Positions 1 to 64,000 of a stretch of DNA of 64,000 bases are shown one piece after another. This DNA comes from Halomonas socia. Its GTDB lineage: Bacteria; Pseudomonadota; Gammaproteobacteria; Pseudomonadales; Halomonadaceae. The stretch spans positions 558,001 to 622,000 of the forward strand of contig NZ_CP048812.1 of NCBI RefSeq assembly GCF_010977575.1, in the 5' to 3' direction. Below the pieces are notes generated by a model. That model saw only the letters and a program-made list of their open reading frames with translations, was not told the DNA's origin and did not search any database. Both the position numbers and the translations under genes were made by a program. How positions within the stretch are numbered: position 1 is the stretch's first letter; each line of letters begins with the position of its first letter.

Positions 1-198
1 GCCGTGCTGATGACCCAGGTGCTCGCCTTCTCCAACGTGCTGTTGCCCTATCAAGCGCCCCCGCTGCTGGCCGCCCTGCACATGGCCCAGTTGCCCCTGG
101 AGGCGATGACCAAGTTCTGCCTAGCGCTGTTCGCGGTCGGCATCGTGGCGCTGGTACCGCTGGAGCTGGCCTGGTGGTTCGTGCTCGGGTTGTTGTGA
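1..198 (+). CDS. C-terminal end of a membrane permease, probably SLC13/anion-permease type (partial)
   Basis: The gene enters from outside the window and only its last 65 codons are visible. They encode two hydrophobic stretches, with a PYQAPP motif between them that resembles the last helical hairpin of SLC13/DASS-type anion permeases. It would be an inner-membrane transporter, but the substrate cannot be read from this fragment. About 185 bases without a gene follow. An ArsB-like or other ion-transporter superfamily member remains possible. Confidence 0.55.
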   Translation, partial: AVLMTQVLAFSNVLLPYQAPPLLAALHMAQLPLEAMTKFCLALFAVGIVALVPLELAWWFVLGLL

Positions 199-383
199 CT
201 ACCGAACGTCGACTCCGGATCGACGAGAAAGGCGGCACCGCCTGCCAGGTGGGCAATGCCGAAGGTGAGCATGGGTCTTCCTGCCGTCAGTCAGCAATAT
301 CACTCTCTTGTCGCAGTGAACCGGTCAGTCCCATCCCCCCTGTCGTCTACACTGCACTCTGCAGACGACCATCAGGAGCCCCC

Positions 384-1319
384 ATGTTACCGGAACCCCC
401 GCCCCTGTCGCGGCGGCGACTGCTCGGCGGCCTGCTGGCCCTCGCCGCCGGTTCGGCGCTGCCGCCGCTCACCGCACGCGGCGAGCCCGGCGAAATGCTC
501 ACCCGCGAGGTGCCCGCCACCGGCGAGTCGCTGCCGCTGGTGGGGCTGGGCAGTTGGATCACCTTCAACGTTGGCGACGACCCGGCACTGCTCGAGGCGT
601 GCACGGCCGTGATGGCGGCCTTCTTCACCGAGGGCGGACGGATGATCGACTCCTCGCCGATGTACGGCTCCTCCCAGGCCACCATCGGCCATGCCCTCGC
701 CGAGCTCGACGCCACCGACCGCGTCTACGCGGCCGACAAGATATGGACCTCCAGCCCCTCCGAAGGACCTTCGCAGCTCGAGGCCTCTCGGCGCGATTGG
801 GGCGTGCCGCGATTCGACCTGCTGCAGGTGCACAACCTGCTCGCCTGGGAGAAAAACCTGGCAACCCTGCAAGCCATGAAGGCCGAAGGCGACGTCCGCC
901 ACATTGGCATCACCACCTCCCACGGTCGGCGCCACGACGTCATCGAGCGCATTTTACGCGAGGCCAACATCGACTTCGTGCAGCTCACTTACAACATCGT
1001 CGACCGCGAGGCGGAAGAACGCCTGCTGCCGCTGGCCCGCGAGCGCGGCATCGGGGTGATCGCCAACCGTCCCTTTCAGCAGAAGCGTCTGATACGCCGC
1101 CTGGAGGGCGAGCCGCTGCCCGATTGGGCGACCGAGATCGACGCCGAGACCTGGGCGCAATTCATCCTCAAGTTCATCGTCGCCCATCCCGCCGTGAGCT
1201 GCGCCATCCCTGCGACCACCCAAGTCGAGCACGTGCGCGAGAACCTGGCAGCGGCCCGCGAACCGCTCCCCGACGCCGAACTGCGCAGCCGCATGGCCGG
1301 CTACGTCCAGAGCCTGTAA
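384..1319 (+). CDS. Tat-exported aldo/keto reductase
   Basis: This 311-residue protein starts at ATG 384, behind an AGGAG box. The longer upstream reading frame is ignored because the twin-arginine signal sits right after this start: SRRRLLGG, a hydrophobic stretch, then an alanine-rich cleavage region. The remainder is an aldo/keto reductase TIM barrel, with the Asp and Tyr of a DSSPMYG motif, a Lys in AADKIW and a His in LLQVHN as the probable catalytic tetrad. It should reduce or oxidise carbonyl compounds with NAD(P)H, and the signal suggests it folds in the cytoplasm and is exported to the periplasm. It ends 6 bases before the DUF6064 gene, so the two are probably co-transcribed. The substrate is unknown. 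Confidence 0.88.
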   Translation: MLPEPPPLSRRRLLGGLLALAAGSALPPLTARGEPGEMLTREVPATGESLPLVGLGSWITFNVGDDPALLEACTAVMAAFFTEGGRMIDSSPMYGSSQATIGHALAELDATDRVYAADKIWTSSPSEGPSQLEASRRDWGVPRFDLLQVHNLLAWEKNLATLQAMKAEGDVRHIGITTSHGRRHDVIERILREANIDFVQLTYNIVDREAEERLLPLARERGIGVIANRPFQQKRLIRRLEGEPLPDWATEIDAETWAQFILKFIVAHPAVSCAIPATTQVEHVRENLAAAREPLPDAELRSRMAGYVQSL

Positions 1320-1325
1320 CGAGCC

Positions 1326-1997
1326 ATGCCGATAAGCGAGTGGTGGAGCTACCATCCTGCGGACTTCCTGATGTTTTCGCTGCGCGTCTACGAGCGCCTC
1401 TTCGTGCTGCACAACCAGGCGCTTTGGCCGGCCCAACTGCTGGCGCTGGCTCTCGGCGTCGGCCTGCTCCTGGTGCTGTGGCAACCCAGGGCCGGGCAGC
1501 TACGCCTTATCGTTCCTCTGCTGGCGACGGGATGGGTTTTCGTCGCTTGGGCCTTCCTGTGGCAGCGCTACGCCCCCATCAACTGGGGCATCCGCTACGT
1601 GGTGCCGCTCTTCGTGCTCCAGGCACTGCTGCTGCTCGTCCTGAGCCGGTGGCACGGAGGGCGGGTTCTGTCATCGCACCGGCTGACGTCACGCGCCCTT
1701 GGCCTGGGGCTCGTGGCCTATGCCGTTTTCCTGCATCCCCTCACCGCCCTGCTGAACGACCACGGCCTGGCCAGTGCCGAGGTGATAGGGCTCACTCCCG
1801 ACCCGCTGGCCATCGCCACGCTCGGCGTAGCGGCGCTGGCCCGATCGGCGCGATGCGGCTGGGCCCTGTTGATCATCCCCCTCCTGTGGTGTCTGATCAG
1901 CGCCGCCACCTTGCAGTTGCTGGAGGCGCCGGGCGCCTGGGTGCCGCTACTCGCGGCTGTAATCGCCGTGGTCGCACGGCTCATGCCACACGGCTGA
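1326..1997 (+). CDS. DUF6064-like multi-pass membrane protein
   Basis: A 223-residue, very hydrophobic protein with about six predicted membrane helices. The N-terminus (WWSYHPADFLMFSLRVYERL, then a WPAQ motif) matches what I recall of DUF6064 family proteins, whose function is unknown. It lies 6 bases behind the exported aldo/keto reductase, suggesting one transcript. The stop lies 17 bases before the convergent SEC-C gene. Family membership is from memory of the motif. Confidence 0.7.
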   Translation: MPISEWWSYHPADFLMFSLRVYERLFVLHNQALWPAQLLALALGVGLLLVLWQPRAGQLRLIVPLLATGWVFVAWAFLWQRYAPINWGIRYVVPLFVLQALLLLVLSRWHGGRVLSSHRLTSRALGLGLVAYAVFLHPLTALLNDHGLASAEVIGLTPDPLAIATLGVAALARSARCGWALLIIPLLWCLISAATLQLLEAPGAWVPLLAAVIAVVARLMPHG

Positions 1998-2014
1998 GCC
2001 GGACACTTGCCTGG

Positions 2015-2191
2015 TCAATGCGGGGCACCACAGCAGGCCTTGAACTTGCGGCCGCTGCCGCACGGGCAGAGAGCGTTGCGGCCGGGCTTGAGCCGATGGA
2101 CGACGGGATTGCCATCGAGAACCGCAGACGGCACCGATGCACTGCAAGGTGGCCGGGGCATTGAGCAAGTGGCGCATGGGCGGCTATCCAT
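2015..2191 (-). CDS. small SEC-C motif (zinc-binding) protein
   Basis: A 58-residue protein whose C-terminal half is a clean SEC-C motif, NALCPCGSGRKFKACCG, the zinc-binding tail known from SecA. The N-terminal half holds further cysteines (RPCATC, PRPPC). The ATG lies 5 bases after the LysE stop, so it is probably translated from the same message. The frame continues open upstream inside the LysE gene, so the start is a choice based on spacing. It may be a genuine mini-protein or the relic of a longer SEC-C protein. Confidence 0.5.
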   Translation of the reverse strand: MDSRPCATCSMPRPPCSASVPSAVLDGNPVVHRLKPGRNALCPCGSGRKFKACCGAPH

Positions 2192-2196
2192 GTCCT

Positions 2197-2811
2197 TCAA
2201 GGACGACGCATGGCGGCAACCAGGGCGCTCGCCCCGATCAGGCTGCCGGCACCGGTGCGGTGAAGGAGGCGGCGCAGCCGGGCGCTCAGCAGTTGTCCGC
2301 CGCTGGTGGCCAAAAAGGTGTAGGCAAGATCGCTGAGCACGCCGAGGGCCAGGAAGGTCGAGAACAGGATGGCCAACTGCGGCAACAACGGCTGGCTGGG
2401 TACCACGAACTGGGGCATGAAGGCCATGAAGAAGGCCAGGCTCTTGGGATTCAGCGCAGTGACCAGAAACGCCTTGGCCGTCCCTAGCCGGATATCCGCA
2501 CCCGAAGGCGCCAAACTGCCCATCTGGCCGGCCTCGCGCCACATCTTGATGCCCAGGTAGAGCAGATAGGCGGCCCCGAGCCACTTGAATATCTGGAACA
2601 GCTCGGCGGAGGCCATCAGCAGGGCGCCGACCCCGGCGAACGACAGGGTCATGGCCAGCAGGTCACCCAGAAAGAAGCCGGGCAACATGGCCAGGGCGGC
2701 GCGGCGCCCACGATTGACCCCGGTAGTGACCAGCAGGGCCACGGCGGGACCGGGGGATGCAATGATCAATAGGGAGGCCAAGCAGAAAGAGAGCCAGAGT
2801 TCCAGCGGCAT
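2197..2811 (-). CDS. LysE/RhtB family amino-acid exporter, copy 1
   Basis: A 204-residue inner-membrane protein of the LysE/RhtB family, which exports amino acids or related small molecules. The family N-terminal region ASPGPAVALLVTTG is present, as are five to six hydrophobic helices and the NPKSLAFFMAFMPQF motif in the middle. A second gene at 26052-26666 differs at only about 14 residues, so this is a recent duplication. The region upstream resembles the region upstream of copy 2 for only a short distance (CGCGTTCCTCGAATG). The substrate cannot be inferred. Confidence 0.9.
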   Translation of the reverse strand: MPLELWLSFCLASLLIIASPGPAVALLVTTGVNRGRRAALAMLPGFFLGDLLAMTLSFAGVGALLMASAELFQIFKWLGAAYLLYLGIKMWREAGQMGSLAPSGADIRLGTAKAFLVTALNPKSLAFFMAFMPQFVVPSQPLLPQLAILFSTFLALGVLSDLAYTFLATSGGQLLSARLRRLLHRTGAGSLIGASALVAAMRRP

Positions 2812-3018
2812 AACGCGTTCCTCGAATGGGTCATGTCCGTGACGATCAGAGAATGAACATGATCACGAAGGGTCACTGCTTCCACACCGAAAAGCAATAC
2901 GGACATCAGCCGGTTGATGCGGATCAGAGCTGGACCACCGACCTGACGCACGTTGGGTGCGGCCAGGATCGGCGGTAGCGGCATCAGATTTCCCTGACAA
3001 TGCTCCGCCCCTGAGTCG

Positions 3019-3466
3019 TCATATCGGTGCACACACTGATTCACCAGCAATGGGCTCCGGCAGCACCGCCTCGGCCTCGATGGCGATCAGCCACTCCGGC
3101 TCGGAAAGGCCGCGCACGATCAGCCAGGAGGCGGCGGGCGGCGCCACTGGGAAGCGGCGGCGCAGCACCTCCACCACCGATTGCTGCTCGTAGCGGGCGA
3201 ACTCGGCCAGATAGATCCTCAGCATCACCACTCGGGATAAGTCACTGCCGAGACTCAGTAATAGCCGCTCGACATTGTCCAACGCGGCCTCGGTCTGCTC
3301 GGCCAAGTTGGAGCCAGCCAAGTGGCCTTCGGCATCGCCCCCTATCTGGCCGGAAATCAGCACCCGATACCCCCCCCTGCACCAGCACGGCTTGGCTGTA
3401 GCCATCGGCCAGGGTATCGGGCAGGTCGGGCGGATTCAGGGACTCGCGTCTTACTCCATGCATCAC
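3019..3466 (-). pseudogene. RidA/YjgF family gene broken by a one-base frameshift, copy 1
   Basis: Two overlapping frames together give a RidA-family protein, the fold that hydrolyses reactive enamine/imine intermediates. The first frame (from 3466) gives the N-terminus up to VLVQGG. The second carries YRVLISGQ onward to EWLIAIEAEAVLPEP. They meet at a run of eight G (about 3371-3378), one G longer than needed to keep frame, so a single-base insertion is the likely cause. The copy at 17354-17778 has a different frame break. The run could also be a base-calling error, in which case the gene is intact. It lies just upstream of LysE copy 1. Confidence 0.8.
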
Positions 3467-3521
3467 TGCCTCCTGTTATGCCTGTTGGTTGTACCGGTCA
3501 GAGCGGCATAGACCGGAAGAA

Positions 3522-4901
3522 CTAGTAAGAGGCCTCGCCTCTCCCCTCATTCCACAACCGAAATCGTAGCCCTGGTTCGCCCTGCTCGGCTGTGAGGCGC
3601 CAGCCGTGCGCCAAAGCGATCTCCTGGCAGATGGCCAGGCCGAGGCCTGCTCCGTGGTCTCGGCGATGCGCAGCGCGCCAGAAGCGTTCGAATAGCAGGG
3701 GCAATTGCTCTGCATCGACGCCGGGGCCTCTATCCCGCACGGTCACCGTATCGCCCTGGATTTCCACGCTGACGGAGGTCTGCGCGGGCGCATGCTGAAT
3801 GGCGTTCTCCAGCAAATTCTTGAGCAGGGTGAAACAGGCCGCGCGGTCGGCCTTCCACTTCACGTCGCCGACAGCACGCACCGCCAAGTGCACGTCGGCG
3901 GTTTCCGCCATGCGTTGCAGGTAGGAAGCGGCCTCGTGGGCGACCTCCTGCACCCGCACGACGGCAAAGCGGTAATTGTGCGCCTCGCTGGCTTCCGCCA
4001 GGAGCAGTAGTTGCTGTACCTGTCGCGTCATGTATGCGACGTCGCTCAATAGCGAGTCGCGGTCGCTCTTGCCCTCCTCTTTCAATTCGATCTGAGCGCG
4101 GATCAGCGCCAGCGGCGTCTTCAACTCGTGTGCCGCATTGCCGAGAAACTCCTGCTGCACGCGGTAGCCTCGTTCGAGACGCTCCAGGGCTCGATTGAAG
4201 CTGTCCACGAAAGGGGCGATCTCCACGGGCACCGCTTCCGTTTTCAGCCGGGCATCAATGGAGCGCGGCGAGATGGCCGCGGCAGATTCCGATACATCGC
4301 GTAACGGCTTGAGGGTGTAGCGTAGGGTGACGTAGGCACACAGCCCGAAGGCGACGAACAGGACACTGCCGAATACCATGACGCCAGCGACCATACGCGG
4401 CAAGGCAACTTTATGAAGGATATCCATAAACCTCGCACTGGCGACGAACTGCAGGTACCAGGTTCGCCCAGCATGTTCGAGGGGCTGCGTGGCGCCGTAG
4501 AAAGTGTTTCCCTCGTGCTCGAAGGTGAAGTTGCCCCGCGCCAATCGAAGAAGGTCTCCGTCGTCCGGCCAGAACGCCTCGCCAGCACTAGAGAAGGCAG
4601 CCACGTCCCCGGCATCGTCCAGGATTCGGTAGGCCATTTCGCGCTGTGGTCCTTCGTACAGCCAAGCGCGATCGTCCATGCTCGAGTCGAAGCCGGTGGG
4701 TCTGCCGCTGCTGTTGAACTCAATGTTCTTCACCAGTTCAGCCGCAGCGTCGGCCAGATCCATCCGGGCCAGTACGTTGCTCTTGACCACCACCACCGCA
4801 ACGATCACGAGCAGCGTGATGCTGAGCACCATCCCCGCTACATAGGCCAGCAGCACCTTCAGGCTGATGCTATTCAGCGGTATCAGCTTCACGAAGCGCA
4901 T
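3522..4901 (-). CDS. two-component sensor histidine kinase (QseC/EnvZ-like)
   Basis: A 459-residue inner-membrane sensor. The start chosen is ATG 4901 (MRFVKLIPLN), because the first membrane helix follows at about residues 15-40; the longer frame lies inside the regulator gene. A periplasmic domain of about 130 residues is followed by a second helix (about 167-192), HAMP, the dimerisation helix with phospho-accepting His at about 258 in AAHELKTP, and an ATPase domain with NLLENAIQH and the DRGPG and GAGLGLAI boxes. It overlaps the end of the response regulator gene by 32 bases. With the regulator and the MipA-like protein it forms one operon. The signal sensed is unknown. Confidence 0.93.
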   Translation of the reverse strand: MRFVKLIPLNSISLKVLLAYVAGMVLSITLLVIVAVVVVKSNVLARMDLADAAAELVKNIEFNSSGRPTGFDSSMDDRAWLYEGPQREMAYRILDDAGDVAAFSSAGEAFWPDDGDLLRLARGNFTFEHEGNTFYGATQPLEHAGRTWYLQFVASARFMDILHKVALPRMVAGVMVFGSVLFVAFGLCAYVTLRYTLKPLRDVSESAAAISPRSIDARLKTEAVPVEIAPFVDSFNRALERLERGYRVQQEFLGNAAHELKTPLALIRAQIELKEEGKSDRDSLLSDVAYMTRQVQQLLLLAEASEAHNYRFAVVRVQEVAHEAASYLQRMAETADVHLAVRAVGDVKWKADRAACFTLLKNLLENAIQHAPAQTSVSVEIQGDTVTVRDRGPGVDAEQLPLLFERFWRAAHRRDHGAGLGLAICQEIALAHGWRLTAEQGEPGLRFRLWNEGRGEASY

Positions 4902-5556
4902 AGCCCAACCCCCTGACGTTGACGATCCGCTGGCGCGAACCGATGGCGAGCAGCTTGCGGCGCAGGCGGTGCAGGGCCACATCCAGGGCGTTCGGCGTCA
5001 CCGCCTCGCTCAGCCCCCAGGCCGCCGCTTCCAGTGCGCTGCGGCGCACGACCTCTTTGGGCTTGTGCAAAAGCAACTGCATAATGTGCAGCTCCGCCGG
5101 GGCAAGGGTGACGCTTTCCTCGCCGCGGCACAACACGCCTGCTTCGGGGCGCAGGGTGAGGTCGCCATGGCTGGGGTCGAGCGGTTGGAATTCGACAGGG
5201 CGGCGCAGCAAGGCCCGGACACGCGCCACCATCTCGTCCATGGCGAACGGCTTGGGCAGGTAGTCATCGGCACCGGCTTCGAGTCCCTGTACCCGGTCAT
5301 GCAGCGCATCGCGCGCCGTCAACACGAGGCAGGGTACGCCGAGACCGGCATTGCGCAGTTTCTGCAGCAGAATGAGGCCATCCCCGTCCGGCAACCCCCG
5401 ATCGAGAATCAATGCCTGGTAGGGCAACTGCTGAATGGCAGCCCATGCGCTGTCAATGCGGCCAGCCACATCGGCGGCAATGCCGGCGGCTTCCAGCCCC
5501 TTGCACATCAGCCGGGCCAGCCGGTCGTGGTCCTCGACCAGGAGTATGCGGCTCAT
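4870..5556 (-). CDS. OmpR/PhoB-family response regulator
   Basis: A 228-residue regulator with a receiver domain (acidic residues in VEDHD, phospho-acceptor Asp 52 in ILDRGLPDGDG, Lys in PKPF) and a C-terminal winged-helix DNA-binding domain ending in RGLGYALRE. The start codon overlaps the stop of the MipA-like gene by one base, and the kinase gene overlaps its own end, so all three are translationally coupled. It is the obvious candidate to bind the 11-bp direct repeat at 6430-6451 upstream of the operon and control its own expression. Confidence 0.93.
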   Translation of the reverse strand: MSRILLVEDHDRLARLMCKGLEAAGIAADVAGRIDSAWAAIQQLPYQALILDRGLPDGDGLILLQKLRNAGLGVPCLVLTARDALHDRVQGLEAGADDYLPKPFAMDEMVARVRALLRRPVEFQPLDPSHGDLTLRPEAGVLCRGEESVTLAPAELHIMQLLLHKPKEVVRRSALEAAAWGLSEAVTPNALDVALHRLRRKLLAIGSRQRIVNVRGLGYALREADTAE

Positions 5557-6380
5557 CAGAAGCGGTAGATGTAGCCAAGGAACACGCTATTGGTGGTCGA
5601 GCGGTCCACCAGCGGGCTGTCCTTGATCTCATCCGCCAGGCTCGTCACTTCGATACCCATGAGCGCTGAGTGGTGCTTATCGAACATGTAGACACCTCGC
5701 ACCCCCGCTTCGATGTTGGTAGCGGACTCCCCTGCATAGGCGGGACGACCGAGACGCACCTCATTGTCGCGAACGCCGTAATAGTAATCGATGGCTTTAT
5801 CGTCCTGCCAGCTCGCTCCCACGTGCGGAGTGAGCAGCACGCGGTTGCCGAAGCGCCACGTTCTCTCCAGGCCGAGACTGACGACTTGGCCCTTGCTGTT
5901 ACCCGACGCGTCGGCCAGCCATTCGGCGCTGACGTCCACGAAGTCAGTGCTCCACTCCACCTTGGCGCCTGCCCAGAAGCCGCCCTTGCGCTTGTCCATG
6001 TCGTTGAGGATCGGGGCGTCATCCTCCTCGTAGCCGCTGCCGTCGTACTTGCCGACAATGCCGAAGTTGAGCTGCTGAGAGTCGCTGATGTCGAGGCTCG
6101 GCAGCTTGAATTCGACTTGAGGGCCGAAGAGGTGAAGGTACCGGTTCTCGAACTGAAGCAACGGTACTGGCGTGTTATCCCGGCCGACACCGGTGTAAGG
6201 CCCCTGCTCGCTCATGACACCGAGGCCCAGCCCCCAGGAGGTGGAGGACGACTCAGCGCCAGTCGGCTCTTGGGCCATGCCCGTCGCCGAGGTGAAGAGC
6301 CCAACGGCGAGCATTGAAGCGGCTGCCATACGCGAGGCGGAACCAAGGAAGGTCAAGGCAAACGGGAACGATAATGTCAT
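5556..6380 (-). CDS. MipA/OmpV family outer-membrane protein
   Basis: A 274-residue protein with an N-terminal signal sequence (hydrophobic to about residue 34, then GMAQE) and alternating beta strands ending in an aromatic FLGYIYRF, the usual outer-membrane C-terminus. MipA/OmpV proteins are beta-barrels; one is known as a scaffold for murein enzymes. It is the first gene of an operon with the response regulator and sensor kinase, an arrangement often seen for MipA-type proteins. The direct-repeat operator lies 50-71 bases upstream of the ATG. Confidence 0.88.
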   Translation of the reverse strand: MTLSFPFALTFLGSASRMAAASMLAVGLFTSATGMAQEPTGAESSSTSWGLGLGVMSEQGPYTGVGRDNTPVPLLQFENRYLHLFGPQVEFKLPSLDISDSQQLNFGIVGKYDGSGYEEDDAPILNDMDKRKGGFWAGAKVEWSTDFVDVSAEWLADASGNSKGQVVSLGLERTWRFGNRVLLTPHVGASWQDDKAIDYYYGVRDNEVRLGRPAYAGESATNIEAGVRGVYMFDKHHSALMGIEVTSLADEIKDSPLVDRSTTNSVFLGYIYRF

Positions 6381-6429
6381 GACGGTTTCTCGCGAGTTGC
6401 TGAAAGAAGCCCACTTTCTCAGTCGCCTA

Positions 6430-6451
6430 CTTACGGAAAACTTACTGAAAA
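6430..6451 (-). promoter_or_regulatory. 11-bp direct repeat, likely OmpR-family operator for the mipA operon
   Basis: On the plus strand CTTACGGAAAA is followed immediately by CTTACTGAAAA, two 11-base units differing at one base. Tandem sites with 11-bp spacing are the standard binding pattern of OmpR/PhoB regulators. The site is 50-71 bases upstream of the MipA-like start, placing it near the -35 region of the operon that encodes such a regulator. Confidence 0.6.
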
Positions 6452-6659
6452 CACTCGGTCGCTCCGTCCCACCGGTAAGGCTTCTGAAAGACGTGCTGGT
6501 CCTGCTGTCCGGAGTTTCATGCAGCCGGTCACCATCCTCGTGGCGCTGGTGCTCTCCGTTCCCGGGGCTTTCCTGGCGCTGCTCACTACCCCAGCCTTCG
6601 CTGTCGCTTCCGGCGATGACTCAATTGGGGAGAAACTCGGCGCACAGGGGATGGAGATA

Positions 6660-7436
6660 TCAACGCGGCCCAGGTATCGTGAAACCGCCATCGACCAGCA
6701 TCGATTGTCCGGTAATGAATCTCGCCTCGTCCGTACACAGCCACACCGCAACGTCCGCCACATCCTGCGGCGTGCCGATGCGACCCAGGGCGGCGCGCGC
6801 CGCCAGCGGCGGAATGACCTCTTCCCCGTGGGCACGCAGCATGGGGGTATCGATGACGCCGGGATTGATGTTATTGATGCGGATCCCCTTGTCCCCCACC
6901 TCGAGCGCGATCGCCCGGATCATGGCGTCCAGCCCGGCCTTGCTTGCCGAGTACGCGGACGTACCGGCGGCTGCCCCCGTAGACAGGAAGGACGAGGTGT
7001 TGACGATGGCGCCGCCATGTCCGCCATCGAGCATGGCGCGCAGCACAGCCCGGGTCAAAAGCCACGGCCCTTTCAGGTTGATGGCGATCAGCTCGTCGAA
7101 GCTCGCCTCCTCCATCTCGACGACCGGGCCGCCATTGCCCTGAATCCCGGCATTGTTGAAGACGCAGTCGATCTGGCCGAAGCGGTCCAGGGTGTCGGCA
7201 ACGACTCGCTCCACATCGCCGGACGAGGACACGTCGGCAGCCACCATGATGGCCTCGCCGCCGGCCTGGGAAATTGCTTCGGCGTTGGCCCGCAAGGGAG
7301 TTTCCCGGCGCCCCACCAACACGACCCTGGCGCCTTCCCTGGCAAAGGTGCGCGCCGCCGCCTCACCGATGCCGCTTCCGGCTCCCGTCACGATGACGAC
7401 CTTACCTGCCAAGCGTGGATTGCCACTGTCATTCAT
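6660..7436 (-). CDS. short-chain dehydrogenase/reductase (SDR)
   Basis: A 258-residue classical SDR. It has the NAD(P)-binding GAGSGIGE motif near the N-terminus, NNAGIQG, the catalytic Ser in NTSSF, the YSASK Tyr-Lys pair and a PGVIDTPM segment. The C-terminal DGGFTIPG is usual for glucose-dehydrogenase-like SDRs. It is transcribed away from the LysR gene that begins about 110 bases upstream, the normal layout of a LysR regulator and its target. About 280 bases separate its end from the MipA-like start; apart from the direct-repeat operator I see no gene there. Confidence 0.9.
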   Translation of the reverse strand: MNDSGNPRLAGKVVIVTGAGSGIGEAAARTFAREGARVVLVGRRETPLRANAEAISQAGGEAIMVAADVSSSGDVERVVADTLDRFGQIDCVFNNAGIQGNGGPVVEMEEASFDELIAINLKGPWLLTRAVLRAMLDGGHGGAIVNTSSFLSTGAAAGTSAYSASKAGLDAMIRAIALEVGDKGIRINNINPGVIDTPMLRAHGEEVIPPLAARAALGRIGTPQDVADVAVWLCTDEARFITGQSMLVDGGFTIPGPR

Positions 7437-7527
7437 GGGTTATCTCCAACTATTGCTTGCTGATGTGATGCCGCTCAAACTTATTCCCCCAGAGAAGACG
7501 GAACAAGCCACGAAACTCCCAGTAGAC

Positions 7528-7546
7528 TGATGCGTGAGATTCATCA
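7528..7546. promoter_or_regulatory. inverted repeat abutting a LysR-family start
   Basis: TGATG-N9-CATCA ends directly before the LysR ATG at 7547, in the intergenic space shared with the divergent SDR gene. LysR-type boxes are interrupted dyads of this size, so it could be an autoregulatory site. Five-base arms are short and this could arise by chance. Confidence 0.3.
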
Positions 7547-8476
7547 ATGTCGCGAACGATACGTACCGGAGATTTCGCTGAACTGAGGGCATTCGCTGCG
7601 GTCGCGGAAGCACGAAGCTTTCGCCGAGCCGCCTCGGAGTTGGGGCTCGACCCTTCCACGCTCAGTCATGCGGTTCGCGCGTTGGAAAACCGCCTCGGCA
7701 CGCGCTTGCTGCACAGGACAACCCGCTCGGTCGCCCCGACGGAAGCCGGCACGCGTCTTCTTGCCAGGCTGGCGCCCGCGCTCTCGTCGCTGGAAAGCGC
7801 GCTCGAAGATGCATTGGCGCCTGGCGACACGCTTTCTGGCACGGTTCGCCTTGTCGCGCCGCGCCTTGCCATTCGCACGCTGGTCGCTCCCATTATCGAA
7901 GGCCTCGCACGCGACTATCCCCATGTAACGCTCGATGTGATCACGGACGAACGGCCCGGCGATATCGTCCGGGCCGGTTTCGACCTGGCGATCAAGCTGG
8001 GCGAGTCGATCGAGCGCGATATGGTGTCGGTACCGCTGATGCCCCGCTTCACGACCGCAGTCGTTGGCTCACCGGCTTATTTCGCGGAGTATCCACCACC
8101 CACCACGCCGCATGATCTCGCCAGGCACCGCTGCATCGGCTGTTACAGCGGCCCGGGCGGAAGTTTCTATCGGTGGGAATTTGAAAAGGATGGAGCAGCC
8201 ATTGTGATGGATGTGACAGGGCCGCTTGCGACCGACGATCCCGACCTGATGCTGTCTGCGGCGCTGGCAGGCGTAGGGCTGTGGCACGGCGTCGAAGAAC
8301 TGGCGCGACAGGCTATCGCCGAGGGTCGGCTGATCCGCGTGCTGGCCGATTGGTCACCCAGCTATCCGGGCTTCCATCTTTGCTACGCTGCGGGTGTTGG
8401 GCTAGCGCCCGCCACCCGGGTGGTGGTGGATGCTCTCAAGGCAAACGCCCATAGCGCAGGCCATATCAAAAGGTAG
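7547..8476 (+). CDS. LysR-family transcriptional regulator
   Basis: A 309-residue regulator with an N-terminal winged helix (FAELRAFAAVAEARSFRRAA, then a recognition helix in DPSTLSHAVRALENRLG) and a C-terminal effector-binding domain. It lies divergent to the SDR at 6660-7436, which it probably controls. Its 3' end meets the stump of another SDR on the opposite strand, so the sequence just beyond it has been rearranged. Confidence 0.92.
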   Translation: MSRTIRTGDFAELRAFAAVAEARSFRRAASELGLDPSTLSHAVRALENRLGTRLLHRTTRSVAPTEAGTRLLARLAPALSSLESALEDALAPGDTLSGTVRLVAPRLAIRTLVAPIIEGLARDYPHVTLDVITDERPGDIVRAGFDLAIKLGESIERDMVSVPLMPRFTTAVVGSPAYFAEYPPPTTPHDLARHRCIGCYSGPGGSFYRWEFEKDGAAIVMDVTGPLATDDPDLMLSAALAGVGLWHGVEELARQAIAEGRLIRVLADWSPSYPGFHLCYAAGVGLAPATRVVVDALKANAHSAGHIKR

Positions 8477-8479
8477 TCG

Positions 8480-8599
8480 CTCGCTGACCGCATCCCATTC
8501 CTCGACCTGTAGCGCATCGAACCTTGGAATCGGGCCGATACCAGCGTTGTTAACCAGGACGTCGAAGTGGCCGTAGCGTTCACAAGCGCACTTCGGCAT
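8480..8599 (-). pseudogene. internal fragment of an SDR gene
   Basis: A short minus-strand frame encodes RYGHFDVLVNNAGIGPIPRF and EEWDA, unmistakably the middle of a short-chain dehydrogenase. It lacks the N-terminal nucleotide-binding motif and everything after EEWDA. It lies between the end of the LysR gene and the end of the next SDR, so it is a remnant left by deletion or recombination at about 8480. Confidence 0.75.
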
Positions 8600-8613
8600 G
8601 CTTTCTCACGTTT

Positions 8614-9582
8614 TCACCTCAGTAGAGGGCATTCGTCTTCCGTTTTCAGATCAACCAATTGCTTTGAATCTCTCCACAACCTGGCGGCACGCTCTTCGTC
8701 ATACGACATCGTTGCAGAACGCATTTCATTGAACGAACCGTCGTTGACCTGGAAATACTTGCCGGAGCCGTGGGTATAGGCCGGATCGATAGCCAGCTTT
8801 GCCAGGGATGCTCCCGAGAGGTCGAGGCTTCCCACCGTTATGCCGGCGCGTTTCATCATCCACTTGGCGAAAGCCGAACGGGCGATCATCCGCAAAGGCG
8901 CCGGCAGGCCGCGCAGGAACCCCGTCTCCGATATGGAACCGGGATCGAAGGCGATCGAGGAGATACCGCTACCGGCTTTCCGCAGGCGTCGATGCAATTC
9001 ATATGCGAACAGGATGATGCATAGCTTCGCTGTGGCATAGCGAACGCCGGCCGAAAGAGGTTTGCCGCCATCCTTGCCGGTAGCCGCGAGCATCCCGGCG
9101 TCGGGCTCCACAGCGGGCCCGACCGCCTTGCCGTCCCGTGTGTCGGGATCGTGTGTCCCGCTCGCCGTGAACACGATACGGCCATTGTCCGCCAGCGTGT
9201 CGATCAGCAGGTGGACCAGCAGGAAATGGCCGAGGTAATTGCTCGCGAAAGTTTCCTCGTATCCTTCCAGACTGTACTGAACCGCTCCGAAAGCGCGCCC
9301 TCCTGCGTTGCAAAGAATCGCCTGGAGTGGCTCCACATCGCCGCTTTTCAGCAGCGACCGGAACTGTGCAGCGGCCTCTCTGACAGAAACCAATGAAGAG
9401 GTATCGAGTTGCAGTATGCTGACTTTCGTGCCGTGATCTTGCCGAAGCTGATTCGCGACTTCCTTCATGCGATCGGGGCTTCGGCCGGCGAGCACGATAT
9501 GTTCAATCGAATCCAAAGCGAGTCGTTTGACACATTCCAGCCCGATCCCGCTGTGACCACCTGTGATCAATACAGTTGACAT
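8614..9582 (-). CDS. SDR oxidoreductase, protochlorophyllide-reductase/WWOX-like subgroup
   Basis: A 322-residue, longer SDR. It shows GGHSGIGLE at the N-terminus, a LCNAGG motif, the Ser in VFTASGTHD, and a Tyr-Lys pair in VRYATAKL that departs slightly from classical YxxxK spacing context. The extended C-terminus is typical of the light-dependent-reductase-like SDR subgroup. It follows the next SDR (9638-10396) by 55 bases on the same strand and is probably in the same operon. Confidence 0.85.
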   Translation of the reverse strand: MSTVLITGGHSGIGLECVKRLALDSIEHIVLAGRSPDRMKEVANQLRQDHGTKVSILQLDTSSLVSVREAAAQFRSLLKSGDVEPLQAILCNAGGRAFGAVQYSLEGYEETFASNYLGHFLLVHLLIDTLADNGRIVFTASGTHDPDTRDGKAVGPAVEPDAGMLAATGKDGGKPLSAGVRYATAKLCIILFAYELHRRLRKAGSGISSIAFDPGSISETGFLRGLPAPLRMIARSAFAKWMMKRAGITVGSLDLSGASLAKLAIDPAYTHGSGKYFQVNDGSFNEMRSATMSYDEERAARLWRDSKQLVDLKTEDECPLLR

Positions 9583-9637
9583 TCCGTATTCTCGTTCATG
9601 CTGTTCAGCGTTGAGGTCAATGAGGTCCAGGAAGAGA

Positions 9638-10396
9638 TCACCACGGAAGCAAGCCGTTCGTATGCGAGAAGGTACCTGTCGGCCCGTCGGGCCCGATCAG
9701 CGCAAGGCGCACCGCCTCGCGGGCGCCTTCTTCGACCGTCTCCGTGCCTGAATATTTGTTGAGGTTCGTCCTGGTGAAGCCCGGGGAGACGGCGTTGACC
9801 TTGATCCCGTCCTCTTCCAGCTCGACCGCCATGGCAAGCGTCATGGCGTTGAGGCCCGTTTTCGATGCCGCATAGACGGGCGTGTACATCGGACGGTGGG
9901 AGTTGGCCGGATCCGCGTTCAGCATCAGCGACCCGGCCCCGCTCGACACATTGACGATATTGGCATGCGGCGCTTCGCGCAGCATCGGCACCATCGCCTG
10001 GTAAACGGCGAGCGGGCCGAATACGTTGGTCTCCCACACCGCCCGCATCTCGTCAAAAGAGACAACGCTGGGGCGGGTCGTGCGCGCATAGTCCTCGAGC
10101 GACATGCCCGCTTCCCAGCTCGTGTTCGAGATGGCCGCGTTGTTGACGAGCACATCGAGACGGCCAAACGCGCTGCGGATATGCTCCGCCGCGGCGGCGA
10201 TCGAAGCGCGATCCGTCACGTCGAGCTGGATGGCGCGCGCGTCTCCCTCGATCTCGGCCGCCGCAGCCTCACCGCGTGCGAGATTGCGCGACCCCACGAG
10301 AGCGGTGAAGCCCTTCGATGCGAGTTCTTTTGCGATCTGAAGACCGATTCCCTGGTTGGCCCCGGTGACCAGGGCGACGGGTTTATCGTGTGCCAT
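9638..10396 (-). CDS. SDR oxidoreductase
   Basis: A 252-residue SDR with GANQGIGLQ, VNNAAIS, NVSSGAG and YAASKTG motifs, so both the cofactor site and the catalytic Ser-Tyr-Lys are intact. It resembles carbonyl-reductase-like SDRs. It is the first gene of a two-SDR minus-strand unit, divergent from the AraC regulator starting at 10492, which is the likely regulator. Confidence 0.9.
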   Translation of the reverse strand: MAHDKPVALVTGANQGIGLQIAKELASKGFTALVGSRNLARGEAAAAEIEGDARAIQLDVTDRASIAAAAEHIRSAFGRLDVLVNNAAISNTSWEAGMSLEDYARTTRPSVVSFDEMRAVWETNVFGPLAVYQAMVPMLREAPHANIVNVSSGAGSLMLNADPANSHRPMYTPVYAASKTGLNAMTLAMAVELEEDGIKVNAVSPGFTRTNLNKYSGTETVEEGAREAVRLALIGPDGPTGTFSHTNGLLPW

Positions 10397-10491
10397 GATG
10401 ACTCCTGCAATTTGCGATGCTGAGAGTATGGCGTGCCATCACAGGATGATCTACAATATTACGTCCATATTTCTTTTTCATATGTCCGGAA

Positions 10492-11448
10492 ATGATCGAC
10501 CCGCTCGCCCAGGTGGTCACGCTCCTTCAACCCGTTGCCCCGTTCTCGAAACGGGTGAGCGGCGCTGGCCGTTGGTGCGTTCAGCGCACAGAGTTCGGAC
10601 GCCCCTTCTATTGCGCCATTCTTGAGGGGGAGTGCCGTCTTGCAACCGACGGCCACGACGAGATCGTTCTTCGGGGGGGAGATTTCGTGCTGATCCCCTC
10701 GGCGCATAACTTCACAATGTCTAGCCATATGCCAACAAGCGCCGAAGACATCGTTGCAATGCCTCACATGCTATCCGATGGTGAACACCGGCTCGGCAAC
10801 CCAGAAGGCCCTCCCGATGTTCACTTCCTGGTGGGTTACTGTGTTTTTCGCTCCCCGGATGCGGCTCTGCTCGCTTCGCTGCTGCCGCAGCTCGTGCATA
10901 TCCGAGGCGTCAATCGCCTGGCCACGCTCATGCAACTCGTAAGCGATGAATCGCGTGCACAGCGACCAGCGCGTGATGTTGTTCTGGAACGCCTGCTGGA
11001 AGTCCTGCTCATCGAGGCTCTTCGCTCCAGTGGACAGACAGATACATCGCTCGGGCTACTGCGCGGCCTTGCCGACGAACGCCTCGCCGTCGCTATTCGC
11101 CGGATGCATGAAAGTCCCGATCGGCCCTGGACGGTTGCGCAACTGGCAAAAGAAGCGACGCTCTCCCGGTCTGCGTTTTATGAACGGTTCGGCCGCGCAG
11201 TGGGCATCGCTCCGATGGAGTACCTGCTCGCCTGGCGTATGGCACTGGCCAGGGACTGGCTGCGCAGAGGAAAAACCAGCATCGCTGAAATCGCCGAACG
11301 AGTCGGCTACAGCTCCGCGAGCACGTTCAGCGTCGCCTTCGCCCGCCATGTCGGACTACCGCCTGCCCGCTACGCCCGGGACGAGCCGTTCGACAGGATG
11401 CCGCAGGCCGAAGCCGGAAACTCCACGAAGGCCGGGCCGATCACTTGA
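10492..11448 (+). CDS. AraC-family regulator with cupin_6-type sensor domain
   Basis: A 318-residue regulator. The N-terminal half resembles the AraC cupin_6 ligand-binding domain (CVQRTEFGRPFYCAILEGEC, then GDFVLIPSAHNF). The C-terminal half is a double helix-turn-helix with the ERVGYSSASTFSVAFARHVG signature. It faces away from the SDR pair beginning at 10396, with 95 bases between the starts, and is the obvious candidate for controlling them. Confidence 0.9.
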   Translation: MIDPLAQVVTLLQPVAPFSKRVSGAGRWCVQRTEFGRPFYCAILEGECRLATDGHDEIVLRGGDFVLIPSAHNFTMSSHMPTSAEDIVAMPHMLSDGEHRLGNPEGPPDVHFLVGYCVFRSPDAALLASLLPQLVHIRGVNRLATLMQLVSDESRAQRPARDVVLERLLEVLLIEALRSSGQTDTSLGLLRGLADERLAVAIRRMHESPDRPWTVAQLAKEATLSRSAFYERFGRAVGIAPMEYLLAWRMALARDWLRRGKTSIAEIAERVGYSSASTFSVAFARHVGLPPARYARDEPFDRMPQAEAGNSTKAGPIT

Positions 11449-11527
11449 GCCACGGCTCCTGGGCAAGTAATCCAGGACGCTCAGCTGCTCTGCCACGGCA
11501 TGATATCGAGCGCCTGCCGCCCTCTCC

Positions 11528-12523
11528 TCAAGGACCAACCGGACATCGCACCTTGCGCTGATAGGCTTCGACGATCTCTGCGAGGACGGACACGGCTAGC
11601 GCCGACGCCTCACGCATCGAAGGGATCAAACCGACGGGGCCACGGATGCGTTCGATCCGTCGCTCGGCGATACCGGCCGCACGCAGCTTCTCGCAGCGCC
11701 GGGCGTGAGTCGTCTTGCTGCCAACGGCACCGATATAGAAGGCCGGACCGGTGAGAGCCTGGACAAGGAGCGGTTCCTCCCAGTCGACATCATGGAAGGC
11801 AAGGAGAAAGGCCGTCCATGAATCGTCGTCAAGAGCCGGCAGCGTCGACGGAACCGTCAGCTTCGTGACTTGGTCGATTCCCAGACGTTGAGCGTCCAGG
11901 AGTTCGGCGCCGTCGCGGAGTTGTAGCTCGGTTTGGATGCCGCTCGCCGTCGCCAGCCGGGCTAGCGCCAGGCTGTCGGCCCCACGCCCGGCAATGCGCA
12001 GGCGGAGCTTGGGCGTATAGCGGAAGGACAACGCATTTGTCTCTGCCATATGCCCCACTCCGAGATCGCCGGATGGCGAAAGCGTGAGCGTCACCGGCTG
12101 GCGCGAGGCAAGGCGGTCATGGCACACCCGCAGGACACTAACGTCCGCCTCCGGGAGTATGCAAACCTCGATCGCACCGCCGCAGGGGAGCGGCAAGTCG
12201 ATGAAAGGCGAGCCATTGCCGTATCTCAGACACTCGACCCACCCCGAGCGAAGCGCCTGCCGAGCATGATTCACCACATCCGCGTCGATGCATCCACCTG
12301 AGAGGTAACCGCAACTGTCACCCGCCGCGGACACGGCCATCAGGGCGCCCGGCGCTCGTACGGCGCCACCCTCCGTCGCCGTCACGACGACGAGTGCGAC
12401 CGCCCCCGCCTTGCGCCAGGCGAGCCATTGGTCAAGGACATCCTGTGCATGTTCCAGATACACATGTTCAAGATACATAGTGGGCCTCGACGATTTGTCT
12501 TCGTCAGCGCTAACCCTGGACAT
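11528..12523 (-). CDS. XdhC-family molybdenum cofactor insertion protein
   Basis: About 331 residues. It has the N-terminal XdhC/CoxI domain (TATEGGAVRAPGALM, YLSGGCIDADV) and the C-terminal Rossmann domain (YIGAVGSKTTHARR, RIRGPVGL). Such proteins bind and protect the sulfurated molybdenum cofactor and load it into xanthine-dehydrogenase-type enzymes. The gene overlaps the end of the molybdenum subunit gene by 14 bases if ATG 12523 is used. A start at 12478 (MYLEHVYLEHAQD) is possible; that N-terminus contains an imperfect 15-base tandem duplication. The position behind its client enzyme fits the role. Confidence 0.88.
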   Translation of the reverse strand: MSRVSADEDKSSRPTMYLEHVYLEHAQDVLDQWLAWRKAGAVALVVVTATEGGAVRAPGALMAVSAAGDSCGYLSGGCIDADVVNHARQALRSGWVECLRYGNGSPFIDLPLPCGGAIEVCILPEADVSVLRVCHDRLASRQPVTLTLSPSGDLGVGHMAETNALSFRYTPKLRLRIAGRGADSLALARLATASGIQTELQLRDGAELLDAQRLGIDQVTKLTVPSTLPALDDDSWTAFLLAFHDVDWEEPLLVQALTGPAFYIGAVGSKTTHARRCEKLRAAGIAERRIERIRGPVGLIPSMREASALAVSVLAEIVEAYQRKVRCPVGP

Positions 12524-14672
12524 GATCGGTCAACGGCAGGTGGCGGATTCGCTGCTGCGTGGCGGCGAACAGCGCGTTGGCCAGCGCCGGCGCGAGCGGA
12601 GGAACGCCCGGCTCGCCGACGCCGCCCAAGGGAGAGCCGATCTCGACGAGGCTCACCGCCACCGATGGCGCCTCCCCGATACGCAGCAGTGGATAGTCAT
12701 GGAAGTTCGATTGTTCCGCATGGCCGTCGCGGAGGGTGACCTTCTGCCTCAGCGCCGCGCCGAGCGCATCGATGACGGAGCCCTGCATCTGCGCCTCTAC
12801 CTGGCCCGGATTGATCGCACGTCCGCAGTCGATAGCCGCATGGACCCGTTCCACATGGATACCTGCATCGTCGACCCGTGCCTCAACCACCTGGGCGACG
12901 CAGGAGCCGTAGCTTTCGACCACCGCCAGGCCACGACCCATTCCCTCTGAAGCCAGTTCGCTCCATCGCGACATCTCAGCGACCCGGTCGAGGACAGCGA
13001 GCATTCTTGCCTGCTCGGTGCAATGGCTTCTGCGAAACTCCAGCGGATCGCGGCCCGTTGCTGCTGCACACTCATCCATAAAGCTTTCCAGGAAGAAGCC
13101 GTTGAAGGAGTAGGCAATCGAACGCCAGGCGCAGAGCGGGACCGGCAGATCGACCACGGCGTGCTCTATGACAAGGTTCGGGATGACATAGGACATGTCC
13201 GATAGCCCACCGAGCGAGAACGGATCGAAATTCGCGAGGTTGCCCGTCGCCTGCGCCATCTGCTCGGGATCCATACCGTATTCGCGGCCCATCTGCGGCC
13301 CGGCGACGCGAATGCGCATGCCGATGATATTGCCGGTATCGTCCAGGGCCGCGCGGACGCGGCACATCATCGTTTGGCGGTACCGCCCCTGCTGAACGTC
13401 GTCCTCGCGGGCCCACAGCACCTTGACCGGCCGGCCACCGACGGCGCGGCTGGCGAGTGCGGCCTGAAGGGCGATCTCGCCATGCGTCTTGCGGCCAAAG
13501 CCGCCGCCCAGATAGGTGGTATTGATGAAGAGCCGTTCGGCCGGCACCTGCAATGCGTTCTCGAGCGTCCTGCGGACCATGTCGTGGCCCTGGGTGCCGA
13601 TCCATAGCGCCGTGCGCTCCTCGGTGGATTCCGCCGTGCAGTTGATCGGCTCCATGCATACATGCGCGAGCAGTGGCACCGAGTACTCGGCTTCGACGAC
13701 CTGGCCTCCCGTTGGCAAGGTCGCCTCAGCGTCGCCACGTAGCGTCGAGACCGGCACATCGGCTCGATCCAGTCCCTCACGCAGCATTGTATCGATCGCA
13801 TCGGTGGAGAGGTCGTCGGCGGAGGTTTGTGTAAAGGCGATATCGAGCGCATCGGCAGCCTGCTTGGCCTGCCACCAGGAGTCGGCGACGACCACCGCGC
13901 CGCGCGGTACGCGAACCACTGCCACCACACCCGGCATCGCGGAGACGCTGCTCTCGTCGATCGCCTCCACCTCGGCGGAGAAGACCGGGGCGAGCCGGGC
14001 GGCGCCATACAATGTGCCTTCGCGCTCAACGTCCATCGCGTACACCGCCTTTCCTGTCACCTTCGCCGGTGTATCGAGGCGCGGTACCACGCGCCCGGTC
14101 AGCGTTCGTTGGTCGTCGGGACGCAGGGTCGGCTCCTCCGGCACCGGCAGCGTTATGGCGTCTTCGACCAGCTCCCCGAAGGGAAGGCTACGCTCGGATG
14201 CGGCGTGGAGGATGAAGCCGTTCTCGGCCTGCAACGTCGCGGGTTCCACGCCGAGCCGCATGCCTGCAGCCTGGGTCAACATCTCCCGCGCCTGCGCAGC
14301 CGCGCGGCGCAACGGGTCGTACCAGGCACGGATGCCATACGACCCCACGGAGAGCATCTGGCCGGACGGAAGCCTGTAGTCAGGCGCCGGTTGCTTCGGC
14401 ATGTCAACGATGATGCTCGGCCAGTCGGCGCCCAGCTCCTCGGCGAGCACCTGGGCCTGCCCCGTATGGGTCCCCTGGCCCATTTCGCAGGTGGGCAGCA
14501 GGAAAGTCACCTGGCCGCTCGTATCGATGCGGATAAAGGCTTGCGAGAAGCCCGCCGTTTCGCTCTGCCCTGCCCATGCTGGCAGCCGCAGGGGAATGAC
14601 GAGGGCGGCGCCGGCCGCGATGGCACCGGCCAGGAAGGACCGACGGGTGAGGGTGAAATGTTGCGGTTTCAT
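12510..14672 (-). CDS. molybdopterin-binding subunit of a xanthine-dehydrogenase-family hydroxylase (isoquinoline 1-oxidoreductase beta type)
   Basis: A 720-residue catalytic subunit beginning with a twin-arginine signal (LTRRSFLAG and a hydrophobic stretch), so it is likely exported folded. Molybdenum-site segments include EMGQGTHTG, the glycine-rich LGGGFGRKTHGE, and the C-terminal GVGEPGVPPLA, whose Glu is the expected catalytic base. The gene follows the iron-sulfur subunit by 48 bases. No FAD subunit is present, so electrons probably leave via the 2Fe-2S subunit to a cytochrome or other membrane acceptor, as in isoquinoline oxidoreductase-type enzymes. The substrate is unknown; N-heterocycles or aldehydes are typical. 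Confidence 0.9.
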   Translation of the reverse strand: MKPQHFTLTRRSFLAGAIAAGAALVIPLRLPAWAGQSETAGFSQAFIRIDTSGQVTFLLPTCEMGQGTHTGQAQVLAEELGADWPSIIVDMPKQPAPDYRLPSGQMLSVGSYGIRAWYDPLRRAAAQAREMLTQAAGMRLGVEPATLQAENGFILHAASERSLPFGELVEDAITLPVPEEPTLRPDDQRTLTGRVVPRLDTPAKVTGKAVYAMDVEREGTLYGAARLAPVFSAEVEAIDESSVSAMPGVVAVVRVPRGAVVVADSWWQAKQAADALDIAFTQTSADDLSTDAIDTMLREGLDRADVPVSTLRGDAEATLPTGGQVVEAEYSVPLLAHVCMEPINCTAESTEERTALWIGTQGHDMVRRTLENALQVPAERLFINTTYLGGGFGRKTHGEIALQAALASRAVGGRPVKVLWAREDDVQQGRYRQTMMCRVRAALDDTGNIIGMRIRVAGPQMGREYGMDPEQMAQATGNLANFDPFSLGGLSDMSYVIPNLVIEHAVVDLPVPLCAWRSIAYSFNGFFLESFMDECAAATGRDPLEFRRSHCTEQARMLAVLDRVAEMSRWSELASEGMGRGLAVVESYGSCVAQVVEARVDDAGIHVERVHAAIDCGRAINPGQVEAQMQGSVIDALGAALRQKVTLRDGHAEQSNFHDYPLLRIGEAPSVAVSLVEIGSPLGGVGEPGVPPLAPALANALFAATQQRIRHLPLTDHVQG

Positions 14673-14720
14673 CGTGCTACTGCCCCCTTGGATAAGCGCG
14701 TTGATGTAAAGCGGAGCTCG

Positions 14721-15170
14721 TTAGCCCTCAGCAGCACGGTGAATGGCCGCCCGAATGCGTACATAGGTGCCGCAGCGACACAGATTGCCGCGCATCGCTT
14801 CATCGATCTCCGCATCGGAAGGGCTCGGATTTTGCGCCAGCAGTGCGGCCGCGCTCATGACCTGCCCGCTCTGGCAATAGCCGCACTGCGGTACGTCCAT
14901 CTCCGTCCATGCCCGCTGAACGGGATGCGAGCCATCCTCGGACAACCCTTCGATGGTGGTGACGTCCCGGCCTTCGGCGCCGGATAACGGGAAGACACAG
15001 GCGCGCATCGGTTCGCCATCGACATGGACCGTGCACGCACCACACTGTGCGACGCCGCAACCGAACTTGGTGCCGGTGAGCTTCAGTTGCTCTCGGACCA
15101 CCCAGAGCAGCGGCGTAGCCGGCGCGGCGGCGACCTCGACCGCACGCCCGTTGATCGTGAATGCTGTCAT
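14721..15170 (-). CDS. 2Fe-2S subunit of the molybdenum hydroxylase
   Basis: A 149-residue small subunit with the plant-type 2Fe-2S motif ([18 protein letters not shown]) and the second, helical 2Fe-2S site ([21 protein letters not shown]). It transfers electrons from the molybdenum centre. It has no signal of its own, so it would be carried out with the Tat-tagged large subunit encoded just downstream. Order on this strand: 2Fe-2S subunit, molybdenum subunit, XdhC factor. Confidence 0.93.
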
Positions 15171-15222
15171 GAGTGCTTCTCCTCGGCCTGGTCTCTGGTT
15201 GCGTGACGGAATGCGCTTGCGC

Positions 15223-15963
15223 TTAGTGTGCGTTGAGCATCTCGAGCGCTTGATCGAAGTGTCCGTCGCGCTCCGCCCAGCGCAGGAAGTTCACCTGCTC
15301 CACCAGAATCTCCCTGGGCGTCGGCTGTCCACGGAACAGCGCCATGACCTCGTCGATGAACTCATCGAGGGGCATGGCGTGAGCGGGTCGACTGGCCGGG
15401 TTGAGCTCGGTATGCACCGCGGGCGGCGCAAGCTCGATGACCTCAATCTTGCCCTTCAACTGTTCGCGCAAGGACACGGTGTAGGAATGCAGCGCCGCCT
15501 TGGTGGCGTTGTAGGTCGGCGTGCTGCTCAGTGGAACGAAGGCCAGGCCGGACGATACATTGACGATCGCTGCATCAGGCTGATTCACCAAATGGTCGGT
15601 CAGCGCATTGGTCAGCCGGATCGGCCCGAGAAGGTTGGTGACGACGGTCTGCTCGGAATCGTGCAGGTCGCGGGTCCTGGTCAGGTCCTCACGCCGCATG
15701 ATGCCGGCATTGTTGATCAGGACGTTAAGGCTGGGATACTCGGCGACGACACGGTCGGCCAAGGCCGTGATGGCCTCCGGATCCTCGACATCCAGGACCA
15801 TGGCGTGCATATTCCGCCGGCCGGCAATCGTTGCCTCCAGCGTCTCCAGGCGTCGCCCAACGACGATCACGGTATTGCCAAGCGCGTTGAAGCGTCGAGC
15901 GAGTTCGCGGCCGATCCCGGAACCGCCCCCGGTAACGAGCATGGTGTTTTCAGATGTCTTCAC
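15223..15963 (-). CDS. SDR oxidoreductase, DltE-like
   Basis: A 246-residue SDR with [26 protein letters not shown] and a YNATKAAL Tyr-Lys pair, matching the DltE-like subgroup. The start chosen is GTG 15963 ([13 protein letters not shown]), because an AGAGGA box lies just upstream and the longer frame's extra 48 residues do not look like SDR sequence. It ends 52 bases before the 2Fe-2S subunit and probably leads that operon. The divergent AraC gene at 16198 may regulate it. Confidence 0.87.
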
Positions 15964-16137
15964 TGTTTCGTCCTCTATCTGCTCATGGACCAACGCAATC
16001 AATTCGGCCGGTACGCCCGCTCCGTGCAGTCGCCTTCGACACCGCAGGCACTGCGACTGCGTTGGCATTGACGTTGTAACAATTCGGCGAGCGACAGCGC
16101 TTGCCACCTCCTGCGCAAGACTTGCCTGATCCTGCAG

Positions 16138-16162
16138 TGGTGGTGAACGACTCTCACCACCA
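16138..16162. promoter_or_regulatory. perfect 9-7-9 inverted repeat in front of an AraC-family gene
   Basis: TGGTGGTGA, seven bases, then TCACCACCA. It lies in the intergenic space between the SDR start at 15963 and the AraC start at 16198, 35 bases before the latter. No T-run follows, so it is more likely an operator than a terminator. Confidence 0.45.
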
Positions 16163-16197
16163 TGCTAAGTTCGGGTCGAAAGACGGGAGAGATGCCT

Positions 16198-17136
16198 ATG
16201 AACTCGCTCAAACAGGCTGTCCAGACTTATGCCAGCCACCACGCCAACAGCGACGGCCTGGCGCTGACGCCGGTGTCGGGGCTGCGCATGATGCGCCTCG
16301 AGGCGCCCGCCGGCGACCTGCATTCGGTCTACAGGCCGCTGATTTGCCTGGTTCTCCAAGGTGCGAAACTCTTGATCGTCGGGAGGGAGGAACGAGTCTT
16401 CTACGCCGGTCAGTCCGTGATTGTGAGCGCCGATATGCCGGTCGTCGGACGGATCGTGCAAGCGAGCCGAAACGAGCCCTATCTGGCGATCGCGGTCGAG
16501 CTGGAGATGGCGACCTTACGCGAACTCGCCGCCCATATGGGTAGCCACCACCCACAGCGCCTCTCCAGAATGCCTACGTTATTCACCATAGACACCGAAG
16601 CCGCGCTGCTCGATTGTGCATCGCGGCTGATGCGCCTGCTGGATCACCCCGACGCGACGCCGCTCCTGCGCCCGGGCATCATGCGGGAATTGCATTATTG
16701 GCTCCTTTCGGGGCCTCACGGTACCGCCTTGCGGGCCCTGGCGGATCCGAACAGCCACGCGGGCCGTCTAGCCGCCGCCATCGCGATCCTCAGAGCCGAG
16801 TACCGGTCGCGCGTGCCCGTGGAACGGCTGGCGGAGGAAGCACGCATGAGCCTCACCGCGTTTCACAAGCACTTCAAGCACATGACCTCGCTGACGCCGG
16901 GGCAATACCAGAAGCGGCTACGTCTGATCGAAGCACGCCGCCTGATGCTCGACGAAGGTTCCTCAGCCAGCAACGCTGCCTTCGAAGTGGGCTACGAGAG
17001 CGTCTCGCAGTTTACCCGCGACTACGGCCGCCTGTTCCAGGCGCCGCCGAAACGCGACGTGCTGCGCGTACTGAGAGCTGCCGAGGTGGCCGGCCAAGAC
17101 GCAGCCGTATCGCAACGAGCAGGCGCCTTAACCTGA
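16198..17136 (+). CDS. AraC-family regulator with AraC_N-type sensor domain
   Basis: A 312-residue protein starting at ATG 16198, chosen because GGAGAG lies 6 bases upstream; ATG 16192 is too close to that box. The N-terminal AraC_N-like domain contains YRPLICLVLQGAKLL and PVVGRIVQAS. The C-terminal double helix-turn-helix is clear (MSLTAFHKHFKHMTSLTPGQ, YESVSQFTRDYGRLFQAPPK). It is divergent from the SDR and molybdenum hydroxylase genes, which it probably controls. Confidence 0.9.
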   Translation: MNSLKQAVQTYASHHANSDGLALTPVSGLRMMRLEAPAGDLHSVYRPLICLVLQGAKLLIVGREERVFYAGQSVIVSADMPVVGRIVQASRNEPYLAIAVELEMATLRELAAHMGSHHPQRLSRMPTLFTIDTEAALLDCASRLMRLLDHPDATPLLRPGIMRELHYWLLSGPHGTALRALADPNSHAGRLAAAIAILRAEYRSRVPVERLAEEARMSLTAFHKHFKHMTSLTPGQYQKRLRLIEARRLMLDEGSSASNAAFEVGYESVSQFTRDYGRLFQAPPKRDVLRVLRAAEVAGQDAAVSQRAGALT

Positions 17137-17231
17137 TACGATGGCTGGCCAGGGCGGCGCAATTCCAGCCACGCCACTGCCCATGCCAACGGTCCGAGCC
17201 CACCCAACGCACGCCCGCTCATATCAGCAGG

Positions 17232-17338
17232 ATGACGACATTGAACCAACTACTCGCCATGCGGGCGTTCGTCCGCGTCACCGAAACGGGCTCTTTCAAG
17301 CAAGCGGCGGATTCTCTGACGCTGTCCCCGAGCCTTGA
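17232..17338 (+). pseudogene. 5' stump of a LysR-family regulator
   Basis: Starting at ATG 17232, the first 34 codons read MTTLNQLLAMRAFVRVTETG and SFKQAADSLTLSPS, an unmistakable LysR helix-turn-helix start. The homology ends abruptly around 17335. From about 17370 the sequence is instead a copy of the RidA-type gene on the other strand. The gene has been cut by that insertion or rearrangement and is not functional. Confidence 0.75.
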
Positions 17339-17353
17339 TCGCGGTACGTCCTC

Positions 17354-17778
17354 TCAAACGATGGAGGCAAGTTCCGGTAGCACCGCCTCGGCCTCGATGG
17401 CGATCAGCCACTCCGGTTCGGAAAGGCCGTACACAATCAGCCATGTGGCGGCTGGCGGCGCCACAGAAAAGCGCTGCTGAAGTGCCTCTACCACCACCTG
17501 CTGATCATAGCGCGAGAACTCAGCCAGATAGATCCTCAGCATCACCACTCGAGACACGTCGCCGCCGAGACTCAGCAATAGCCGCTCGACATTGTCCAAC
17601 GCGGCCTCGGTCTGCTCGGCCAAGTTGGGGCCAGCCAGGTGGCCTTCGGCATCGACACCTGCTTGGCAGGATATTAATACCCGGTAACCTCCCTGCACCC
17701 AAACGGCTTGGCTATAGCCATCGACCAGGGTATCGGGTAGGTCGGGCGGGTTTAGGGGGCGTGTTTTATTCCATGCAT
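17354..17778 (-). pseudogene. RidA/YjgF family gene, degenerate copy 2
   Basis: A close relative of the broken RidA gene at 3019-3466. Residues from VQGGYRVLIS to IAIEAEAVLPE read in one frame. The ATG at 17778 gives only MHGIKHAP before a stop, because one base is missing a few codons in compared with copy 1. A GTG at 17698 could start a shortened protein lacking about 28 N-terminal residues. Because copies 1 and 2 have different frame breaks, both have probably lost selection independently. The 3' flank joins a truncated LysR gene. Confidence 0.75.
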
Positions 17779-17940
17779 TACTGCCTCCTGTTATGCCTAC
17801 TGGTTATGCCGGTATGAGCGATGGCGCCTTTCCCAACCTTGTAGCGTGTGGTTGCGCTCCCAAGAACCTAACGACAGCGCTACTTTCAACATGGCGGCAT
17901 GGACCGGAAGAATGGGTCAGAAAGTAGTTATCGATGTAAG

Positions 17941-17986
17941 CCTTACAGTGTTAGTCTTGGCAGCAACATTACCCTTACACTGTTAG
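17941..17986 (+). promoter_or_regulatory. two operator-like repeats before a TetR-family gene
   Basis: CCTTACAGTGTTAG (17941-17954) and CCTTACACTGTTAG (17973-17986) are direct repeats 32 bases apart. Each contains a near-perfect 13-base palindrome (CTNACA-N-TGTNAG). They lie directly upstream of the TetR-family start at 18004, where autorepression sites are expected. Confidence 0.6.
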
Positions 17987-18003
17987 CCTGGCAATAGGTG
18001 ATC

Positions 18004-18663
18004 ATGGCCATCCAACGCGACCACGTCATACAGACCGCCCTCAAACTCCTTGACGAAGGGGGGATCGAGGGATTGACCTTGCGCAAAGTGGCGCAAGTGC
18101 TCGACGTCAAGGCGCCTTCGCTCTACTGGCATTTCGCCAACAAACAGGCGCTGCTCGACGCGGTCGCCGATGCGCTCATCGAGGACGTGGGGCACGATAT
18201 CCCGCCGGGCCAACACTGGCGTGACACTCTACGCCAAATTGCCGAGGAGCTTCGCCAAGCCCTCAAGTCACATCGCGATGCGGCGCGCGTCTTCGCGGGC
18301 ACCTACGTCGCCACCGAAAACGTCCTGCGCCCGGGAGAGGCCATGCTCTCGGCTCTGTTGGATGCCGGCGCGGACATCGAATTCGCCGCTAACACGATCT
18401 TCCACATCGGCTACTACGTGATGGGCTTCGTGATCGAGGAACAGGCGGTATCCGACGACAAGATCGACATGGAGCAGCGAACTGCCACATTTCTGGCGCT
18501 TGCGAAAGAACGGTTCCCGAAGTTCCACCGTGCGGCGCATGTGCTGTTCGAGCCCGACTTCGATGCACGTTTTACCGTCGGTGTAGACCTACTGTTGGCG
18601 GGCATCGAGCAGCGCCTGACGGCACTCCCGCAGTCGGAACCACGAGTCGGTAAAAAACGGTAG
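18004..18663 (+). CDS. TetR-family repressor with TetR-type C-terminal domain
   Basis: A 219-residue repressor. The N-terminal helix-turn-helix is clear (GIEGLTLRKVAQVLDVKAPS, then LYWHFANKQALLDAV). The C-terminal part resembles the tetracycline-repressor ligand domain. The start is ATG 18004, with AGG 6 bases upstream; GTG 17998 is an alternative. Two operator-like repeats sit just upstream. TetR-type repressors usually control a divergent efflux pump, but here the divergent neighbour is only the broken RidA copy, so the target may have been lost. Confidence 0.9.
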   Translation: MAIQRDHVIQTALKLLDEGGIEGLTLRKVAQVLDVKAPSLYWHFANKQALLDAVADALIEDVGHDIPPGQHWRDTLRQIAEELRQALKSHRDAARVFAGTYVATENVLRPGEAMLSALLDAGADIEFAANTIFHIGYYVMGFVIEEQAVSDDKIDMEQRTATFLALAKERFPKFHRAAHVLFEPDFDARFTVGVDLLLAGIEQRLTALPQSEPRVGKKR

Positions 18664-18668
18664 ATGCC

Positions 18669-19212
18669 GTGGCAGACCTAATGACACTCGATCCTGCCCT
18701 GGTCGATGCCTCCGATGGCCCGGCCGTGTTCGTCGTGGCGGGCCGCTGCCAGGACACCGAATTCGACCAGGGGGCACACCGTCATGCCCGCAGCCAGATC
18801 TTCGGCTCGCTGCAGGGCCTGTTGTCGGTCGGCGTGGAAGGCGTCATGTGGGTCGTTCCGGCCATTCATGCCATCTGGCTGCCCCCGCATCACGTCCATT
18901 CGGCGCGTTCTCATGGTCCTTTCAATGGGTGGAGCGCCTTCATCGCAGAGGCGGCATGCGAGAACCTCCCGCAAAGCCCGTGCACCATTCGCGTGTCCGG
19001 CCTGTTGCGTGAGGCGGTACTGCGGGCGAGCACCTGGCCTGTGGAGCCGCTCGATACGGTGCGCGAGCACGTGGCCGCGGTCATCCTGGATGAGATCCGA
19101 ACACTGCCGGTCGAGACCTTCGGCTTGCCACTGCCCAAGGATCCGCGTCTGCAGCGTATCGCGCGCGCCTTGATCGACGACCCCGCAGATGAGCGCAACC
19201 TTGAGCTCGGCT
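18669..19212 (+). pseudogene. AraC-family regulator lacking its DNA-binding domain
   Basis: The frame from GTG 18669 encodes an AraC cupin sensor domain (HRHARSQIFGSLQGLLSVGV, then VPAIHAIWLPPHHVHSAR) and the linker DPRLQRIARALIDDPADERN. Here the double helix-turn-helix should begin, but the homology stops at LELG, exactly where the convergent LysR gene ends (19211). The remaining codons are antisense to that LysR gene. The DNA-binding half is missing, so this is a truncated gene at a recombination joint. Confidence 0.75.
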
Positions 19213-20089
19213 ACAACGATACCCCCTGCAAGTGCTGCCTGGCGGCATCGATGAAGGCGCGCACGTTGGGGTGCTCCCGGCGGCCGCTCTGAAATAGCAA
19301 GGAAATCGGCAGCGCCGGGGCGGCATCGTCATTCAGGACATGCTCGAGCCGCCCCGCCGCGACATCCTCGGCGACCTGGTAAGAGAGCGTGCGTACCACG
19401 CCGAGCCCGGCGACCGCCGCGGCAATGGCCGCGTCCATATGGTTGACCGTCAACCTCGCGGGGTGTCGTACCTCGTCGAGCCCCCACCCACGATGCGGGC
19501 CTATCTCGTCCTCGACCCGGATCACGTCATGATCGCGCAAATCGGCGAGTGACGTCGGCCTGCCCCACGCGGCGAGATAGCTCGGGCTCGCGCTCATCAC
19601 CCGCCGTACCTGGCCGACGTTCAGCATGTGCAGCGAACTATCCGGCAGCTCGGCGATGCGCACGGCGACATCGATGCCCTCTTCAACCAGGCTAACCACC
19701 CGATCCAGCAACAGCAGCCTGACCTGAAGCTCGGGATACTGCTGCATCAGCCCAACCACCACCGGCAGCACGTGCAGCCGGCCGAACATCACCGGAGCGG
19801 TCACCGTCAGGGTGCCGCGCGGCGCAGACCGGGCGCCCCGCACGCTCTCGACTGCCGCGTCGATCTCGGCGAGCCCTGCCCGGCATCGCGCCAGAAACAG
19901 CGCCCCCTCTTCGGTTAGCCGCACGCTGCGTGTGGTGCGCCTCAACAGCTGAACGCCAAGGCTCGACTCCAGCGCCGCGATCGTCCGTGTCACGGTGGTG
20001 GGCGACATCCCCAGCCGCCGTCCCGCTTCGGCGAAGCTCGATTGTTCCGCGACGCAGATGAAGGTCCTTAGCGTTCGCAGCCTGTCCAT
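19211..20089 (-). CDS. LysR-family transcriptional regulator
   Basis: A 292-residue regulator starting at MDRLRTLRTF (20089); the longer frame adds residues not seen in the family. The recognition helix is in MSPTTVTRTIAALESSLGVQ, and the LRRTTRSVRLTEEG segment is typical of the CrgA/DhcR-like group. It is divergent from the GST gene (20247), and a perfect ATCGCA-N9-TGCGAT dyad lies in the shared promoter region. It probably regulates the GST and glyoxalase-like genes. Confidence 0.92.
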   Translation of the reverse strand: MDRLRTLRTFICVAEQSSFAEAGRRLGMSPTTVTRTIAALESSLGVQLLRRTTRSVRLTEEGALFLARCRAGLAEIDAAVESVRGARSAPRGTLTVTAPVMFGRLHVLPVVVGLMQQYPELQVRLLLLDRVVSLVEEGIDVAVRIAELPDSSLHMLNVGQVRRVMSASPSYLAAWGRPTSLADLRDHDVIRVEDEIGPHRGWGLDEVRHPARLTVNHMDAAIAAAVAGLGVVRTLSYQVAEDVAAGRLEHVLNDDAAPALPISLLFQSGRREHPNVRAFIDAARQHLQGVSL

Positions 20090-20130
20090 CGCGCCTCCTG
20101 TCCATCGCCCGCCGAGCATTATTGTCAGTT

Positions 20131-20151
20131 ATCGCAATGATGAAGTGCGAT
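20131..20151. promoter_or_regulatory. perfect LysR-type dyad between lysR and GST genes
   Basis: ATCGCA, nine bases, TGCGAT. An interrupted dyad of this size in the divergent promoter of a LysR gene and its neighbour is the classic LysR recognition site. It lies 41 bases upstream of the LysR start and about 95 upstream of the GST start. Confidence 0.6.
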
Positions 20152-20246
20152 TTTTAAGGATTCTCTCACTTTGAAGCGAGGGAGAGAATGCAAAAGCCAG
20201 AATGCGAAAGACAGAAGTCAGCCATCAACTGCAGAGGATCGTCGCC

Positions 20247-20861
20247 ATGCAGCTCTACCATTACGCACTCTCAGGGCACGCCCATCGCGCCGCCCTGTTT
20301 CTCTCCCTCGCCGGAGTCGAGCATGAACTGATCGAGGTCGATCTGGCGGCCGGTGCCCACAAGCAACCGGAATTTCTCGCGCTCAACGCCTTTGGTGAAG
20401 TACCGGTGCTCGACGACAACGGCATCATCATCGCCGACTCGCTCGCCATCCTCGTCTATGTGGCAAGGAAGATCGGTCCTTCCCACTGGCTGCCGACCGA
20501 TCCCGCCAACGAGGCACAGGTACAGCGGTGGCTCTCGGTGGCGGCAGGCAAGATCGCCTATGGCGCCTGTGCCGCCCGGCTTATCACCGTATTCGGTGCG
20601 CCCTTCCGCCCCGAGGAGGTGATCGAGCGCGCCCACGCCACGCTCGCCGTCATGGAGCGGACGCTGGAAGGCTCGCGCTGGATCGCCACAACGGCAGAGC
20701 CGAGCATCGCCGACATCGCGCTCTACAGCTACATCGAACGGGCCCCCGAGGGCAACATCGATCTCACCGGCTACCCAAGAGTCCTGGCCTGGCTGCGCCA
20801 GATCGAAGGCCTCCCCGGCTTCATCCCCTTCCAACGCACCCGCGCCGGGCTCAACGTCTGA
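20247..20861 (+). CDS. glutathione S-transferase family protein
   Basis: A 204-residue protein starting at [15 protein letters not shown] (20247), behind GAGGAT. The N-terminal thioredoxin-like domain contains the glutathione-binding segment [20 protein letters not shown]; the C-terminal half is helical ([19 protein letters not shown]). GSTs conjugate glutathione to electrophiles or use it in isomerisation or dehalogenation. The glyoxalase-like gene follows by 29 bases, so the pair probably handles reactive carbonyls or electrophiles under the divergent LysR regulator. Confidence 0.9.
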
Positions 20862-20890
20862 GCCAGCCACTTCCTTAAGGAGTCATCAGC

Positions 20891-21298
20891 ATGCGCTTCG
20901 ACACCCTACGCCTCGACCATATCGGCATCCGCGTCACCGATCTCGCCACAGCGGAAGCCTTCTACGCCAAGCTCGGCTTCCTGCGCGACCCCGAAGAGTT
21001 CGCCCCCGAGGCCAAGGCCTGCGGGCTCGTGCACCCTGCCGGCATGCGCATCCACCTGATCTACAACGGCGTACCCGCCGAGGAGGGCAATGTGCTGCTG
21101 GACGCACCGGTCAAGCGGCCCGGCTACACCCACGCCGCCTTTATCGTCGAGAGCATGAACGAACTGGTGGATTGGCTGGCGCGCGAAGGGATCAAGATCA
21201 CCGAAGGGCCGGTAACGATGGGCCACGGACGCCGCAACGTCTGCTTCATCCGCGACCCCGACCTGAATGTGCTGGAGTTCAATGAGATCCTGGCGTAG
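20891..21298 (+). CDS. VOC family (glyoxalase-like) protein
   Basis: A 135-residue vicinal-oxygen-chelate protein. DHIGIRVTDLATAEAFYAKL opens the first beta-alpha-beta-beta-beta module and FIRDPDLNVLEFNE closes the second, with His and Glu metal-ligand positions visible. It follows the GST in one probable operon, preceded by TTAAGGAG. Relatives include glyoxalase I, fosfomycin-resistance proteins and dioxygenases; the exact reaction is not inferable. Confidence 0.9.
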   Translation: MRFDTLRLDHIGIRVTDLATAEAFYAKLGFLRDPEEFAPEAKACGLVHPAGMRIHLIYNGVPAEEGNVLLDAPVKRPGYTHAAFIVESMNELVDWLAREGIKITEGPVTMGHGRRNVCFIRDPDLNVLEFNEILA

Positions 21299-21391
21299 CA
21301 GCAATGAAGCTGCGGCAAGGCATGCTATGCGCTGCAGGGGGCCACGGATGGCCCCTGCTGCCGCAAAGTACCAATCGCGTCGAAGTGACTG

Positions 21392-22327
21392 TCAGCGCTT
21401 ATCGCGCAAGTGGCGATTGAGCCATGTCTTGACATCAATGGTCTCAAGGCCTTTTTCATGATTATAGGTTTTTGATTTCTCCCACCACATGCCTGTACCG
21501 AGAGCAAATGCCTTACGGTAGCGGAGCATGACATCACCCGGATCTTGGGAAAGTTGGTCATTGAGCTCTTCGAGAGATAACTCGACACGCTTGACGACCT
21601 TCCCTGCTTCCTCTTCGACGATCGTAGCCAGCTGGCCATATGAGAGGGTGTCTCCCGCTACAAAGACCACTTCATTGCTGATGTGGGGCTCTTCAAGGTA
21701 TATCTCGGTCGTCAGACGCCCAATATCCTCGGGTGTCGTCACGGTGACACGCGTATCCCAGCTTCCAAGTGCCCGGACGGTGTTGGTTTCAAGGTCGACG
21801 ACACCGAAGTCAGGCTCGAACAGGAAGCTCGTAAACATTCCTGTCGAGACGATGACCCATTCGGTTGCTTCCTGCGAGCGCAATAGTTTCCTCACCTCGT
21901 ATTGCTCATCCCATACAGGTTGGCCACTTCCTTTTCCAACGATGTCGTAATCGACCCCGAACTGCCAGGGGAAATACCTATTGACTCCAGCGGCTAAAAC
22001 CGCATGCGTAACCTTCATCTGTGTGCCGGCTCCTGCCGCGAAACCCGTACAGCAGATGACCGTATGAAACTCTGCAAACAATTCGGCAAGGCTCGCCTCA
22101 GTGCCTTCGGACAGATCGAAGGGTAAGATCTCTACCCCAAGCTTACCGAGCTCTTCCGTCGCTTCTTCCTTGTACTTATCCGGCGATGTGGTGAAGCCAG
22201 GTTCTACAAGGACGCGGACACTGTCAGGGCTGACCCTGGATGCCATGTTTTTGATCACTTGCATACCGAGCTGACCGGCTCCGAGGATAAGGATGTTTCC
22301 AATACTGGGTTTTTCATTGATGGGCAT
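21392..22327 (-). CDS. NmrA-like NAD(P)-binding reductase (aromatic alcohol reductase type)
   Basis: A 311-residue protein with an N-terminal Rossmann motif (ILILGAGQLGMQVIKNM) and the atypical-SDR layout of NmrA/isoflavone-reductase-like enzymes (TGFAAGAGTQ, YFPWQFGVDYD). The gene is less GC-rich than its neighbours. It is divergent from the aldo/keto reductase at 22655 across an AT-rich gap. Function beyond NAD(P)-dependent redox or redox sensing is not evident. Confidence 0.82.
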   Translation of the reverse strand: MPINEKPSIGNILILGAGQLGMQVIKNMASRVSPDSVRVLVEPGFTTSPDKYKEEATEELGKLGVEILPFDLSEGTEASLAELFAEFHTVICCTGFAAGAGTQMKVTHAVLAAGVNRYFPWQFGVDYDIVGKGSGQPVWDEQYEVRKLLRSQEATEWVIVSTGMFTSFLFEPDFGVVDLETNTVRALGSWDTRVTVTTPEDIGRLTTEIYLEEPHISNEVVFVAGDTLSYGQLATIVEEEAGKVVKRVELSLEELNDQLSQDPGDVMLRYRKAFALGTGMWWEKSKTYNHEKGLETIDVKTWLNRHLRDKR

Positions 22328-22654
22328 GTATATGGCCTATGTTAATTGAGATAGCTTAGTAATTTATGGCTTCAGAAAGCACGGGCATGCTTCCCACACT
22401 AGACTGAGGCCGTCAATTTTCTGCAAGCCGCACATTTAAACCAAATGGTTATCACCGAAATGGCTCACATACAGACTACTCTTCGACATATATCCTGTTA
22501 ATAGTTGATATTGGGAAACATAATTCTGCAAAGACAAATAATGCATACATTTATTTATTGGTATTTTTGAAAATATATTTTCCTGATAGTGGAATTAAAA
22601 TCGGCTACGCAACCGACTACACTGTTGCCAGCGTTTTTATTATGGAGTTGACCC
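22328..22654. other. AT-rich divergent promoter region
   Basis: About 330 bases, clearly more AT-rich than the flanks, separating the divergent NmrA-like and aldo/keto reductase genes. I see no open frame of note, and no terminator or clear operator palindrome. It presumably holds both promoters. Confidence 0.5.
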
Positions 22655-23509
22655 ATGCCAACAGCTCATTCCCTGAGACTGCACGATGACACACGAATCC
22701 CAGCCCTCGGCTACGGTTTGTGGCAAGTACCGATAGAAACGAGTGCCGTCCTGGTCAGTCGCGCCTTGCGGACCGGTTACCGCCTGATTGACACAGCAGA
22801 AGCTTATTACAACGAAGAAGGGGTCGGCGAAGGGATTCGTGACAGCGGGGTCGCGCGTGAAGAGATCTTCGTGACCACGAAAGTATGGAATACACATCAC
22901 GGCTACACTCAAACCCTACACGCCTTCGATGCCAGCCAGCAACGGCTCGGCCTCGACCGGATCGACTTGTACCTAATGCACTGGCCTTCACGCATTCGTG
23001 ACGCCTATGTGGACACATGGCGGGCAATGATTCGCCTGCGCGATGAGAGCCGGGTCGGTGCCATCGGCGTCTGTAACTTCTCGACTGGCCAACTGCAGCG
23101 CTTGATTGGGGAGACAGGAGTGAAGCCGGTGCTCAATCAAATTGAACTACACCCTTACTTCCAGCAGAAGGCACTGAGAGCCTTTCACCACGAACAGGGC
23201 ATTGTGACCCAGTCCTGGAGCCCGCTGGGCCTGTGGTGGCAGAACCCGGAGCCAGCCGCATCTCCGCTGGAACATCCACGGATTCGGGAGCTCGCCAAGC
23301 GACATGGCAAGAGTCCGGCCCAAGTCATCCTGCGCTGGCACCTCGACAGTGGCCTTGCCACCATATCGAAATCCGTGCGGCCTGGGCGTATCGAAGAGAA
23401 CTTCCAGCTATTCGACTTTGCACTGACGCCGAGCGAGATGAAGATGCTGGCCGGGCTGGATCGTCGTGATGGCCGTCTGGGACCAGATCCCGAGACGGCC
23501 GATTTCTGA
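22655..23509 (+). CDS. aldo/keto reductase (2,5-diketo-D-gluconate reductase type)
   Basis: A 284-residue aldo/keto reductase. The catalytic set is visible: Asp in LIDTAEAYYNE, the Tyr two to three residues on, Lys in TTKVWN, and His in LYLMHWP. The cofactor-binding end has SKSVRPGRIEENFQLFDF. Such enzymes reduce aldehydes and ketones with NADPH. A LysR gene follows 54 bases downstream on the same strand and probably regulates it. Confidence 0.9.
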   Translation: MPTAHSLRLHDDTRIPALGYGLWQVPIETSAVLVSRALRTGYRLIDTAEAYYNEEGVGEGIRDSGVAREEIFVTTKVWNTHHGYTQTLHAFDASQQRLGLDRIDLYLMHWPSRIRDAYVDTWRAMIRLRDESRVGAIGVCNFSTGQLQRLIGETGVKPVLNQIELHPYFQQKALRAFHHEQGIVTQSWSPLGLWWQNPEPAASPLEHPRIRELAKRHGKSPAQVILRWHLDSGLATISKSVRPGRIEENFQLFDFALTPSEMKMLAGLDRRDGRLGPDPETADF

Positions 23510-23563
23510 CCGTGGGAGTCAGCTGCGCTATGATGACCAACCGGAAGCCGGGGAGCACGACAC

Positions 23564-24490
23564 ATGGATCGACTTCAAGCCATGCAAATATTTGCCCGAG
23601 TGGTTGAGATGCACGGCTTCAGCAAAGCCGCGGAGAACCTGGCCATCCCCCCCTCGACGGTCACTCGCGTCATTAAGGAACTAGAAAATCACCTTGGCGT
23701 GAAACTACTCCAGCGTACCACGCGGCATTTGAACCTGACTCCCGATGGCAGCCTTTACTACGATCATTGCTGCCGTCTACTGGCCGAACTTGAAGCCGTC
23801 GAGGCAGGCTTTCGGGGTAACGCTGAACAGGTCAAAGGCAAGCTACGAGTCGGCATGACCGCCTCGCTGGCTCGGCTATTCGTAGTGCCTGCCATCAAGA
23901 CATTTCAGGCCCGTTACCCCGATGTGGAATTGACCCTGACCTTGAGCGATCAGACCGTGGAGCTGGTTCCGGAGGGCATCGATTGCGTCATTCGTGCCAG
24001 AGTACCTCATGATTCCCCTACTCTGGTGGCACGTCGTATTGCTAGCTTCGAATGGGTGATATGTGCATCACCTGAATACCTCAGAGAATATGGCGAGCCG
24101 CACTCATTGGAAGATTTGAAGCGCCATCATGCTGTCGGCTTTCTGCCAGGGCATCAGGGCCGCTCAATGGATTGGCGCTTCGTGATCAACGATGAAGAGC
24201 AAGTCGTACGGATGACCGAGAACCTGACCGTCAACGACACCGACACCTATATCGCTTGTGGCTTGGAAGGCTTGGGCCTGATACGTGCGGCAAATTACAT
24301 GGTGCTTCCGCACCTACGCAGTGGCCAGTTACAGCGAGTACTAGACCACAGCCAAGCGCCATCAGTGCCTATATCGATCATGTATCCACAGAATCGACAC
24401 TTGTCGCCCACTGTAAGGGCATTCGTGGATTGGATCAGCGATCTGATGCAACATGCCGAGCGCCAATGGCAAGTCGGCATCATCCGTTGA
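23564..24490 (+). CDS. LysR-family transcriptional regulator
   Basis: A 308-residue regulator of the CrgA/DhcR-like group: MDRLQAMQIFARVVEMHGFS, then PPSTVTRVIKELENHLGVKL and LQRTTRHLNLTPDG. It lies directly behind the aldo/keto reductase in the same direction. It may regulate that gene, the divergent NmrA-like gene, or both. Confidence 0.92.
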   Translation: MDRLQAMQIFARVVEMHGFSKAAENLAIPPSTVTRVIKELENHLGVKLLQRTTRHLNLTPDGSLYYDHCCRLLAELEAVEAGFRGNAEQVKGKLRVGMTASLARLFVVPAIKTFQARYPDVELTLTLSDQTVELVPEGIDCVIRARVPHDSPTLVARRIASFEWVICASPEYLREYGEPHSLEDLKRHHAVGFLPGHQGRSMDWRFVINDEEQVVRMTENLTVNDTDTYIACGLEGLGLIRAANYMVLPHLRSGQLQRVLDHSQAPSVPISIMYPQNRHLSPTVRAFVDWISDLMQHAERQWQVGIIR

Positions 24491-24614
24491 GAGGAGGCTC
24501 GCCAGATAAACTGCCGACATACGCCAGCACCAAAGACGCATGGCTCATTGACCTGTTAGGCTATTAATTTCAGCCGTTCAAATATGCACACCTCCAGTAT
24601 ACTGGCAGGAATAG

Positions 24615-25022
24615 TTAATGAGGGAGCCTGACAACCAGCTCCATTTCGACTTGCAGGTCGGGTGCAGCCAGCGCTTCAACGCCAACACCAGTCACACAGG
24701 GTTGAGCACCGTCGAAGGTGGCTATAAAGGGTGGCATCAGTTGCTCTAGCCTTTCAGGGGTGAGACCAACCACATAAACGCGTGCCACCACCACATGCTC
24801 TGGTTTTGCACCCACTGCATCTAATGCTGAACGCGCATTCTTTGAGACCAACCTCATTTGCTCGACCAAGCTATCTGGCACTGGCTCACCGTGTGGCTGC
24901 CAGGCTACCTGCCCCGAGATATAAGCCATGCGGCCCGGCTCGACTATCGATATCTGCGAGTAGCCCATTTCCCCGGCATTCGGCAATGTCGATGGATTGA
25001 GGCGAACGATTGAGTTGGTCAT
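24615..25022 (-). CDS. RidA family protein (intact)
   Basis: A 135-residue RidA/YjgF-family protein: AYISGQVAWQPHGEPV, VVARVYVVGL and VGVEALAAPDLQVEMELVV. Family members hydrolyse reactive imines or act in catabolic pathways. Unlike the two broken RidA genes in this window it has no frame break, and it is distinct in sequence from them. It is divergent from the LysR gene at 25071, with 48 bases between the starts, and is probably its target. Confidence 0.9.
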   Translation of the reverse strand: MTNSIVRLNPSTLPNAGEMGYSQISIVEPGRMAYISGQVAWQPHGEPVPDSLVEQMRLVSKNARSALDAVGAKPEHVVVARVYVVGLTPERLEQLMPPFIATFDGAQPCVTGVGVEALAAPDLQVEMELVVRLPH

Positions 25023-25070
25023 ATTTCCTCCACTTGCGGAATAAAATTCAACGCACTACATTATACGCGC

Positions 25071-26030
25071 ATGATTGTTGAACCAGGATCGCCAATGGGT
25101 TTCCGCTCGCTCCCTATCGACCACAAGCAAGCGTCCGATCTTGACCTCGGCGCGCTTCGCGTCTTCGTCGCCATCGCAGAGTCAGGCAGTTTCAGTGCGG
25201 GTGGAAGAGCTCGGGGCCTGACGCGCTCTGCAGCGGGAAAGGCGGTGGCCAGGCTCGAGGCACATCTCGGAACGCGACTCTTCCATAGAACGACGAGGCG
25301 CCTGTCTCTGACAGTCGATGGGCAACGACTCCATGAGCGCTGCGTGCAAATACTGCAGGACCTGGCGGAAGCCGAGGCCAGTATTCGACAGGACGCGCCC
25401 CAGCCAACGGGGACACTACGACTGACGGTCCCGGAAATATATGGCCGTGCCGTTGTGCTCCCTTTCCTGAGCAGGTTTCTGGACCAGTGGCCAGCGCTCG
25501 ATGTGGAGGTCAGCTTTACCGACAGGATCGTCGACCTGATTGAAGAGGGCTTCGACTTGAGCATCCGGTTAGGCGAAGTCGCGCACGACTCTCAATTGAT
25601 TGCACGGGTTGTCGAGCAGGCTCAGGGGGGCTTGTACGCTTCGCCAGCTTATCTCGAGCGCTTCGGCATCCCGGCCACACCTGGTGATCTGGCGCGCCAC
25701 CAGAGGCTCATCTATGGATTGAGCCCACGTCCTGGCAGTTGGACATTGGCAGCGCCAGACGGAGTGCCCGTGGCGATCGAGGGAGGACGCCTATTCCGCT
25801 TCGATAGCGGCGAGGCCATCCGCGAGGCCGCCATTCATGGCATGGGTATCGCGTTTCTTCCCTCGTCGCTCATGGAAACCGACGTCAATGCTGGGCGCCT
25901 AGCGAAGCTGTTACCCAACCTCCAGGGCAGCACGCTGCCCATTCAGGTCATCTATCCCAGCCGCAAGCACTTGGCGGCAAAGATTCGGCAGTTCATCGAT
26001 GGACTTGTCGAGTACCTCAACGAGCGCTGA
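25071..26030 (+). CDS. LysR-family transcriptional regulator
   Basis: A 319-residue regulator with an N-terminal helix-turn-helix (ALRVFVAIAESGSFSAGGRA, then LTRSAAGKAVARLEAHLG) and the usual effector domain (SFTDRIVDLIEEGFDLSIRL). It is divergent from the intact RidA gene. It ends 22 bases before the convergent LysE copy 2. Confidence 0.92.
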   Translation: MIVEPGSPMGFRSLPIDHKQASDLDLGALRVFVAIAESGSFSAGGRARGLTRSAAGKAVARLEAHLGTRLFHRTTRRLSLTVDGQRLHERCVQILQDLAEAEASIRQDAPQPTGTLRLTVPEIYGRAVVLPFLSRFLDQWPALDVEVSFTDRIVDLIEEGFDLSIRLGEVAHDSQLIARVVEQAQGGLYASPAYLERFGIPATPGDLARHQRLIYGLSPRPGSWTLAAPDGVPVAIEGGRLFRFDSGEAIREAAIHGMGIAFLPSSLMETDVNAGRLAKLLPNLQGSTLPIQVIYPSRKHLAAKIRQFIDGLVEYLNER

Positions 26031-26051
26031 TTGGCCTGCGTCCCCTCCCCC

Positions 26052-26666
26052 TCAAGGCCGCCGCATGGCGGCGACCAGGGCGCTCGCCCCGATCAGGCTG
26101 CCGGCACCGCTGCGATGCAGGATGCGACGCAGCCGGGCACTCAGCATCCGGCCACCGCTGGTCGCCAGGAAAGTGAAGGCCAGATCGCTGAGCACGCCGA
26201 GGGCCAGAAAAGTCGAGAACAGGATGGCCAACTGCGGCAGCAAGGGCTGGCTTGGCGCCACGAACTGCGGCATGAAGGCCATGAAGAAGGCCAGGCTCTT
26301 GGGGTTTAGCGCAGTGACCAGAAACGCCTTGGCGGTGCCGAGACGAATATCCGTACCCGTAGGCTGCAGGTCGCCCAGTTGGCCGGCCTCGCGCCACATC
26401 TTGATGCCCAGGTAGAGCAGATAGGCCGCCCCGAGCCACTTGAACAGCTGGAACAGCTCGGCGGAGGCCATCAGCAGCGCACCGACCCCAGCGAACGACA
26501 GGGTCATGGCCAGCAAATCCCCCAGGAAGAAGCCGGGGAGCATCGCCAGGGCGGCACGTCGCCCACGGTTGACCCCGGTGGTGACCAGCAGCGCCACGGC
26601 GGGGCCGGGCGAAACGATGATCAACAGGGAGGCCAGGCAGAAGGAGAGCCACAGTTCCAGCGACAT
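26052..26666 (-). CDS. LysE/RhtB family amino-acid exporter, copy 2
   Basis: A 204-residue exporter about 93% identical by eye to copy 1 at 2197-2811; I count about 14 substitutions, clustered around residues 97-104. All helices and the NPKSLAFFMAFMPQF motif are kept, so both copies look functional. The SEC-C mini-protein that follows copy 1 is absent here, because the LysR gene ends 22 bases away. The duplication lies about 24 kb from copy 1 on the same strand. Confidence 0.9.
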   Translation of the reverse strand: MSLELWLSFCLASLLIIVSPGPAVALLVTTGVNRGRRAALAMLPGFFLGDLLAMTLSFAGVGALLMASAELFQLFKWLGAAYLLYLGIKMWREAGQLGDLQPTGTDIRLGTAKAFLVTALNPKSLAFFMAFMPQFVAPSQPLLPQLAILFSTFLALGVLSDLAFTFLATSGGRMLSARLRRILHRSGAGSLIGASALVAAMRRP

Positions 26667-26764
26667 AGCGCGTTCCTCGAATGAGCATATCGATGACGTT
26701 CAGCACATGCTTAATAAAGCATCCCTGCCACCACCTGTAAAAGCAACACGGCCAGCACCTCGAT

Positions 26765-27175
26765 CTAGAGGAATCGGCGCCCCTCCAGCAGTAGCTGAAA
26801 GGCCTCGTCGAGGTGGACATAGTCCAGCCGCTGCTCGGCATCGCCGAGCACTACCGCGTTGGGGTTATCGCGGGGCAGGTCGGCAAACTCGGGCTCGAGC
26901 CGCTCATGGATCAACAGGTAAGGGCGCAGCCCACTACGCTCGAGATGGCGACGGATGGCCCCCGGCGCGGTGAAGACCTGCTCAGGGGCCGGGGCGAACC
27001 CCAGCCGCTGCAGCTCATCACGCATCGCCACTGAGGTCTTGCGCGAGGTGTTGGTCAGAAAGCGCAGCGCCAGGCCGCTGGACTGCAGCCGCGCCACCGC
27101 ATCCACCGCGCCGGGCAGGGCCTCGCCGTCCTCGGTCAGCACGCCACTGATATCGAGCAATACCGCCTTCAGCAT
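26765..27175 (-). pseudogene. HAD-family phosphatase, C-terminally truncated (TIGR01458-like)
   Basis: The 136 residues from ATG 27175 match the N-terminal half of HAD phosphatases of the LHPP/NagD-like type: the nucleophile motif LLDISGVL (a normal DxDGV is replaced by DISGV), FLTNTSRKT, then VVLGDAEQRLDYVHLDEAFQ. The family continues with about 120 more residues carrying the Lys and acidic motifs. Here a stop follows LLLEGRRFL at 26765. The truncated protein should be inactive, and the break marks another deletion joint. Confidence 0.72.
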
Positions 27176-27188
27176 CACCGTCTCCCCC

Positions 27189-27862
27189 TTAGCGACCCGC
27201 AGCATCATCCCGGTCGTTTCTCTCGGATGCCGATGAGGCCGACGACGTGACATTGTTGATCAGCTGCGGCACGAAACGCTCCGAAAAGCCCGCCACGAAT
27301 GACCAGAACAGCAGCTTGGCCAGATCCGACCCGGAGCTGGGGTAGGTCTCCCGGAAGATGCTGAGCATGAAGTCGTCACCTGACTTCCTCGCGTCCTGTG
27401 CCGGGAAAGAGAACTGGGGGAAGAGATCACCGGAAACAATGCCAGACAGGAACACCAGGTAGAGCACCAGTGCGAAGACACCGCCGAAGATCGGCACCAG
27501 CAGGATCTGAAACAGTGAGGCATCCAGCAACGCGAGCTCTTCATCGGTAACAGTGTTCAAACGCTGCTGAATACTGACGAAACCGCCAATGATGCCGCAC
27601 AGGGGAACGGCCCAAGTCACCAAAAACGCTGGTTGAAGAAAAAGGTCAGCGCGAATATAGCGCCCAGCACGGCAACCGCTATGGTCGTCATGATGATCAG
27701 GCGCTTGGTGATGGAATGGATATGCCGGATGCGCTCCATGGTGTGGCCCTGCCCCGTGATCACCCGGCGGCTGCCTGCTTCCAAAGCAACCCCGCGAGCA
27801 TGATCCTCAACCTGAATGACGGCCTCCATTCCTCTATTCACGATAGTCGACCTCCCCGCCAC
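27189..27862 (-). pseudogene. membrane protein of unknown function, split by a frameshift in a T-run
   Basis: Two overlapping frames make one plausible protein. The first (27862-27617; a start at 27829, MEAVIQVEDHARG, is likely) has one helix ending FFFNQRFW. The second (27623-27189) begins VTWAVPLCGIIGGFVSIQQR, has further helices and ends with a FSERFVPQLI segment. They meet at CGTTTTTGG; one more T would fuse them as RFLVTWAV. A real mutation, a sequencing error, or translational coupling through overlapping TTG/GTG starts are all possible. It lies 13 bases upstream of the truncated HAD gene. Confidence 0.6.
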
Positions 27863-28177
27863 TCACCATCCAGGCGGCGTGCTGCCTTCCGGCGGCCGCC
27901 AGGTCCGGGTCTATAATGCGTTTTCTTTGCCGTCTTATAAGCCCTCAGAAATTTATCTCGTTCAACAGTGCAACCTTAATTACAGCCATCGTGGTGACCG
28001 CCTTGCTCTTGGAATAGCCTGTACAGCTCAGAAGGCACTTCACAAGGACCTTCAAGACACTCGATCAGCGCCCTCATGAATGAGGCAAGTTAGTGGCATT
28101 TCAATTACTGAGCGGCCAAATTTTGCAGAAGGAAGGCTGTGCTTGGTCATTGAGACCGACCACATTGAACGCCAAAA
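27863..28177. other. intergenic, no recognisable content
   Basis: About 315 bases in which base composition shifts from GC-rich to AT-rich. Frames on the plus strand here look random in composition and have no recognisable motif. I see no clear RNA gene or palindrome. Confidence 0.4.
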
Positions 28178-28615
28178 CTAAATCTTCTTTACCAAGATAG
28201 CGCGAAATATATTTACGCGATTCCAAAACATCCAGCTTCCAATCCCGCCAGTGAAATATGCAAGTACATCAATTATGTCAGCAGTGCCCCTGTCAAAATA
28301 GTAAGGCCCAACAAATTCGAATCCAATTGACCAAATAATTAGGGGAGGAATCATCTCCTTAAGCTGTGGAGGAACATCCACTTTTCTAGCGCCACAAATC
28401 TTTGTTATAAACAACATGATAGGAAATGCAACTGCAGGAAAAAGAATATCGTTTAAATAACTATCAAAGAACTCAATGCCTTTTTTTAAATGGTCTGGAA
28501 CCAGCCATTTATTTAAAATATAAATAGCCAGAGCAGACAAAAAAAGCCGATCAAGCATATACTTAAAGCGAATCTCAGTTCTATCTAGCATAACTAGACC
28601 CATCAGCGAGCACAA
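28178..28615 (-). CDS. small membrane protein, unknown function
   Basis: A 145-residue protein with about four hydrophobic segments and an EFFDSYLNDILFPAVAFPIM motif, followed by FEFVGPYYFDRGTADIIDVL. This pattern resembles small VanZ-like or magnesium-citrate-transporter-like integral membrane proteins. It is AT-rich, unlike the chromosome, and has AT-rich orphan neighbours on the same strand, so it was probably acquired with them. Starts at 28615 or at the ATG before LDRTEIRFKY are both possible. No function can be assigned. Confidence 0.6.
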   Translation of the reverse strand: MCSLMGLVMLDRTEIRFKYMLDRLFLSALAIYILNKWLVPDHLKKGIEFFDSYLNDILFPAVAFPIMLFITKICGARKVDVPPQLKEMIPPLIIWSIGFEFVGPYYFDRGTADIIDVLAYFTGGIGSWMFWNRVNIFRAILVKKI

Positions 28616-28676
28616 TTAAACCATCCTATATATACAGCCCATCTATTCGACTGATATAACATAGAGCTCTAGCGCA

Positions 28677-28847
28677 CTATAATAGCATTAAGAATACAAA
28701 GCCCATAATCACGAATGTTAGCACTGTTATTAAAATGATAGACCATGGGCTAGCGCTTGGGCTTGGGCTTGGACGTCCACAATGTGGACATTGCCGAGCA
28801 GTGTTAGAAACTTCTTTTTCACAGCTTCTGCATTTCACTAAACTCAT
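28677..28847 (-). CDS. zinc-ribbon plus single-helix mini-protein
   Basis: A 56-residue protein starting at ATG 28847 behind AAGGGGAA. The first 25 residues form a zinc ribbon (MSLVKCRSCEKEV, then TARQCPHCGRP; four Cys as two CxxC pairs). A PSPSPSAS linker follows, then one membrane helix (WSIILITVLTFVIMGFVFL) at the C-terminus. This zinc ribbon-TM layout is common in small bacterial membrane proteins of unknown role. It is AT-rich and lies between two orphan genes on the same strand. Confidence 0.7.
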   Translation of the reverse strand: MSLVKCRSCEKEVSNTARQCPHCGRPSPSPSASPWSIILITVLTFVIMGFVFLMLL

Positions 28848-28874
28848 ATTAATTCCCCTTGTTCGCTGAGTATG

Positions 28875-29312
28875 TTATATCTTTTCCATGATGAAATACC
28901 CACCATCCCAAATAGTATAGGCGGCATCTTCTTTTGCTTTTATAATTGTCAGGCCTGGTCCCATCCAAGCCGAATCGCAGTTTATTTCTCTTATCTCTAC
29001 TGAGGAGCTCTCGATTTCAAGACTTGCTAATGACACCCTATGTGTTGCCATGAAATCATTAGCTGATACTTCCTCGATTCCGTATATTGGGTTATTGCAA
29101 ATTTGATTAATCAGCTTTACTGAGGTTGTTTCATAGCTAATGGTTTGATTGATCCATTCCTCAGCCTCTTGTTCAGACATAGCCGACATCCCAGGAAATT
29201 TCACTCCTGTAATTCTCCACTCTCCTAGCAGCCATGGGTCTCCCTCAGCAAAAGCAGAAGCTGAGAACAAAGAAAGAAACAATGAAAATACAGTTATTAA
29301 ATGCATATTCAC
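28875..29312 (-). CDS. secreted or periplasmic protein of unknown function
   Basis: A 145-residue protein with a clear signal peptide (hydrophobic core, cleavage near SAFAEG at about residue 22), then a small mature domain beginning DPWLLGEWRITGVKFPG. A short LGEW segment near the start of the mature part is typical of lipocalin-like or META-like barrels, but I cannot assign a family. It is AT-rich and the first gene of the small orphan cluster on this strand. Confidence 0.6.
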   Translation of the reverse strand: MNMHLITVFSLFLSLFSASAFAEGDPWLLGEWRITGVKFPGMSAMSEQEAEEWINQTISYETTSVKLINQICNNPIYGIEEVSANDFMATHRVSLASLEIESSSVEIREINCDSAWMGPGLTIIKAKEDAAYTIWDGGYFIMEKI

Positions 29313-29935
29313 TCCGCTGTGATTGTGAACGATCTTCTGCCTAAAATATCAAATATTTTCCATCGATTATCGGTATTCAAAAGCTCGGCGGTATACTGTG
29401 CCCGAGGCCGGTCTCATATTCAGATTTTCAAACTTACCTTCAAAGTACCTATTCTCTACAGCCTAGTCAGATAATTGAGGACAATCTGTAAAGCCGCCGA
29501 GCACTTGTATGTCTGCTTTGTTCTTCTTTACTTTCGATTAAGCTCTGCGAGGCAGTTATTAGCACTGATTCACTAGGAGGGGAATCGCCACAATCAGAAA
29601 TAAAAAAGGTGGAAGCGAAAGGTGTTACCTGTTTTGCCAAGGCTTGCATGTCGCCCCCCAGAACAAATTGATTTGTTTTTATTTGAACCCCTACATTAAA
29701 CGCTAGCAGTTTTTTTAACGGCCAGGATAATTTTTTTACGGCCAAGAAGTGCAAAATCAGAGGCGACTGATATTTAGAGAATATTTTCCTTTGCTAAACA
29801 GGATATTACCATTGCCTCTCATCTCAAGGCATGAGAATTTTAATCATACAATGCTGATGAAATTGAGTTATTTGGCCTTATTAATAGAATCTCGCTTAAA
29901 TAAAAAAAGACTACATAAATCATGCGACACCTATC
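29313..29935. other. AT-rich stretch without a convincing gene
   Basis: About 620 AT-rich bases between the secreted orphan and a lipoprotein-gene fragment. One minus-strand frame (29467-29754, 95 codons) is open, but has no recognisable motif, no clear ribosome site and mixed composition, so I do not call it. The region probably holds the promoter of the orphan cluster on the left. Confidence 0.4.
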
Positions 29936-30066
29936 TTGCGGCTAGCGGAGGAATTTGTCCTTACCCCGGCTGCTTCCGAGGCCATCGACCTGCTAGAGGA
30001 GTGGCAGGCTAGCGACGACCCGATGAAGAACTCGATGGTGGAAGAGATGCTGGAGATGCAACGCCG
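29936..30066 (+). pseudogene. 3' fragment of a gene related to the TPR lipoprotein at 35.3 kb
   Basis: The frame reads EAIDLLEEWQASDDPMKNSM and then VEEMLEM, nearly the same as the C-terminus of the lipoprotein encoded at 35314-35880 (PLLEEWQASNDPMKNPM). The 5' part of the gene is missing. At about 30062 the sequence switches into the middle of an HD-domain gene. This is a leftover gene tail at a recombination joint. Confidence 0.75.
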
Positions 30067-30566
30067 CCCACCAAGCCGTGGGGCAGCGACGCAAATACAC
30101 CGGCGAGCCCTACTGGCACCACCCGGTAGCCGTCGCAGAAACCGTGTCAGCCGTGGAGACGGCGACAGCGGAGATGATTGCCGCTGCCCACCTGCACGAC
30201 GTGCTCGAAGATACCGCCGTGACGGCGCTGGACATCGAGGAGTGCTTCGGCCAGCGCGTCGCCGTCCTGGTCCAGGAACTGACGGATCAATTCATCGATC
30301 CGGAAATCGGCAACCGCGCTCACCGCAAGGCGCTGGAGCGCAACAGACTGGCACTGGTCTCCCCTGAAGCGCAGACTATCAAGTACGCCGACCTGATCGA
30401 CAACACCATCAGTATCGTCGCGCGGGACCGCGGCTTCGCCCGTGTCTACCTGGCCGAGAAGCGCCGGCTCCTCGAAGTGATGACAGCGGGTGACCAGGCG
30501 TTGAGACGCCAGGCATGGCGCGTGTTAGAGGAAGGCGAGGCAAGGATCCGCGGCGTAGCGCGATAA
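30062..30566 (+). pseudogene. HD-domain phosphohydrolase (RelA/SpoT-type HD), N-terminally truncated
   Basis: From about 30062 the frame encodes NAAHQAVGQRRKYTGEPYWH, then HPVAVAETV, AAAHLHDVLEDTAVT and KYADLIDNTISIVARDRGF. These are the His/HD metal motifs of (p)ppGpp-hydrolase-like HD proteins. The metal core is present, but the family's first helix starts at the joint with the lipoprotein fragment, with no native start. A GTG at 30078 could initiate a shortened 162-residue protein. Function is doubtful; it could be a functional HD protein if that start is used. Confidence 0.7.
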
Positions 30567-30795
30567 CCAGGGAAATACTGCACAAATGCCTGTGCGAGCG
30601 AATCGCTGCGTTGCGCGGTGCTGGTGCGCCAGCCCGGTCGGAATCCTCACATATACCCCATATGCTCCGGCTCCTGTGCTCCGTGCGCCTTGCGCTTCAT
30701 CTCGCTCGCCGATTTGTTCAGCACTTCCCCAACTGCAGCCAGACGAGCCCCTCGTGACCGTTCACGAAAGGCCGGCAAGAGCGACCACGCAAAAG
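30567..30795. other. gap before the hipB operators
   Basis: About 230 bases downstream of the HD gene. A short minus-strand frame (VGEVLNKSASEMKRKAHGAQ) ends here, but has no clear start or family. I call no gene. Confidence 0.4.
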
Positions 30796-30909
30796 TTACC
30801 GATCGGTAATCTTTTCTGCAAGTCGAACCTTGATCGCCTCGATAATTACCGATCGGTAATCTCTTCATTGCGAATCAGCAAATCCATACCTAGAATTACC
30901 GAACGGTAA
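30796..30909 (+). promoter_or_regulatory. three palindromic operators at exact 50-bp spacing upstream of hipB
   Basis: TTACCGATCGGTAA occurs at 30796-30809 and 30846-30859, and TTACCGAACGGTAA at 30896-30909. The first two are perfect palindromes; the third has a one-base change at the centre. Start-to-start distance is exactly 50 bases each time. The last site ends 17 bases before the hipB start. HipB-type antitoxins repress their own operon by binding several palindromes, so these are almost certainly its operators. Confidence 0.8.
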
Positions 30910-30926
30910 TTACACGCGGATTTGCT

Positions 30927-31196
30927 ATGCCGACTAACGAGTTCACTGCTTCGCCCTCCTTGACCGTTCCTATTCGCCACAGCGAAGACCTTGGCAAGCT
31001 GGTGCGCCAGCTGCGCGCCGAGCAGGGGCTGTTGCAGATCGACCTGGCCGGCCTCGCCGGCACCGGCAATCGCTTCATCGTCGACCTGGAGCGGGGCAAG
31101 CCGACACTGCAGTTGCAGAAGGTGCTGGATGTACTCGACCTGATGGGGCTCGAGGTGGTGGTACGGCGCAAGGGTGGCCACCGCCATGGCCAGTGA
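30927..31196 (+). CDS. hipB: HipB-like antitoxin (XRE helix-turn-helix)
   Basis: An 89-residue protein with an XRE helix-turn-helix (LGKLVRQLRAEQGLLQIDLA, GTGNRFIVDLERGKPTLQLQ, KVLDVLDLMGLEVVV), the size and layout of HipB. HipB binds DNA and neutralises HipA kinase. It overlaps the hipA remnant by 11 bases, as in normal hipBA operons, and is preceded by three operator palindromes. With hipA gutted (next entry) it would act only as a solo repressor. Confidence 0.85.
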   Translation: MPTNEFTASPSLTVPIRHSEDLGKLVRQLRAEQGLLQIDLAGLAGTGNRFIVDLERGKPTLQLQKVLDVLDLMGLEVVVRRKGGHRHGQ

Positions 31197-31661
31197 CGAT
31201 ACCCTGGCGCTTTACCACGGCGACAGGCATGTCGGCCAGCTGCATGACGCACAACCGCTGCGCTTCGAGTATGCCCCCGCTTGGCTGGAAAACCCTGAGG
31301 CGGTGAGTCCCTCACCCTCTATACCGACGAAGGCCCCCGGCTGGCACCGTTTTACGACCTGATGAGCACCACGCTCTACGAAGGCCTCGCACGCCGCTTT
31401 GCGTTGCGCATCAATGGTGAGGATCGACCCGGTAGCATCGAACGCTCACACCTCGAAGCGCTGGCACGCTCGATGCGATTCCAGCCTCGCTACGTCTTGC
31501 GCCAAGGCCTCGAACTCGCCGAACGCATGCCGGCGGCCATCGACGCCACCCTCGCCATCCTGAGCCCCGAGGCGCACCAAGGCAGCGAGCAAACGCTGCT
31601 GGAGAGGCTGCTAAGCAACTGCCGCAAGCTGCCGGAGCGGTGGACAGCCGGGGGCGGTTGA
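31186..31661 (+). pseudogene. hipA: hipA toxin gene with a large internal deletion
   Basis: From ATG 31186 the first 40 codons match the HipA N-terminus (LALYHGDRHVGQLHDAQPLR, then YAPAWLENPEA). The frame then shifts. From about 31310 the other frame gives ESLTLYTDEGPRLAPFYDLM, then LYEGLARRFALRINGEDRPG and the helical C-terminus, the last third of HipA. Roughly 250 residues in the middle, including the ATP-binding and catalytic part of the Ser/Thr kinase, are missing. The toxin cannot be active; the antitoxin and its operators remain. Confidence 0.8.
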
Positions 31662-31918
31662 GTAGGCCACGGTAGCCATCATGGCAGCACCTACACTGAA
31701 TGGAGCAAGGGCGCGAGCGGGTCCTAGAGCCGCCCACAACAACAAGCTCCATTTTTCGCCATCGCAGGGGGCGAATACTCTGCCTATATAGCCCAATATA
31801 GCCGCTTCATCTTAATTTTCGACACATCGCCGATTTTATGACAAGCACTGATAAACTCCGCCCGTAACAGGCTCTGCCCCGCGGCAGAGCTTCCATACTC
31901 ATCGGCAGGGAGACCTTC
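31662..31918 (+). other. leader of the dadA-like gene
   Basis: About 257 bases with no convincing gene. Near the 3' end, GGCTCTGCC-CCGC-GGCAGAGC (about 31870-31889) can form a stable hairpin some 30 bases before the ATG at 31919, followed by a GGGAG ribosome site. No T-run follows the hairpin, so it may influence translation or message stability rather than termination. Confidence 0.35.
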
Positions 31919-33160
31919 ATGGCCCGCAATATCATCGTTCTTGGTGCCGGCATGGTCGGCGTATCCGTGGCCTGGCATCTGGTGCGTCGCGGTCATGACG
32001 TCACCCTAGTGGACCGCCGCGAGCCGGGGCTCGAGACCTCCTTCGGCAATGCCGGCATCATCCAGCGCGAGGCGGTGCGCCCCTACGCCTTCCCCCGCGA
32101 TATCGGCACCCTGCTGCGAGTGGTGCCCAACCGCAAGGTGGATATCCGCTACCGCCCCACCGGCATGATGAACGCCGCGGGCCCGCTGCTGAACTACTGG
32201 CTGAACTCGAGCGGTAAGCGCTACGAGCGCATCGTTACCGAGTGGGCATCGCTGATCATGCGCTGCCAGGATGCCCACGCGCCGATGATCGAGGCCGCCG
32301 GCGCCGAGGCGCTGGTGCGCCAGGGCGGCTGGCTGGAACTTTACCGCACCCGCAAGGCGTTCGAGGCGTGCCAGGAAAAAGCCAGAGAAAACCACGAGCG
32401 CTTCGGGGTCGAGTATGAGGTGCTGGACGCCGAGGCGCTCCACGCCAAGGAGCCGCACCTGGACAAGGGGCTGATCGGCGCGATCCACTGGACGCAGCCG
32501 TGGATGGTCTCGGACCCGGGCGGCCTGGTGCAGGCCTACGCCCGCAGCTTTGCCGAACAGGGCGGCAAGGTGATGCAGGCCAGCGTCGAGGACGTACTCC
32601 AGGTCGAGGGCGGCTGGCAGGTCAAGACCAGCGAGGGGCCAATGGAGGCCGATGAGGTGGTGGTGGCCCTGGGGCCCTGGGCCGGCGATATGCTGGAACG
32701 GCTGGGCATGAAGGTGCCGCTGTTCGTCAAGCGCGGCTACCACATGCACTACTCCGCGGAAGAGGGCGCCAAGCTCAACCACTGGGTGATGGACGCCGAG
32801 AAGGGCTTCCTGCTCGAACCGATGCGCGCCGGGATTCGCCTGACCACCGGCGCCGAGCTTGCCGACCTGGACTCGCCGCCCCAGTACAAGCAGCTGGCGG
32901 CCGCCGAGAAGGTGGCACGCAAGCTGTTTCCGCTGGGCAAGCGCCGCGACGGCCAACCCTGGAAAGGCGCCCGCCCCTGCCTGCCCGACATGAAGCCGGT
33001 GATCGGCCCTGCTCCCGACAAGGCCGGACTATGGCTCGCCTTCGGCCACGGCCATCAGGGCTTTACCCTGGGCCCGGCCACCGGCGAACTGCTCGCCCAG
33101 ATGATGGATGGCGAAACGCCCGCGGTGGATATGGCACCGTTCCGAGTCGATCGCTTCTGA
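31919..33160 (+). CDS. FAD-dependent D-amino-acid dehydrogenase-like oxidoreductase
   Basis: A 413-residue DadA-like flavoprotein. The N-terminal dinucleotide-binding motif is IIVLGAGMVGVSVAWHLVRR, followed by the flavin region LETSFGNAGIIQRE, and near the C-terminus GLWLAFGHGHQGFTLGPATG. Enzymes of this family oxidise D-amino acids and pass electrons to the respiratory chain. It is the only complete copy; pieces of its 3' end recur at 34.7, 37.4 and 45.7 kb. It lacks the hairpin terminator that follows the 37.4-kb fragment, suggesting its native downstream flank was displaced by inserted DNA. Confidence 0.88.
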   Translation: MARNIIVLGAGMVGVSVAWHLVRRGHDVTLVDRREPGLETSFGNAGIIQREAVRPYAFPRDIGTLLRVVPNRKVDIRYRPTGMMNAAGPLLNYWLNSSGKRYERIVTEWASLIMRCQDAHAPMIEAAGAEALVRQGGWLELYRTRKAFEACQEKARENHERFGVEYEVLDAEALHAKEPHLDKGLIGAIHWTQPWMVSDPGGLVQAYARSFAEQGGKVMQASVEDVLQVEGGWQVKTSEGPMEADEVVVALGPWAGDMLERLGMKVPLFVKRGYHMHYSAEEGAKLNHWVMDAEKGFLLEPMRAGIRLTTGAELADLDSPPQYKQLAAAEKVARKLFPLGKRRDGQPWKGARPCLPDMKPVIGPAPDKAGLWLAFGHGHQGFTLGPATGELLAQMMDGETPAVDMAPFRVDRF

Positions 33161-33256
33161 TTGCAAGCCCACAAGGAACTAGATGCGGGATCCCCGATGA
33201 TCAGCGACCATGCCGGCACATCTGTGAAGCTGGTCATGGTCGCTTGGTAGGGGGCG

Positions 33257-34270
33257 TCAGGTATCGATCTGCGGTGAAGTGGCAGGTGCCTGCGCCGATG
33301 GTTCCGCCATTTCCGTCTCTGCGGATGAGGGCTGTTCCGCGGGATTGGTCAGCAAATAAATATGAGCGACAATGCTGATAGGCCACAGGCTGAGACCGAT
33401 GGTTTTGGCCAGTAGAAACAGCCACCCGTTATCATAAAACTCGTTTATTGCCAGCCAGACCGTACCGCCTCCGATGACGACTGTCAGGCCTATACCCCAG
33501 CATAAAATTGCCACCGTAGCATCGGTGAAACTGTTCAATCGCTTGGCGACTAGCTTGAGGATCCAGATGCATCCCACCACTGCCAGTAGCAGTATGAAAA
33601 AGCCACCGGTCTTTAACGTTGAATCGGCTGCCCCATAGTAACCCATCCCTGATTGGTTGTTGAGACGCCAAAACATGATGGTGCTAATTGCGACACCTAT
33701 TACGCTGATCACCAAGTGGGCTAACAGGTAGCGGCGCAAGAAAGCCAGGCAGTCCAGCTGCTTTTCCGCAGGCATGTCCGGCCGCTGTCGTAAGAGCGCA
33801 TGTGACGGCTCGACATCGCGAAGAGAGCGTAACGTGAAACCCATGAGTAGTGCCACGACACCTATTATTGCCAGCCCCCCTGTCAATAGTAGTGGATACC
33901 AAAGGTCCCCATCCATAGGATTCGATGTCGCCCAATTGAACACTGAGCCCAAAGCCCCTAATGAGTAAATTCCGACCCCGGCGAGGCTACCCCAAACCCG
34001 TCCGAAGGCGTTCATACCCACGATGATGCACAGAACGATCGATACGAGATCCATTGAGACATGCGGCGTGAAGAAATAACTACCCCAAAAGAAGGCTTCA
34101 GGATAGAAGCTTGGCGTCATGTCCCATAAGAAACGGCTTTGGCTCATAAGAAACGCAGCGCCCAGCTGTATGCTTATCAGCAAGTAGGCAGCCAGCCAGT
34201 AGCGGTGCCGATCCAGACGCGGCTCGCTCATCGAGCGGAGCCAGTAAAGTTCTTTCAAAATGTGAAACAT
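33257..34270 (-). CDS. multi-pass membrane protein of unknown function
   Basis: A 337-residue protein with about eight predicted membrane helices, a cytoplasmic-looking Ser/Ala/Pro-rich tail (PAEQPSSAETEMAEPSAQAP) and no motif I recognise. It is flanked on the left by the dadA-like gene and on the right by remnants of the guaA 3' end, so it is the cargo of the first inserted unit in this hotspot. An unrelated start at 34231 (MSEPRLDRHRYW) is also possible. Confidence 0.7.
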   Translation of the reverse strand: MFHILKELYWLRSMSEPRLDRHRYWLAAYLLISIQLGAAFLMSQSRFLWDMTPSFYPEAFFWGSYFFTPHVSMDLVSIVLCIIVGMNAFGRVWGSLAGVGIYSLGALGSVFNWATSNPMDGDLWYPLLLTGGLAIIGVVALLMGFTLRSLRDVEPSHALLRQRPDMPAEKQLDCLAFLRRYLLAHLVISVIGVAISTIMFWRLNNQSGMGYYGAADSTLKTGGFFILLLAVVGCIWILKLVAKRLNSFTDATVAILCWGIGLTVVIGGGTVWLAINEFYDNGWLFLLAKTIGLSLWPISIVAHIYLLTNPAEQPSSAETEMAEPSAQAPATSPQIDT

Positions 34271-34344
34271 ACCTTTCCTTAGGAATTACGTTAACGTTAG
34301 CGGGGTACTTACCTTGGGGATAAACCACTTCGCGAAGATCACTT

Positions 34345-34425
34345 CCCCTCGATCGTCGCGGGTGGCTTGCTGCTTACGTCGTACATGACGCGATAGGGAA
34401 CGGTTTCCAGCAGCTCTTGCCAAAC
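34345..34425 (-). repeat. degenerate fragment of the guaA 3' end (copy a)
   Basis: The plus strand reads CTCGATCGTCGCGGGTGGCT, then TGCTGCTTACGTCGTACATG and GGTTTCCAGCAGCTC. This aligns with the final codons of guaA at 49400-49495 (CTCGATCGTCGCGGGCGGCT), with an internal deletion and scattered changes. It does not code for anything now. It is one of three guaA-tail relics between the dadA-like gene and the true guaA. Confidence 0.6.
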
Positions 34426-34619
34426 TGCCCAGCCCCTCACCGTGGCTGATAGATCTATGGGACGCCGTTAGACCATTCCATAGCGGGTAACATCTATATA
34501 TTCTAATATTTAAAACCACCAAGACGCAACAACCGCATTTCCTCATTGTTCCGGCAGTCTGCTTGACCCACTTCATCCATCACATACAGGTCGACGCCAG
34601 CGAGTTATGATTGATTTAC

Positions 34620-34773
34620 TCCCTATCAATCGTCGCGGGGGCTTGCTGCTGACGATACGTTGCGAGAGAAACGTCGTAGGCCAGGCCAAGCTGCCGGGCA
34701 GTGGCTCGCCCAGATGATGGGTGGCGAAGAACCGGCGGTGGATATGGCGCCGTTCCGGGTTGATCGCTTCTGA
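34620..34773. repeat. guaA'-dadA' scar (copy b)
   Basis: The left part (about 34622-34675: ATCGTCGCGGGGGCTTGCTG and following) is a degenerate guaA tail. It is joined directly to the last 25 or so codons of the dadA-like gene on the plus strand (WLAQMMGGEEPAVDMAPFRV, then DRF and a stop at 34773). A guaA tail followed by a dadA tail is the reverse of the native gene order. It is what tandem insertion of units between the two genes would leave behind. Confidence 0.7.
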
Positions 34774-34915
34774 GTGTTAATCACCACAACAGCACTGTAA
34801 GATATTGCTTACATTGCTGTAAGAGATTGCTGAAATCCCCGTCCATCGGTAGCCAAGGCACCAACGATAGTGATAATCGATAAGTAGTCAGGTATGAGAT
34901 CGAAGGTGCCAATCA

Positions 34916-35317
34916 ATGGAGCTGGCAAAGCTTGGCGATAAGGTGGCCTGCTCATGCAAAGGTGGGCCGCACCACATCGTTTCCGGTGCCTCTACCCTCC
35001 CCCTCCAGTACAAGCGGCTATACATTACTCGGCGATTTTCTTACTACCCTGACGACCGATATTGAACCGAAAGACATCGAAGTGCCCGCACTGAAGTATC
35101 GCGAGTTCTCCGTCCCGTACCTCGAAGTCAAGCGGGCATTTCCACCTGGCCTGATGACAACGTCGACCCCATTGGCCATGCCGACTTCTCACTGCCTATG
35201 CCGCCCCGCCGCCTGACGTTTCAACTGAACGGCGGCTATTTCTATTCCAGCGGCTCAGGTAACTTGGCCTCCCGCACGACAAGCATCGCCTTTGAGATCG
35301 AGGTAGAACCATTGTGA
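34916..35317 (+). pseudogene. PAAR-domain gene remnant (type VI secretion tip protein)
   Basis: ATG 34916 opens MELAKLGDKVACSCKGGPHH, then IVSGAS, a PAAR domain start; this frame stops at 35065. A second frame continues LLGDFLTTLTTDIEPKDIEV, and from about 35155 the first frame resumes with WPDDNVDPIGHADFSLPMPP to a stop at 35317 (EIEVEPL). Two compensating frame changes and a lost second PAAR half indicate a decayed gene. PAAR proteins cap the VI-secretion spike and carry effectors. The stop overlaps the GTG of the next gene, so the two once formed a coupled pair. Confidence 0.6.
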
Positions 35318-35880
35318 AAAGCAGCTTACTTATTGCGCTAGCCACCCTACTGCTTACCGCCTGCTCACCGGCCCAAGGCGAATCAGCAGAGCATTACCAG
35401 GAGCGCGCCAACGCAGCACTTATCGAAGCACATGGCGATGCCAACCAGCTAGAGGATGTGCTCAGGATCTACGATGAGGGTCTCGAAAAGCACCCAACCG
35501 ACACCGACCTTCTCAACAGCCGCGCACAGCTAAACGCCAGCCTAGGCCACTACGCTGCGGCCAAGGCTGATCTGGATATTCTTAAAGAAGGCGAGTTACA
35601 CAAGGAAGGGAGGCTAATGCGCTGCATGCTGCAAGAGCGTTTGGAGGGAGCCACGGACGATGCCTTGGCGTGCTACTCAGAAGTGCAGAGTGACTACGCC
35701 AGCGAAATCACTGCCCCCCCGGATGCCAACCACGTCTTGGCGGCTCGCCTGGCCGCATCACCCGAAGCCGTTCCCCTGCTAGAGGAGTGGCAAGCCAGCA
35801 ACGATCCGATGAAGAACCCAATGGTGGAAGAGATGCTGGAGATGGAGCGGGAAGCGCTTATTCAGATGCTATTGCCTTAA
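35314..35880 (+). CDS. TPR-containing lipoprotein, unknown function
   Basis: A 188-residue protein starting at GTG 35314, overlapping the stop of the PAAR remnant. It begins with a lipoprotein signal (LLIALATLLLTAC, Cys at about residue 17), so it is membrane-anchored. The mature part is helical with TPR-like repeats (VLRIYDEGLEKHPTDTDLLN, then SRAQLNASLGHYAAAKADLD). Coupling to a PAAR gene suggests an accessory or immunity-type partner of a secreted effector. A fragment of a close relative lies at 29936-30066. Confidence 0.72.
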   Translation: MKSSLLIALATLLLTACSPAQGESAEHYQERANAALIEAHGDANQLEDVLRIYDEGLEKHPTDTDLLNSRAQLNASLGHYAAAKADLDILKEGELHKEGRLMRCMLQERLEGATDDALACYSEVQSDYASEITAPPDANHVLAARLAASPEAVPLLEEWQASNDPMKNPMVEEMLEMEREALIQMLLP

Positions 35881-35935
35881 TGGCTTATCAGCGCCTAGAT
35901 GTAGGGTCCCGGATGATCGGCGGCGCTGCTGCGGT

Positions 35936-37318
35936 TCAGGCGTTCAGCGGGGCGAGCGCCATGATCGCCTCGCGCTGGGCGTCCTTCTCGGTCTGGAGGG
36001 CGGCCTGCCAGGCGGCGATATCAGCGCTGGCGTCGGCGGGGGCCGCGCCGCTCTCGACGAAGGCGGCAAGCCAGGCTTCCCGAGTGCAGAGATCCTGGAG
36101 CTCCCCCAGTAGGGTCTGGCGCTGCTTCAGGTCGGCCAGCAGCGCACGGTGGCGCTTCGGTTGCAGCTCGGCCAGGTAGCGGATGCGCTTCACGGTCTTG
36201 CGCAGGTCGTGGAAGGCCTGGTCCGGGGCCTCAAGCGAGAGGGCGACAAGGTCGCGGTTGTGGCCGGCGATGCGCTCGTCGAGTACCGCTTCGATCCGCG
36301 CCGGGGTTATCCGGGCCAGGGCATCACGGAACGCTTCACCCTCGAGGTAGGCCTGCCAGGCCTGCATCTCCGCGGCATAGTCCGGCTGGCGAAGCTGCTG
36401 GCAGAGCCGCTGCTGCTCCCCGCGGGCCCGCTCGCTCAGCCAACCGTGAAGGGCACGGCGCGTGCCCTCCTCCGCGGCGGGCGGCGCGGTTGCCAGGCGC
36501 GCCAGGAAGACATCGAGGTCGCGCAGGTCGCTGGTGTCCTGGGCGCGCCGCTTGAGGTGCTTGAGGTGGCGTTTCAGGCCGGGCACCTTGTCGCGCCCAG
36601 GGGCACGGGCGGTGGCCAGTAGTGCCTCGCCGATGGCGCGACTGCGACGCAGGTTGACCCGGTACTGGTGCAGGAATTCGGGGTCGGCACCGGCCATCAC
36701 CCCGGGCTCGAGGGCTCTGACCAGGGCGTAGAGATGCCCAAGCTGCATCTGTAGGCAGCCAGCCAGGTCGGCCTTGCCCTGCGCGCGCGGCGTGGGGGCA
36801 CGGCGCTGGAAGAGCGCGTGGCTGGCCGCCGTCGGCACCAGGCTGGCGGCAAGCCGGGCGCAATCGGGCGCGAGTGCCTGCCAGGGGACACCCGGCAGGA
36901 CGAGATGCAGCAGGCCGCCGGTGGGCAGCCGATCTGGCGCGTCATGGCAGAGCCAACGGCCGAGCTCCACCAGGGCCGGGTTGTGGCCGATCACCAGCAC
37001 CCGCTTGGTCGGGTCGGGAAGGCGCTTCACCCAGTCAAGCAGCGCCTCCCCCTCGAAGGCGTAGAGGGCATCCTGGCGTTGGGCCCGTGCGGCCAGGCCC
37101 AGGTTGGGTACGGCGGCATCAAGGGCCACCAGGGTCTCCCAGGTGCGCCGCGCGCTGCTGACGTGGATCTCACCCGCCAGGGCGCCCCAGCGCTGCAGGG
37201 GACCGGCCATGGCGGCAACCTGTCGCTGCCCGCGCCGGCGCAGCGGCCGCTGGTGGTCGCTCATGTCGCCGCCAGCCTGGCAAGCCTTAGCGTGACGCAT
37301 CAGGAAGAGGTGGCGCAT
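35936..37318 (-). CDS. SixA-type histidine phosphatase fused to a CHAD domain
   Basis: A 460-residue two-domain protein. Residues 1 to about 165 are a SixA-like phosphohistidine phosphatase (the RHAK catalytic His near the start: LFLMRHAKACQAGG; the second His in VLVIGHNPALVELG). Residues from about 185 form a CHAD domain, a helical bundle with conserved His and Arg (LHQYRVNLRRSRAI, FHDLRKTVKRIRYLAEL) that binds polyphosphate. The fusion suggests a role around polyphosphate or phosphohistidine signalling. It lies within the second inserted unit, between the lipoprotein and a dadA fragment. Confidence 0.87.
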   Translation of the reverse strand: MRHLFLMRHAKACQAGGDMSDHQRPLRRRGQRQVAAMAGPLQRWGALAGEIHVSSARRTWETLVALDAAVPNLGLAARAQRQDALYAFEGEALLDWVKRLPDPTKRVLVIGHNPALVELGRWLCHDAPDRLPTGGLLHLVLPGVPWQALAPDCARLAASLVPTAASHALFQRRAPTPRAQGKADLAGCLQMQLGHLYALVRALEPGVMAGADPEFLHQYRVNLRRSRAIGEALLATARAPGRDKVPGLKRHLKHLKRRAQDTSDLRDLDVFLARLATAPPAAEEGTRRALHGWLSERARGEQQRLCQQLRQPDYAAEMQAWQAYLEGEAFRDALARITPARIEAVLDERIAGHNRDLVALSLEAPDQAFHDLRKTVKRIRYLAELQPKRHRALLADLKQRQTLLGELQDLCTREAWLAAFVESGAAPADASADIAAWQAALQTEKDAQREAIMALAPLNA

Positions 37319-37402
37319 GGTGGGTCTCCAGCAAGCCGCTCATGCTGCCAAGCTTAGGCCAAGATTTTATCCGCCCCCCCGACTTATAGCTCTGACGCTG
37401 AC

Positions 37403-37827
37403 GCTACCACATGCACTACTCCGCCGAAGAGGGCGCCAAGCTCAACCACTGGGTGATGGACGCCGAGAAGGGCTTCCTGCTCGAACCGATGCGCGCCGGG
37501 ATTCGCCTGACCAGCGGCGCCGAGCTGGCCGACCTGGACTCACCGCCCCAGTACAAGCAACTAGCCGCCGCCGAGAAGGTGGCACGCAAGCTGTTCCCGC
37601 TGGGCAAGCGACGCGACGGCCAGCCCTGGAAAGGCGCCCGCCCCTGCCTGCCCGACATGAAACCGGTAATCGGCCCCGCCCCCGGCAAGGAAGGGCTGTG
37701 GCTCGCCTTCGGCCACGGCCACCAGGGCTTTACCCTGGGCCCGGCCACCGGCGAACTGCTCGCCCAGATGATGGATGGCGAAACGCCCGCGGTGGATATG
37801 GCGCCGTTCCGGGTGGATCGCTTCTGA
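37403..37827 (+). pseudogene. C-terminal third of the dadA-like gene (copy c)
   Basis: From about 37403 the sequence is almost identical to 32736-33160 of the intact dadA-like gene, through [20 protein letters not shown] to the same VDRF stop. It begins abruptly behind the promoter-proximal flank of the SixA-CHAD gene and has no start of its own. Identity is far higher than for the scars at 34.7 and 45.7 kb, so this duplication is the youngest. Its downstream flank keeps the hairpin terminator probably native to the gene. Confidence 0.85.
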
Positions 37828-37844
37828 AGGTGAATTCATAACGA

Positions 37845-37871
37845 AAGCGGGCGCCTCAAGGGCGCCCGCTT
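37845..37871 (+). terminator. hairpin terminator of the dadA-type gene
   Basis: AAGCGGGCGCC, five bases, GGCGCCCGCTT: a perfect 11-bp stem 18 bases after the dadA' stop. The following T-run is weak. A degraded version of the same hairpin follows the dadA' fragment near 45.77 kb. Confidence 0.6.
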
Positions 37872-38033
37872 ATTGCAGATGCAATAATGATGGGTCTCTA
37901 GCACTGAGCTTACCTCTCACTATTTCAGGCCAACTTTCTCCTAATATACATAATGCAAAGCACACCAGCGGCAATGTAGCGCAGCAGAATTGTTTTCCAG
38001 TGCGGCATTGTTAGCCTCGACACCGACCGTGCC

Positions 38034-40448
38034 TCAGTACAGATGTTGCTGAAATTCCACAAAGACTTCCCGGATTTGGCCCGCAGGGCCAAGTTCTCGG
38101 ACGGCATCTCCCAGGCTGTGGTATTTCAGTTCTATTAACTGCGGCAGCTTGTCGGTGGAAAGCTCACCCACGCCGCGCGCGACATAATGATCGAGCACGA
38201 AGCGCAGGAATTCCTGTTGCCGGTAGTCGTGGCCCTGGAAGATGGCTTCGCGGTGTGAATCCACCCGCTCGGCGCGTGTCACTGGGGCCAAGTTGAAAGC
38301 GATATAGGCCAGCACGTCATACAGGTCGCTGTTCTCGGCTTCGATCAGCTTGCCGACCTCGGCCAGTTGTTCGACCCCATAGCCCTTTTCCTCCAGCCCC
38401 TCCAGCAGCTTGCGTCGGGTATCCGGCCGACCCCACACAGAGCGCAGCTCATCCTCGTCGGCAAACAGCGCGGGCAACTCACCAAACAGGCGCTGGATGA
38501 ACTCGGCGGCGGAGATCGGCTTGCCGTCCGGGCTCCAGAAGCTGGTAGCACTCATATGCTGGATGGTGCGCTCTTTGCCGTCGGCAAGTTTCACCTTCAC
38601 CTTGCGGCGCTTCTCGCACACGCAGGGCCGTTCGCCGCACACCTCGCAGGGTTCGGGCGGTTGCTTCTCGCACTGGCACGGGCGCTCGCCACACACCGGG
38701 CACGGCTCGGGCGGGTTGACGGCACAGGTACAGGGTTGCTGGCCACAGGTCGCGCAGGGTTCCGGCGCCAGCGGCTCGCCATCCCACTCCGGGTCGTTGA
38801 AGTGTTCGTAGGCCTTCACGAAATCAAAGATCGTGAAATAGTCCTTGCCGTCGTACAGGCGGGTGCCCCGGCCGATGATCTGCTTGAATTCGATCATCGA
38901 ATTCACGGGCCGCATCAGCACGATATTGCGCACATTGCGGGCGTCCACCCCGGTGGAGAGTTTCTGCGAGGTGGTCAATATGGTCGGAATGGTCTTCTCG
39001 TTGTCCTGAAACTGCTTCAGGAAACGCTCGCCCTCGGCGCCGTCGTTGGCGGTCACGCGCTCGCAGTAGTTCGGATCAGTGCTGGTCTTCATCTGGTTGA
39101 TAAGATCACGCACCGCCAGCGCGTGGACCTGGGTGGCGCAGAACACCAGCGTCTTCTCGCACTGGTCGATCTGTTCCATAAATACCCTGACCCGGTACTG
39201 CTCGCGCTCGCGGATCTCGATCACGCGGTTGAAGTCATCCTCTGTATAACGCTTGCCCTCCTCGATCTCGCCCTCAATGACCTGGTCATCGGAGGTATAC
39301 ACATAATCATCCAGGGTGGTGGCGATCTGGCGCACTCTGAACGGCGTCAGGAAACCATCGTTGATGCCGTCCTTGAGCGAATACACATACACCGGCTCAC
39401 CGAAGTAGGCGTAGGTGTCAGCGTTGTGTCGGCGTTTGGGTGTGGCGGTCAGACCCAGTTGAACGGCGGGCGCAAAATACTCAAGAATGCCGCGCCAGTT
39501 GCTCTCGTCGTTGGCACCCCCGCGATGACACTCGTCGATGACGATGAAATCGAAGAAGTCCTGTGGGTAATCGCCAAAATTGGGGGCCGGGTCGCCGTTC
39601 CCATCACGCCCAGTCATAAAGGTCTGGAAGATGGTGAAAAACACATTGCCGTTCTTCGGCACACGGCCCTTCTTGCGGATGGTTTCCGGGTCGATGCGTA
39701 CGAGCGCATCCTCGGGAAAGACGGAAAAATCATTGAAGGCCTGGTTGGCTAGGATATTTCGATCAGCCAGAAACAGAATGCGCGGCTGGCGCTTCGGTTC
39801 GCCACTGGCACGCGCTGCTAGGCTCCAGCGGGCATGGAACAGTTTCCAGGCGATCTGAAAGGCAATGGCCGTCTTGCCGGTGCCGGTGGCCAGAGTCAGG
39901 AGAATGCGTTCGCGGCCATCGGCAATCGCCTCCAGTGCCTGGTTGATTGCGTTGTGCTGGTAATAGCGCGCCTGCCAGAAACCGCCCTTATCCTCGAACG
40001 GCACCGCACCGAAACGTTCGCGCCAGGTGTTGGTGGCCTCATCCTTGCCGTCAAAGGTCTCAGCCCAGAGTTCGTCCGGCGCAGGATAGCCCGCCACCTC
40101 GCCCTCGGCACCGGTTATCATGTCGATGCGGTAAATAGCATCGCCGTTGGTGGCATAGGCGAAGCGGGCCTGCAGGCGCTCGGCGTAGCGCTTGGCCTGG
40201 GCCAGCCCCTCGGTGGCCAGCAGGCTGCGCTTCTTGGCCTCGATCACCGCCAGCTTCTGGCCGCGGTAGATCAGCACATAATCGGCGATGTCCTGCTTTG
40301 CCCGCTTGCCCGCGCCCTGAAGCCTGCCCAGAGTGATCATCTCGCGCCGTACTCGGCTGGCCTCCACCACGCCCCAACCCGCAGCTTTCAGGGCCGGGTC
40401 GATCAGTTCCGCGCGAGTTTCGGCCTCATTGAGATTCGCATCCTTCAC
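38034..40448 (-). CDS. hsdR: type I restriction enzyme R subunit (EcoEI-like) with Cys-rich insert
   Basis: An 804-residue motor-nuclease subunit. Order: N-terminal nuclease motif (LAVIEAKKRSL), DEAD helicase with Walker A (LATGTGKTAIA), Walker B (VIDECHRGG) and GLTATPKR, helicase C domain, then an EcoEI_R_C-type C-terminus (RFVLDHYVARGVGELSTDKL). It cuts unmodified DNA with HsdM and HsdS. Between helicase and C-terminus lies a Cys-rich insert of three near-identical units (EPCxxCGxxPCxC). The GTG start overlaps the stop of the RhuM-Fic gene. Confidence 0.93.
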   Translation of the reverse strand: MKDANLNEAETRAELIDPALKAAGWGVVEASRVRREMITLGRLQGAGKRAKQDIADYVLIYRGQKLAVIEAKKRSLLATEGLAQAKRYAERLQARFAYATNGDAIYRIDMITGAEGEVAGYPAPDELWAETFDGKDEATNTWRERFGAVPFEDKGGFWQARYYQHNAINQALEAIADGRERILLTLATGTGKTAIAFQIAWKLFHARWSLAARASGEPKRQPRILFLADRNILANQAFNDFSVFPEDALVRIDPETIRKKGRVPKNGNVFFTIFQTFMTGRDGNGDPAPNFGDYPQDFFDFIVIDECHRGGANDESNWRGILEYFAPAVQLGLTATPKRRHNADTYAYFGEPVYVYSLKDGINDGFLTPFRVRQIATTLDDYVYTSDDQVIEGEIEEGKRYTEDDFNRVIEIREREQYRVRVFMEQIDQCEKTLVFCATQVHALAVRDLINQMKTSTDPNYCERVTANDGAEGERFLKQFQDNEKTIPTILTTSQKLSTGVDARNVRNIVLMRPVNSMIEFKQIIGRGTRLYDGKDYFTIFDFVKAYEHFNDPEWDGEPLAPEPCATCGQQPCTCAVNPPEPCPVCGERPCQCEKQPPEPCEVCGERPCVCEKRRKVKVKLADGKERTIQHMSATSFWSPDGKPISAAEFIQRLFGELPALFADEDELRSVWGRPDTRRKLLEGLEEKGYGVEQLAEVGKLIEAENSDLYDVLAYIAFNLAPVTRAERVDSHREAIFQGHDYRQQEFLRFVLDHYVARGVGELSTDKLPQLIELKYHSLGDAVRELGPAGQIREVFVEFQQHLY

Positions 40449-41449
40449 TCGTCGGCTCCTGCCAGCATATTCATGATCAGGCGGATCATGGTCTCCTTGT
40501 TTCCAGGGGTGGACTCGGCCACCAGCAGGGTCAGCGCCGCCAACCCCACATCGTTGATCACTGGCTCACCGGCGGCGTTGAGCAGACGGCCATTGCGATG
40601 CAGGAAATCCACGAACAGGAGGGCCGCGCTGCGCTTGTTGCCGTCCGAGAACGGATGATTCTTGACCACAAAGTACAGCAAGTGCGCAGCCTTGGCTTCC
40701 ACGCTGGGGTAGGCGGGTTCGCCAAATACGCTTTGATCCAGGTTGCCCAACAGCGACGCCAGGCCGTCACCTAGGTCGCAGGCAAACAGTTCAGTAGCTT
40801 CGCCGCGCGCGATCAGCTCGGCCTTGAGCCCATCCAGCGCGGCGCGCGCCTCCGCCACAGCCGGCAGCGTGCCGCCTAACTGGGCTCGCGGCTCGGCCAG
40901 AAGGCCCTCGTCGTAGCGTTGCAGCAGCAGAAACGTCCGCGCGTAGCGGCTGACAATATCCACAAGCCCGCGCCCGCTATCGGTATCCAAAGCAGGGCTC
41001 TGCGCTGCCTTGCGCACCAAACCCAATGCGGCTTCCAGTTCACGAGCGTTCTCTTCGAAGCGCTGCTGGTTCAGCGTCCAGCCCCGGGTGAGGTGCTCGC
41101 GCAAGGTGCGGGTAGCCCACTGCCGGAAGCGGGTACCCTGTTGGGATTTCACCCGGTAGCCAACCGAGATGATCACGTCCAGATTGTAGTGCTCGATAGC
41201 CCTGGTCACCTGTCGGCTGCCTTCCTGGCGAACTATCCGGAAATCCCGGATAGTTGCTTCACGCTCCAGTTCACCCTCGGAATAAACGTTCTGGACATGC
41301 TCGTTGACGGTCCGAACGTCCTTGCCAAACAGCTCGGCCATCTGCCGCTGGTTGAGCCAGACGGTCTCCTGGTCTGCGTCCAGCCGTACCTCGACGGCCT
41401 TGTCGGCATCCTCAAAAATGACGATGGGGCTTTGGCCGTCTGCTGTCAC
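40445..41449 (-). CDS. RhuM-Fic fusion protein inside the type I restriction operon
   Basis: A 334-residue protein with a GTG start behind AAGGAGG. The N-terminal RhuM-type domain (VWLNQRQMAELFGKDVRTVN, then GYRVKSQQGTRFRQWA) resembles phage regulators and binds DNA or protein. The C-terminal Fic/Doc domain has the intact active motif HPFSDGNKR, so it can probably AMPylate or phosphorylate a target. Such genes occur inside restriction loci; here it sits between hsdS and hsdR with overlapping starts and stops. It may act as a back-up toxin or modulator of the restriction system. Confidence 0.9.
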   Translation of the reverse strand: MTADGQSPIVIFEDADKAVEVRLDADQETVWLNQRQMAELFGKDVRTVNEHVQNVYSEGELEREATIRDFRIVRQEGSRQVTRAIEHYNLDVIISVGYRVKSQQGTRFRQWATRTLREHLTRGWTLNQQRFEENARELEAALGLVRKAAQSPALDTDSGRGLVDIVSRYARTFLLLQRYDEGLLAEPRAQLGGTLPAVAEARAALDGLKAELIARGEATELFACDLGDGLASLLGNLDQSVFGEPAYPSVEAKAAHLLYFVVKNHPFSDGNKRSAALLFVDFLHRNGRLLNAAGEPVINDVGLAALTLLVAESTPGNKETMIRLIMNMLAGADE

Positions 41450-41508
41450 GCGACCTCCTTATCGGCGATATCCTGCTTCGCACGATTGCCCGCACCCTGC
41501 GGATTCAT
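41446..41508 (-). CDS. 20-codon coupling ORF resembling the HsdR N-terminus
   Basis: ATG 41508 overlaps the hsdS stop (ATGA) and its own stop overlaps the GTG of the RhuM-Fic gene. The peptide MNPQGAGNRAKQDIADKEVA matches the HsdR N-terminal segment GAGKRAKQDIADYVL. It is probably a relic of the hsdR 5' end left when the RhuM-Fic gene was inserted, now serving at most as a translational bridge. Confidence 0.55.
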   Translation of the reverse strand: MNPQGAGNRAKQDIADKEVA

Positions 41509-43333
41509 AGCTCGAAACTCTCCTGCCCGGTTACCCGCTTGCCGGCGCCAGTGGGCACCATGCCATGGCTGCGAAGCCGGGCGATGGCCTCGTGAAATTG
41601 CTGCCGGGTGTATCGCTGCTTGTCCGGGTGCCAGTTGTCCCGCGCCTCGTGGACAATGTCTGCCTCCGTGGGCTTGTGACCATCCAGCAGGAGGTTATTC
41701 CAGGCTGCATAAACGGTGGCGACCAGTTCCGCCTTTTGAGTATCCAGCGGCATCAGCAGGCTCACCACCCGGTCCAGGGCGCTCTTGTAAGGCTCAACGG
41801 CATCCAGTGCACGGGCCAACCATTCGCTGTAGCGCTTACCTTTGACAAAATCATAGCCCCGCTTGCCCTCTGGCCGCTGAACAAACTCGTAATAATCATT
41901 TTCTCTGGCCCATTTTTCGGCCGTGCGCATATGGGCGAAATCATTGGGGCCAGCAGCATCCTTGACAGGCGCGCGCCCCAGATCGATCCGGGACAGTGCT
42001 TCCACCAGATGCAAGGTTTTCTGCGCCTTCACATGGCCAAAGGTTTTATTCTTGCCCCTGGATTCGTGCCAATGATAGGCCACCGCCATAATATGGGCAG
42101 CAAAGGCGGGCGAATCGGTGGTTGGCGGCGCACTCGATTCTTTGGCCGAAGTGATGGGAACTACATTGCCCGCCGTCAACTCGCCGGAGAAGGCCTTTTG
42201 CAGCAGGGATTGTTTAAGCTCAGCCAGGGCGGTGAGTTTTTTTTGGTAGATGGCTTCGAGGCGTCTTGTCTCCTCAGTAATTTCATTAATGAGTTCCACG
42301 ATATTTTTTTGCACTTGTGTATCAGGAAGCCTAACCGGTAGTTCCTTTATGATACCCATATTCAGACCTGACATGATGGAGCCTTTCGCACGCGACTCTA
42401 GGAAATTGCGAGCAATTGGATGATAAAGGAAATACGAATGTAGAAACTCAGGAATACATTTTGACTGATCAAGCGAAATGCAGCAAAGGTGCTTTGTATT
42501 AATCGACAGAGGAATGTCGGTCGGAACGACGGCGCACCGTCCACACGTGCCCATTATTGTGATGAGAACATCGCCCGGTTGAACTGTGTACCTTTTCAGC
42601 TCCTGATATTTATCCTCAGTGATGTAACGTTTTTTATCCCAGGCGAATACATTCTGCACAGTATTGTCTATTCCGAGTACAGCGATACCATCATCCACAA
42701 ATTCACTGTGAAGCAGTTGACTTCCGAAAGGACCTGTTCGTATCGAACCTTTTTCGGGTCGAGCGAGCTCCTCAACAGTCGCTTCTGACCATCCCTTGGC
42801 ATCGGGATCACCGAAAATCCTATCGGCGACCAAGTTCTCAAACAGCTCGCGGGAGTTGGCGAGGTTATTTTGAGTGTTGGTGATGGCCGCATCGATCCCG
42901 GCGAAGGCTTCATCAAGGATGGTGACGATGCGTTTTTGCTCGGGAGGAGAGGGAAGTATTGCTCGATAGCATAGACCACATTCCGGTTTATTCCGGGCTT
43001 TACTCCTGTTGCCAGCGCAGGAAGATTTAGAGCCGACAACATGTAGTAAAGAAACTTGCGGTCATGCTTTTTATTATCGAATGTGACGTAGTAAGTGACG
43101 TCCAGCGGCCAAAAACCACCCTCGACGAGGTTCACTGCCCCTGCAGTGCCCTTACGACCGACAATGACACTTGGGTGCAGCCAGTAGGGTTCTCTGGAGT
43201 AACATTTGATGCCGTTTGCTCCAAATGCGGGGAAGCCTTCTTTTTCGCCGCAACGCTCGTCCTTCGGTAGTGGCTTACCGTATTCAAGGGTGATCACATC
43301 GCCAAGCTTTTGTTTAGTCCACCCTTCCCTCAT
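41505..43333 (-). pseudogene. hsdS: type I restriction specificity subunit, interrupted by a frameshift
   Basis: Two frames together give one HsdS. The first (43333 onward) carries target-recognition domain 1 (WTKQKLGDVITLEYGKPLPK to YAIEQYFPL). The second carries SPPEQKRIVTILDEAFAG, domain 2 (TGPFGSQLLHSEFVDDG), the C-terminal helices and an extra domain of about 200 residues. They meet near 42942-42956 in a C/T-rich stretch, where a small deletion breaks the frame. The specificity protein is probably lost unless this is a sequencing error, which would leave the system without target recognition. Confidence 0.8.
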
Positions 43334-44805
43334 AACATCCCCCGAATCCCTTCCAGGATTTCCTCGCTTTCCTTATCCAGCGTTTCGATCTCGTTGATGA
43401 TCACTTCGGGGTCGCGCAGGGGTTCGGCCTCAGCCTTATTTGGGTTTTTCACCGTGAGATCGACGCTGTCGGGGTCGATGTCGGCCACGTCCACGGTCCA
43501 GCTGTTCTCCGATCCCTCACAGTTGGCCTGGCGGGCGACGAAGTCGGCCAGGTCGTTGTCGTTGAGCGGGTTGGTCTTGCCCAGGCTGCGGCCGGGGTCG
43601 AGCTGGTAATACCAGATCTTGCGTGTGGGCGCGCCTTTCTCGAAGAACAGCACCACGGTCTTGACGCCGGCACCGAGAAAAGTGCCACCGGGGCAGTCGA
43701 GAATGGTGTGCAGGTTGCAGTTATCCAGCAGTTCCTTGCGCAGGGCGCGGGAGGCGTTGTCGGAGTTGGAGAGAAAGGTGTTCTTGATGACGATGGCGGC
43801 CCGACCACCGGCGCGCAGGTACTTGATAAAGTGTTGCAGGAACAGAAAGGCCGTCTCGCCAGTCTTGATCGGGAAATTCTGCTGTATCTCCTTGCGCTCC
43901 TTGCCGCCGAAAGGCGGGTTGGCGAGGATCACATCGAAGCGGTCTTTTTCCTGAATATCGGCCAGATTCTCGGTCAGGCTGTTGGTATGGACGATATTGG
44001 GCGTCTCGATACCATGCAGGATCATGTTCATGATGCCGATCACATAGGGCAGGCTCTTCTTCTCTTTGGCGTAGAAGGTGCGCTTTTGCAGGGTATTGAG
44101 ATCAGCGGTGGAAAGGTGACTGCCATCACCCTTGCCGTCCGGGCCGTAGCGAAGATAGTCGTGTGCTTCGCAGAGGAAGCCCGCCGACCCGGCGGCGGCG
44201 TCGTAGATTCGCTCGCCGATGGTCGGCTTGACCACTTTAATCATGGCGCGGATCAGCGGGCGCGGGGTGTAATACTCACCACCGTTGCGCCCAGCGTTGC
44301 CCATATTCTTGATCTTGGCTTCGTACAGGTGCGACAGCTCATGCTTTTCTGCCTGTGACCTGAAGCTCAGCGTGTCGATCAGCTCCAGCGCATCGCGCAG
44401 GCTGTAGCCGCTGGCAAACTTGTTGCGGATCTCGCTGAAGATCTCGCCGATGCGGTATTCCAACGTGTCGGTGTCGCTGGCCCGCTCGCGAAAGCCCTGT
44501 AGGTAGGGGAACAGCTCGCCGTTGACGAAAGCAATCAAGTCGCTACCGGTCAGAGCGGCATCGTGATCGAATTCACCTTCTGCATTTTTCGGCGCGGCCC
44601 ACGCCGACCATCGATAAGACGGGTGGATGACGAAGCGGTACGGCTTGCCCACCAGCTCCGCCTCCTGGGCGCGCTCATGCTCCAGATCGTCCAGATACTT
44701 GAGAAACAGCATCCACGACGTCTGCTCGGTGTAGTCCAACTCGGTGGCACAACCAGCCTCTTTCCAGAGCACGTCATCAATATTGCGGAAGGTTTGTTCG
44801 AACAT
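43330..44805 (-). CDS. hsdM: type I restriction DNA methyltransferase subunit
   Basis: A 491-residue adenine methyltransferase. The N-terminal HsdM helical domain is followed by the AdoMet site (YDAAAGSAGFLCEAHDYLR), the catalytic NPPFGGKE motif and an intact C-terminus. It methylates adenine in the site specified by HsdS. It is the first gene of the restriction operon; its stop overlaps the hsdS start (ATGA). Because HsdS appears broken, activity of the whole system is doubtful. Confidence 0.94.
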   Translation of the reverse strand: MFEQTFRNIDDVLWKEAGCATELDYTEQTSWMLFLKYLDDLEHERAQEAELVGKPYRFVIHPSYRWSAWAAPKNAEGEFDHDAALTGSDLIAFVNGELFPYLQGFRERASDTDTLEYRIGEIFSEIRNKFASGYSLRDALELIDTLSFRSQAEKHELSHLYEAKIKNMGNAGRNGGEYYTPRPLIRAMIKVVKPTIGERIYDAAAGSAGFLCEAHDYLRYGPDGKGDGSHLSTADLNTLQKRTFYAKEKKSLPYVIGIMNMILHGIETPNIVHTNSLTENLADIQEKDRFDVILANPPFGGKERKEIQQNFPIKTGETAFLFLQHFIKYLRAGGRAAIVIKNTFLSNSDNASRALRKELLDNCNLHTILDCPGGTFLGAGVKTVVLFFEKGAPTRKIWYYQLDPGRSLGKTNPLNDNDLADFVARQANCEGSENSWTVDVADIDPDSVDLTVKNPNKAEAEPLRDPEVIINEIETLDKESEEILEGIRGML

Positions 44806-45257
44806 TTAGGGCCTGTGTTCTGTCTGTTAACTTATGCTATAGGCTGAGCTTTTATGGGCTAATGCCACTTAGCATGCGTAGCTTTATAGTGGAATAGAAG
44901 ACGCAACGGAAAGCCATTAATGCACACATTGCCTTAGCGCTACCTACAGCCTACAAAGATAAAATACTGTAATGCCATAAAAATCACACCCTGCATGTCA
45001 TATTCAATAGCGCCCCTCCGAACCACTACTAAGGAGCCAATAAGTGCATAAACCCACTAAATCACATATCCAAAAATTGCCGACTAAGAAAACTCTTAAT
45101 CGGCTAATTCTTCTTCTACTTAAGGCACGACAGGACTCTGCCCCTCCCTCGATGAGTTCGACATTATATATTCTTCCATCAAGAACTTCTAGAAATTCAA
45201 TCTAATACCCCTCTTGAGGGCCAATGAAATTTGGCCTTCATCCATTTCAATTGGAAC
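44806..45257. other. AT-rich upstream region of the restriction operon
   Basis: About 450 AT-rich bases. A perfect 6-bp hairpin (GGCCAA-N6-TTGGCC) lies at about 45219-45236, but has no strong T-run. I see no gene. The hsdM promoter must lie in the left part. Confidence 0.45.
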
Positions 45258-45640
45258 ACTACCGTCCGGGGATAACACCCTTTCCCTGCGACCGCCCTGT
45301 CTGCGTTGTACATACCGGCTCTATCGGCAGTCGTCTCATCGACCTTAGCCCGAGTAGACAAAACCCGGTCACGAATTGCAAAGAAAAAGGGACTACCCAT
45401 TCGTAGACCCTTGGTCTCAGTCAGATTAGCTTTGCCAGGCGTTCTGCCTAGGCGTGCCTCACTCCCACTCGATCGTCGCCGGGGGCTTGCACTGACGCGT
45501 AGGTCACGCGGGAGACGCCGCTGATCTCGTTGTTGATTAGGTTGGAGACGGTTTCAAGCAAGTCGTAGGGCGGAAGGTGCGCCCAGCGTGCGGTCATAAA
45601 GTCGATGGTTTCCACGGCGCGCAGGGCGATGAGCATTCGT
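45258..45640 (-). repeat. long imperfect direct repeat of the guaA 3' flank and 3' end (copy c)
   Basis: About 380 bases resemble 49190-49570: a CCGGGGATAACA segment, TCTATCGGCAGTCGTCTCA, ACAAAACCCGGTCACGAATT, the guaA terminator hairpin in damaged form, then the last 55 or so codons of guaA (from about 45463) with small indels. The guaA part is non-coding here. It and the true guaA end bracket the four-gene QueC-type operon as direct repeats. Confidence 0.85.
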
Positions 45641-45649
45641 AGCAGATGC

Positions 45650-45747
45650 GTACGCCCAGGCCTGGCCACCGGGGAACTGCTCGCCCAGATGATCGATGGC
45701 GAAGAACCCGCGATGGATATGACCCCGCTCCGGGTCGACCGCTTCTG
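45650..45747 (+). pseudogene. 3' scrap of the dadA-like gene (copy d), fused behind a guaA tail
   Basis: About 30 codons ([20 protein letters not shown], then PLRVDRF and stop 45747) match the end of the dadA-like gene with several changes. It follows the guaA tail directly, forming a second guaA'-dadA' scar like that at 34.6-34.8 kb. A weakened copy of the dadA hairpin terminator (GGCGCTC-TTGA-GGCGCCC) lies just downstream. Confidence 0.75.
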
Positions 45748-46068
45748 AGTGTGAGCTCATGACGATAGAAGGCGCTCTTGAGGCGCCCGTTATTATTCGA
45801 ATCAATGCACTAGATTGTCTCGGCGCAGGGATACCCACGTCTCCCCTGTCTTATGGGGGCCACCTAAGTGATAACGACGACTTCGGCAGGTAAGGCTGGG
45901 GGCCACACAGCACCAGGCAAGCGCTGATAAATAGGTGCTGACTATTGCAACAAACTTCCTGCGCGATGGGCGATTATGGAATGAAAGCTGCACCATAGAA
46001 TTGGGACATAAGGGAGAAACCCACAGTCCTGTGAAGGCCTCGCTGAAATAATTTTCAAGACTTCACCC
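45748..46068. other. gap downstream of the QueC-type operon
   Basis: About 320 bases between the dadA' scrap and the end of the glycosylase-like gene. Apart from the decayed hairpin near 45770 I see no gene or motif. Confidence 0.4.
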
Positions 46069-46718
46069 TTAGACAGCGAAAGTTAACTGCACCTGAGTTC
46101 GCGCTGTGGCCCGACGCCATAGCCAGGCGTCAAACTCTCGGCGTGGAAGCGAGAGCAAGTCAGCAGCACAGCAAAATGATGCGCGCAAGAAATGATAGTC
46201 GTCTCTCTCTACATCAATTGCTTTGGCGAACGCACGAACATGGCGATCAACTGCGATAGAGTCAATGCCAACGAGGCATGCCATATAATCGACGGTCTTC
46301 GGACCAATACCGCTGATGGTTTGGATTGCATTGCAGAATTCATCGGATGCCAAATCTGTACGCAAATCCTGAACATCCTCGATGCCCCACCGCTGTAGGA
46401 AAATTACCAGCGCCTCGAAACGGCTAACTTTCTCATGATGACGCCAATTCAAGAATGCACCCGCCCCCCATCCTGAATAATTGAGATCAATGAGGAAATC
46501 GTATGGCAGCTCGGATACGTCCGCAGAATGTCTAGCACCCGTGGACGCACAACCGTCGTGTAATTGAGCCCGGCTTGGAGCACCGAGTCCGCTAGAACAG
46601 CCCCTAAGTGGTCGCAGGTAACACGCGTCTGTCTCTTACCCGAGAGCACGCCTTCATCCTTCGCGTGATTGGCAATGCGACGCGCTACGAGCAGCACTTC
46701 GATGGCGGGACTGGTCAT
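46069..46718 (-). CDS. HhH-GPD DNA glycosylase/lyase-like protein, frame broken in a G-run
   Basis: Two frames, 46718-46449 and 46452-46069, read as one protein of about 216 residues. The N-terminal part (VLLVARRIANHAKDEGVLSG) is joined at GATGGGGGGCGGG to LNWRHHEKVSRFEALVIFLQ, then the helix-hairpin-helix SGIGPKTVDYMACLVGID and the catalytic-Asp segment IAVDRHVRAF. The lyase Lys and the Asp are both in place. Adding one G restores the frame. Family members excise damaged or modified bases. The ATG overlaps the QueC-type stop, so it is the last gene of the operon. Frameshift, sequencing error or programmed slippage are all possible. Confidence 0.7.
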
Positions 46719-47335
46719 ACTAATTTAGCCTCTTTCAATGCACTCAGGCGCTCGACGCAGTTCGGGCAGGCACCGCAGGGAAACTGTGCAGCCGCTTGGC
46801 ACGAGTATGTTCGCCCGATAGGTACACCAAGCTCTGCAGCTGTCCTGGCTACATCAGCCTTGGACGAATAGCGGTACGGTGAGTGAAAGCGAACGGGGCC
46901 TATGCTCGATGTGAGGCCATCGAGACTATCCATAAACGCGGCAGTACAGTCGATTTCTTTGGCGTGGTTACTGTTGATGAAGCCAGTATAGACATCCAGA
47001 ATACCAACGGTTTGCGCGTGTGCCGCGGCAGCGGCAAAAAATAGCATTGTTCTGTATGGTATGTACAAATCGTCATCCTTGACCTCTTCAGTCCAGAGGT
47101 CGGCTTCGCAAATCAACCGCGACGATGAACCTCGGAAGATGGACGATATGTCGAAGCGCTCAGGCCGCTGCGTATCAGAGGGAAGAACTTCGTTCACACG
47201 ACTCCACTCAACGCCTACGCAATGTTGCCCGTAATCGAAAAAGATTGGTACGACCTCCACACCTGTAGACGCGAGCTGGTACGCAACAGTTGTTGAGTCC
47301 AATCCACCCGAAGCCAGTAGGAGTACTTTTCTCAT
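46715..47335 (-). CDS. QueC-like ATP-pyrophosphatase (7-deazaguanine-type chemistry)
   Basis: A 206-residue protein with the PP-loop LLLASGGLDSTTVAYQL (SGGLDS at residues 9-14), FDYGQHCVGVEW, and a C-terminal zinc site of four Cys (179, 187, 190, 193: SCQAAAQFPCGACPNC). QueC makes 7-cyano-7-deazaguanine from 7-carboxy-7-deazaguanine and ammonia using ATP. No other queuosine genes are nearby, and stand-alone QueC-like proteins are known in defence systems (Qat, type IV CBASS). The start overlaps the end of the kinase-transferase gene (ATGA), and its end overlaps the glycosylase gene. Confidence 0.88.
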   Translation of the reverse strand: MRKVLLLASGGLDSTTVAYQLASTGVEVVPIFFDYGQHCVGVEWSRVNEVLPSDTQRPERFDISSIFRGSSSRLICEADLWTEEVKDDDLYIPYRTMLFFAAAAAHAQTVGILDVYTGFINSNHAKEIDCTAAFMDSLDGLTSSIGPVRFHSPYRYSSKADVARTAAELGVPIGRTYSCQAAAQFPCGACPNCVERLSALKEAKLV

Positions 47336-48669
47336 CGCAATTCAGCCCTCAGTTCAGAGATGACGTTGAAAGTGCCGTTGAGACACGCATCAAGGTCCGC
47401 GGAGTACACCAAACTTCCGGCGATCACCATCGTGTTCTCATTTTCACGTCGAGGGTCGTAGGTGATGACAGGCTTCCCCATTTCAATTGCCATGCCGATT
47501 TCAACGAGCGTACCAGGATCACGGTCGAGAGGAACCGAGAAGACTAAATCACATTCTTTCAACAGCTGGCAGTCCATCTGATACGTTCGGCGCAGATCAG
47601 ACTCACCCGCAGGTCGCTTTAACTCGCCATTCTCCAAGATTGGACGCCGCACCTTGAAGTTGTGGTACGTGAGGCTATCCAAAGCACGATCAAGCTCCTG
47701 TTTTTCGACGTAGGAGAAGTCCGGGCCAGCAAGGTAGATTGAGTAGCTTTGACGGTCGTGCCATGGAAGCACCGTTCCACCGAGCGCTTGCAGCACCTCC
47801 ACCGAGAGTCGGAACCCGCGCTGCACATCGCGCTTGATGTCGTCGGGAAACGTCGACTGCGAATACGCCGTAGCAGCCTGGCTTCCGCGCCAAGCTGCCT
47901 CAACCCAGCCCTTGTGACAAGAGAGGCCCACCATGACGCTTGAGTACACATCCCCAACGCCGACCGAATTGACGGTGCCGCCCAATGTTGCAGGTATCTC
48001 TTCGATGCCGCCATCCTGCATGTTGAATAGTCGGCTGCCACCACGGTTCTCTTTGAGCAGGAAAACCTCCGGCGCAAGCGTTATCATTGTATCCTCTAGC
48101 AGTCCCTCTATATCGTCCTTTCCCAGTCTCGTGAACAACGAAGATGATGTCGAGATAATGATTGCATCTATACGCCCTTTAAACCCCTTTAGCGATGAGA
48201 GGTCGTCAAGGTCGTACGCGATATCGAACGACAACCGCGCGTTCTCTGAGAACGCACTGGCGAGCTCGGAGATACTGAACCTCCCTGGGAATACAAGAAT
48301 CTTTTCGTAGGCGTCGAGGTTGGGTAGCGGGTCGTGCATCTTCGCCACTTTAGTATCACGCATCAAGTCTTCGTAGCCTTGGTGCGCAACCTCCTTCACG
48401 TCACCAATAAGGATGACGCTCGGTGCGCCGAGTACATCGCCTAGCCAGATGAACTCCTTGCACCCGAGCTCCTCGAGGTAGCGCGTTGCCTCACCGAGGA
48501 GGTATTGTGGGCAAAAAGCCGCCAATGAATATGGAAGGTCTGCGGCCCATAAGCCCCTCGCGGCGTGTCCAATACCACCCAAGCGAAGTTTGCATGCTGC
48601 GCCAGGCTGAGCGAGCGTGTAATCGACTACAAGCTCCCCAACAATAAGGACAGTGTCTTTGTGGTCCAT
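47332..48669 (-). CDS. PfkB-family kinase fused to nucleoside 2-deoxyribosyltransferase
   Basis: A 445-residue fusion. Residues 1 to about 305 form a PfkB/ribokinase-like domain: GGIGHAARGLWAADLPYSLA near the N-terminus and the catalytic GGTVNSVGVGDVY with Asp 240. Residues about 308-445 form a nucleoside 2-deoxyribosyltransferase domain: SIYLAGPDFSY, and the catalytic DPGTLVEIGMAIEMGKPV with Glu 390. The first would phosphorylate a nucleoside or sugar; the second cleaves or transfers N-glycosidic bonds of nucleosides or nucleotides. It lies 2 bases after the small glycine-tailed gene and overlaps QueC. It probably handles a nucleotide signal or substrate of the system. Confidence 0.87.
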   Translation of the reverse strand: MDHKDTVLIVGELVVDYTLAQPGAACKLRLGGIGHAARGLWAADLPYSLAAFCPQYLLGEATRYLEELGCKEFIWLGDVLGAPSVILIGDVKEVAHQGYEDLMRDTKVAKMHDPLPNLDAYEKILVFPGRFSISELASAFSENARLSFDIAYDLDDLSSLKGFKGRIDAIIISTSSSLFTRLGKDDIEGLLEDTMITLAPEVFLLKENRGGSRLFNMQDGGIEEIPATLGGTVNSVGVGDVYSSVMVGLSCHKGWVEAAWRGSQAATAYSQSTFPDDIKRDVQRGFRLSVEVLQALGGTVLPWHDRQSYSIYLAGPDFSYVEKQELDRALDSLTYHNFKVRRPILENGELKRPAGESDLRRTYQMDCQLLKECDLVFSVPLDRDPGTLVEIGMAIEMGKPVITYDPRRENENTMVIAGSLVYSADLDACLNGTFNVISELRAELR

Positions 48670-48671
48670 AA

Positions 48672-49058
48672 CTACTGTGGACCGAAGTCAGCAGCTACGG
48701 TGGGAACGGGTGAGACTGCGCTGGAGGTAACCACTCCGACGTATGTCACACCGTCCTCCAGGCATGCCACGAGGTAGTTGTATGATGTGGGGAGCGCTCC
48801 AATTTTCACACCATTAACATCGACTGCGAAGACGCGCTTCTTGTCGAAGATAATGCTCAGTTGGCCTCCAACAGCTGGGACAGCGTTGAATTGCGAATAG
48901 AAATCGCTGTTTCCAACGTCATCGAGGAGCACGTGAAACGCCTGCTGGCATTTGTCGGCCCCGCTCGCACCACCTTCCATACCTGTTCCACTCCCTGCGA
49001 CTTCCTTAGCCCTCGTTCCGGGATAGTCTGAAAAACGACCCGAGCCTGAGCTTCCCAT
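48672..49058 (-). CDS. small protein with conserved-looking Gly/Ser N-terminus, probable substrate of the QueC-type enzyme
   Basis: A 128-residue protein whose start at ATG 49058 is supported by GGAAGGGG 6 bases upstream; the longer frame to 49139 lacks such a site. The N-terminus is MGSSGSGRFSDYPG, followed by a Gly/Ser-rich stretch, then a compact domain with DKCQQAFHVLLDDV and GALPTSYNYLVACLEDGVTY. Removal of Met would expose Gly 2. I recognise no enzyme motif. As first gene of the operon, with a flexible MGSS tail, it resembles partner proteins of QueC-like enzymes in defence loci. Confidence 0.72.
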   Translation of the reverse strand: MGSSGSGRFSDYPGTRAKEVAGSGTGMEGGASGADKCQQAFHVLLDDVGNSDFYSQFNAVPAVGGQLSIIFDKKRVFAVDVNGVKIGALPTSYNYLVACLEDGVTYVGVVTSSAVSPVPTVAADFGPQ

Positions 49059-49312
49059 ATTCCACCCCTTCCTGGTTGATCCAGTCTTTTTGCACTGGTG
49101 TTGTTCGACCCGCTCTACGAGCGAGCGCCACAGGGCCACCGCCCCACGGGCTAGAGAAATGTGCGGCCGCCGACGGCATAACCAAAACCACGCTACCGCC
49201 CGGGGATAACATCATTTCCCTGCGACAGCCCTGTCTGCGTTGTACTACCTGTTCTATCGGCAGTCGTCTCAGCGACCTTAGCCTGAGTAGACAAAACCCG
49301 GTCACGAATTGC
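49059..49312. other. promoter region of the QueC-type operon and native guaA flank
   Basis: About 250 bases. The right part (from about 49190) is the sequence duplicated at 45258 onward, i.e. the native guaA downstream flank. The left part carries the ribosome site and presumably the promoter of the operon transcribed leftward. I see no separate gene. Confidence 0.45.
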
Positions 49313-49345
49313 AAAGAAAAAGGGCCTACCCTTTGGTAGACCCTT
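49313..49345 (-). terminator. Rho-independent terminator of guaBA
   Basis: AAGGGCCTACC-CTTT-GGTAGACCCTT forms an 11-bp stem with one mismatch or wobble. On the minus strand it is followed by TTTTCTTT. It lies 47 bases after the guaA stop, where the guaBA transcript should end. A damaged version is in the repeat at about 45388. Confidence 0.8.
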
Positions 49346-49391
49346 GATCCCGGTCAGCTTAGCCGCGTCAGGCGTTCTGCCTAGGCGTGCC

Positions 49392-50966
49392 TCACTCCCA
49401 CTCGATCGTCGCGGGCGGCTTGCTGCTCACGTCATAGGTCACGCGGGAAACGCCGGCGATCTCGTTGATGATGCGGTTGGAGACCTTCTCCAGCAACTCA
49501 TACGGCAGATGCGCCCAGCGTGCGGTCATGAAGTCGATGGTTTCCACGGCGCGCAGGGCGATAACCCATTCGTAGCGGCGGCCGTCGCCGACCACGCCGA
49601 CGGATTTCACCGGCAGGAACACGGCGAAGGCCTGGCTGGTCTTGTGGTACCAGTCGGCGTTGTGCAGCTCCTCGATGAAGATGGCGTCGGCTTCGCGCAG
49701 AATGTCGGCGTACTCTTTCTTCACCTCGCCGAGGATGCGCACGCCCAGGCCCGGCCCCGGGAAGGGGTGGCGGTAGACCATGTCATAGGGCAGTCCGAGC
49801 TCGACGCCAAGCTTGCGCACTTCGTCCTTGAACAGCTCGCGCAGCGGTTCGACCAGCTTGAGCTTCATGGTCTCGGGCAGGCCGCCGACGTTGTGGTGCG
49901 ACTTGATCACGTGGGCCTTGCCGGTCTTGCTGGCGGCGGATTCGATCACGTCGGGGTAGATGGTGCCCTGGGCCAGGAAGTCGACGCCTTCGATCTTGCT
50001 GGCTTCCTCATCGAACACCTCGATGAAGGTGTTGCCGATGATCTTGCGCTTGGCCTCGGGGTCGGCTTCGCCCTCGAGCTTGTCGAGGAACAGCGGTTCG
50101 GCGTCGACGCGGATCACCTTCACGCCCATGTGCTTGGCGAAGGTCTCCATCACCTGCCCGCCCTCGTTCTTGCGCAGCAGGCCGTTATCGACGAACACGC
50201 AGGTCAGCTGATCGCCGATGGCGCGGTGCAGCAGCGCCGCGACGACCGAGGAGTCGACGCCGCCGGAGAGGCCGAGCAGCACGTGGCGGTCGCCGACCTG
50301 GTCGCGCACCCGGGCGACCTGGTCTTCGATGATCTTGGCCGGGGTCCAGAGTTTCTCGGCGCCGCAGATGCCGACCACGAAGTGCTCGAGGATGCGCTGG
50401 CCCTGCAGGGTGTGGGTCACCTCGGGGTGGAACTGCACGCCGTAGAAGTGCTTCTCGGCCCAGCTCATGGCGGCGATGGGGCAGCTCGGGGTGGAGGCGG
50501 TCACGGTGAAGGTGTCCGGCGCGCGGGCGACCTTGTCGCCGTGGCTCATCCACACGTCGAGCAGCGCCTTGCCGTCGTGGTCCACGTGGTCCTTGATGTC
50601 GCGGAACAGGTCGTCGCTGCTGTCGATGGTGACCTGGGCGTAGCCGAACTCATGCTTGTTGGAGCCTTCCACGGCGCCGCCGAGCTGCTCGGCCATGGTC
50701 TGCATGCCGTAGCAGATGCCCAGCACCGGCAGGCCCAGTTCGAACACGCACTGCGGCGCGCGGGGCGAGCCCTCGGCCACGGTGGACTCCGGCCCGCCGG
50801 AGAGGATGATGCCGTTGGGGGCGTACTCGCGGATCTCCTCCTCGCTGATGTCGAAGGCGCGGACCTCGGAGTAGACGCCGATCTCGCGCACGCGGCGGGC
50901 GATCAGCTGGGTGTACTGGGAGCCGAAGTCGAGGATCAGGATCTTGTGGGCGTGAATGTCGGTCAT
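49392..50966 (-). CDS. guaA: GMP synthase (glutamine-hydrolysing)
   Basis: A 524-residue enzyme converting XMP to GMP with ATP and glutamine. The N-terminal class I amidotransferase domain has the nucleophile in [10 protein letters not shown] and the His/Glu of QFHPEVTHT. The ATP-pyrophosphatase domain follows with [15 protein letters not shown], then the dimerisation domain ending ATIEWE. It follows guaB by 101 bases on the same strand, as in the usual guaBA operon. Its 3' end is the probable recombination point for the DNA that lies between it and the dadA-like gene. Confidence 0.98.
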
Positions 50967-51067
50967 CTGGGCGTCTCTTGCTGGCAGCGTAGGCGGCGGG
51001 CCGGATACAAAAGGGTGCGGCGGGGTCGTTTGACGCTGCCCCGCCGCTATTGAGTCCTGCGATGGGC

Positions 51068-52537
51068 TCAGCTGGCCCGGTAGTTCGGGGCTTCCTTGGT
51101 GATCTGCACGTCGTGGACGTGGGATTCGGCGAAGCCGGCCCCGGTGATCTGCACGAACTCCGGCTTGGTGCGCATCTCGAGGATGGTGGTGCAGCCGGTG
51201 TAGCCCATCGAGGCGCGCAGGCCGCCCATCAGTTGGTGGACGATGGCACTCATCATGCCCTTGTAGGGCACGCGGCCTTCGACGCCTTCCGGCACCAGCT
51301 TGTCGGCGCCGGCGTCCTTGTCCTGGAAGTAGCGGTCGCTGGAGCCCTGGCTCTGGGACATGGCACCCATCGAGCCCATGCCGCGGTAGGCCTTGTAGGT
51401 GCGCCCCTGGTAGAGCTCGACCTCGCCCGGCGCCTCTTCGGTGCCGGCCAGCAGGCCACCGATCATCACCGTGCTGGCACCGGCGGCGATGGCCTTGGCC
51501 AGGTCGCCGGAGAAGCGGATGCCACCGTCGGCGATCAGCGGGATGTCGTAGGGCTTGAGCGCCTCGGCGACGTTGGAGACCGCGGTAATCTGCGGCACGC
51601 CGACGCCGGCCACCACGCGGGTGGTGCAGATCGAGCCCGGGCCGATACCGACCTTGACCCCATCGGCGCCGGCTTCGGCCAGTGCCACGGCGGCGCCGGC
51701 GGTGGCGATGTTGCCACCGATCACCTGCACGCCGGGGAAGTGCTCCTTGGCCCAGCGCACGCGGTCGATCACGCCCTTGGAGTGGCCGTGGGCGGTGTCG
51801 ACGACGATCACATCGACCCCGGCCTCGGCCAGCGCGGCGATGCGGTCCGGGGTCTCGGGGCCAGTGCCCACCGCGGCGCCGACCAGCAGGCGGCCGTCGG
51901 CGTCCTTGGCGGCGAACGGGTAGGTGCGCGCCTTCTCGATGTCGCGCACCGTGACCAGGCCGTGCAGGTGGAAGTCCTCATCGACGATCAGGATCTTCTC
52001 GATGCGGTTCTCCTGCAGCTTGACCTTGATCTCCGACAGCGGCGTGCCCACCGGCACGGTGACCAGCTTGTCGCGCGGGGTCATGATCGCCTCGACGCTG
52101 TCGCTGTGGTCGGGCTGGAAGCGCATGTCGCGGCCGGTGACAATGCCCACCAGGGTCTCGCCCTCGACCACCGGGAAGCCGGAGTAGCCGTACTCGTCGG
52201 CCATCGCCAGCAGGTCCTGCAGCTTGGCCTTGGGGCCCACGGTAACGGGGTCCTTGACGATCACGCTCTCGTGCTTCTTGACCTTGCGCACCTCGGCGGC
52301 CTGGCCGGCGATGGTCATGTTCTTGTGGATGATGCCGATGCCACCTTCCTGGGCCATGGCGATGGCCAGGCGCGCTTCGGTGACGGTATCCATGGCGGAC
52401 GAGACGAGCGGGATATTGAGTTCGAGGTTGCGGGTCAGGCGGGACTTGAGGCTGACGTCCTTGGGCAGGACCTCAGAGTAGCCGGGAACGAGTAATACGT
52501 CATCGAACGTAAGTGCTTCTTGAGCCATACGTAGCAT
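51068..52537 (-). CDS. guaB: inosine-5'-monophosphate dehydrogenase
   Basis: A 489-residue enzyme oxidising IMP to XMP with NAD+. The start at 52537 ([20 protein letters not shown]) matches the E. coli protein; a longer frame begins at 52552. The barrel carries the catalytic loop [11 protein letters not shown], between two CBS-domain segments (residues about 95-205) and a C-terminal flap (VEGRVPYKG). It is the first gene of guaBA; its promoter lies in the 157 bases shared with the divergent xseA. Confidence 0.98.
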
Positions 52538-52694
52538 AGCGGCAACACCCATTTTGAGCAGATGGGAAGTGGGGCGAGGGAAAAGTTAATCGAGCATTAT
52601 AGCGGGTCGGGTGCGGGTGCAGCAATGCGAGTCGTGGTCTGTCGCACATGGCGTGCTAAGCTGCGGGTTTTCGCCGCGTAAAGTAGCTTCCGCC

Positions 52695-54050
52695 ATGCCC
52701 GCCGCTCCCGATACCGTGCTCTCCGTCAGCGACCTCAACCGCCGCGCCCGCCTGCTGCTGGAGGGCGACTTCGGCGACTGCTGGGTGGAGGGCGAGCTGT
52801 CCGGGGTGTCGCGGCCGGCCTCGGGCCACGTCTACTTTACCCTCAAGGATGAGCGCGCCCAGCTGCGCTGCGCGCTGTTTCGCAACCGCGCGCGCTTCGT
52901 CGGCGCGCCGCTCAACAACGGTGACCGGGTCAAGCTGCGCGGCAAGGTGTCGCTGTTCGAACCGCGTGGCGACTTCCAGATGATCGTCGATGCGGTACAG
53001 GCGGCCGGCGCCGGCGACCTGCTCGCCGCCCTGGAGCGCCTCAAGCATCAGCTCGCCGCCCAGGGGGTGTTCGCCAATGCCCGCGCCCTGCCCTTTCCGC
53101 CGCGCCGGCTGGTGGTGATGACCTCGCCCAGCGGCGCGGCGATCCGCGACGTGCTGGCGGTACTGCAGGCACGCTGGCCGCTGGTGGAGGTCAGCATCGT
53201 GCCGGTACCGGTGCAGGGCCGCGAGGCGGCGCCGGCGATGATCCGCGCCCTGGCGCTGCTCAACCGTCAGAGCGAACCGGGAGGCCGCTTCGACCCGGCG
53301 CGCGATGCGCTGCTGATCACCCGCGGCGGCGGCAGCCTCGAGGACCTGTGGGCCTTCAACGACGAGCACCTGGCGCGGGCGATCTTCCATTCGCGGCTGG
53401 CGGTGATGTCGGCGGTGGGCCACGAGGTCGACACCGGCCTCAGCGACTTCGCCGCCGACGCCCGTGCCCCGACCCCCTCCGCCGCCGCCGAGATGCTGGT
53501 ACCCGACCAGGCCGACCTGCGCCGGCGGCTGGGCCTCGCCGGCCGGCGGCTGGCCGCAGCTCAGCAGACCCGGCTTCAGTGCGAGGCCCAGCGCCTCGAC
53601 CACCTGCGCGCACGGCTGCGCCACCCCGGCGAGCGCCTCGCCCAGCAGCGCCAGCATCTGGCCCAGCTGGAGGCGCGCCTGCAGCGCGCCATGCGCGCGC
53701 GCCTCGAGCACGGCCGCCAGCGCCAGCAGCACCTGCAGGCGCGGCTCAACGGCATCGACCCGGCCGGCCTGCTGCGCCAGGCCGAACTGCGCAAGCGCCA
53801 GGCCAGCGAGCGGCTGTTCGCCGCCATGCCGCGCCAGCTGGAGCGCCAGCGCAGCCGCCTCGAGGCCCTGGCCCGCGAGCTGCAGGCGGTCAGCCCGCTG
53901 GCGGTGCTGGGTCGCGGCTATGCCATCGTAGAGGACGAACAGGGGCAGGTGGTGCGCCGCGCCGCCGACGCCCAGCCCGGCCAGGCGTTGACTACCCGGC
54001 TCGGCGAGGGGCGCCTCGCGGTCGAGGTCAAGCGGCGCCTGGAGGAGTAG
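52695..54050 (+). CDS. xseA: exodeoxyribonuclease VII large subunit
   Basis: A 451-residue nuclease subunit starting at ATG 52695 (MPAAPDTVLSVSDLNRRARL); the longer frame upstream overlaps the promoter region. It has an N-terminal OB fold (WVEGELSGVSRPASGHVYFT), a catalytic core (TRGGGSLEDLWAFNDE, AVGHEVDTGLSDFAADARAP) and a long coiled-coil C-terminus. With XseB it degrades single-stranded DNA to oligonucleotides. Divergent from guaB, as in many gammaproteobacteria. It ends next to the convergent glrR stop. Confidence 0.97.
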   Translation: MPAAPDTVLSVSDLNRRARLLLEGDFGDCWVEGELSGVSRPASGHVYFTLKDERAQLRCALFRNRARFVGAPLNNGDRVKLRGKVSLFEPRGDFQMIVDAVQAAGAGDLLAALERLKHQLAAQGVFANARALPFPPRRLVVMTSPSGAAIRDVLAVLQARWPLVEVSIVPVPVQGREAAPAMIRALALLNRQSEPGGRFDPARDALLITRGGGSLEDLWAFNDEHLARAIFHSRLAVMSAVGHEVDTGLSDFAADARAPTPSAAAEMLVPDQADLRRRLGLAGRRLAAAQQTRLQCEAQRLDHLRARLRHPGERLAQQRQHLAQLEARLQRAMRARLEHGRQRQQHLQARLNGIDPAGLLRQAELRKRQASERLFAAMPRQLERQRSRLEALARELQAVSPLAVLGRGYAIVEDEQGQVVRRAADAQPGQALTTRLGEGRLAVEVKRRLEE

Positions 54051-55433
<1,383 letters not shown>

Positions 55434-55467
55434 GATTCACTCCCTCGTCTCGTCGGTATTGCGGGTC

Positions 55468-56004
55468 TCAGGGCGAGAATTGGCGCAGATTGATGCTCTG
55501 CTCGATATCGGTCAGCGCCTCGAGCTTCTCGGCCAGCGACTCGTTCTCTTCAACCAGGCCGCGACGCTCGCTTTCGCTGCGCCCGAGCCGGTTGGCCAAG
55601 GCGCGTCGCCCCTCCACTTCGTTGAGCCAGTAGCGCAGCAGCGGCTGCAGGTCGCTGGGTGCGGCATGCAGGTCGTCGCGCAGCAGCTCGGCGGCCTCGC
55701 TCCATTGCCGCTCGCTGCCCCAGGCCAGCACCACCGCGCGCTGCAGGTGCTGCTCCGGGGCGCTGCCCTGCAGTTGCTCGAGCTGCGCATCACGCCACTC
55801 GCGGTCGGCACGCTGCGAGGCCAGGCCGTAGGCCACCCAGGCATCCACCAGGCAGGCGCTCTCGACCAGGGTCGGGATTGGCTCGTTGCACTGGCTAGGC
55901 AGTTCCACGTCTTGCTCTGCCTCGCTCTGGGGCATGCCGGGGAACGCTTCACACCCCGCCAGCAGCATCACCGTGGCGAGTGACAGCAGTGTTCGATAGT
56001 TCAT
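55468..56004 (-). CDS. qseG: QseG-like outer-membrane lipoprotein
   Basis: A 178-residue protein with a lipoprotein signal (LLSLATVMLLAGC, lipidated Cys at about residue 18). The mature helical part ends in a coiled coil (SERRGLVEENESLAEKLEAL). In enterics QseG interacts with the sensor GlrK/QseE and modulates its activity. It sits between glrK (3 bases away) and glrR (34 bases away), so the three are one operon. Assigned by synteny and size more than by strong motifs. Confidence 0.75.
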   Translation of the reverse strand: MNYRTLLSLATVMLLAGCEAFPGMPQSEAEQDVELPSQCNEPIPTLVESACLVDAWVAYGLASQRADREWRDAQLEQLQGSAPEQHLQRAVVLAWGSERQWSEAAELLRDDLHAAPSDLQPLLRYWLNEVEGRRALANRLGRSESERRGLVEENESLAEKLEALTDIEQSINLRQFSP

Positions 56005-56007
56005 GGT

Positions 56008-57516
56008 TCAGTCGTTCCTTGCGTGTAAGCTTGCCGCCTTTGCGGTCAGCATCAAGGTCGCATTGTTCGTCTCTTGCCCGCCGGCGTCGGCATCTGCCCA
56101 GGGCAGCACCAGGCGAAAACACACCGGCAGTTGGCTGTCTTCGACCAGCATCAACTCGCCACGCTGAGCACGGGCACAGTCGGCGGCTACCGACAGGCCG
56201 ATCCCCGACCCCTTGAGCGGGCCCTTACGGCGCGCCCGGCCCTGATAGAACGCCTCGAACAGCCGCGGGCGGTCTTCCTCGGCGATCGGCTCACCGCTGT
56301 TGGCCACCTCGATGAACAGCCGCTCGCCGCGAACCCAGGCGCGGATCGCCAGCTCGCCGCCGTCTTCGCCATAGGCAATGGCATTAGACAGCAGGTTGTC
56401 GAGAATGCGCCCGGTGGCAATGCGATCGGCCTGCCAGTCAAGGGGCTTGTCGAACCACTCGACGCGCATCTCCTTGTGCTCGAGGGCCAGCTGGTGCTTG
56501 GCGAGCAGCTCCTTGACCACGGTGGCCAGGTCGAAACGCGCCACGTTGGCGCCCTTGTCATGCTGCAGCAGATTATAGTCGAGCAGCTGCTCGATCAGGG
56601 TTTGCAGCTCCTTGCCGCTGCTGTCGATCAGCTCGAGGATCTCCAACTGGCGCGGGGTGATCTCGCCGGCCACGCCGTCGCTGAGCAACGCGGTGCCCTC
56701 GCGTACGCTGGCCAGCGGGGTCTTGAGCTCGTGGGACATGTGGCGCAGGAACTGCTGTTTCTGGGCCTCCAGCTCGCTGAGTCGCGATGACAGCCAGTCG
56801 AGCCGATCACCGAGACTGACCAACTCGGCCGGGCCCTGGATGGTCTTGGCCGGCGCCGCCGTGCCGCTGTTGCCGAGCCCCAGGATGCGTCGCTCGAGCT
56901 GACGGATGGGGCGAATGATCAGCCAGGTGAACAGCAGCATCAGTACCAGGCTTGCCGAGACCAACGCGGCGGTCTGCAGCCACAGGCGGGCCTGGACGCT
57001 GCTGGCCTGCTCACGAATGGTGTCGATGCGCGCGTCGATATGCCGGTTGGTGGCTCGGCGCACCGCCTCGGTGTTGGCGGCGAAGGGCACGAAGGCGAAC
57101 AGCTCCTCGCGGAAATCTTCGATAGGCAGCTCGGGCATGCTGCGCAGCAGGCTGAGCTGATCGACCAGCGCCAGCATGTGCGGGTCGTCGGGCAGCAGCC
57201 GGCGATGCTGGGCGAGCAGGTCGCCGAACTCCTCGACGCGCTCGAGATAGATCTCCATCAAGCCTTCCTGCTCGATCACCGCGTACTGCCGCGCACTGCG
57301 CTCCATCTCCAGCGCCAGGCTGGAGAGCTCGCGAGCACGGCGCGTCTCTTCCACCGCCTGGCGGGCGCTGACGTCGGCCAGGCGGGTGAGTTCGGAGAGC
57401 GCCTGGCCGGCCTGAAACATCAGCACGCCTAGCGGCAGCATCACCACGATGAAGGCTAGCAGCACCAGCTGCAGCAGCGAGCGGGGGCGCCAGCGGCGCG
57501 AGACCTGGGTGGTCAT
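56008..57516 (-). CDS. glrK: sensor histidine kinase GlrK/QseE
   Basis: A 502-residue inner-membrane kinase from ATG 57516 (MTTQVSRRWRPRSLL); ATG 57555 (MTPPLFLLHRTLV), behind a weak GGAA box, is an alternative. Two membrane helices flank a helical periplasmic region. Then come HAMP, the phospho-accepting His in LRHMSHELKTPLASV, and the ATPase domain with NLLSNAIAYGEDGG and the GSGIGLSVA box. It signals to GlrR. A strong terminator sits just upstream (57602-57629), so glrK needs read-through or its own promoter. Confidence 0.93.
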   Translation of the reverse strand: MTTQVSRRWRPRSLLQLVLLAFIVVMLPLGVLMFQAGQALSELTRLADVSARQAVEETRRARELSSLALEMERSARQYAVIEQEGLMEIYLERVEEFGDLLAQHRRLLPDDPHMLALVDQLSLLRSMPELPIEDFREELFAFVPFAANTEAVRRATNRHIDARIDTIREQASSVQARLWLQTAALVSASLVLMLLFTWLIIRPIRQLERRILGLGNSGTAAPAKTIQGPAELVSLGDRLDWLSSRLSELEAQKQQFLRHMSHELKTPLASVREGTALLSDGVAGEITPRQLEILELIDSSGKELQTLIEQLLDYNLLQHDKGANVARFDLATVVKELLAKHQLALEHKEMRVEWFDKPLDWQADRIATGRILDNLLSNAIAYGEDGGELAIRAWVRGERLFIEVANSGEPIAEEDRPRLFEAFYQGRARRKGPLKGSGIGLSVAADCARAQRGELMLVEDSQLPVCFRLVLPWADADAGGQETNNATLMLTAKAASLHARND

Positions 57517-57601
57517 GACCAAAGTTCTATGTAAAAGGAAAAGAGGCGGCGTCATGGCTGTTCCACACAGGATAACAGATTTGTCGTTATTGCCGGCGGG
57601 C

Positions 57602-57629
57602 AAAAAAAGAGGGCCGGCAGAGCCGGCCC
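57602..57629 (-). terminator. strong Rho-independent terminator upstream of glrK
   Basis: GGGCCGGC-AGA-GCCGGCCC, a perfect 8-bp stem with a 3-base loop, followed on the minus strand by TCTTTTTTT. It ends a minus-strand transcript arising upstream (57.6-58.1 kb), where no protein gene is visible. Confidence 0.8.
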
Positions 57630-57873
57630 AAGGTACGCAGGGAACTGAAGGGGTAGAGATTGAGATGCATTAGCCGCCTGGCCGGATAATTCATCGTCGC
57701 ACTCTGAGGACCCGAAGGTCCGGAAGCCATACGTCGACACCCTAATGCCAGGATCTGCCGCCGCACTTGGAGTGGCACGCCACTCTGCTTCATTCTTCAT
57801 CATGCCGCTCATCGCGCCATGATCCTGAATTCGATCCCCCGCAGGGGATGAGGCATCCATGCCTGGGCATCCT

Positions 57874-57889
57874 TGCCCTTACGGTGCCA
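57874..57889 (-). promoter_or_regulatory. weaker sigma-54-like promoter
   Basis: On the minus strand TGGCACCGTAAGGGCA has GG and GC at the correct 12-base distance and an intact TGGCAC, but GG instead of TT before the GC. It could start a shorter transcript of about 260 nt ending at the 57602 terminator. Confidence 0.35.
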
Positions 57890-58067
57890 TTCCTTGCCTA
57901 GCTGGCGGCACCCCGTCTCATCGCAACCTAAGTCACACATCGCGTGGAGCAGACGCTGACCGGCCCAGTCGAGCAAGTGGCACAGGGTGGTGATCCTTGC
58001 CCTGCTGGTCCGATCCGGGAAGCGGATCGAGCCGTATTGATCCGTTTCCCTTGCTCGCCCTATACAT

Positions 58068-58083
58068 TGCGACGATCGTGCCA
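58068..58083 (-). promoter_or_regulatory. near-consensus sigma-54 promoter
   Basis: On the minus strand TGGCACGATCGTCGCA matches the -24/-12 consensus TGGCACGNNNNTTGCA at all but one defined base. It points toward glrK, with a start expected near 58057. It lies upstream of a kinase-regulator operon whose regulator is a sigma-54 activator. Confidence 0.65.
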
Positions 58084-58190
58084 AAAACCGTGATGTACTT
58101 TTTAAATCAAATAGTTAAAAGCATGGAAAATGTGCCAACTCGAGGCGGAGTGCGAAAAACCGTCAGATCGAGGCAAATTTTCGGCATTTG

Positions 58191-58304
58191 TGTCGCCATA
58201 CACCAACGCTGATGTGCACAAAAGAAAATATTTACTTAAAATCAATGGCTTGCATAGTTGCCATATGGCGACATCCCAAGCCGACCTGCCGCATTTCGGC
58301 GACA
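58191..58304. promoter_or_regulatory. candidate GlrR upstream activator sites
   Basis: TGTCGCC at 58191-58197 and its complement GGCGACA at 58267-58273 and 58298-58304. The last is part of TGCC-N10-GACA (58287-58304), one base from the enteric GlrR box TGTC-N10-GACA. They lie about 110-220 bases upstream of the sigma-54 promoter, the usual distance for enhancer sites. Confidence 0.45.
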
Positions 58305-58317
58305 GGGCGGCCGGGTG

Positions 58318-59631
58318 CTAGCCCAGCGGCTTGAGCAGGATCTTGGATTTACGCGCGTGGTTATAGGCATCGCGCTTGAGGTGGGGCAGCTCGCCGAGCT
58401 CGGCCAGGCGGAAGCCGTGCTCGAAGAACCAGTGGGTGGTGTGGGTGGTCAGCGCAAACAGCGACGTCAGCCCCTGGCGCCGGGCGCGGCGTTCGGTCTC
58501 GGCCAGCAGCAGCTCACCGCGGGCGCCGCGCCGGTAGTCGTCGTGCACCGCAACGCAGGCCAGCTCGCCCATGCCCGCCTCGGGGAAGGCGTGCAGCGCC
58601 GCACAGCCGATGATCATGCCGTCGCGCTCGATCACCAGGTAGTCGTCGATCTCGTGCTCGAGGCGTTCGCGGGAGCGCGCGACCAGCATGCCGCGCCGTT
58701 CGAGGGGCTCGAGCAGCTCGAGCAGGCCGGCGATATCGCCCAACTGCGCGGCGCGCAGCTGCTCGTAGCGGTGCTGGGTGATCATGGTGCCGACGCCGTC
58801 GCGGGTGAACAGCTCGCCGAGCAGGGCGTCGTGGTCGTGCCACGACAGCAGGTGGGTGCGCGCCACGCCGAAGCGCGCCGCGCCGCAGGCCGCCGCCAGG
58901 TGGCGGTCGAGTTCACTGCCCGGCGATGAGCGGTGCCGTAGCGGCTCGGCCTCGGCCGGAGTCAACTGACGCTGCAGCGCGCCGCTTTCGTCGTGCAGGC
59001 CGTCGGCCTCGCCGAGCAGGATCAGCTTGTCGGCCTTGAGCGCCACCGCGGCCTGCTGGGCAACCTCCGAGGCATCGAGGTCGAAGACCTCGCCGGTGCT
59101 CGAGAAGCCCAGCGGCGGCAGCAGCACCAGCGCGCCCTGCTCGAGCAGCGCCTGGACCGCCGCGGCGCGCACCCGGCGCACCTCGCCACTGTGGTCGTAG
59201 TCGACGCCCTCGCGCACACCTAGCGGCTTGGCCATTACCAGGTTGCCGGACACCGCGGTCAGCTCGACGCCGTGCAGCGGGGTGTTGGGTAGCCCCAGCG
59301 AGAGGCGCGCCTCCAGCCACAGCCGCTGCTCGGCGGCGACCCGCTCGACGCAGGCCATGATGGCGCCATCGGCGATCCAGCGGCCGTCGTGGCGGGTGGG
59401 GGTGACACCCGCTGCCTCGAGCGCGGCATTCACCTGGGGGCGAATGCCGAACACCACCACCAGCCGCACCCCCAGGGTGTGCAGCAGCGCCAGATCCTGG
59501 ATCAGTTGCTCGCCGCGCCCCTGCGCCATGGCCTCGCCCTCGATCAGGATCACGAAGGTTCGCCCGCGGTGCGCATTGATATACGGCGAGGAATTGCGGA
59601 ACCAGTCGACGAAGGGAAAGCGAGTGTTCAA
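58318..59631 (-). CDS. argA: N-acetylglutamate synthase
   Basis: A 437-residue enzyme for the first step of arginine synthesis, acetyl-CoA plus glutamate to N-acetylglutamate. The N-terminal amino-acid-kinase-like domain (SPYINAHRGRTFVILIEGEA, LHTLGVRLVVVFGIRPQVNA) binds arginine for feedback control. The C-terminal GNAT domain has LACVAVHDDYRRGARGELLL. The start taken is TTG 59631 (NTRFPFVDWFRNSSPYI), behind GGAG, because family proteins begin near this point; ATG 59694 adds 21 unlikely residues. Confidence 0.93.
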   Translation of the reverse strand: MNTRFPFVDWFRNSSPYINAHRGRTFVILIEGEAMAQGRGEQLIQDLALLHTLGVRLVVVFGIRPQVNAALEAAGVTPTRHDGRWIADGAIMACVERVAAEQRLWLEARLSLGLPNTPLHGVELTAVSGNLVMAKPLGVREGVDYDHSGEVRRVRAAAVQALLEQGALVLLPPLGFSSTGEVFDLDASEVAQQAAVALKADKLILLGEADGLHDESGALQRQLTPAEAEPLRHRSSPGSELDRHLAAACGAARFGVARTHLLSWHDHDALLGELFTRDGVGTMITQHRYEQLRAAQLGDIAGLLELLEPLERRGMLVARSRERLEHEIDDYLVIERDGMIIGCAALHAFPEAGMGELACVAVHDDYRRGARGELLLAETERRARRQGLTSLFALTTHTTHWFFEHGFRLAELGELPHLKRDAYNHARKSKILLKPLG

Positions 59632-59724
59632 GGGCCGCGCTCCGGCAGCAGGGAAATGGAAGGGGTCGAGGCTCGATGATAGCAGAGCAACCAAAAGCGC
59701 GGCACCACTGCCCTGGTATAGCCG

Positions 59725-59780
59725 CTTCGAGCTTCGAGCTTCGAGCTTCGAGCTTCGAGCTTCGAGCTTCGAGCTTCGAG
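59725..59780. repeat. eight tandem copies of a 7-base unit
   Basis: CTTCGAG is repeated eight times without variation in the gap between argA and the phosphate transporter. It is followed by a second, imperfect repeat of CCCGTAGC(T/C)CG(T/C)GG type. The unit is not a multiple of three within a real gene. It is a simple-sequence repeat prone to slippage. Confidence 0.9.
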
Positions 59781-59830
59781 CAGATTATGCTTCTGCCCGT
59801 AGCTCGTGGCCCGTAGCCCGCGGCTTGTCC

Positions 59831-61099
59831 TTACCCAAAAATCCCCTTGAACATGAAGAAAAACATGATCGCCAGGCCGGCCCCGGCGGGCAGGGTGATC
59901 AGCCATGACATCACGATGGTGCCGATTACCCGCAGGTTGAGGGCCGCCATGCCGCGCGCTAGGCCAACACCAAGAATTGCCCCGACCAGGGTATGGGTGG
60001 TGGAGATCGGCAACCCGGTGCCCGAGGCCAACACCACGGTGGTGGCTGCGGCCAGGGTCGCGGCGAAGCCGCGGCTGGGGGTCAGCTCGGTGATACCGGT
60101 ACCCACGGTGGCGATCACCTTGTGGCCATAGGTGACCAGGCCGAAGACGATGCCGCCGCCGCCCAGGATCAGCACCCACCAGGGCACCAGTGCGGCGCTG
60201 TCGATGACGCCATCGCTCTGTACCACGCTGATCACCGCGGCGAGTGGCCCGACCGCGTTGGCGACGTCGTTGGAGCCATGGGCGAAGGCCATGGCACAGG
60301 CGGTGAAGATCATCAGCACGCCGAACACGCGCTCCACGCCGGCATAGCCGAAGTGGTCGTCGGCGGGCGGGCGCGAGGGGTTGGCGCTCCGTTCGAGCAC
60401 GATCCCGAGCAGCATGATGACCAGGCCGAACAGGATCGCCAGCAGGAGGCTCTGGCCGAAGCTGAGGTCGAGGCCGACGTGGGTCAGGCCCTTGATCAGG
60501 GTGACCATGGCGACCACGAAGCCGACCAGGAAGACGTACACCGGCACGTAGCGCTTGGCCGCGGCGAACGGGTCCTTGGCCTCGAAGATCAGGTACTGCA
60601 CGGTCTTGAACAGCATGAAGGCAATGCTGCCGGCCAGCAGCGGCGATATCACCCAGCTCGAGGCGATGGTACCGACCCGGCCCCAGGCCACCGCCTCTAT
60701 GCCCAACCCCACCGCGCCGAAACCGACGATGGCACCGACGATGGAGTGGGTAGTGGAGACCGGCCAGCCCCGCGCCGAGGCGACCATCAGCCAGATTGCC
60801 GCGGCCAGCAGCGCCGAGAGCATGCCGTAGACCAGTAGCTCGGGATTGCCGTCGAGCAGGTCGGGATCGATCATGCCGCCACGGATGGTGGAGGTGACCT
60901 CGCCGCCGGCGAGCCAGGCGCCGAGGAACTCGAAGATCACGGCGATGATGATCGCCTGCTTGATGGTGATCGCCTTGGAGCCCACCGAGGTGCCCATGGC
61001 ATTGGCGACATCGTTGGCGCCCACGCCCCAGGCCATGAAGAAACCGAAGACACACGCCAGGAGGATGAAGATTTCGCCGTGTTGCGCAATGATCGACAT
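59831..61099 (-). CDS. pit: inorganic phosphate transporter, Pit family
   Basis: A 422-residue inner-membrane protein with about ten helices and the duplicated signature of the PiT family: GANDVANAMGTSVGSKAIT near residue 27 and GSNDVANAVGPLAAV near residue 270. It imports metal-phosphate complexes with protons or Na+. It follows the DUF47 gene by 52 bases on the same strand, the usual pair. Confidence 0.94.
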   Translation of the reverse strand: MSIIAQHGEIFILLACVFGFFMAWGVGANDVANAMGTSVGSKAITIKQAIIIAVIFEFLGAWLAGGEVTSTIRGGMIDPDLLDGNPELLVYGMLSALLAAAIWLMVASARGWPVSTTHSIVGAIVGFGAVGLGIEAVAWGRVGTIASSWVISPLLAGSIAFMLFKTVQYLIFEAKDPFAAAKRYVPVYVFLVGFVVAMVTLIKGLTHVGLDLSFGQSLLLAILFGLVIMLLGIVLERSANPSRPPADDHFGYAGVERVFGVLMIFTACAMAFAHGSNDVANAVGPLAAVISVVQSDGVIDSAALVPWWVLILGGGGIVFGLVTYGHKVIATVGTGITELTPSRGFAATLAAATTVVLASGTGLPISTTHTLVGAILGVGLARGMAALNLRVIGTIVMSWLITLPAGAGLAIMFFFMFKGIFG

Positions 61100-61151
61100 A
61101 GGGTCGGGTCCTATGTAGGTGTCGGGTCAGGACGAGGCGACGTGCAAGGCC

Positions 61152-61832
61152 TCAGCGGGCGGTGAGGATCTGCAGGCGGCTGCCGACGCGCTCGGCGCGG
61201 TCGGAGAGTTCGCCGATCCAATCGATGATCTTGTAGAGGAAGATCACGTCTACCGGCGGCAGCTCGCTCTCCAGCTCGAACAGTTGACGGCGTATCGCCA
61301 CCTGCTGGTCATCGGTCTGGTGCTCGAGCTCATGCAGGTCGCGAATCAGGTTCTGCATCACCTCGGTGACGTTGCGTCCGAAGCCCGACTCGAGCAGCTC
61401 CTTGAGCTCCTCCAGCGCCTTGCGCGCCTGGGCCACCGAGGCCACCGAGGTGACCAGGTAGTCGCGCATCGGCTGGGCCAGCGGCTGTGGCATGGTCATG
61501 CAGCGCCCCAGCATGATGCCGGTAATGTCGCGGGCCTTGTTGGCGATCTTGTCCTGGACACTGATCAGGTCGAGCAGGTCGGAGCGCGACACCGGCAGGA
61601 ACAGGGTGTTGGGCAGGTTGAGGCGTAGCTCGGTCTTGAGTTCGTCGGCCTGGTGCTCGAGGTCGGTGATCGCCTCACGATGGCGGGCGGCAGCGACCCA
61701 GTCGCCGGCGAGCGCGGCGTCGTAGAACGGCAGCAGTTGGTCGGCACACTCATTGACCTTGACGATATGCGCCAGCAGCGGCTGGAATGGCGAGCGACCG
61801 AACATCGCCGAGAACGGATTGGTGGTTACCAT
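61152..61832 (-). CDS. DUF47/TIGR00153 PhoU-like partner of Pit
   Basis: A 226-residue helical protein of the DUF47 (PhoU-like) family: SRSDLLDLISVQDKIANKAR and ITDLEHQADELKTEL are the typical helical segments. Such proteins are encoded next to Pit transporters and are thought to control them. It is the first gene of the pair, divergent from the CYTH gene at 61945. Confidence 0.92.
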   Translation of the reverse strand: MVTTNPFSAMFGRSPFQPLLAHIVKVNECADQLLPFYDAALAGDWVAAARHREAITDLEHQADELKTELRLNLPNTLFLPVSRSDLLDLISVQDKIANKARDITGIMLGRCMTMPQPLAQPMRDYLVTSVASVAQARKALEELKELLESGFGRNVTEVMQNLIRDLHELEHQTDDQQVAIRRQLFELESELPPVDVIFLYKIIDWIGELSDRAERVGSRLQILTAR

Positions 61833-61944
61833 AGAGCGGTTTGCGCAGTTGGGAATGGCGGCGACAGTATAGAGACTGCCACCCCCAGCGTCATGAAAAA
61901 TTCATCCTACTGTCATCTCATACGCGCCAAGGGGACCTTCGCTC

Positions 61945-62805
61945 ATGAGCCAGGAAATCGAACTCAAGCTCGCCGTGGAACACGGCGAGCTTGCCGCCCT
62001 GCCCGCCCATCCGCTGCTGGCCAGCGGGGCGGAGGGCCCGCGCCGCTTGAGCAACACCTACTTCGACACCCCCGACGGCGCCCTCGAGAAGGCCCGGGTA
62101 GCGCTGCGCATTCGCCAGGTTGGCGGGCGCTATCTGCAGACGCTCAAGACCAGCGGTGCCGGCAGCGGTGGGCTCTCCCAGCGCGGCGAGTGGGAGTGGC
62201 CGATCGACGGCCCGGCGCTGGACCTGCCCGGGCTTGCCGCCCTGGCGCCAATGCGCGACCTGGATCGCGCCACCCTCGATACCCTGGCACCGCGCTTTCG
62301 CACCGACTTCCAGCGCCTCACCTGGCAGCTCGAGCACCACGACAGCCGCATCGAGCTGGCCGTGGACGAGGGCGAGATCGTCGCCGACGGACGGCATGCC
62401 GAGATCTGCGAGCTGGAACTCGAGCTCAAGGCCGGCAAGATCGCCACGCTGTGGCAGTTGGCGGCGGCGCTGGCCGAGCGGGTTGCGCTGCGCCCCTCCC
62501 AGGCCAGCAAGGCGGCCCGCGGCGCGGCGCTGGGCGCCAGCCAGTGGGTGCTGCCCGCGGACGACACCACGCCGCGGGACTGCCTCGACCGCGCCATGGC
62601 CGCCCTCGACGCCTTTCGCGATAGCCACCAGCCGGCGTTTCTCGAGGCCGCCCACTCGGCGCTGGCCGGGCTTGCCGCCAGCGCCGATGCTCGCGACACT
62701 CAGGGCCTGGCCCGGCGCATTGCCGAGGGCCTCGATGCAAGCGGCCGGCTCGATCTCGCCGGCGGCCAGGCGGCGCTGGCCCTGGCGCAGCGGCTCGCCG
62801 ACTGA
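61945..62805 (+). CDS. CYTH domain protein (triphosphate tunnel family)
   Basis: A 286-residue protein. The N-terminal CYTH domain opens with QEIELKLAVEHGEL (the ExExK signature), followed by TYFDTPDGALEKARVALRIR, LQTLKTSG and the acidic EICELELELKAG strand. Such proteins often hydrolyse inorganic triphosphate. The C-terminal 80 or so residues are helical, short for a full CHAD domain. It is located near phosphate-uptake genes. A separate CHAD protein occurs at 35936. Confidence 0.9.
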   Translation: MSQEIELKLAVEHGELAALPAHPLLASGAEGPRRLSNTYFDTPDGALEKARVALRIRQVGGRYLQTLKTSGAGSGGLSQRGEWEWPIDGPALDLPGLAALAPMRDLDRATLDTLAPRFRTDFQRLTWQLEHHDSRIELAVDEGEIVADGRHAEICELELELKAGKIATLWQLAAALAERVALRPSQASKAARGAALGASQWVLPADDTTPRDCLDRAMAALDAFRDSHQPAFLEAAHSALAGLAASADARDTQGLARRIAEGLDASGRLDLAGGQAALALAQRLAD

Positions 62806-62822
62806 CGGATCGGGAGGATCCC

Positions 62823-63719
62823 ATGCACCCCACCCTCAAGCCCGCCGGCGAAGGCCTGCGCACCCGGCTGTTTCAGGTCATCTTCGAGTCGGACACAGCG
62901 CTGGCCAAGGGCTTCGATATCGCGCTGATCATTGCCATCCTGGCCAGCGTGCTGATCGTCATGCTCGACAGCGTCGAGCACCTGAGCGCTACCTACGGCG
63001 GGCTGTTCTACTGGCTGGAGTGGGGCTTTACCCTGGCCTTTAGCGTGGAATTGCTGCTGCGCATCTACTGCCTGGAGCGCCCCCACCAGTACCTCAAGAG
63101 CTTCTACGGCGTGGTCGACCTGCTGGCGATCCTACCCACCTGGCTGCTGCTGGTGGTGCCGGGCACCCAGTCGTTGGTGATGATCCGCCTGCTGCGGGTG
63201 CTGCGTATCTTCCGCGTGCTGCGGCTGATGCAGTTCGTCGGCGAGGGGCGGCTGCTGGTCGAGTCGCTCAAGAACAGCTGGCACCAGATCATGCTGTTCC
63301 TGTTTGCGGTGCTGATGATGGTGACGCTGTTCTCGTCGCTGATGTACGTCATCGAGTCGCGCGAGGCGGGCTTTACCAGCATCCCGATGTCGATCTACTG
63401 GGGTATCGTCACCCTGACCACGGTGGGCTACGGCGATATCGTGCCGGTGACGCCGCTCGGCCAGGCGATCTCAACCCTGGTGATGCTGCTCGGCTACTCG
63501 ATCATCGCGGTACCCACCGGGGTATTCTCCGCCGAGGTGATTCGCTCGATTCGCGCCGATCGCTACTCCGACGAGGCCTGCCCCGGCTGCGGCCACGACC
63601 GCCACGAGCAGCGCGCCCGCTACTGCCTGCGCTGCGGCACCTGGCTCGACGAGGAGAGCCCCGATCCCAACGCCGAGCAGGAACACAACGACGACGCCCC
63701 CTCCACCGATCCGGCGTGA
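62823..63719 (+). CDS. voltage-gated-type potassium channel with C-terminal zinc ribbon
   Basis: A 298-residue channel with six helices: an S4-like segment rich in Arg (MIRLLRVLRIFRVLRLMQFV, residues about 120-140), a pore loop with the selectivity filter TVGYGD, and S6. After the last helix comes a short cytoplasmic tail with a zinc ribbon of two CxxC pairs (EACPGCGHDRHEQ, YCLRCGTW). It would conduct K+ across the inner membrane. It follows the CYTH gene by 17 bases. Confidence 0.92.
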   Translation: MHPTLKPAGEGLRTRLFQVIFESDTALAKGFDIALIIAILASVLIVMLDSVEHLSATYGGLFYWLEWGFTLAFSVELLLRIYCLERPHQYLKSFYGVVDLLAILPTWLLLVVPGTQSLVMIRLLRVLRIFRVLRLMQFVGEGRLLVESLKNSWHQIMLFLFAVLMMVTLFSSLMYVIESREAGFTSIPMSIYWGIVTLTTVGYGDIVPVTPLGQAISTLVMLLGYSIIAVPTGVFSAEVIRSIRADRYSDEACPGCGHDRHEQRARYCLRCGTWLDEESPDPNAEQEHNDDAPSTDPA

Positions 63720-63738
63720 GGGGGCGTGGCGGCCTTGC

Positions 63739-64000
63739 TCAGACCTGGAAGGGTGCCGGGTCGCCGCGCCCTTCGCGCACGATCACCGGCGGCAGATCAC
63801 GCAGGTCGACCACCGTGGTCGGCTCCAGATGGCAGGCGCCGCCGTCGATGATCAGGTCGAGGTGGGCGCCGAAGCGCTCGCGAATCTCCTCGGGGTCGGT
63901 CATCGGCAGCTCCTCGCCGACCGGGATCAGTGTCACGCTCATCAGCGGCTCACCCAGCGCGGCGAGCAGCGCATGGGTGATCCGGTGGTCCGGTACGCGT
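63739..64000 (-). CDS. YciO/YrdC/Sua5-family protein, C-terminal part
   Basis: The last 86 codons of a gene that starts beyond the window. RVPDHRITHALLAALGEPLM and IDGGACHLEPTTVVDL match the YciO/YrdC/Sua5 family, which makes or uses threonylcarbamoyl-adenylate for tRNA modification. The ending without an extra domain fits YciO-type proteins more than Sua5. Confidence 0.85.
   Translation of the reverse strand, partial: RVPDHRITHALLAALGEPLMSVTLIPVGEELPMTDPEEIRERFGAHLDLIIDGGACHLEPTTVVDLRDLPPVIVREGRGDPAPFQV

Follow-up and report, generated by a model that had tools for sequence, protein, structure and literature searches.

Introduction

In type IV CBASS, the QueC-like ligase Cap9 joins 7-carboxy-7-deazaguanine (CDG) to the N-terminal glycine of its partner protein, and QatC of the Qat systems is thought to act like Cap9 on an N-terminus. 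QatB starts with MGTS and the CBASS CD-NTase with MGGS, and the exchange G2D abolishes defence in both systems (PMC13279940). Cluster 4 of the family PF06508, in which a QueC-like gene forms an operon with a PfkB-PF05014 gene, has been proposed to serve purine salvage; the accessible part of this source makes no mention of a tailed protein, and the word glycosylase is missing from its main text (PMC13329287).

Here we describe an operon found in the window, by which we mean the whole stretch of 64,000 nucleotides of Halomonas socia that was analyzed (contig NZ_CP048812.1, positions 558,001 to 622,000). Among the results of our literature search, only PMC13329287, PMC13279940, and PMC11996544 concern the gene set, and neither the tailed protein nor the glycosylase nor the clade of the window turned up in the literature that could be searched. 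As the association of a sister-clade QueC-like gene with the fusion gene is already in print, the set is not wholly new.

Results

A conserved operon in a mobile setting

An earlier note on this DNA had described four genes on one strand with a 2-base gap and overlaps, and the coordinates of the open reading frames bear this out. The order on the minus strand is small protein, fusion, QueC-like gene, and a fourth gene starting at 46718 (Table 1), with 2 bases between the small-protein and fusion genes and 4-base overlaps at the fusion/QueC-like and the QueC-like/fourth-gene junctions. The first three genes are open as had been read, but a frameshift in the glycosylase gene had been missed: its N-terminal part and its C-terminal part, the latter open from at least 46470 to the stop at 46069, lie in different frames.

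Table 1. Features of the operon and its surroundings (positions in the window)
Feature	Position	Strand	Remarks
Small tailed protein, 128 aa	48672..49058	-	starts MGSSGSGRFSDY; Gly/Ser-rich N-terminal tail MGSSGSG; translation
PfkB-type kinase/nucleoside 2-deoxyribosyltransferase (NDT) fusion, 445 aa	47332..48669	-	
QueC-like PP-loop ligase, 206 aa	46715..47335	-	SGGxDS loop and four-Cys zinc site
HhH-GPD glycosylase, N-terminal part, 89 aa	46449..46718	-	frame ends early
HhH-GPD glycosylase, C-terminal part	46069..46470	-	other frame; TTG ORF 46452-46069
Six-G run	46464..46469		G on the minus strand; glycosylase frame change at or near here
Island border, right	49190..49577		guaA 3′ end and downstream, direct-repeat copy 1
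Island border, left	45256..45643		truncated second guaA 3′ end, direct-repeat copy 2

A locus search baited with the fusion gave 105 loci holding the tailed protein, the fusion, and the QueC-like gene, 44 of them window-like (clade A) and 61 belonging to a sister clade B. Of the 83 loci with enough flank, 77 have an HhH glycosylase gene within the retrieved sequence, so that the four genes recur together. The same gene order is seen in the 105 loci, the window and related copies being counted, which shows that the operon is not a chance arrangement; the operon is conserved and the copy in the window genome is genuine. Judged by record titles, the loci span several bacterial phyla as well as haloarchaea. 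Within the 58 window relatives, the window genome included, only two had a fusion match, the second being a locus of the same family (L157), and phage genome records gave no match to the fusion. The set is scattered among microbes and little noticed.

All 33 aligned relatives of the glycosylase are open over about 209 to 229 aa and have invariant K146 and D163 (GIGPK...AVDRH in the C-terminal part of the window copy), which we take to be the Lys/Asp pair characteristic of HhH-GPD glycosylases. Both the HhH-GPD fold and this pair are present in the intact relative L014, and the window copy probably lacks a whole glycosylase. It is conceivable, if rather doubtful, that the window cassette is a decaying passenger island without function in this genome: besides the frameshift, copies of the guaA 3′ end lie on both sides of the island (87.5% in an alignment of 391 bases), the adjoining hsdS consists of two overlapping ORFs in different frames, and no fusion match was found in the four other genomes of the genus that were searched. 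Against decay, the first three genes are open, and the shift of frame may reflect an error in the sequence or be reversible in the G run.

The QueC-like protein differs from canonical QueC

The QueC-like protein matches the QueC family PF06508 (E 2.6e-31), its profile matches QueC (2pg3, 3bl5) and Cap9 (9nto), and it falls in a clade of its own in our tree. It shares the PP-loop and the zinc site with canonical QueC; PP-loop and zinc cysteines are conserved in nearly all of the 105 QueC-like sequences, and Tyr35, Gln37, Glu43, Arg95, and the base-reading Asp129 in every one of them. At the position of the base-stacking Tyr of QueC and Cap9, clade A has Glu (43/43) and clade B mostly His (58/62), so the base may differ from the one used by QueC and Cap9.

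Identity with canonical QueC, a preQ0 synthase, was rejected. The window protein scores 96.3 bits with TIGR00364 (cut-off 150.3), YxDC is found in none of 41 clade A sequences compared with 18 of 20 canonical QueC proteins, and the host carries a separate queC elsewhere.

The small protein has a flexible tail and a predicted HIRAN-like fold

In the AlphaFold2 model of the small protein, segments 1-3, 5-8, and 14-33 have a pLDDT below 50, and the blocks from residue 41 on have mean pLDDT values of 88 to 94. When this model was compared with the PDB by Foldseek, the 12 best matches were all HLTF HIRAN (E 1.2e-4, probability 1.0, TM 0.51-0.53), with 14% identity. The protein is therefore predicted to consist of a disordered tail and a HIRAN-like, i.e., DNA-end-binding, fold such as that in HLTF and Rad5, the HIRAN assignment coming from the predicted fold alone (TM about 0.5). 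Unlike the HIRAN domain, it bears an N-terminal Gly/Ser tail and has no Pfam match: the HIRAN model is absent from the 16 Pfam families matched at E 0.1 by the 78 members of our alignment. A sequence search of the PDB gave nothing useful (best E 0.12).

Counted at the first ATG, the motif M[GSAT][GST] occurs in 84 of 109 small-protein ORFs, compared with 11/143 for fusions and lone NDT genes, 7/108 for QueC-like genes, and 4/44 for glycosylase genes. A start rule that favors the motif, fitted by 107 of 112 rows (outside are L045, L050, L058, L085, and the fragment L104), was dropped as proof in favor of the first-ATG count. With its flexible tail and an N-terminus in which Met precedes a small residue and Gly/Ser, the small protein resembles the tailed partners described above, and we propose it as the substrate of the QueC-like enzyme.

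Variant loci suggest links of the cassette to CDG and to CBASS

The enzymes QueD and QueE synthesize CDG. Genes resembling both directly follow the QueC-like gene in a Cryobacterium locus (L069), the only one among the loci scanned with queD- or queE-like genes near the cassette. Neither reaches its curated NCBIfam cut-off (QueD, 88.5 versus 89.25 bits; best QueE model, 97.5 versus 260.1). This QueD match is the sole one in the genome, a MAG, which has no QueC above the cut-off. This cassette appears to carry its own route to CDG. A search of the phylum around this locus returned the center genome alone (1/396). Among 24 cassette hosts, a QueD match was missing in two (G008 and G780) and a canonical QueC above the cut-off in five.

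The archaeal locus L062 is type IV CBASS-like. It encodes QueC (PADLOC E 1.4e-60, compared with 2.6e-69 for the QueC of another CBASS locus and 4.6e-23 for the window protein), a CD-NTase (E 6.4e-93) with the in-frame start MGGG, a Cap17-like effector, a PfkB/NDT protein, and OGG (E 1.4e-82, compared with weak matches of 2.7e-6 for the C-terminal part in the window and 4.4e-5 for an intact relative). There is no leftover ORF of TGT size on the 8.9-kb contig, and the PfkB/NDT fusion occupies the slot where Cap10 would stand. Here, too, the phylum search returned the center genome alone (1/292).

Other loci vary the set in further ways. L147 combines QueC and an annotated HhH-GPD protein with a TIR protein starting MGGGSSGS, and in L037 fusion and QueC form a single ORF. 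Three Bacteroidota loci have a PurA-like gene at the QueC position, the partner's residue 2 being Lys in two of them and, if the non-ATG start is correct, Ile in the third. In clade B, residue 2 is Ser or Thr in 40 of 40 rows with an adjoining SagB-like dehydrogenase gene (38 of 40 prior to a manual change of two near-identical rows to an inner ATG start) and in 12 of 23 rows without it; these counts, unlike the first-ATG count, use the start rule favoring the motif. One speculative possibility for these clade B loci is that the SagB-like dehydrogenase closes an acylated N-terminal Ser or Thr and oxidizes it to an oxazole.

The PfkB/NDT fusion

The C-terminal part of the fusion matches Nuc_deoxyrib_tr (PF05014, E 5.5e-15). 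Its PfkB half had no Pfam match at E 1, and a profile of 11 fusion relatives matched PfkB kinase structures and the NDT 6evs in the PDB. GxGD is kept in 112 of 113 fusion rows.

Retron NDT-like domains are nucleotide- or NAD-depleting effectors, and the DrHyd domains presumably include NDT. According to the accessible part of one source, DrHyd domains of conflict systems work either as effectors with NADase activity or as cyclases (PMC9503650). The NDT domain of the cassette could likewise be a nucleotide- or NAD-depleting effector, with the QueC-modified HIRAN protein as DNA-end sensor or switch; in line with this, the motif D.GT..E.G is kept in 106 of the 113 rows, and each of five double cassettes has one fusion without the motif. 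We regard an effector role as quite unlikely, since the fusion to a kinase and the position corresponding to Cap10 speak for a modifying role.

Comparison with known systems

The gene content of the window cassette rules out membership in Qat or CBASS, as the earlier note had held: its proteins match neither a cyclase (CD-NTase) family nor TGT, and neither the QatA ATPase nor the TatD nuclease QatD. Like type IV CBASS, it combines a QueC-like ligase with a base-sugar enzyme, an HhH glycosylase resembling OGG, and a partner whose N-terminus is rich in Gly. It differs in that the tailed partner is a predicted HIRAN-like protein and not a CD-NTase, PfkB/NDT stands in place of the TGT-like Cap10, no effector gene was recognized, and the QueC pocket has Glu instead of Tyr. 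Qat shares with the cassette a QueC-family protein adjoining a protein with an MG-type disordered tail, which in Qat is essential (PMC13279940). QatC, however, comprises about 400 aa with terminal extensions, compared with 206 aa of the window protein, which scores 14.9 bits with the QatC model NF041925 (cut-off 280), and QatB is helical.

Cluster 4 has the operonic PfkB-PF05014 neighbor in common with the cassette, and its motif CH(x)5CxxCxGCxK (PMC13329287) recurs in sister clade B; we found it in 54 of 61 sequences from that clade but in none of 41 from the window clade. Under the salvage function printed for Cluster 4, PfkB/NDT and the QueC-like protein would recycle purine or deazapurine nucleosides and the small protein would be a regulator, and NDT and PfkB are indeed nucleoside and sugar enzymes. 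Salvage is nevertheless very improbable for the cassette: the tailed protein is constant and has a start motif like those of CBASS and Qat, the HhH glycosylase is frequent (77/83), the distribution is patchy (fusion in 2/58 relatives), one CBASS operon (L062) uses the fusion, and the genomic settings speak against it. Clade A loci often lie near families of known defense systems (a sample of clade A only, with five of 27 genome loci left out, four of the prophage type and L036, and a control from one genome), and some cassettes are located inside prophages.

Near 16 clade B loci there is a family represented by a D12-class DNA methylase, and near 15 loci a dGTPase-like family (a member is named in L085). 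Together with the Lys/Asp pair retained by the glycosylase, these neighbors would fit a DNA modification or restriction system: the QueC-like protein would produce a modified deoxynucleotide for DNA together with NDT and kinase, and DNA lacking or carrying it would be cut by the glycosylase. Such a system is unlikely: no DNA base-exchange enzyme was seen in the window cassette, the conserved tail motif would be left without explanation, and the QueC-linked tailed protein is a CD-NTase in L062 and a TIR protein in L147.

Discussion

We consider it reasonably probable that the cassette is a mobile, QueC-dependent system for protein-nucleobase conjugation, most likely directed against phages. Conjugation on the HIRAN protein is inferred from the start motif, the conserved QueC core, and the loci L069 and L062. 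The modified-nucleobase defense system suggested in the earlier note is supported by the recurrence of the genes and by their defense-related and prophage settings; the role of the QueC-like protein has to be recast, the best-supported one, by analogy with Cap9, being modification of the small protein's N-terminus rather than the making or sensing of a free base.

Judging from the tail sequence, removal of Met from the small protein would expose Gly2 of the flexible tail. By homology to Cap9 and from the genome context, the QueC-like ligase would then activate the carboxylate of CDG or a close relative with ATP and join the activated base to the N-terminal amine of the tail, as Cap9 does on the CBASS CD-NTase. 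PfkB/NDT, in the Cap10-like slot, could act on the base or the base-tagged tail by adding or exchanging (deoxy)ribose and phosphate. The HIRAN domain might finally recruit the tagged protein to DNA at free ends or stalled forks, e.g., those of phage replication, where the HhH-GPD glycosylase/lyase would attack DNA as a partner or remove the base. Several observations fit conjugation less well: nothing in the chemistry of Cap9 corresponds to the kinase and NDT, the stacking Tyr is replaced, some hosts have no QueD match, and the glycosylase of the window is broken.

More tentatively, the cassette may belong to a modular class of immune systems tagging N-termini with a base, in which partners, base-sugar enzymes, and ligases are swappable. 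Partners would be the CD-NTase, QatB, the TIR protein, and the HIRAN protein, and base-sugar enzymes TGT or PfkB/NDT.

Type IV CBASS is known to link a nucleobase covalently to a protein, and Qat is suspected of doing so; the cassette, if our reading is true, would be the third user of such a linkage. Its range would run from proteobacteria to haloarchaea and its tagged partner would be a DNA-end-binding protein, and the QueC cluster currently assigned to purine salvage would have to be reinterpreted. The CDG synthesis genes of L069, the ligase swaps, and the CBASS hybrid would also offer handles on the question, raised by Qat, of which base is attached and what role the tag has.

The cassette and its recurrence

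All four genes of the operon described in the earlier note lie on the minus strand at 46069-49058, separated by 2 bases at one junction and overlapping by 4 bases at each of the other two. In family scans the QueC-like protein matched PF06508 (E 2.6e-31) and the nucleoside deoxyribosyltransferase (NDT) part of the PfkB/NDT fusion matched PF05014 (E 5.5e-15); the small tailed protein had no convincing match. The fourth gene had been read as an HhH-GPD glycosylase. The family assignment stands by a weak OGG match of the C part (PADLOC E 2.7e-6), but the gene is not a single open one, as the reading frame switches between its N and C parts, at or near a six-G run. The frame is open in all 33 aligned relatives.

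The GC content of the cassette is 54%, compared to 61% for the window, and the cassette is flanked by the 3′ end of guaA (a name assigned by reading of the sequence) and a truncated copy thereof (87.5% identity, 391 aligned bases). The low GC content and this duplication make the cassette resemble an island at guaA. Some 11 kb further left, at 34339-34392 and 34618-34676, are two shorter fragments of the duplicated sequence, which suggests that integration at this site was repeated or tandem. The cassette is adjoined by a type I restriction-modification (RM) system, whose hsdS (41505-43333) seemingly consists of two ORFs that overlap and differ in frame (42668-43333, covered by the Pfam scan, and 41505-42833). 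A RhuM-Fic protein is encoded between hsdS and hsdR (40445-41449).

The PfkB/NDT protein, or an alignment of it, served as bait for collecting loci from plasmids (10 of 12 matching records; H4 and H9 were omitted as, by their rows, near-twins of included records), genomes (the best 80 of at least 213 confirmed relatives), a viral collection (39 loci), and Bacteroidota genomes (matches in 8 of 395, namely the genome at the centre of the search and seven others). The tailed protein, the fusion, and the QueC-like gene were found together in at least 105 loci, 44 of clade A (window included) and 61 of its sister clade B, many of them related and not independent. No QueC match was present in 6 of 104 loci having small protein and fusion: three contain a PurA-like gene instead (L045, L058, L085), two reach a sequence edge (L050, L105), and in L036 the fusion ORF is aberrant. 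A single ORF covers both fusion and QueC in L037. A small-protein match was missing in 22 of the 39 viral loci, which are lone NDT genes, and in 4 of the 80 genome loci (L039 and L091, short NDT match; L074, cut at the contig edge; L062, a CBASS locus). For 83 loci the flanks reached 2.5 kb or more on each side; in 77 of them (31/32 in clade A, 46/51 in clade B) an HhH glycosylase was detected within the fetched stretch by three profiles, whose source sequences came from the fetched loci themselves. The exceptions were L005, L009, L010, L037, L059, and L089. The distribution is patchy, with 2 of 58 relatives positive (the window genome and another member of its family) and none of four other genomes of the genus. 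Five loci (L053, L055, L060, L063, L106) are double cassettes with the order tailed protein-fusion-QueC-tailed protein-fusion, one fusion lacking the NDT glutamate motif; in L055 the edge cuts the first tailed protein.

Coordinates of the flanking repeat and of related loci
Feature	Coordinates	Remark
Duplicated guaA 3′ end	45256-45643 and 49190-49577	flanks cassette on both sides
Cassette with queD- and queE-like genes	L069 7216-11321	actinobacterial MAG
Archaeal type IV CBASS-like operon	L062 2352-7710	
QueC/TIR locus (also L148)	L147 703-5065	rhizobial plasmid
PurA-like loci	L045 8371-11075; L058 8406-11027; L085 8302-11020	

The QueC-like ligase and the supply of its base

In a tree with 20 canonical QueC, two CBASS, and two TIR-type sequences as reference, in which deeper branching was weak, the QueC-like proteins formed their own group, composed of clade A (41 sequences, support 99) and clade B (61 sequences, support 56). 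Tyr35, Gln37, Glu43, Pro93, Arg95, and Asp129 were invariant over 105 sequences (L038, with a variant loop, was dropped), and the PP-loop and zinc cysteines were kept with few exceptions. The base-stacking Tyr of QueC and of Cap9, the QueC-like ligase of type IV CBASS, is replaced by Glu in 43/43 clade A sequences and by His in 58/62 of clade B. According to PMC13329287, the E. coli QueC residues Tyr131 and Tyr189 are essential for preQ0. In an alignment to the host's own QueC these positions are changed, to Glu/His and mostly Gln/His. The QueC scaffold and the guanine-edge Asp are thus retained, and ordinary preQ0 synthesis by the QueC-like protein is unlikely. Canonical queC and QueD matches lie elsewhere in the host genome.

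QueD and QueE make 7-carboxy-7-deazaguanine (CDG), the substrate of Cap9. Among 24 cassette hosts, QueD was matched in 22, and canonical QueC exceeded the cut-off in 19. The two hosts without a QueD match, G008 and G780, count against a simple supply of the base by the host, unless the gene was missed or the genomes are incomplete. In one case among the loci scanned, a Cryobacterium MAG (L069), queD- and queE-like genes lie beside the cassette, in the order HhH glycosylase, tailed protein, fusion, QueC-like, QueD-like, QueE-like. This QueD match (104.6 bits, above the Pfam cut-off; NCBIfam 88.5 vs 89.25, just below) is the only one in the MAG, which may be incomplete and in which no QueC above the cut-off was found. 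The five best models for the following gene are all QueE, every one below cut-off.

PMC13329287 reports operons with PfkB-PF05014 for about 88% of its Cluster 4 and reads the cluster as purine salvage; the Cluster 4 motif occurs in 54/61 clade B sequences but in 0/41 of clade A. The main text of that paper nowhere contains the word "glycosylase". No publication on the tailed protein together with the operon turned up in a literature search with slight coverage of preprints and subscription journals.

The small tailed protein

A profile-profile comparison shows the small proteins of clades A and B to be homologous (probability 97.1, E 6e-11). Read from the first ATG, 84 of 109 start with M[GSAT][GST], compared to 11/143 fusions and lone NDTs, 7/108 QueC-like proteins, and 4/44 glycosylases (L001, L104, and L141 omitted throughout; L045, L050, L058, and L085 also omitted for the small proteins). 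Gly and Ser make up 47% of residues 2-30 and 17% from residue 46 on, with starts chosen by a rule favouring the motif. In the model of the window protein, the tail is disordered (pLDDT <50 over segments 1-3, 5-8, and 14-33), followed by a confident beta domain. All 12 PDB matches at E ≤0.001 were to the HLTF HIRAN domain (E 1.2e-4 to 8.3e-4, TM 0.51-0.53); Pfam detected no HIRAN in the small proteins. HIRAN domains bind DNA 3′ ends. By reading, the haloarchaeal tailed protein of L006 apparently has two beta-domain copies, and that of L010 a very long acidic tail.

In clade B, QueC is often followed by a SagB-like dehydrogenase (its representative, from L068, matches TIGR03605 at E 1.2e-16, below cut-off, and PF00881 at E 1.1e-9), a gene found in 0/41 clade A rows. 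Residue 2 of the tailed protein was Ser or Thr in 40/40 rows with the SagB-like gene (38/40 prior to a manual reset of two rows) versus 12/23 without (Fisher p 2e-6 after the reset, ignoring relatedness of rows).

Related loci and genomic setting

An ordinary type IV CBASS is present at locus L146 (QueC E 2.6e-69, TGT E 6.5e-110, CD-NTase start MGGSGGG). In L062, a Thermoplasmata MAG contig, QueC is accompanied by a CD-NTase with the in-frame start MGGG, a PfkB/NDT fusion, a Cap17-like effector, and OGG, the latter preceded by an ORF read as exonuclease-like; the contig has no additional ORF >140 aa. In this single case, the fusion occupies the place of Cap10, the TGT-like enzyme of type IV CBASS. 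In L147, QueC occurs with a PfkB-like kinase whose C-terminus reads as degenerate, a fusion of TIR and TGT, a protein annotated as HhH-GPD lyase, and a TIR protein whose N-terminus is MGGGSSGS; L147 and L148 apparently represent a separate QueC immune system, with QueC, HhH-GPD, TIR-TGT, and an MGGG-tailed TIR protein. QueC was paired with a gene annotated as HhH-GPD or DNA lyase in 11 match rows (H20-H30). In the three Bacteroidota loci with a PurA-like gene in the slot of QueC (L045, PF00709 E 1.7e-41; L058 and L085 by similarity to L045), the partner starts with MKGG in L045, with MKGK in L085, and in L058 probably with a non-ATG codon before IGGGGGY. A dGTPase follows the L085 locus.

At 22 of 27 clade A genome loci, 57 PADLOC families (E 1e-25) were found among 110 of 190 neighbour ORFs, compared to 4 among 106 of 117 ORFs in eight segments, each of 20 kb, from the window genome; these are overlapping families, not distinct ORFs matched, and the control is one genome. 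The 25 families listed include components of Gabija, Septu, Druantia, AbiE, dGTPase, and DRT systems. The Cupriavidus copy is followed by LmuA (E 4.7e-145). Rhodobacteraceae-type copies sit amid phage head and tail genes, with PHROGs families for portal, terminase, head decoration, tail terminator, minor tail, and tape measure (six loci scanned, a single protein from each).

Proposed mechanism

We propose that the initial Met of the small protein would be removed and a CDG-like base conjugated to Gly2, or to Ser2 in the majority of clade B. The PfkB/NDT fusion would act on the base or the tag, the HIRAN domain would target the small protein to DNA ends, and the glycosylase would be the DNA-acting partner. 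Gene content, conservation, and motifs were observed and the folds predicted; the mechanism as a whole, comprising conjugation and defence, is somewhat favoured, and its conjugation part is more likely than the role in defence.
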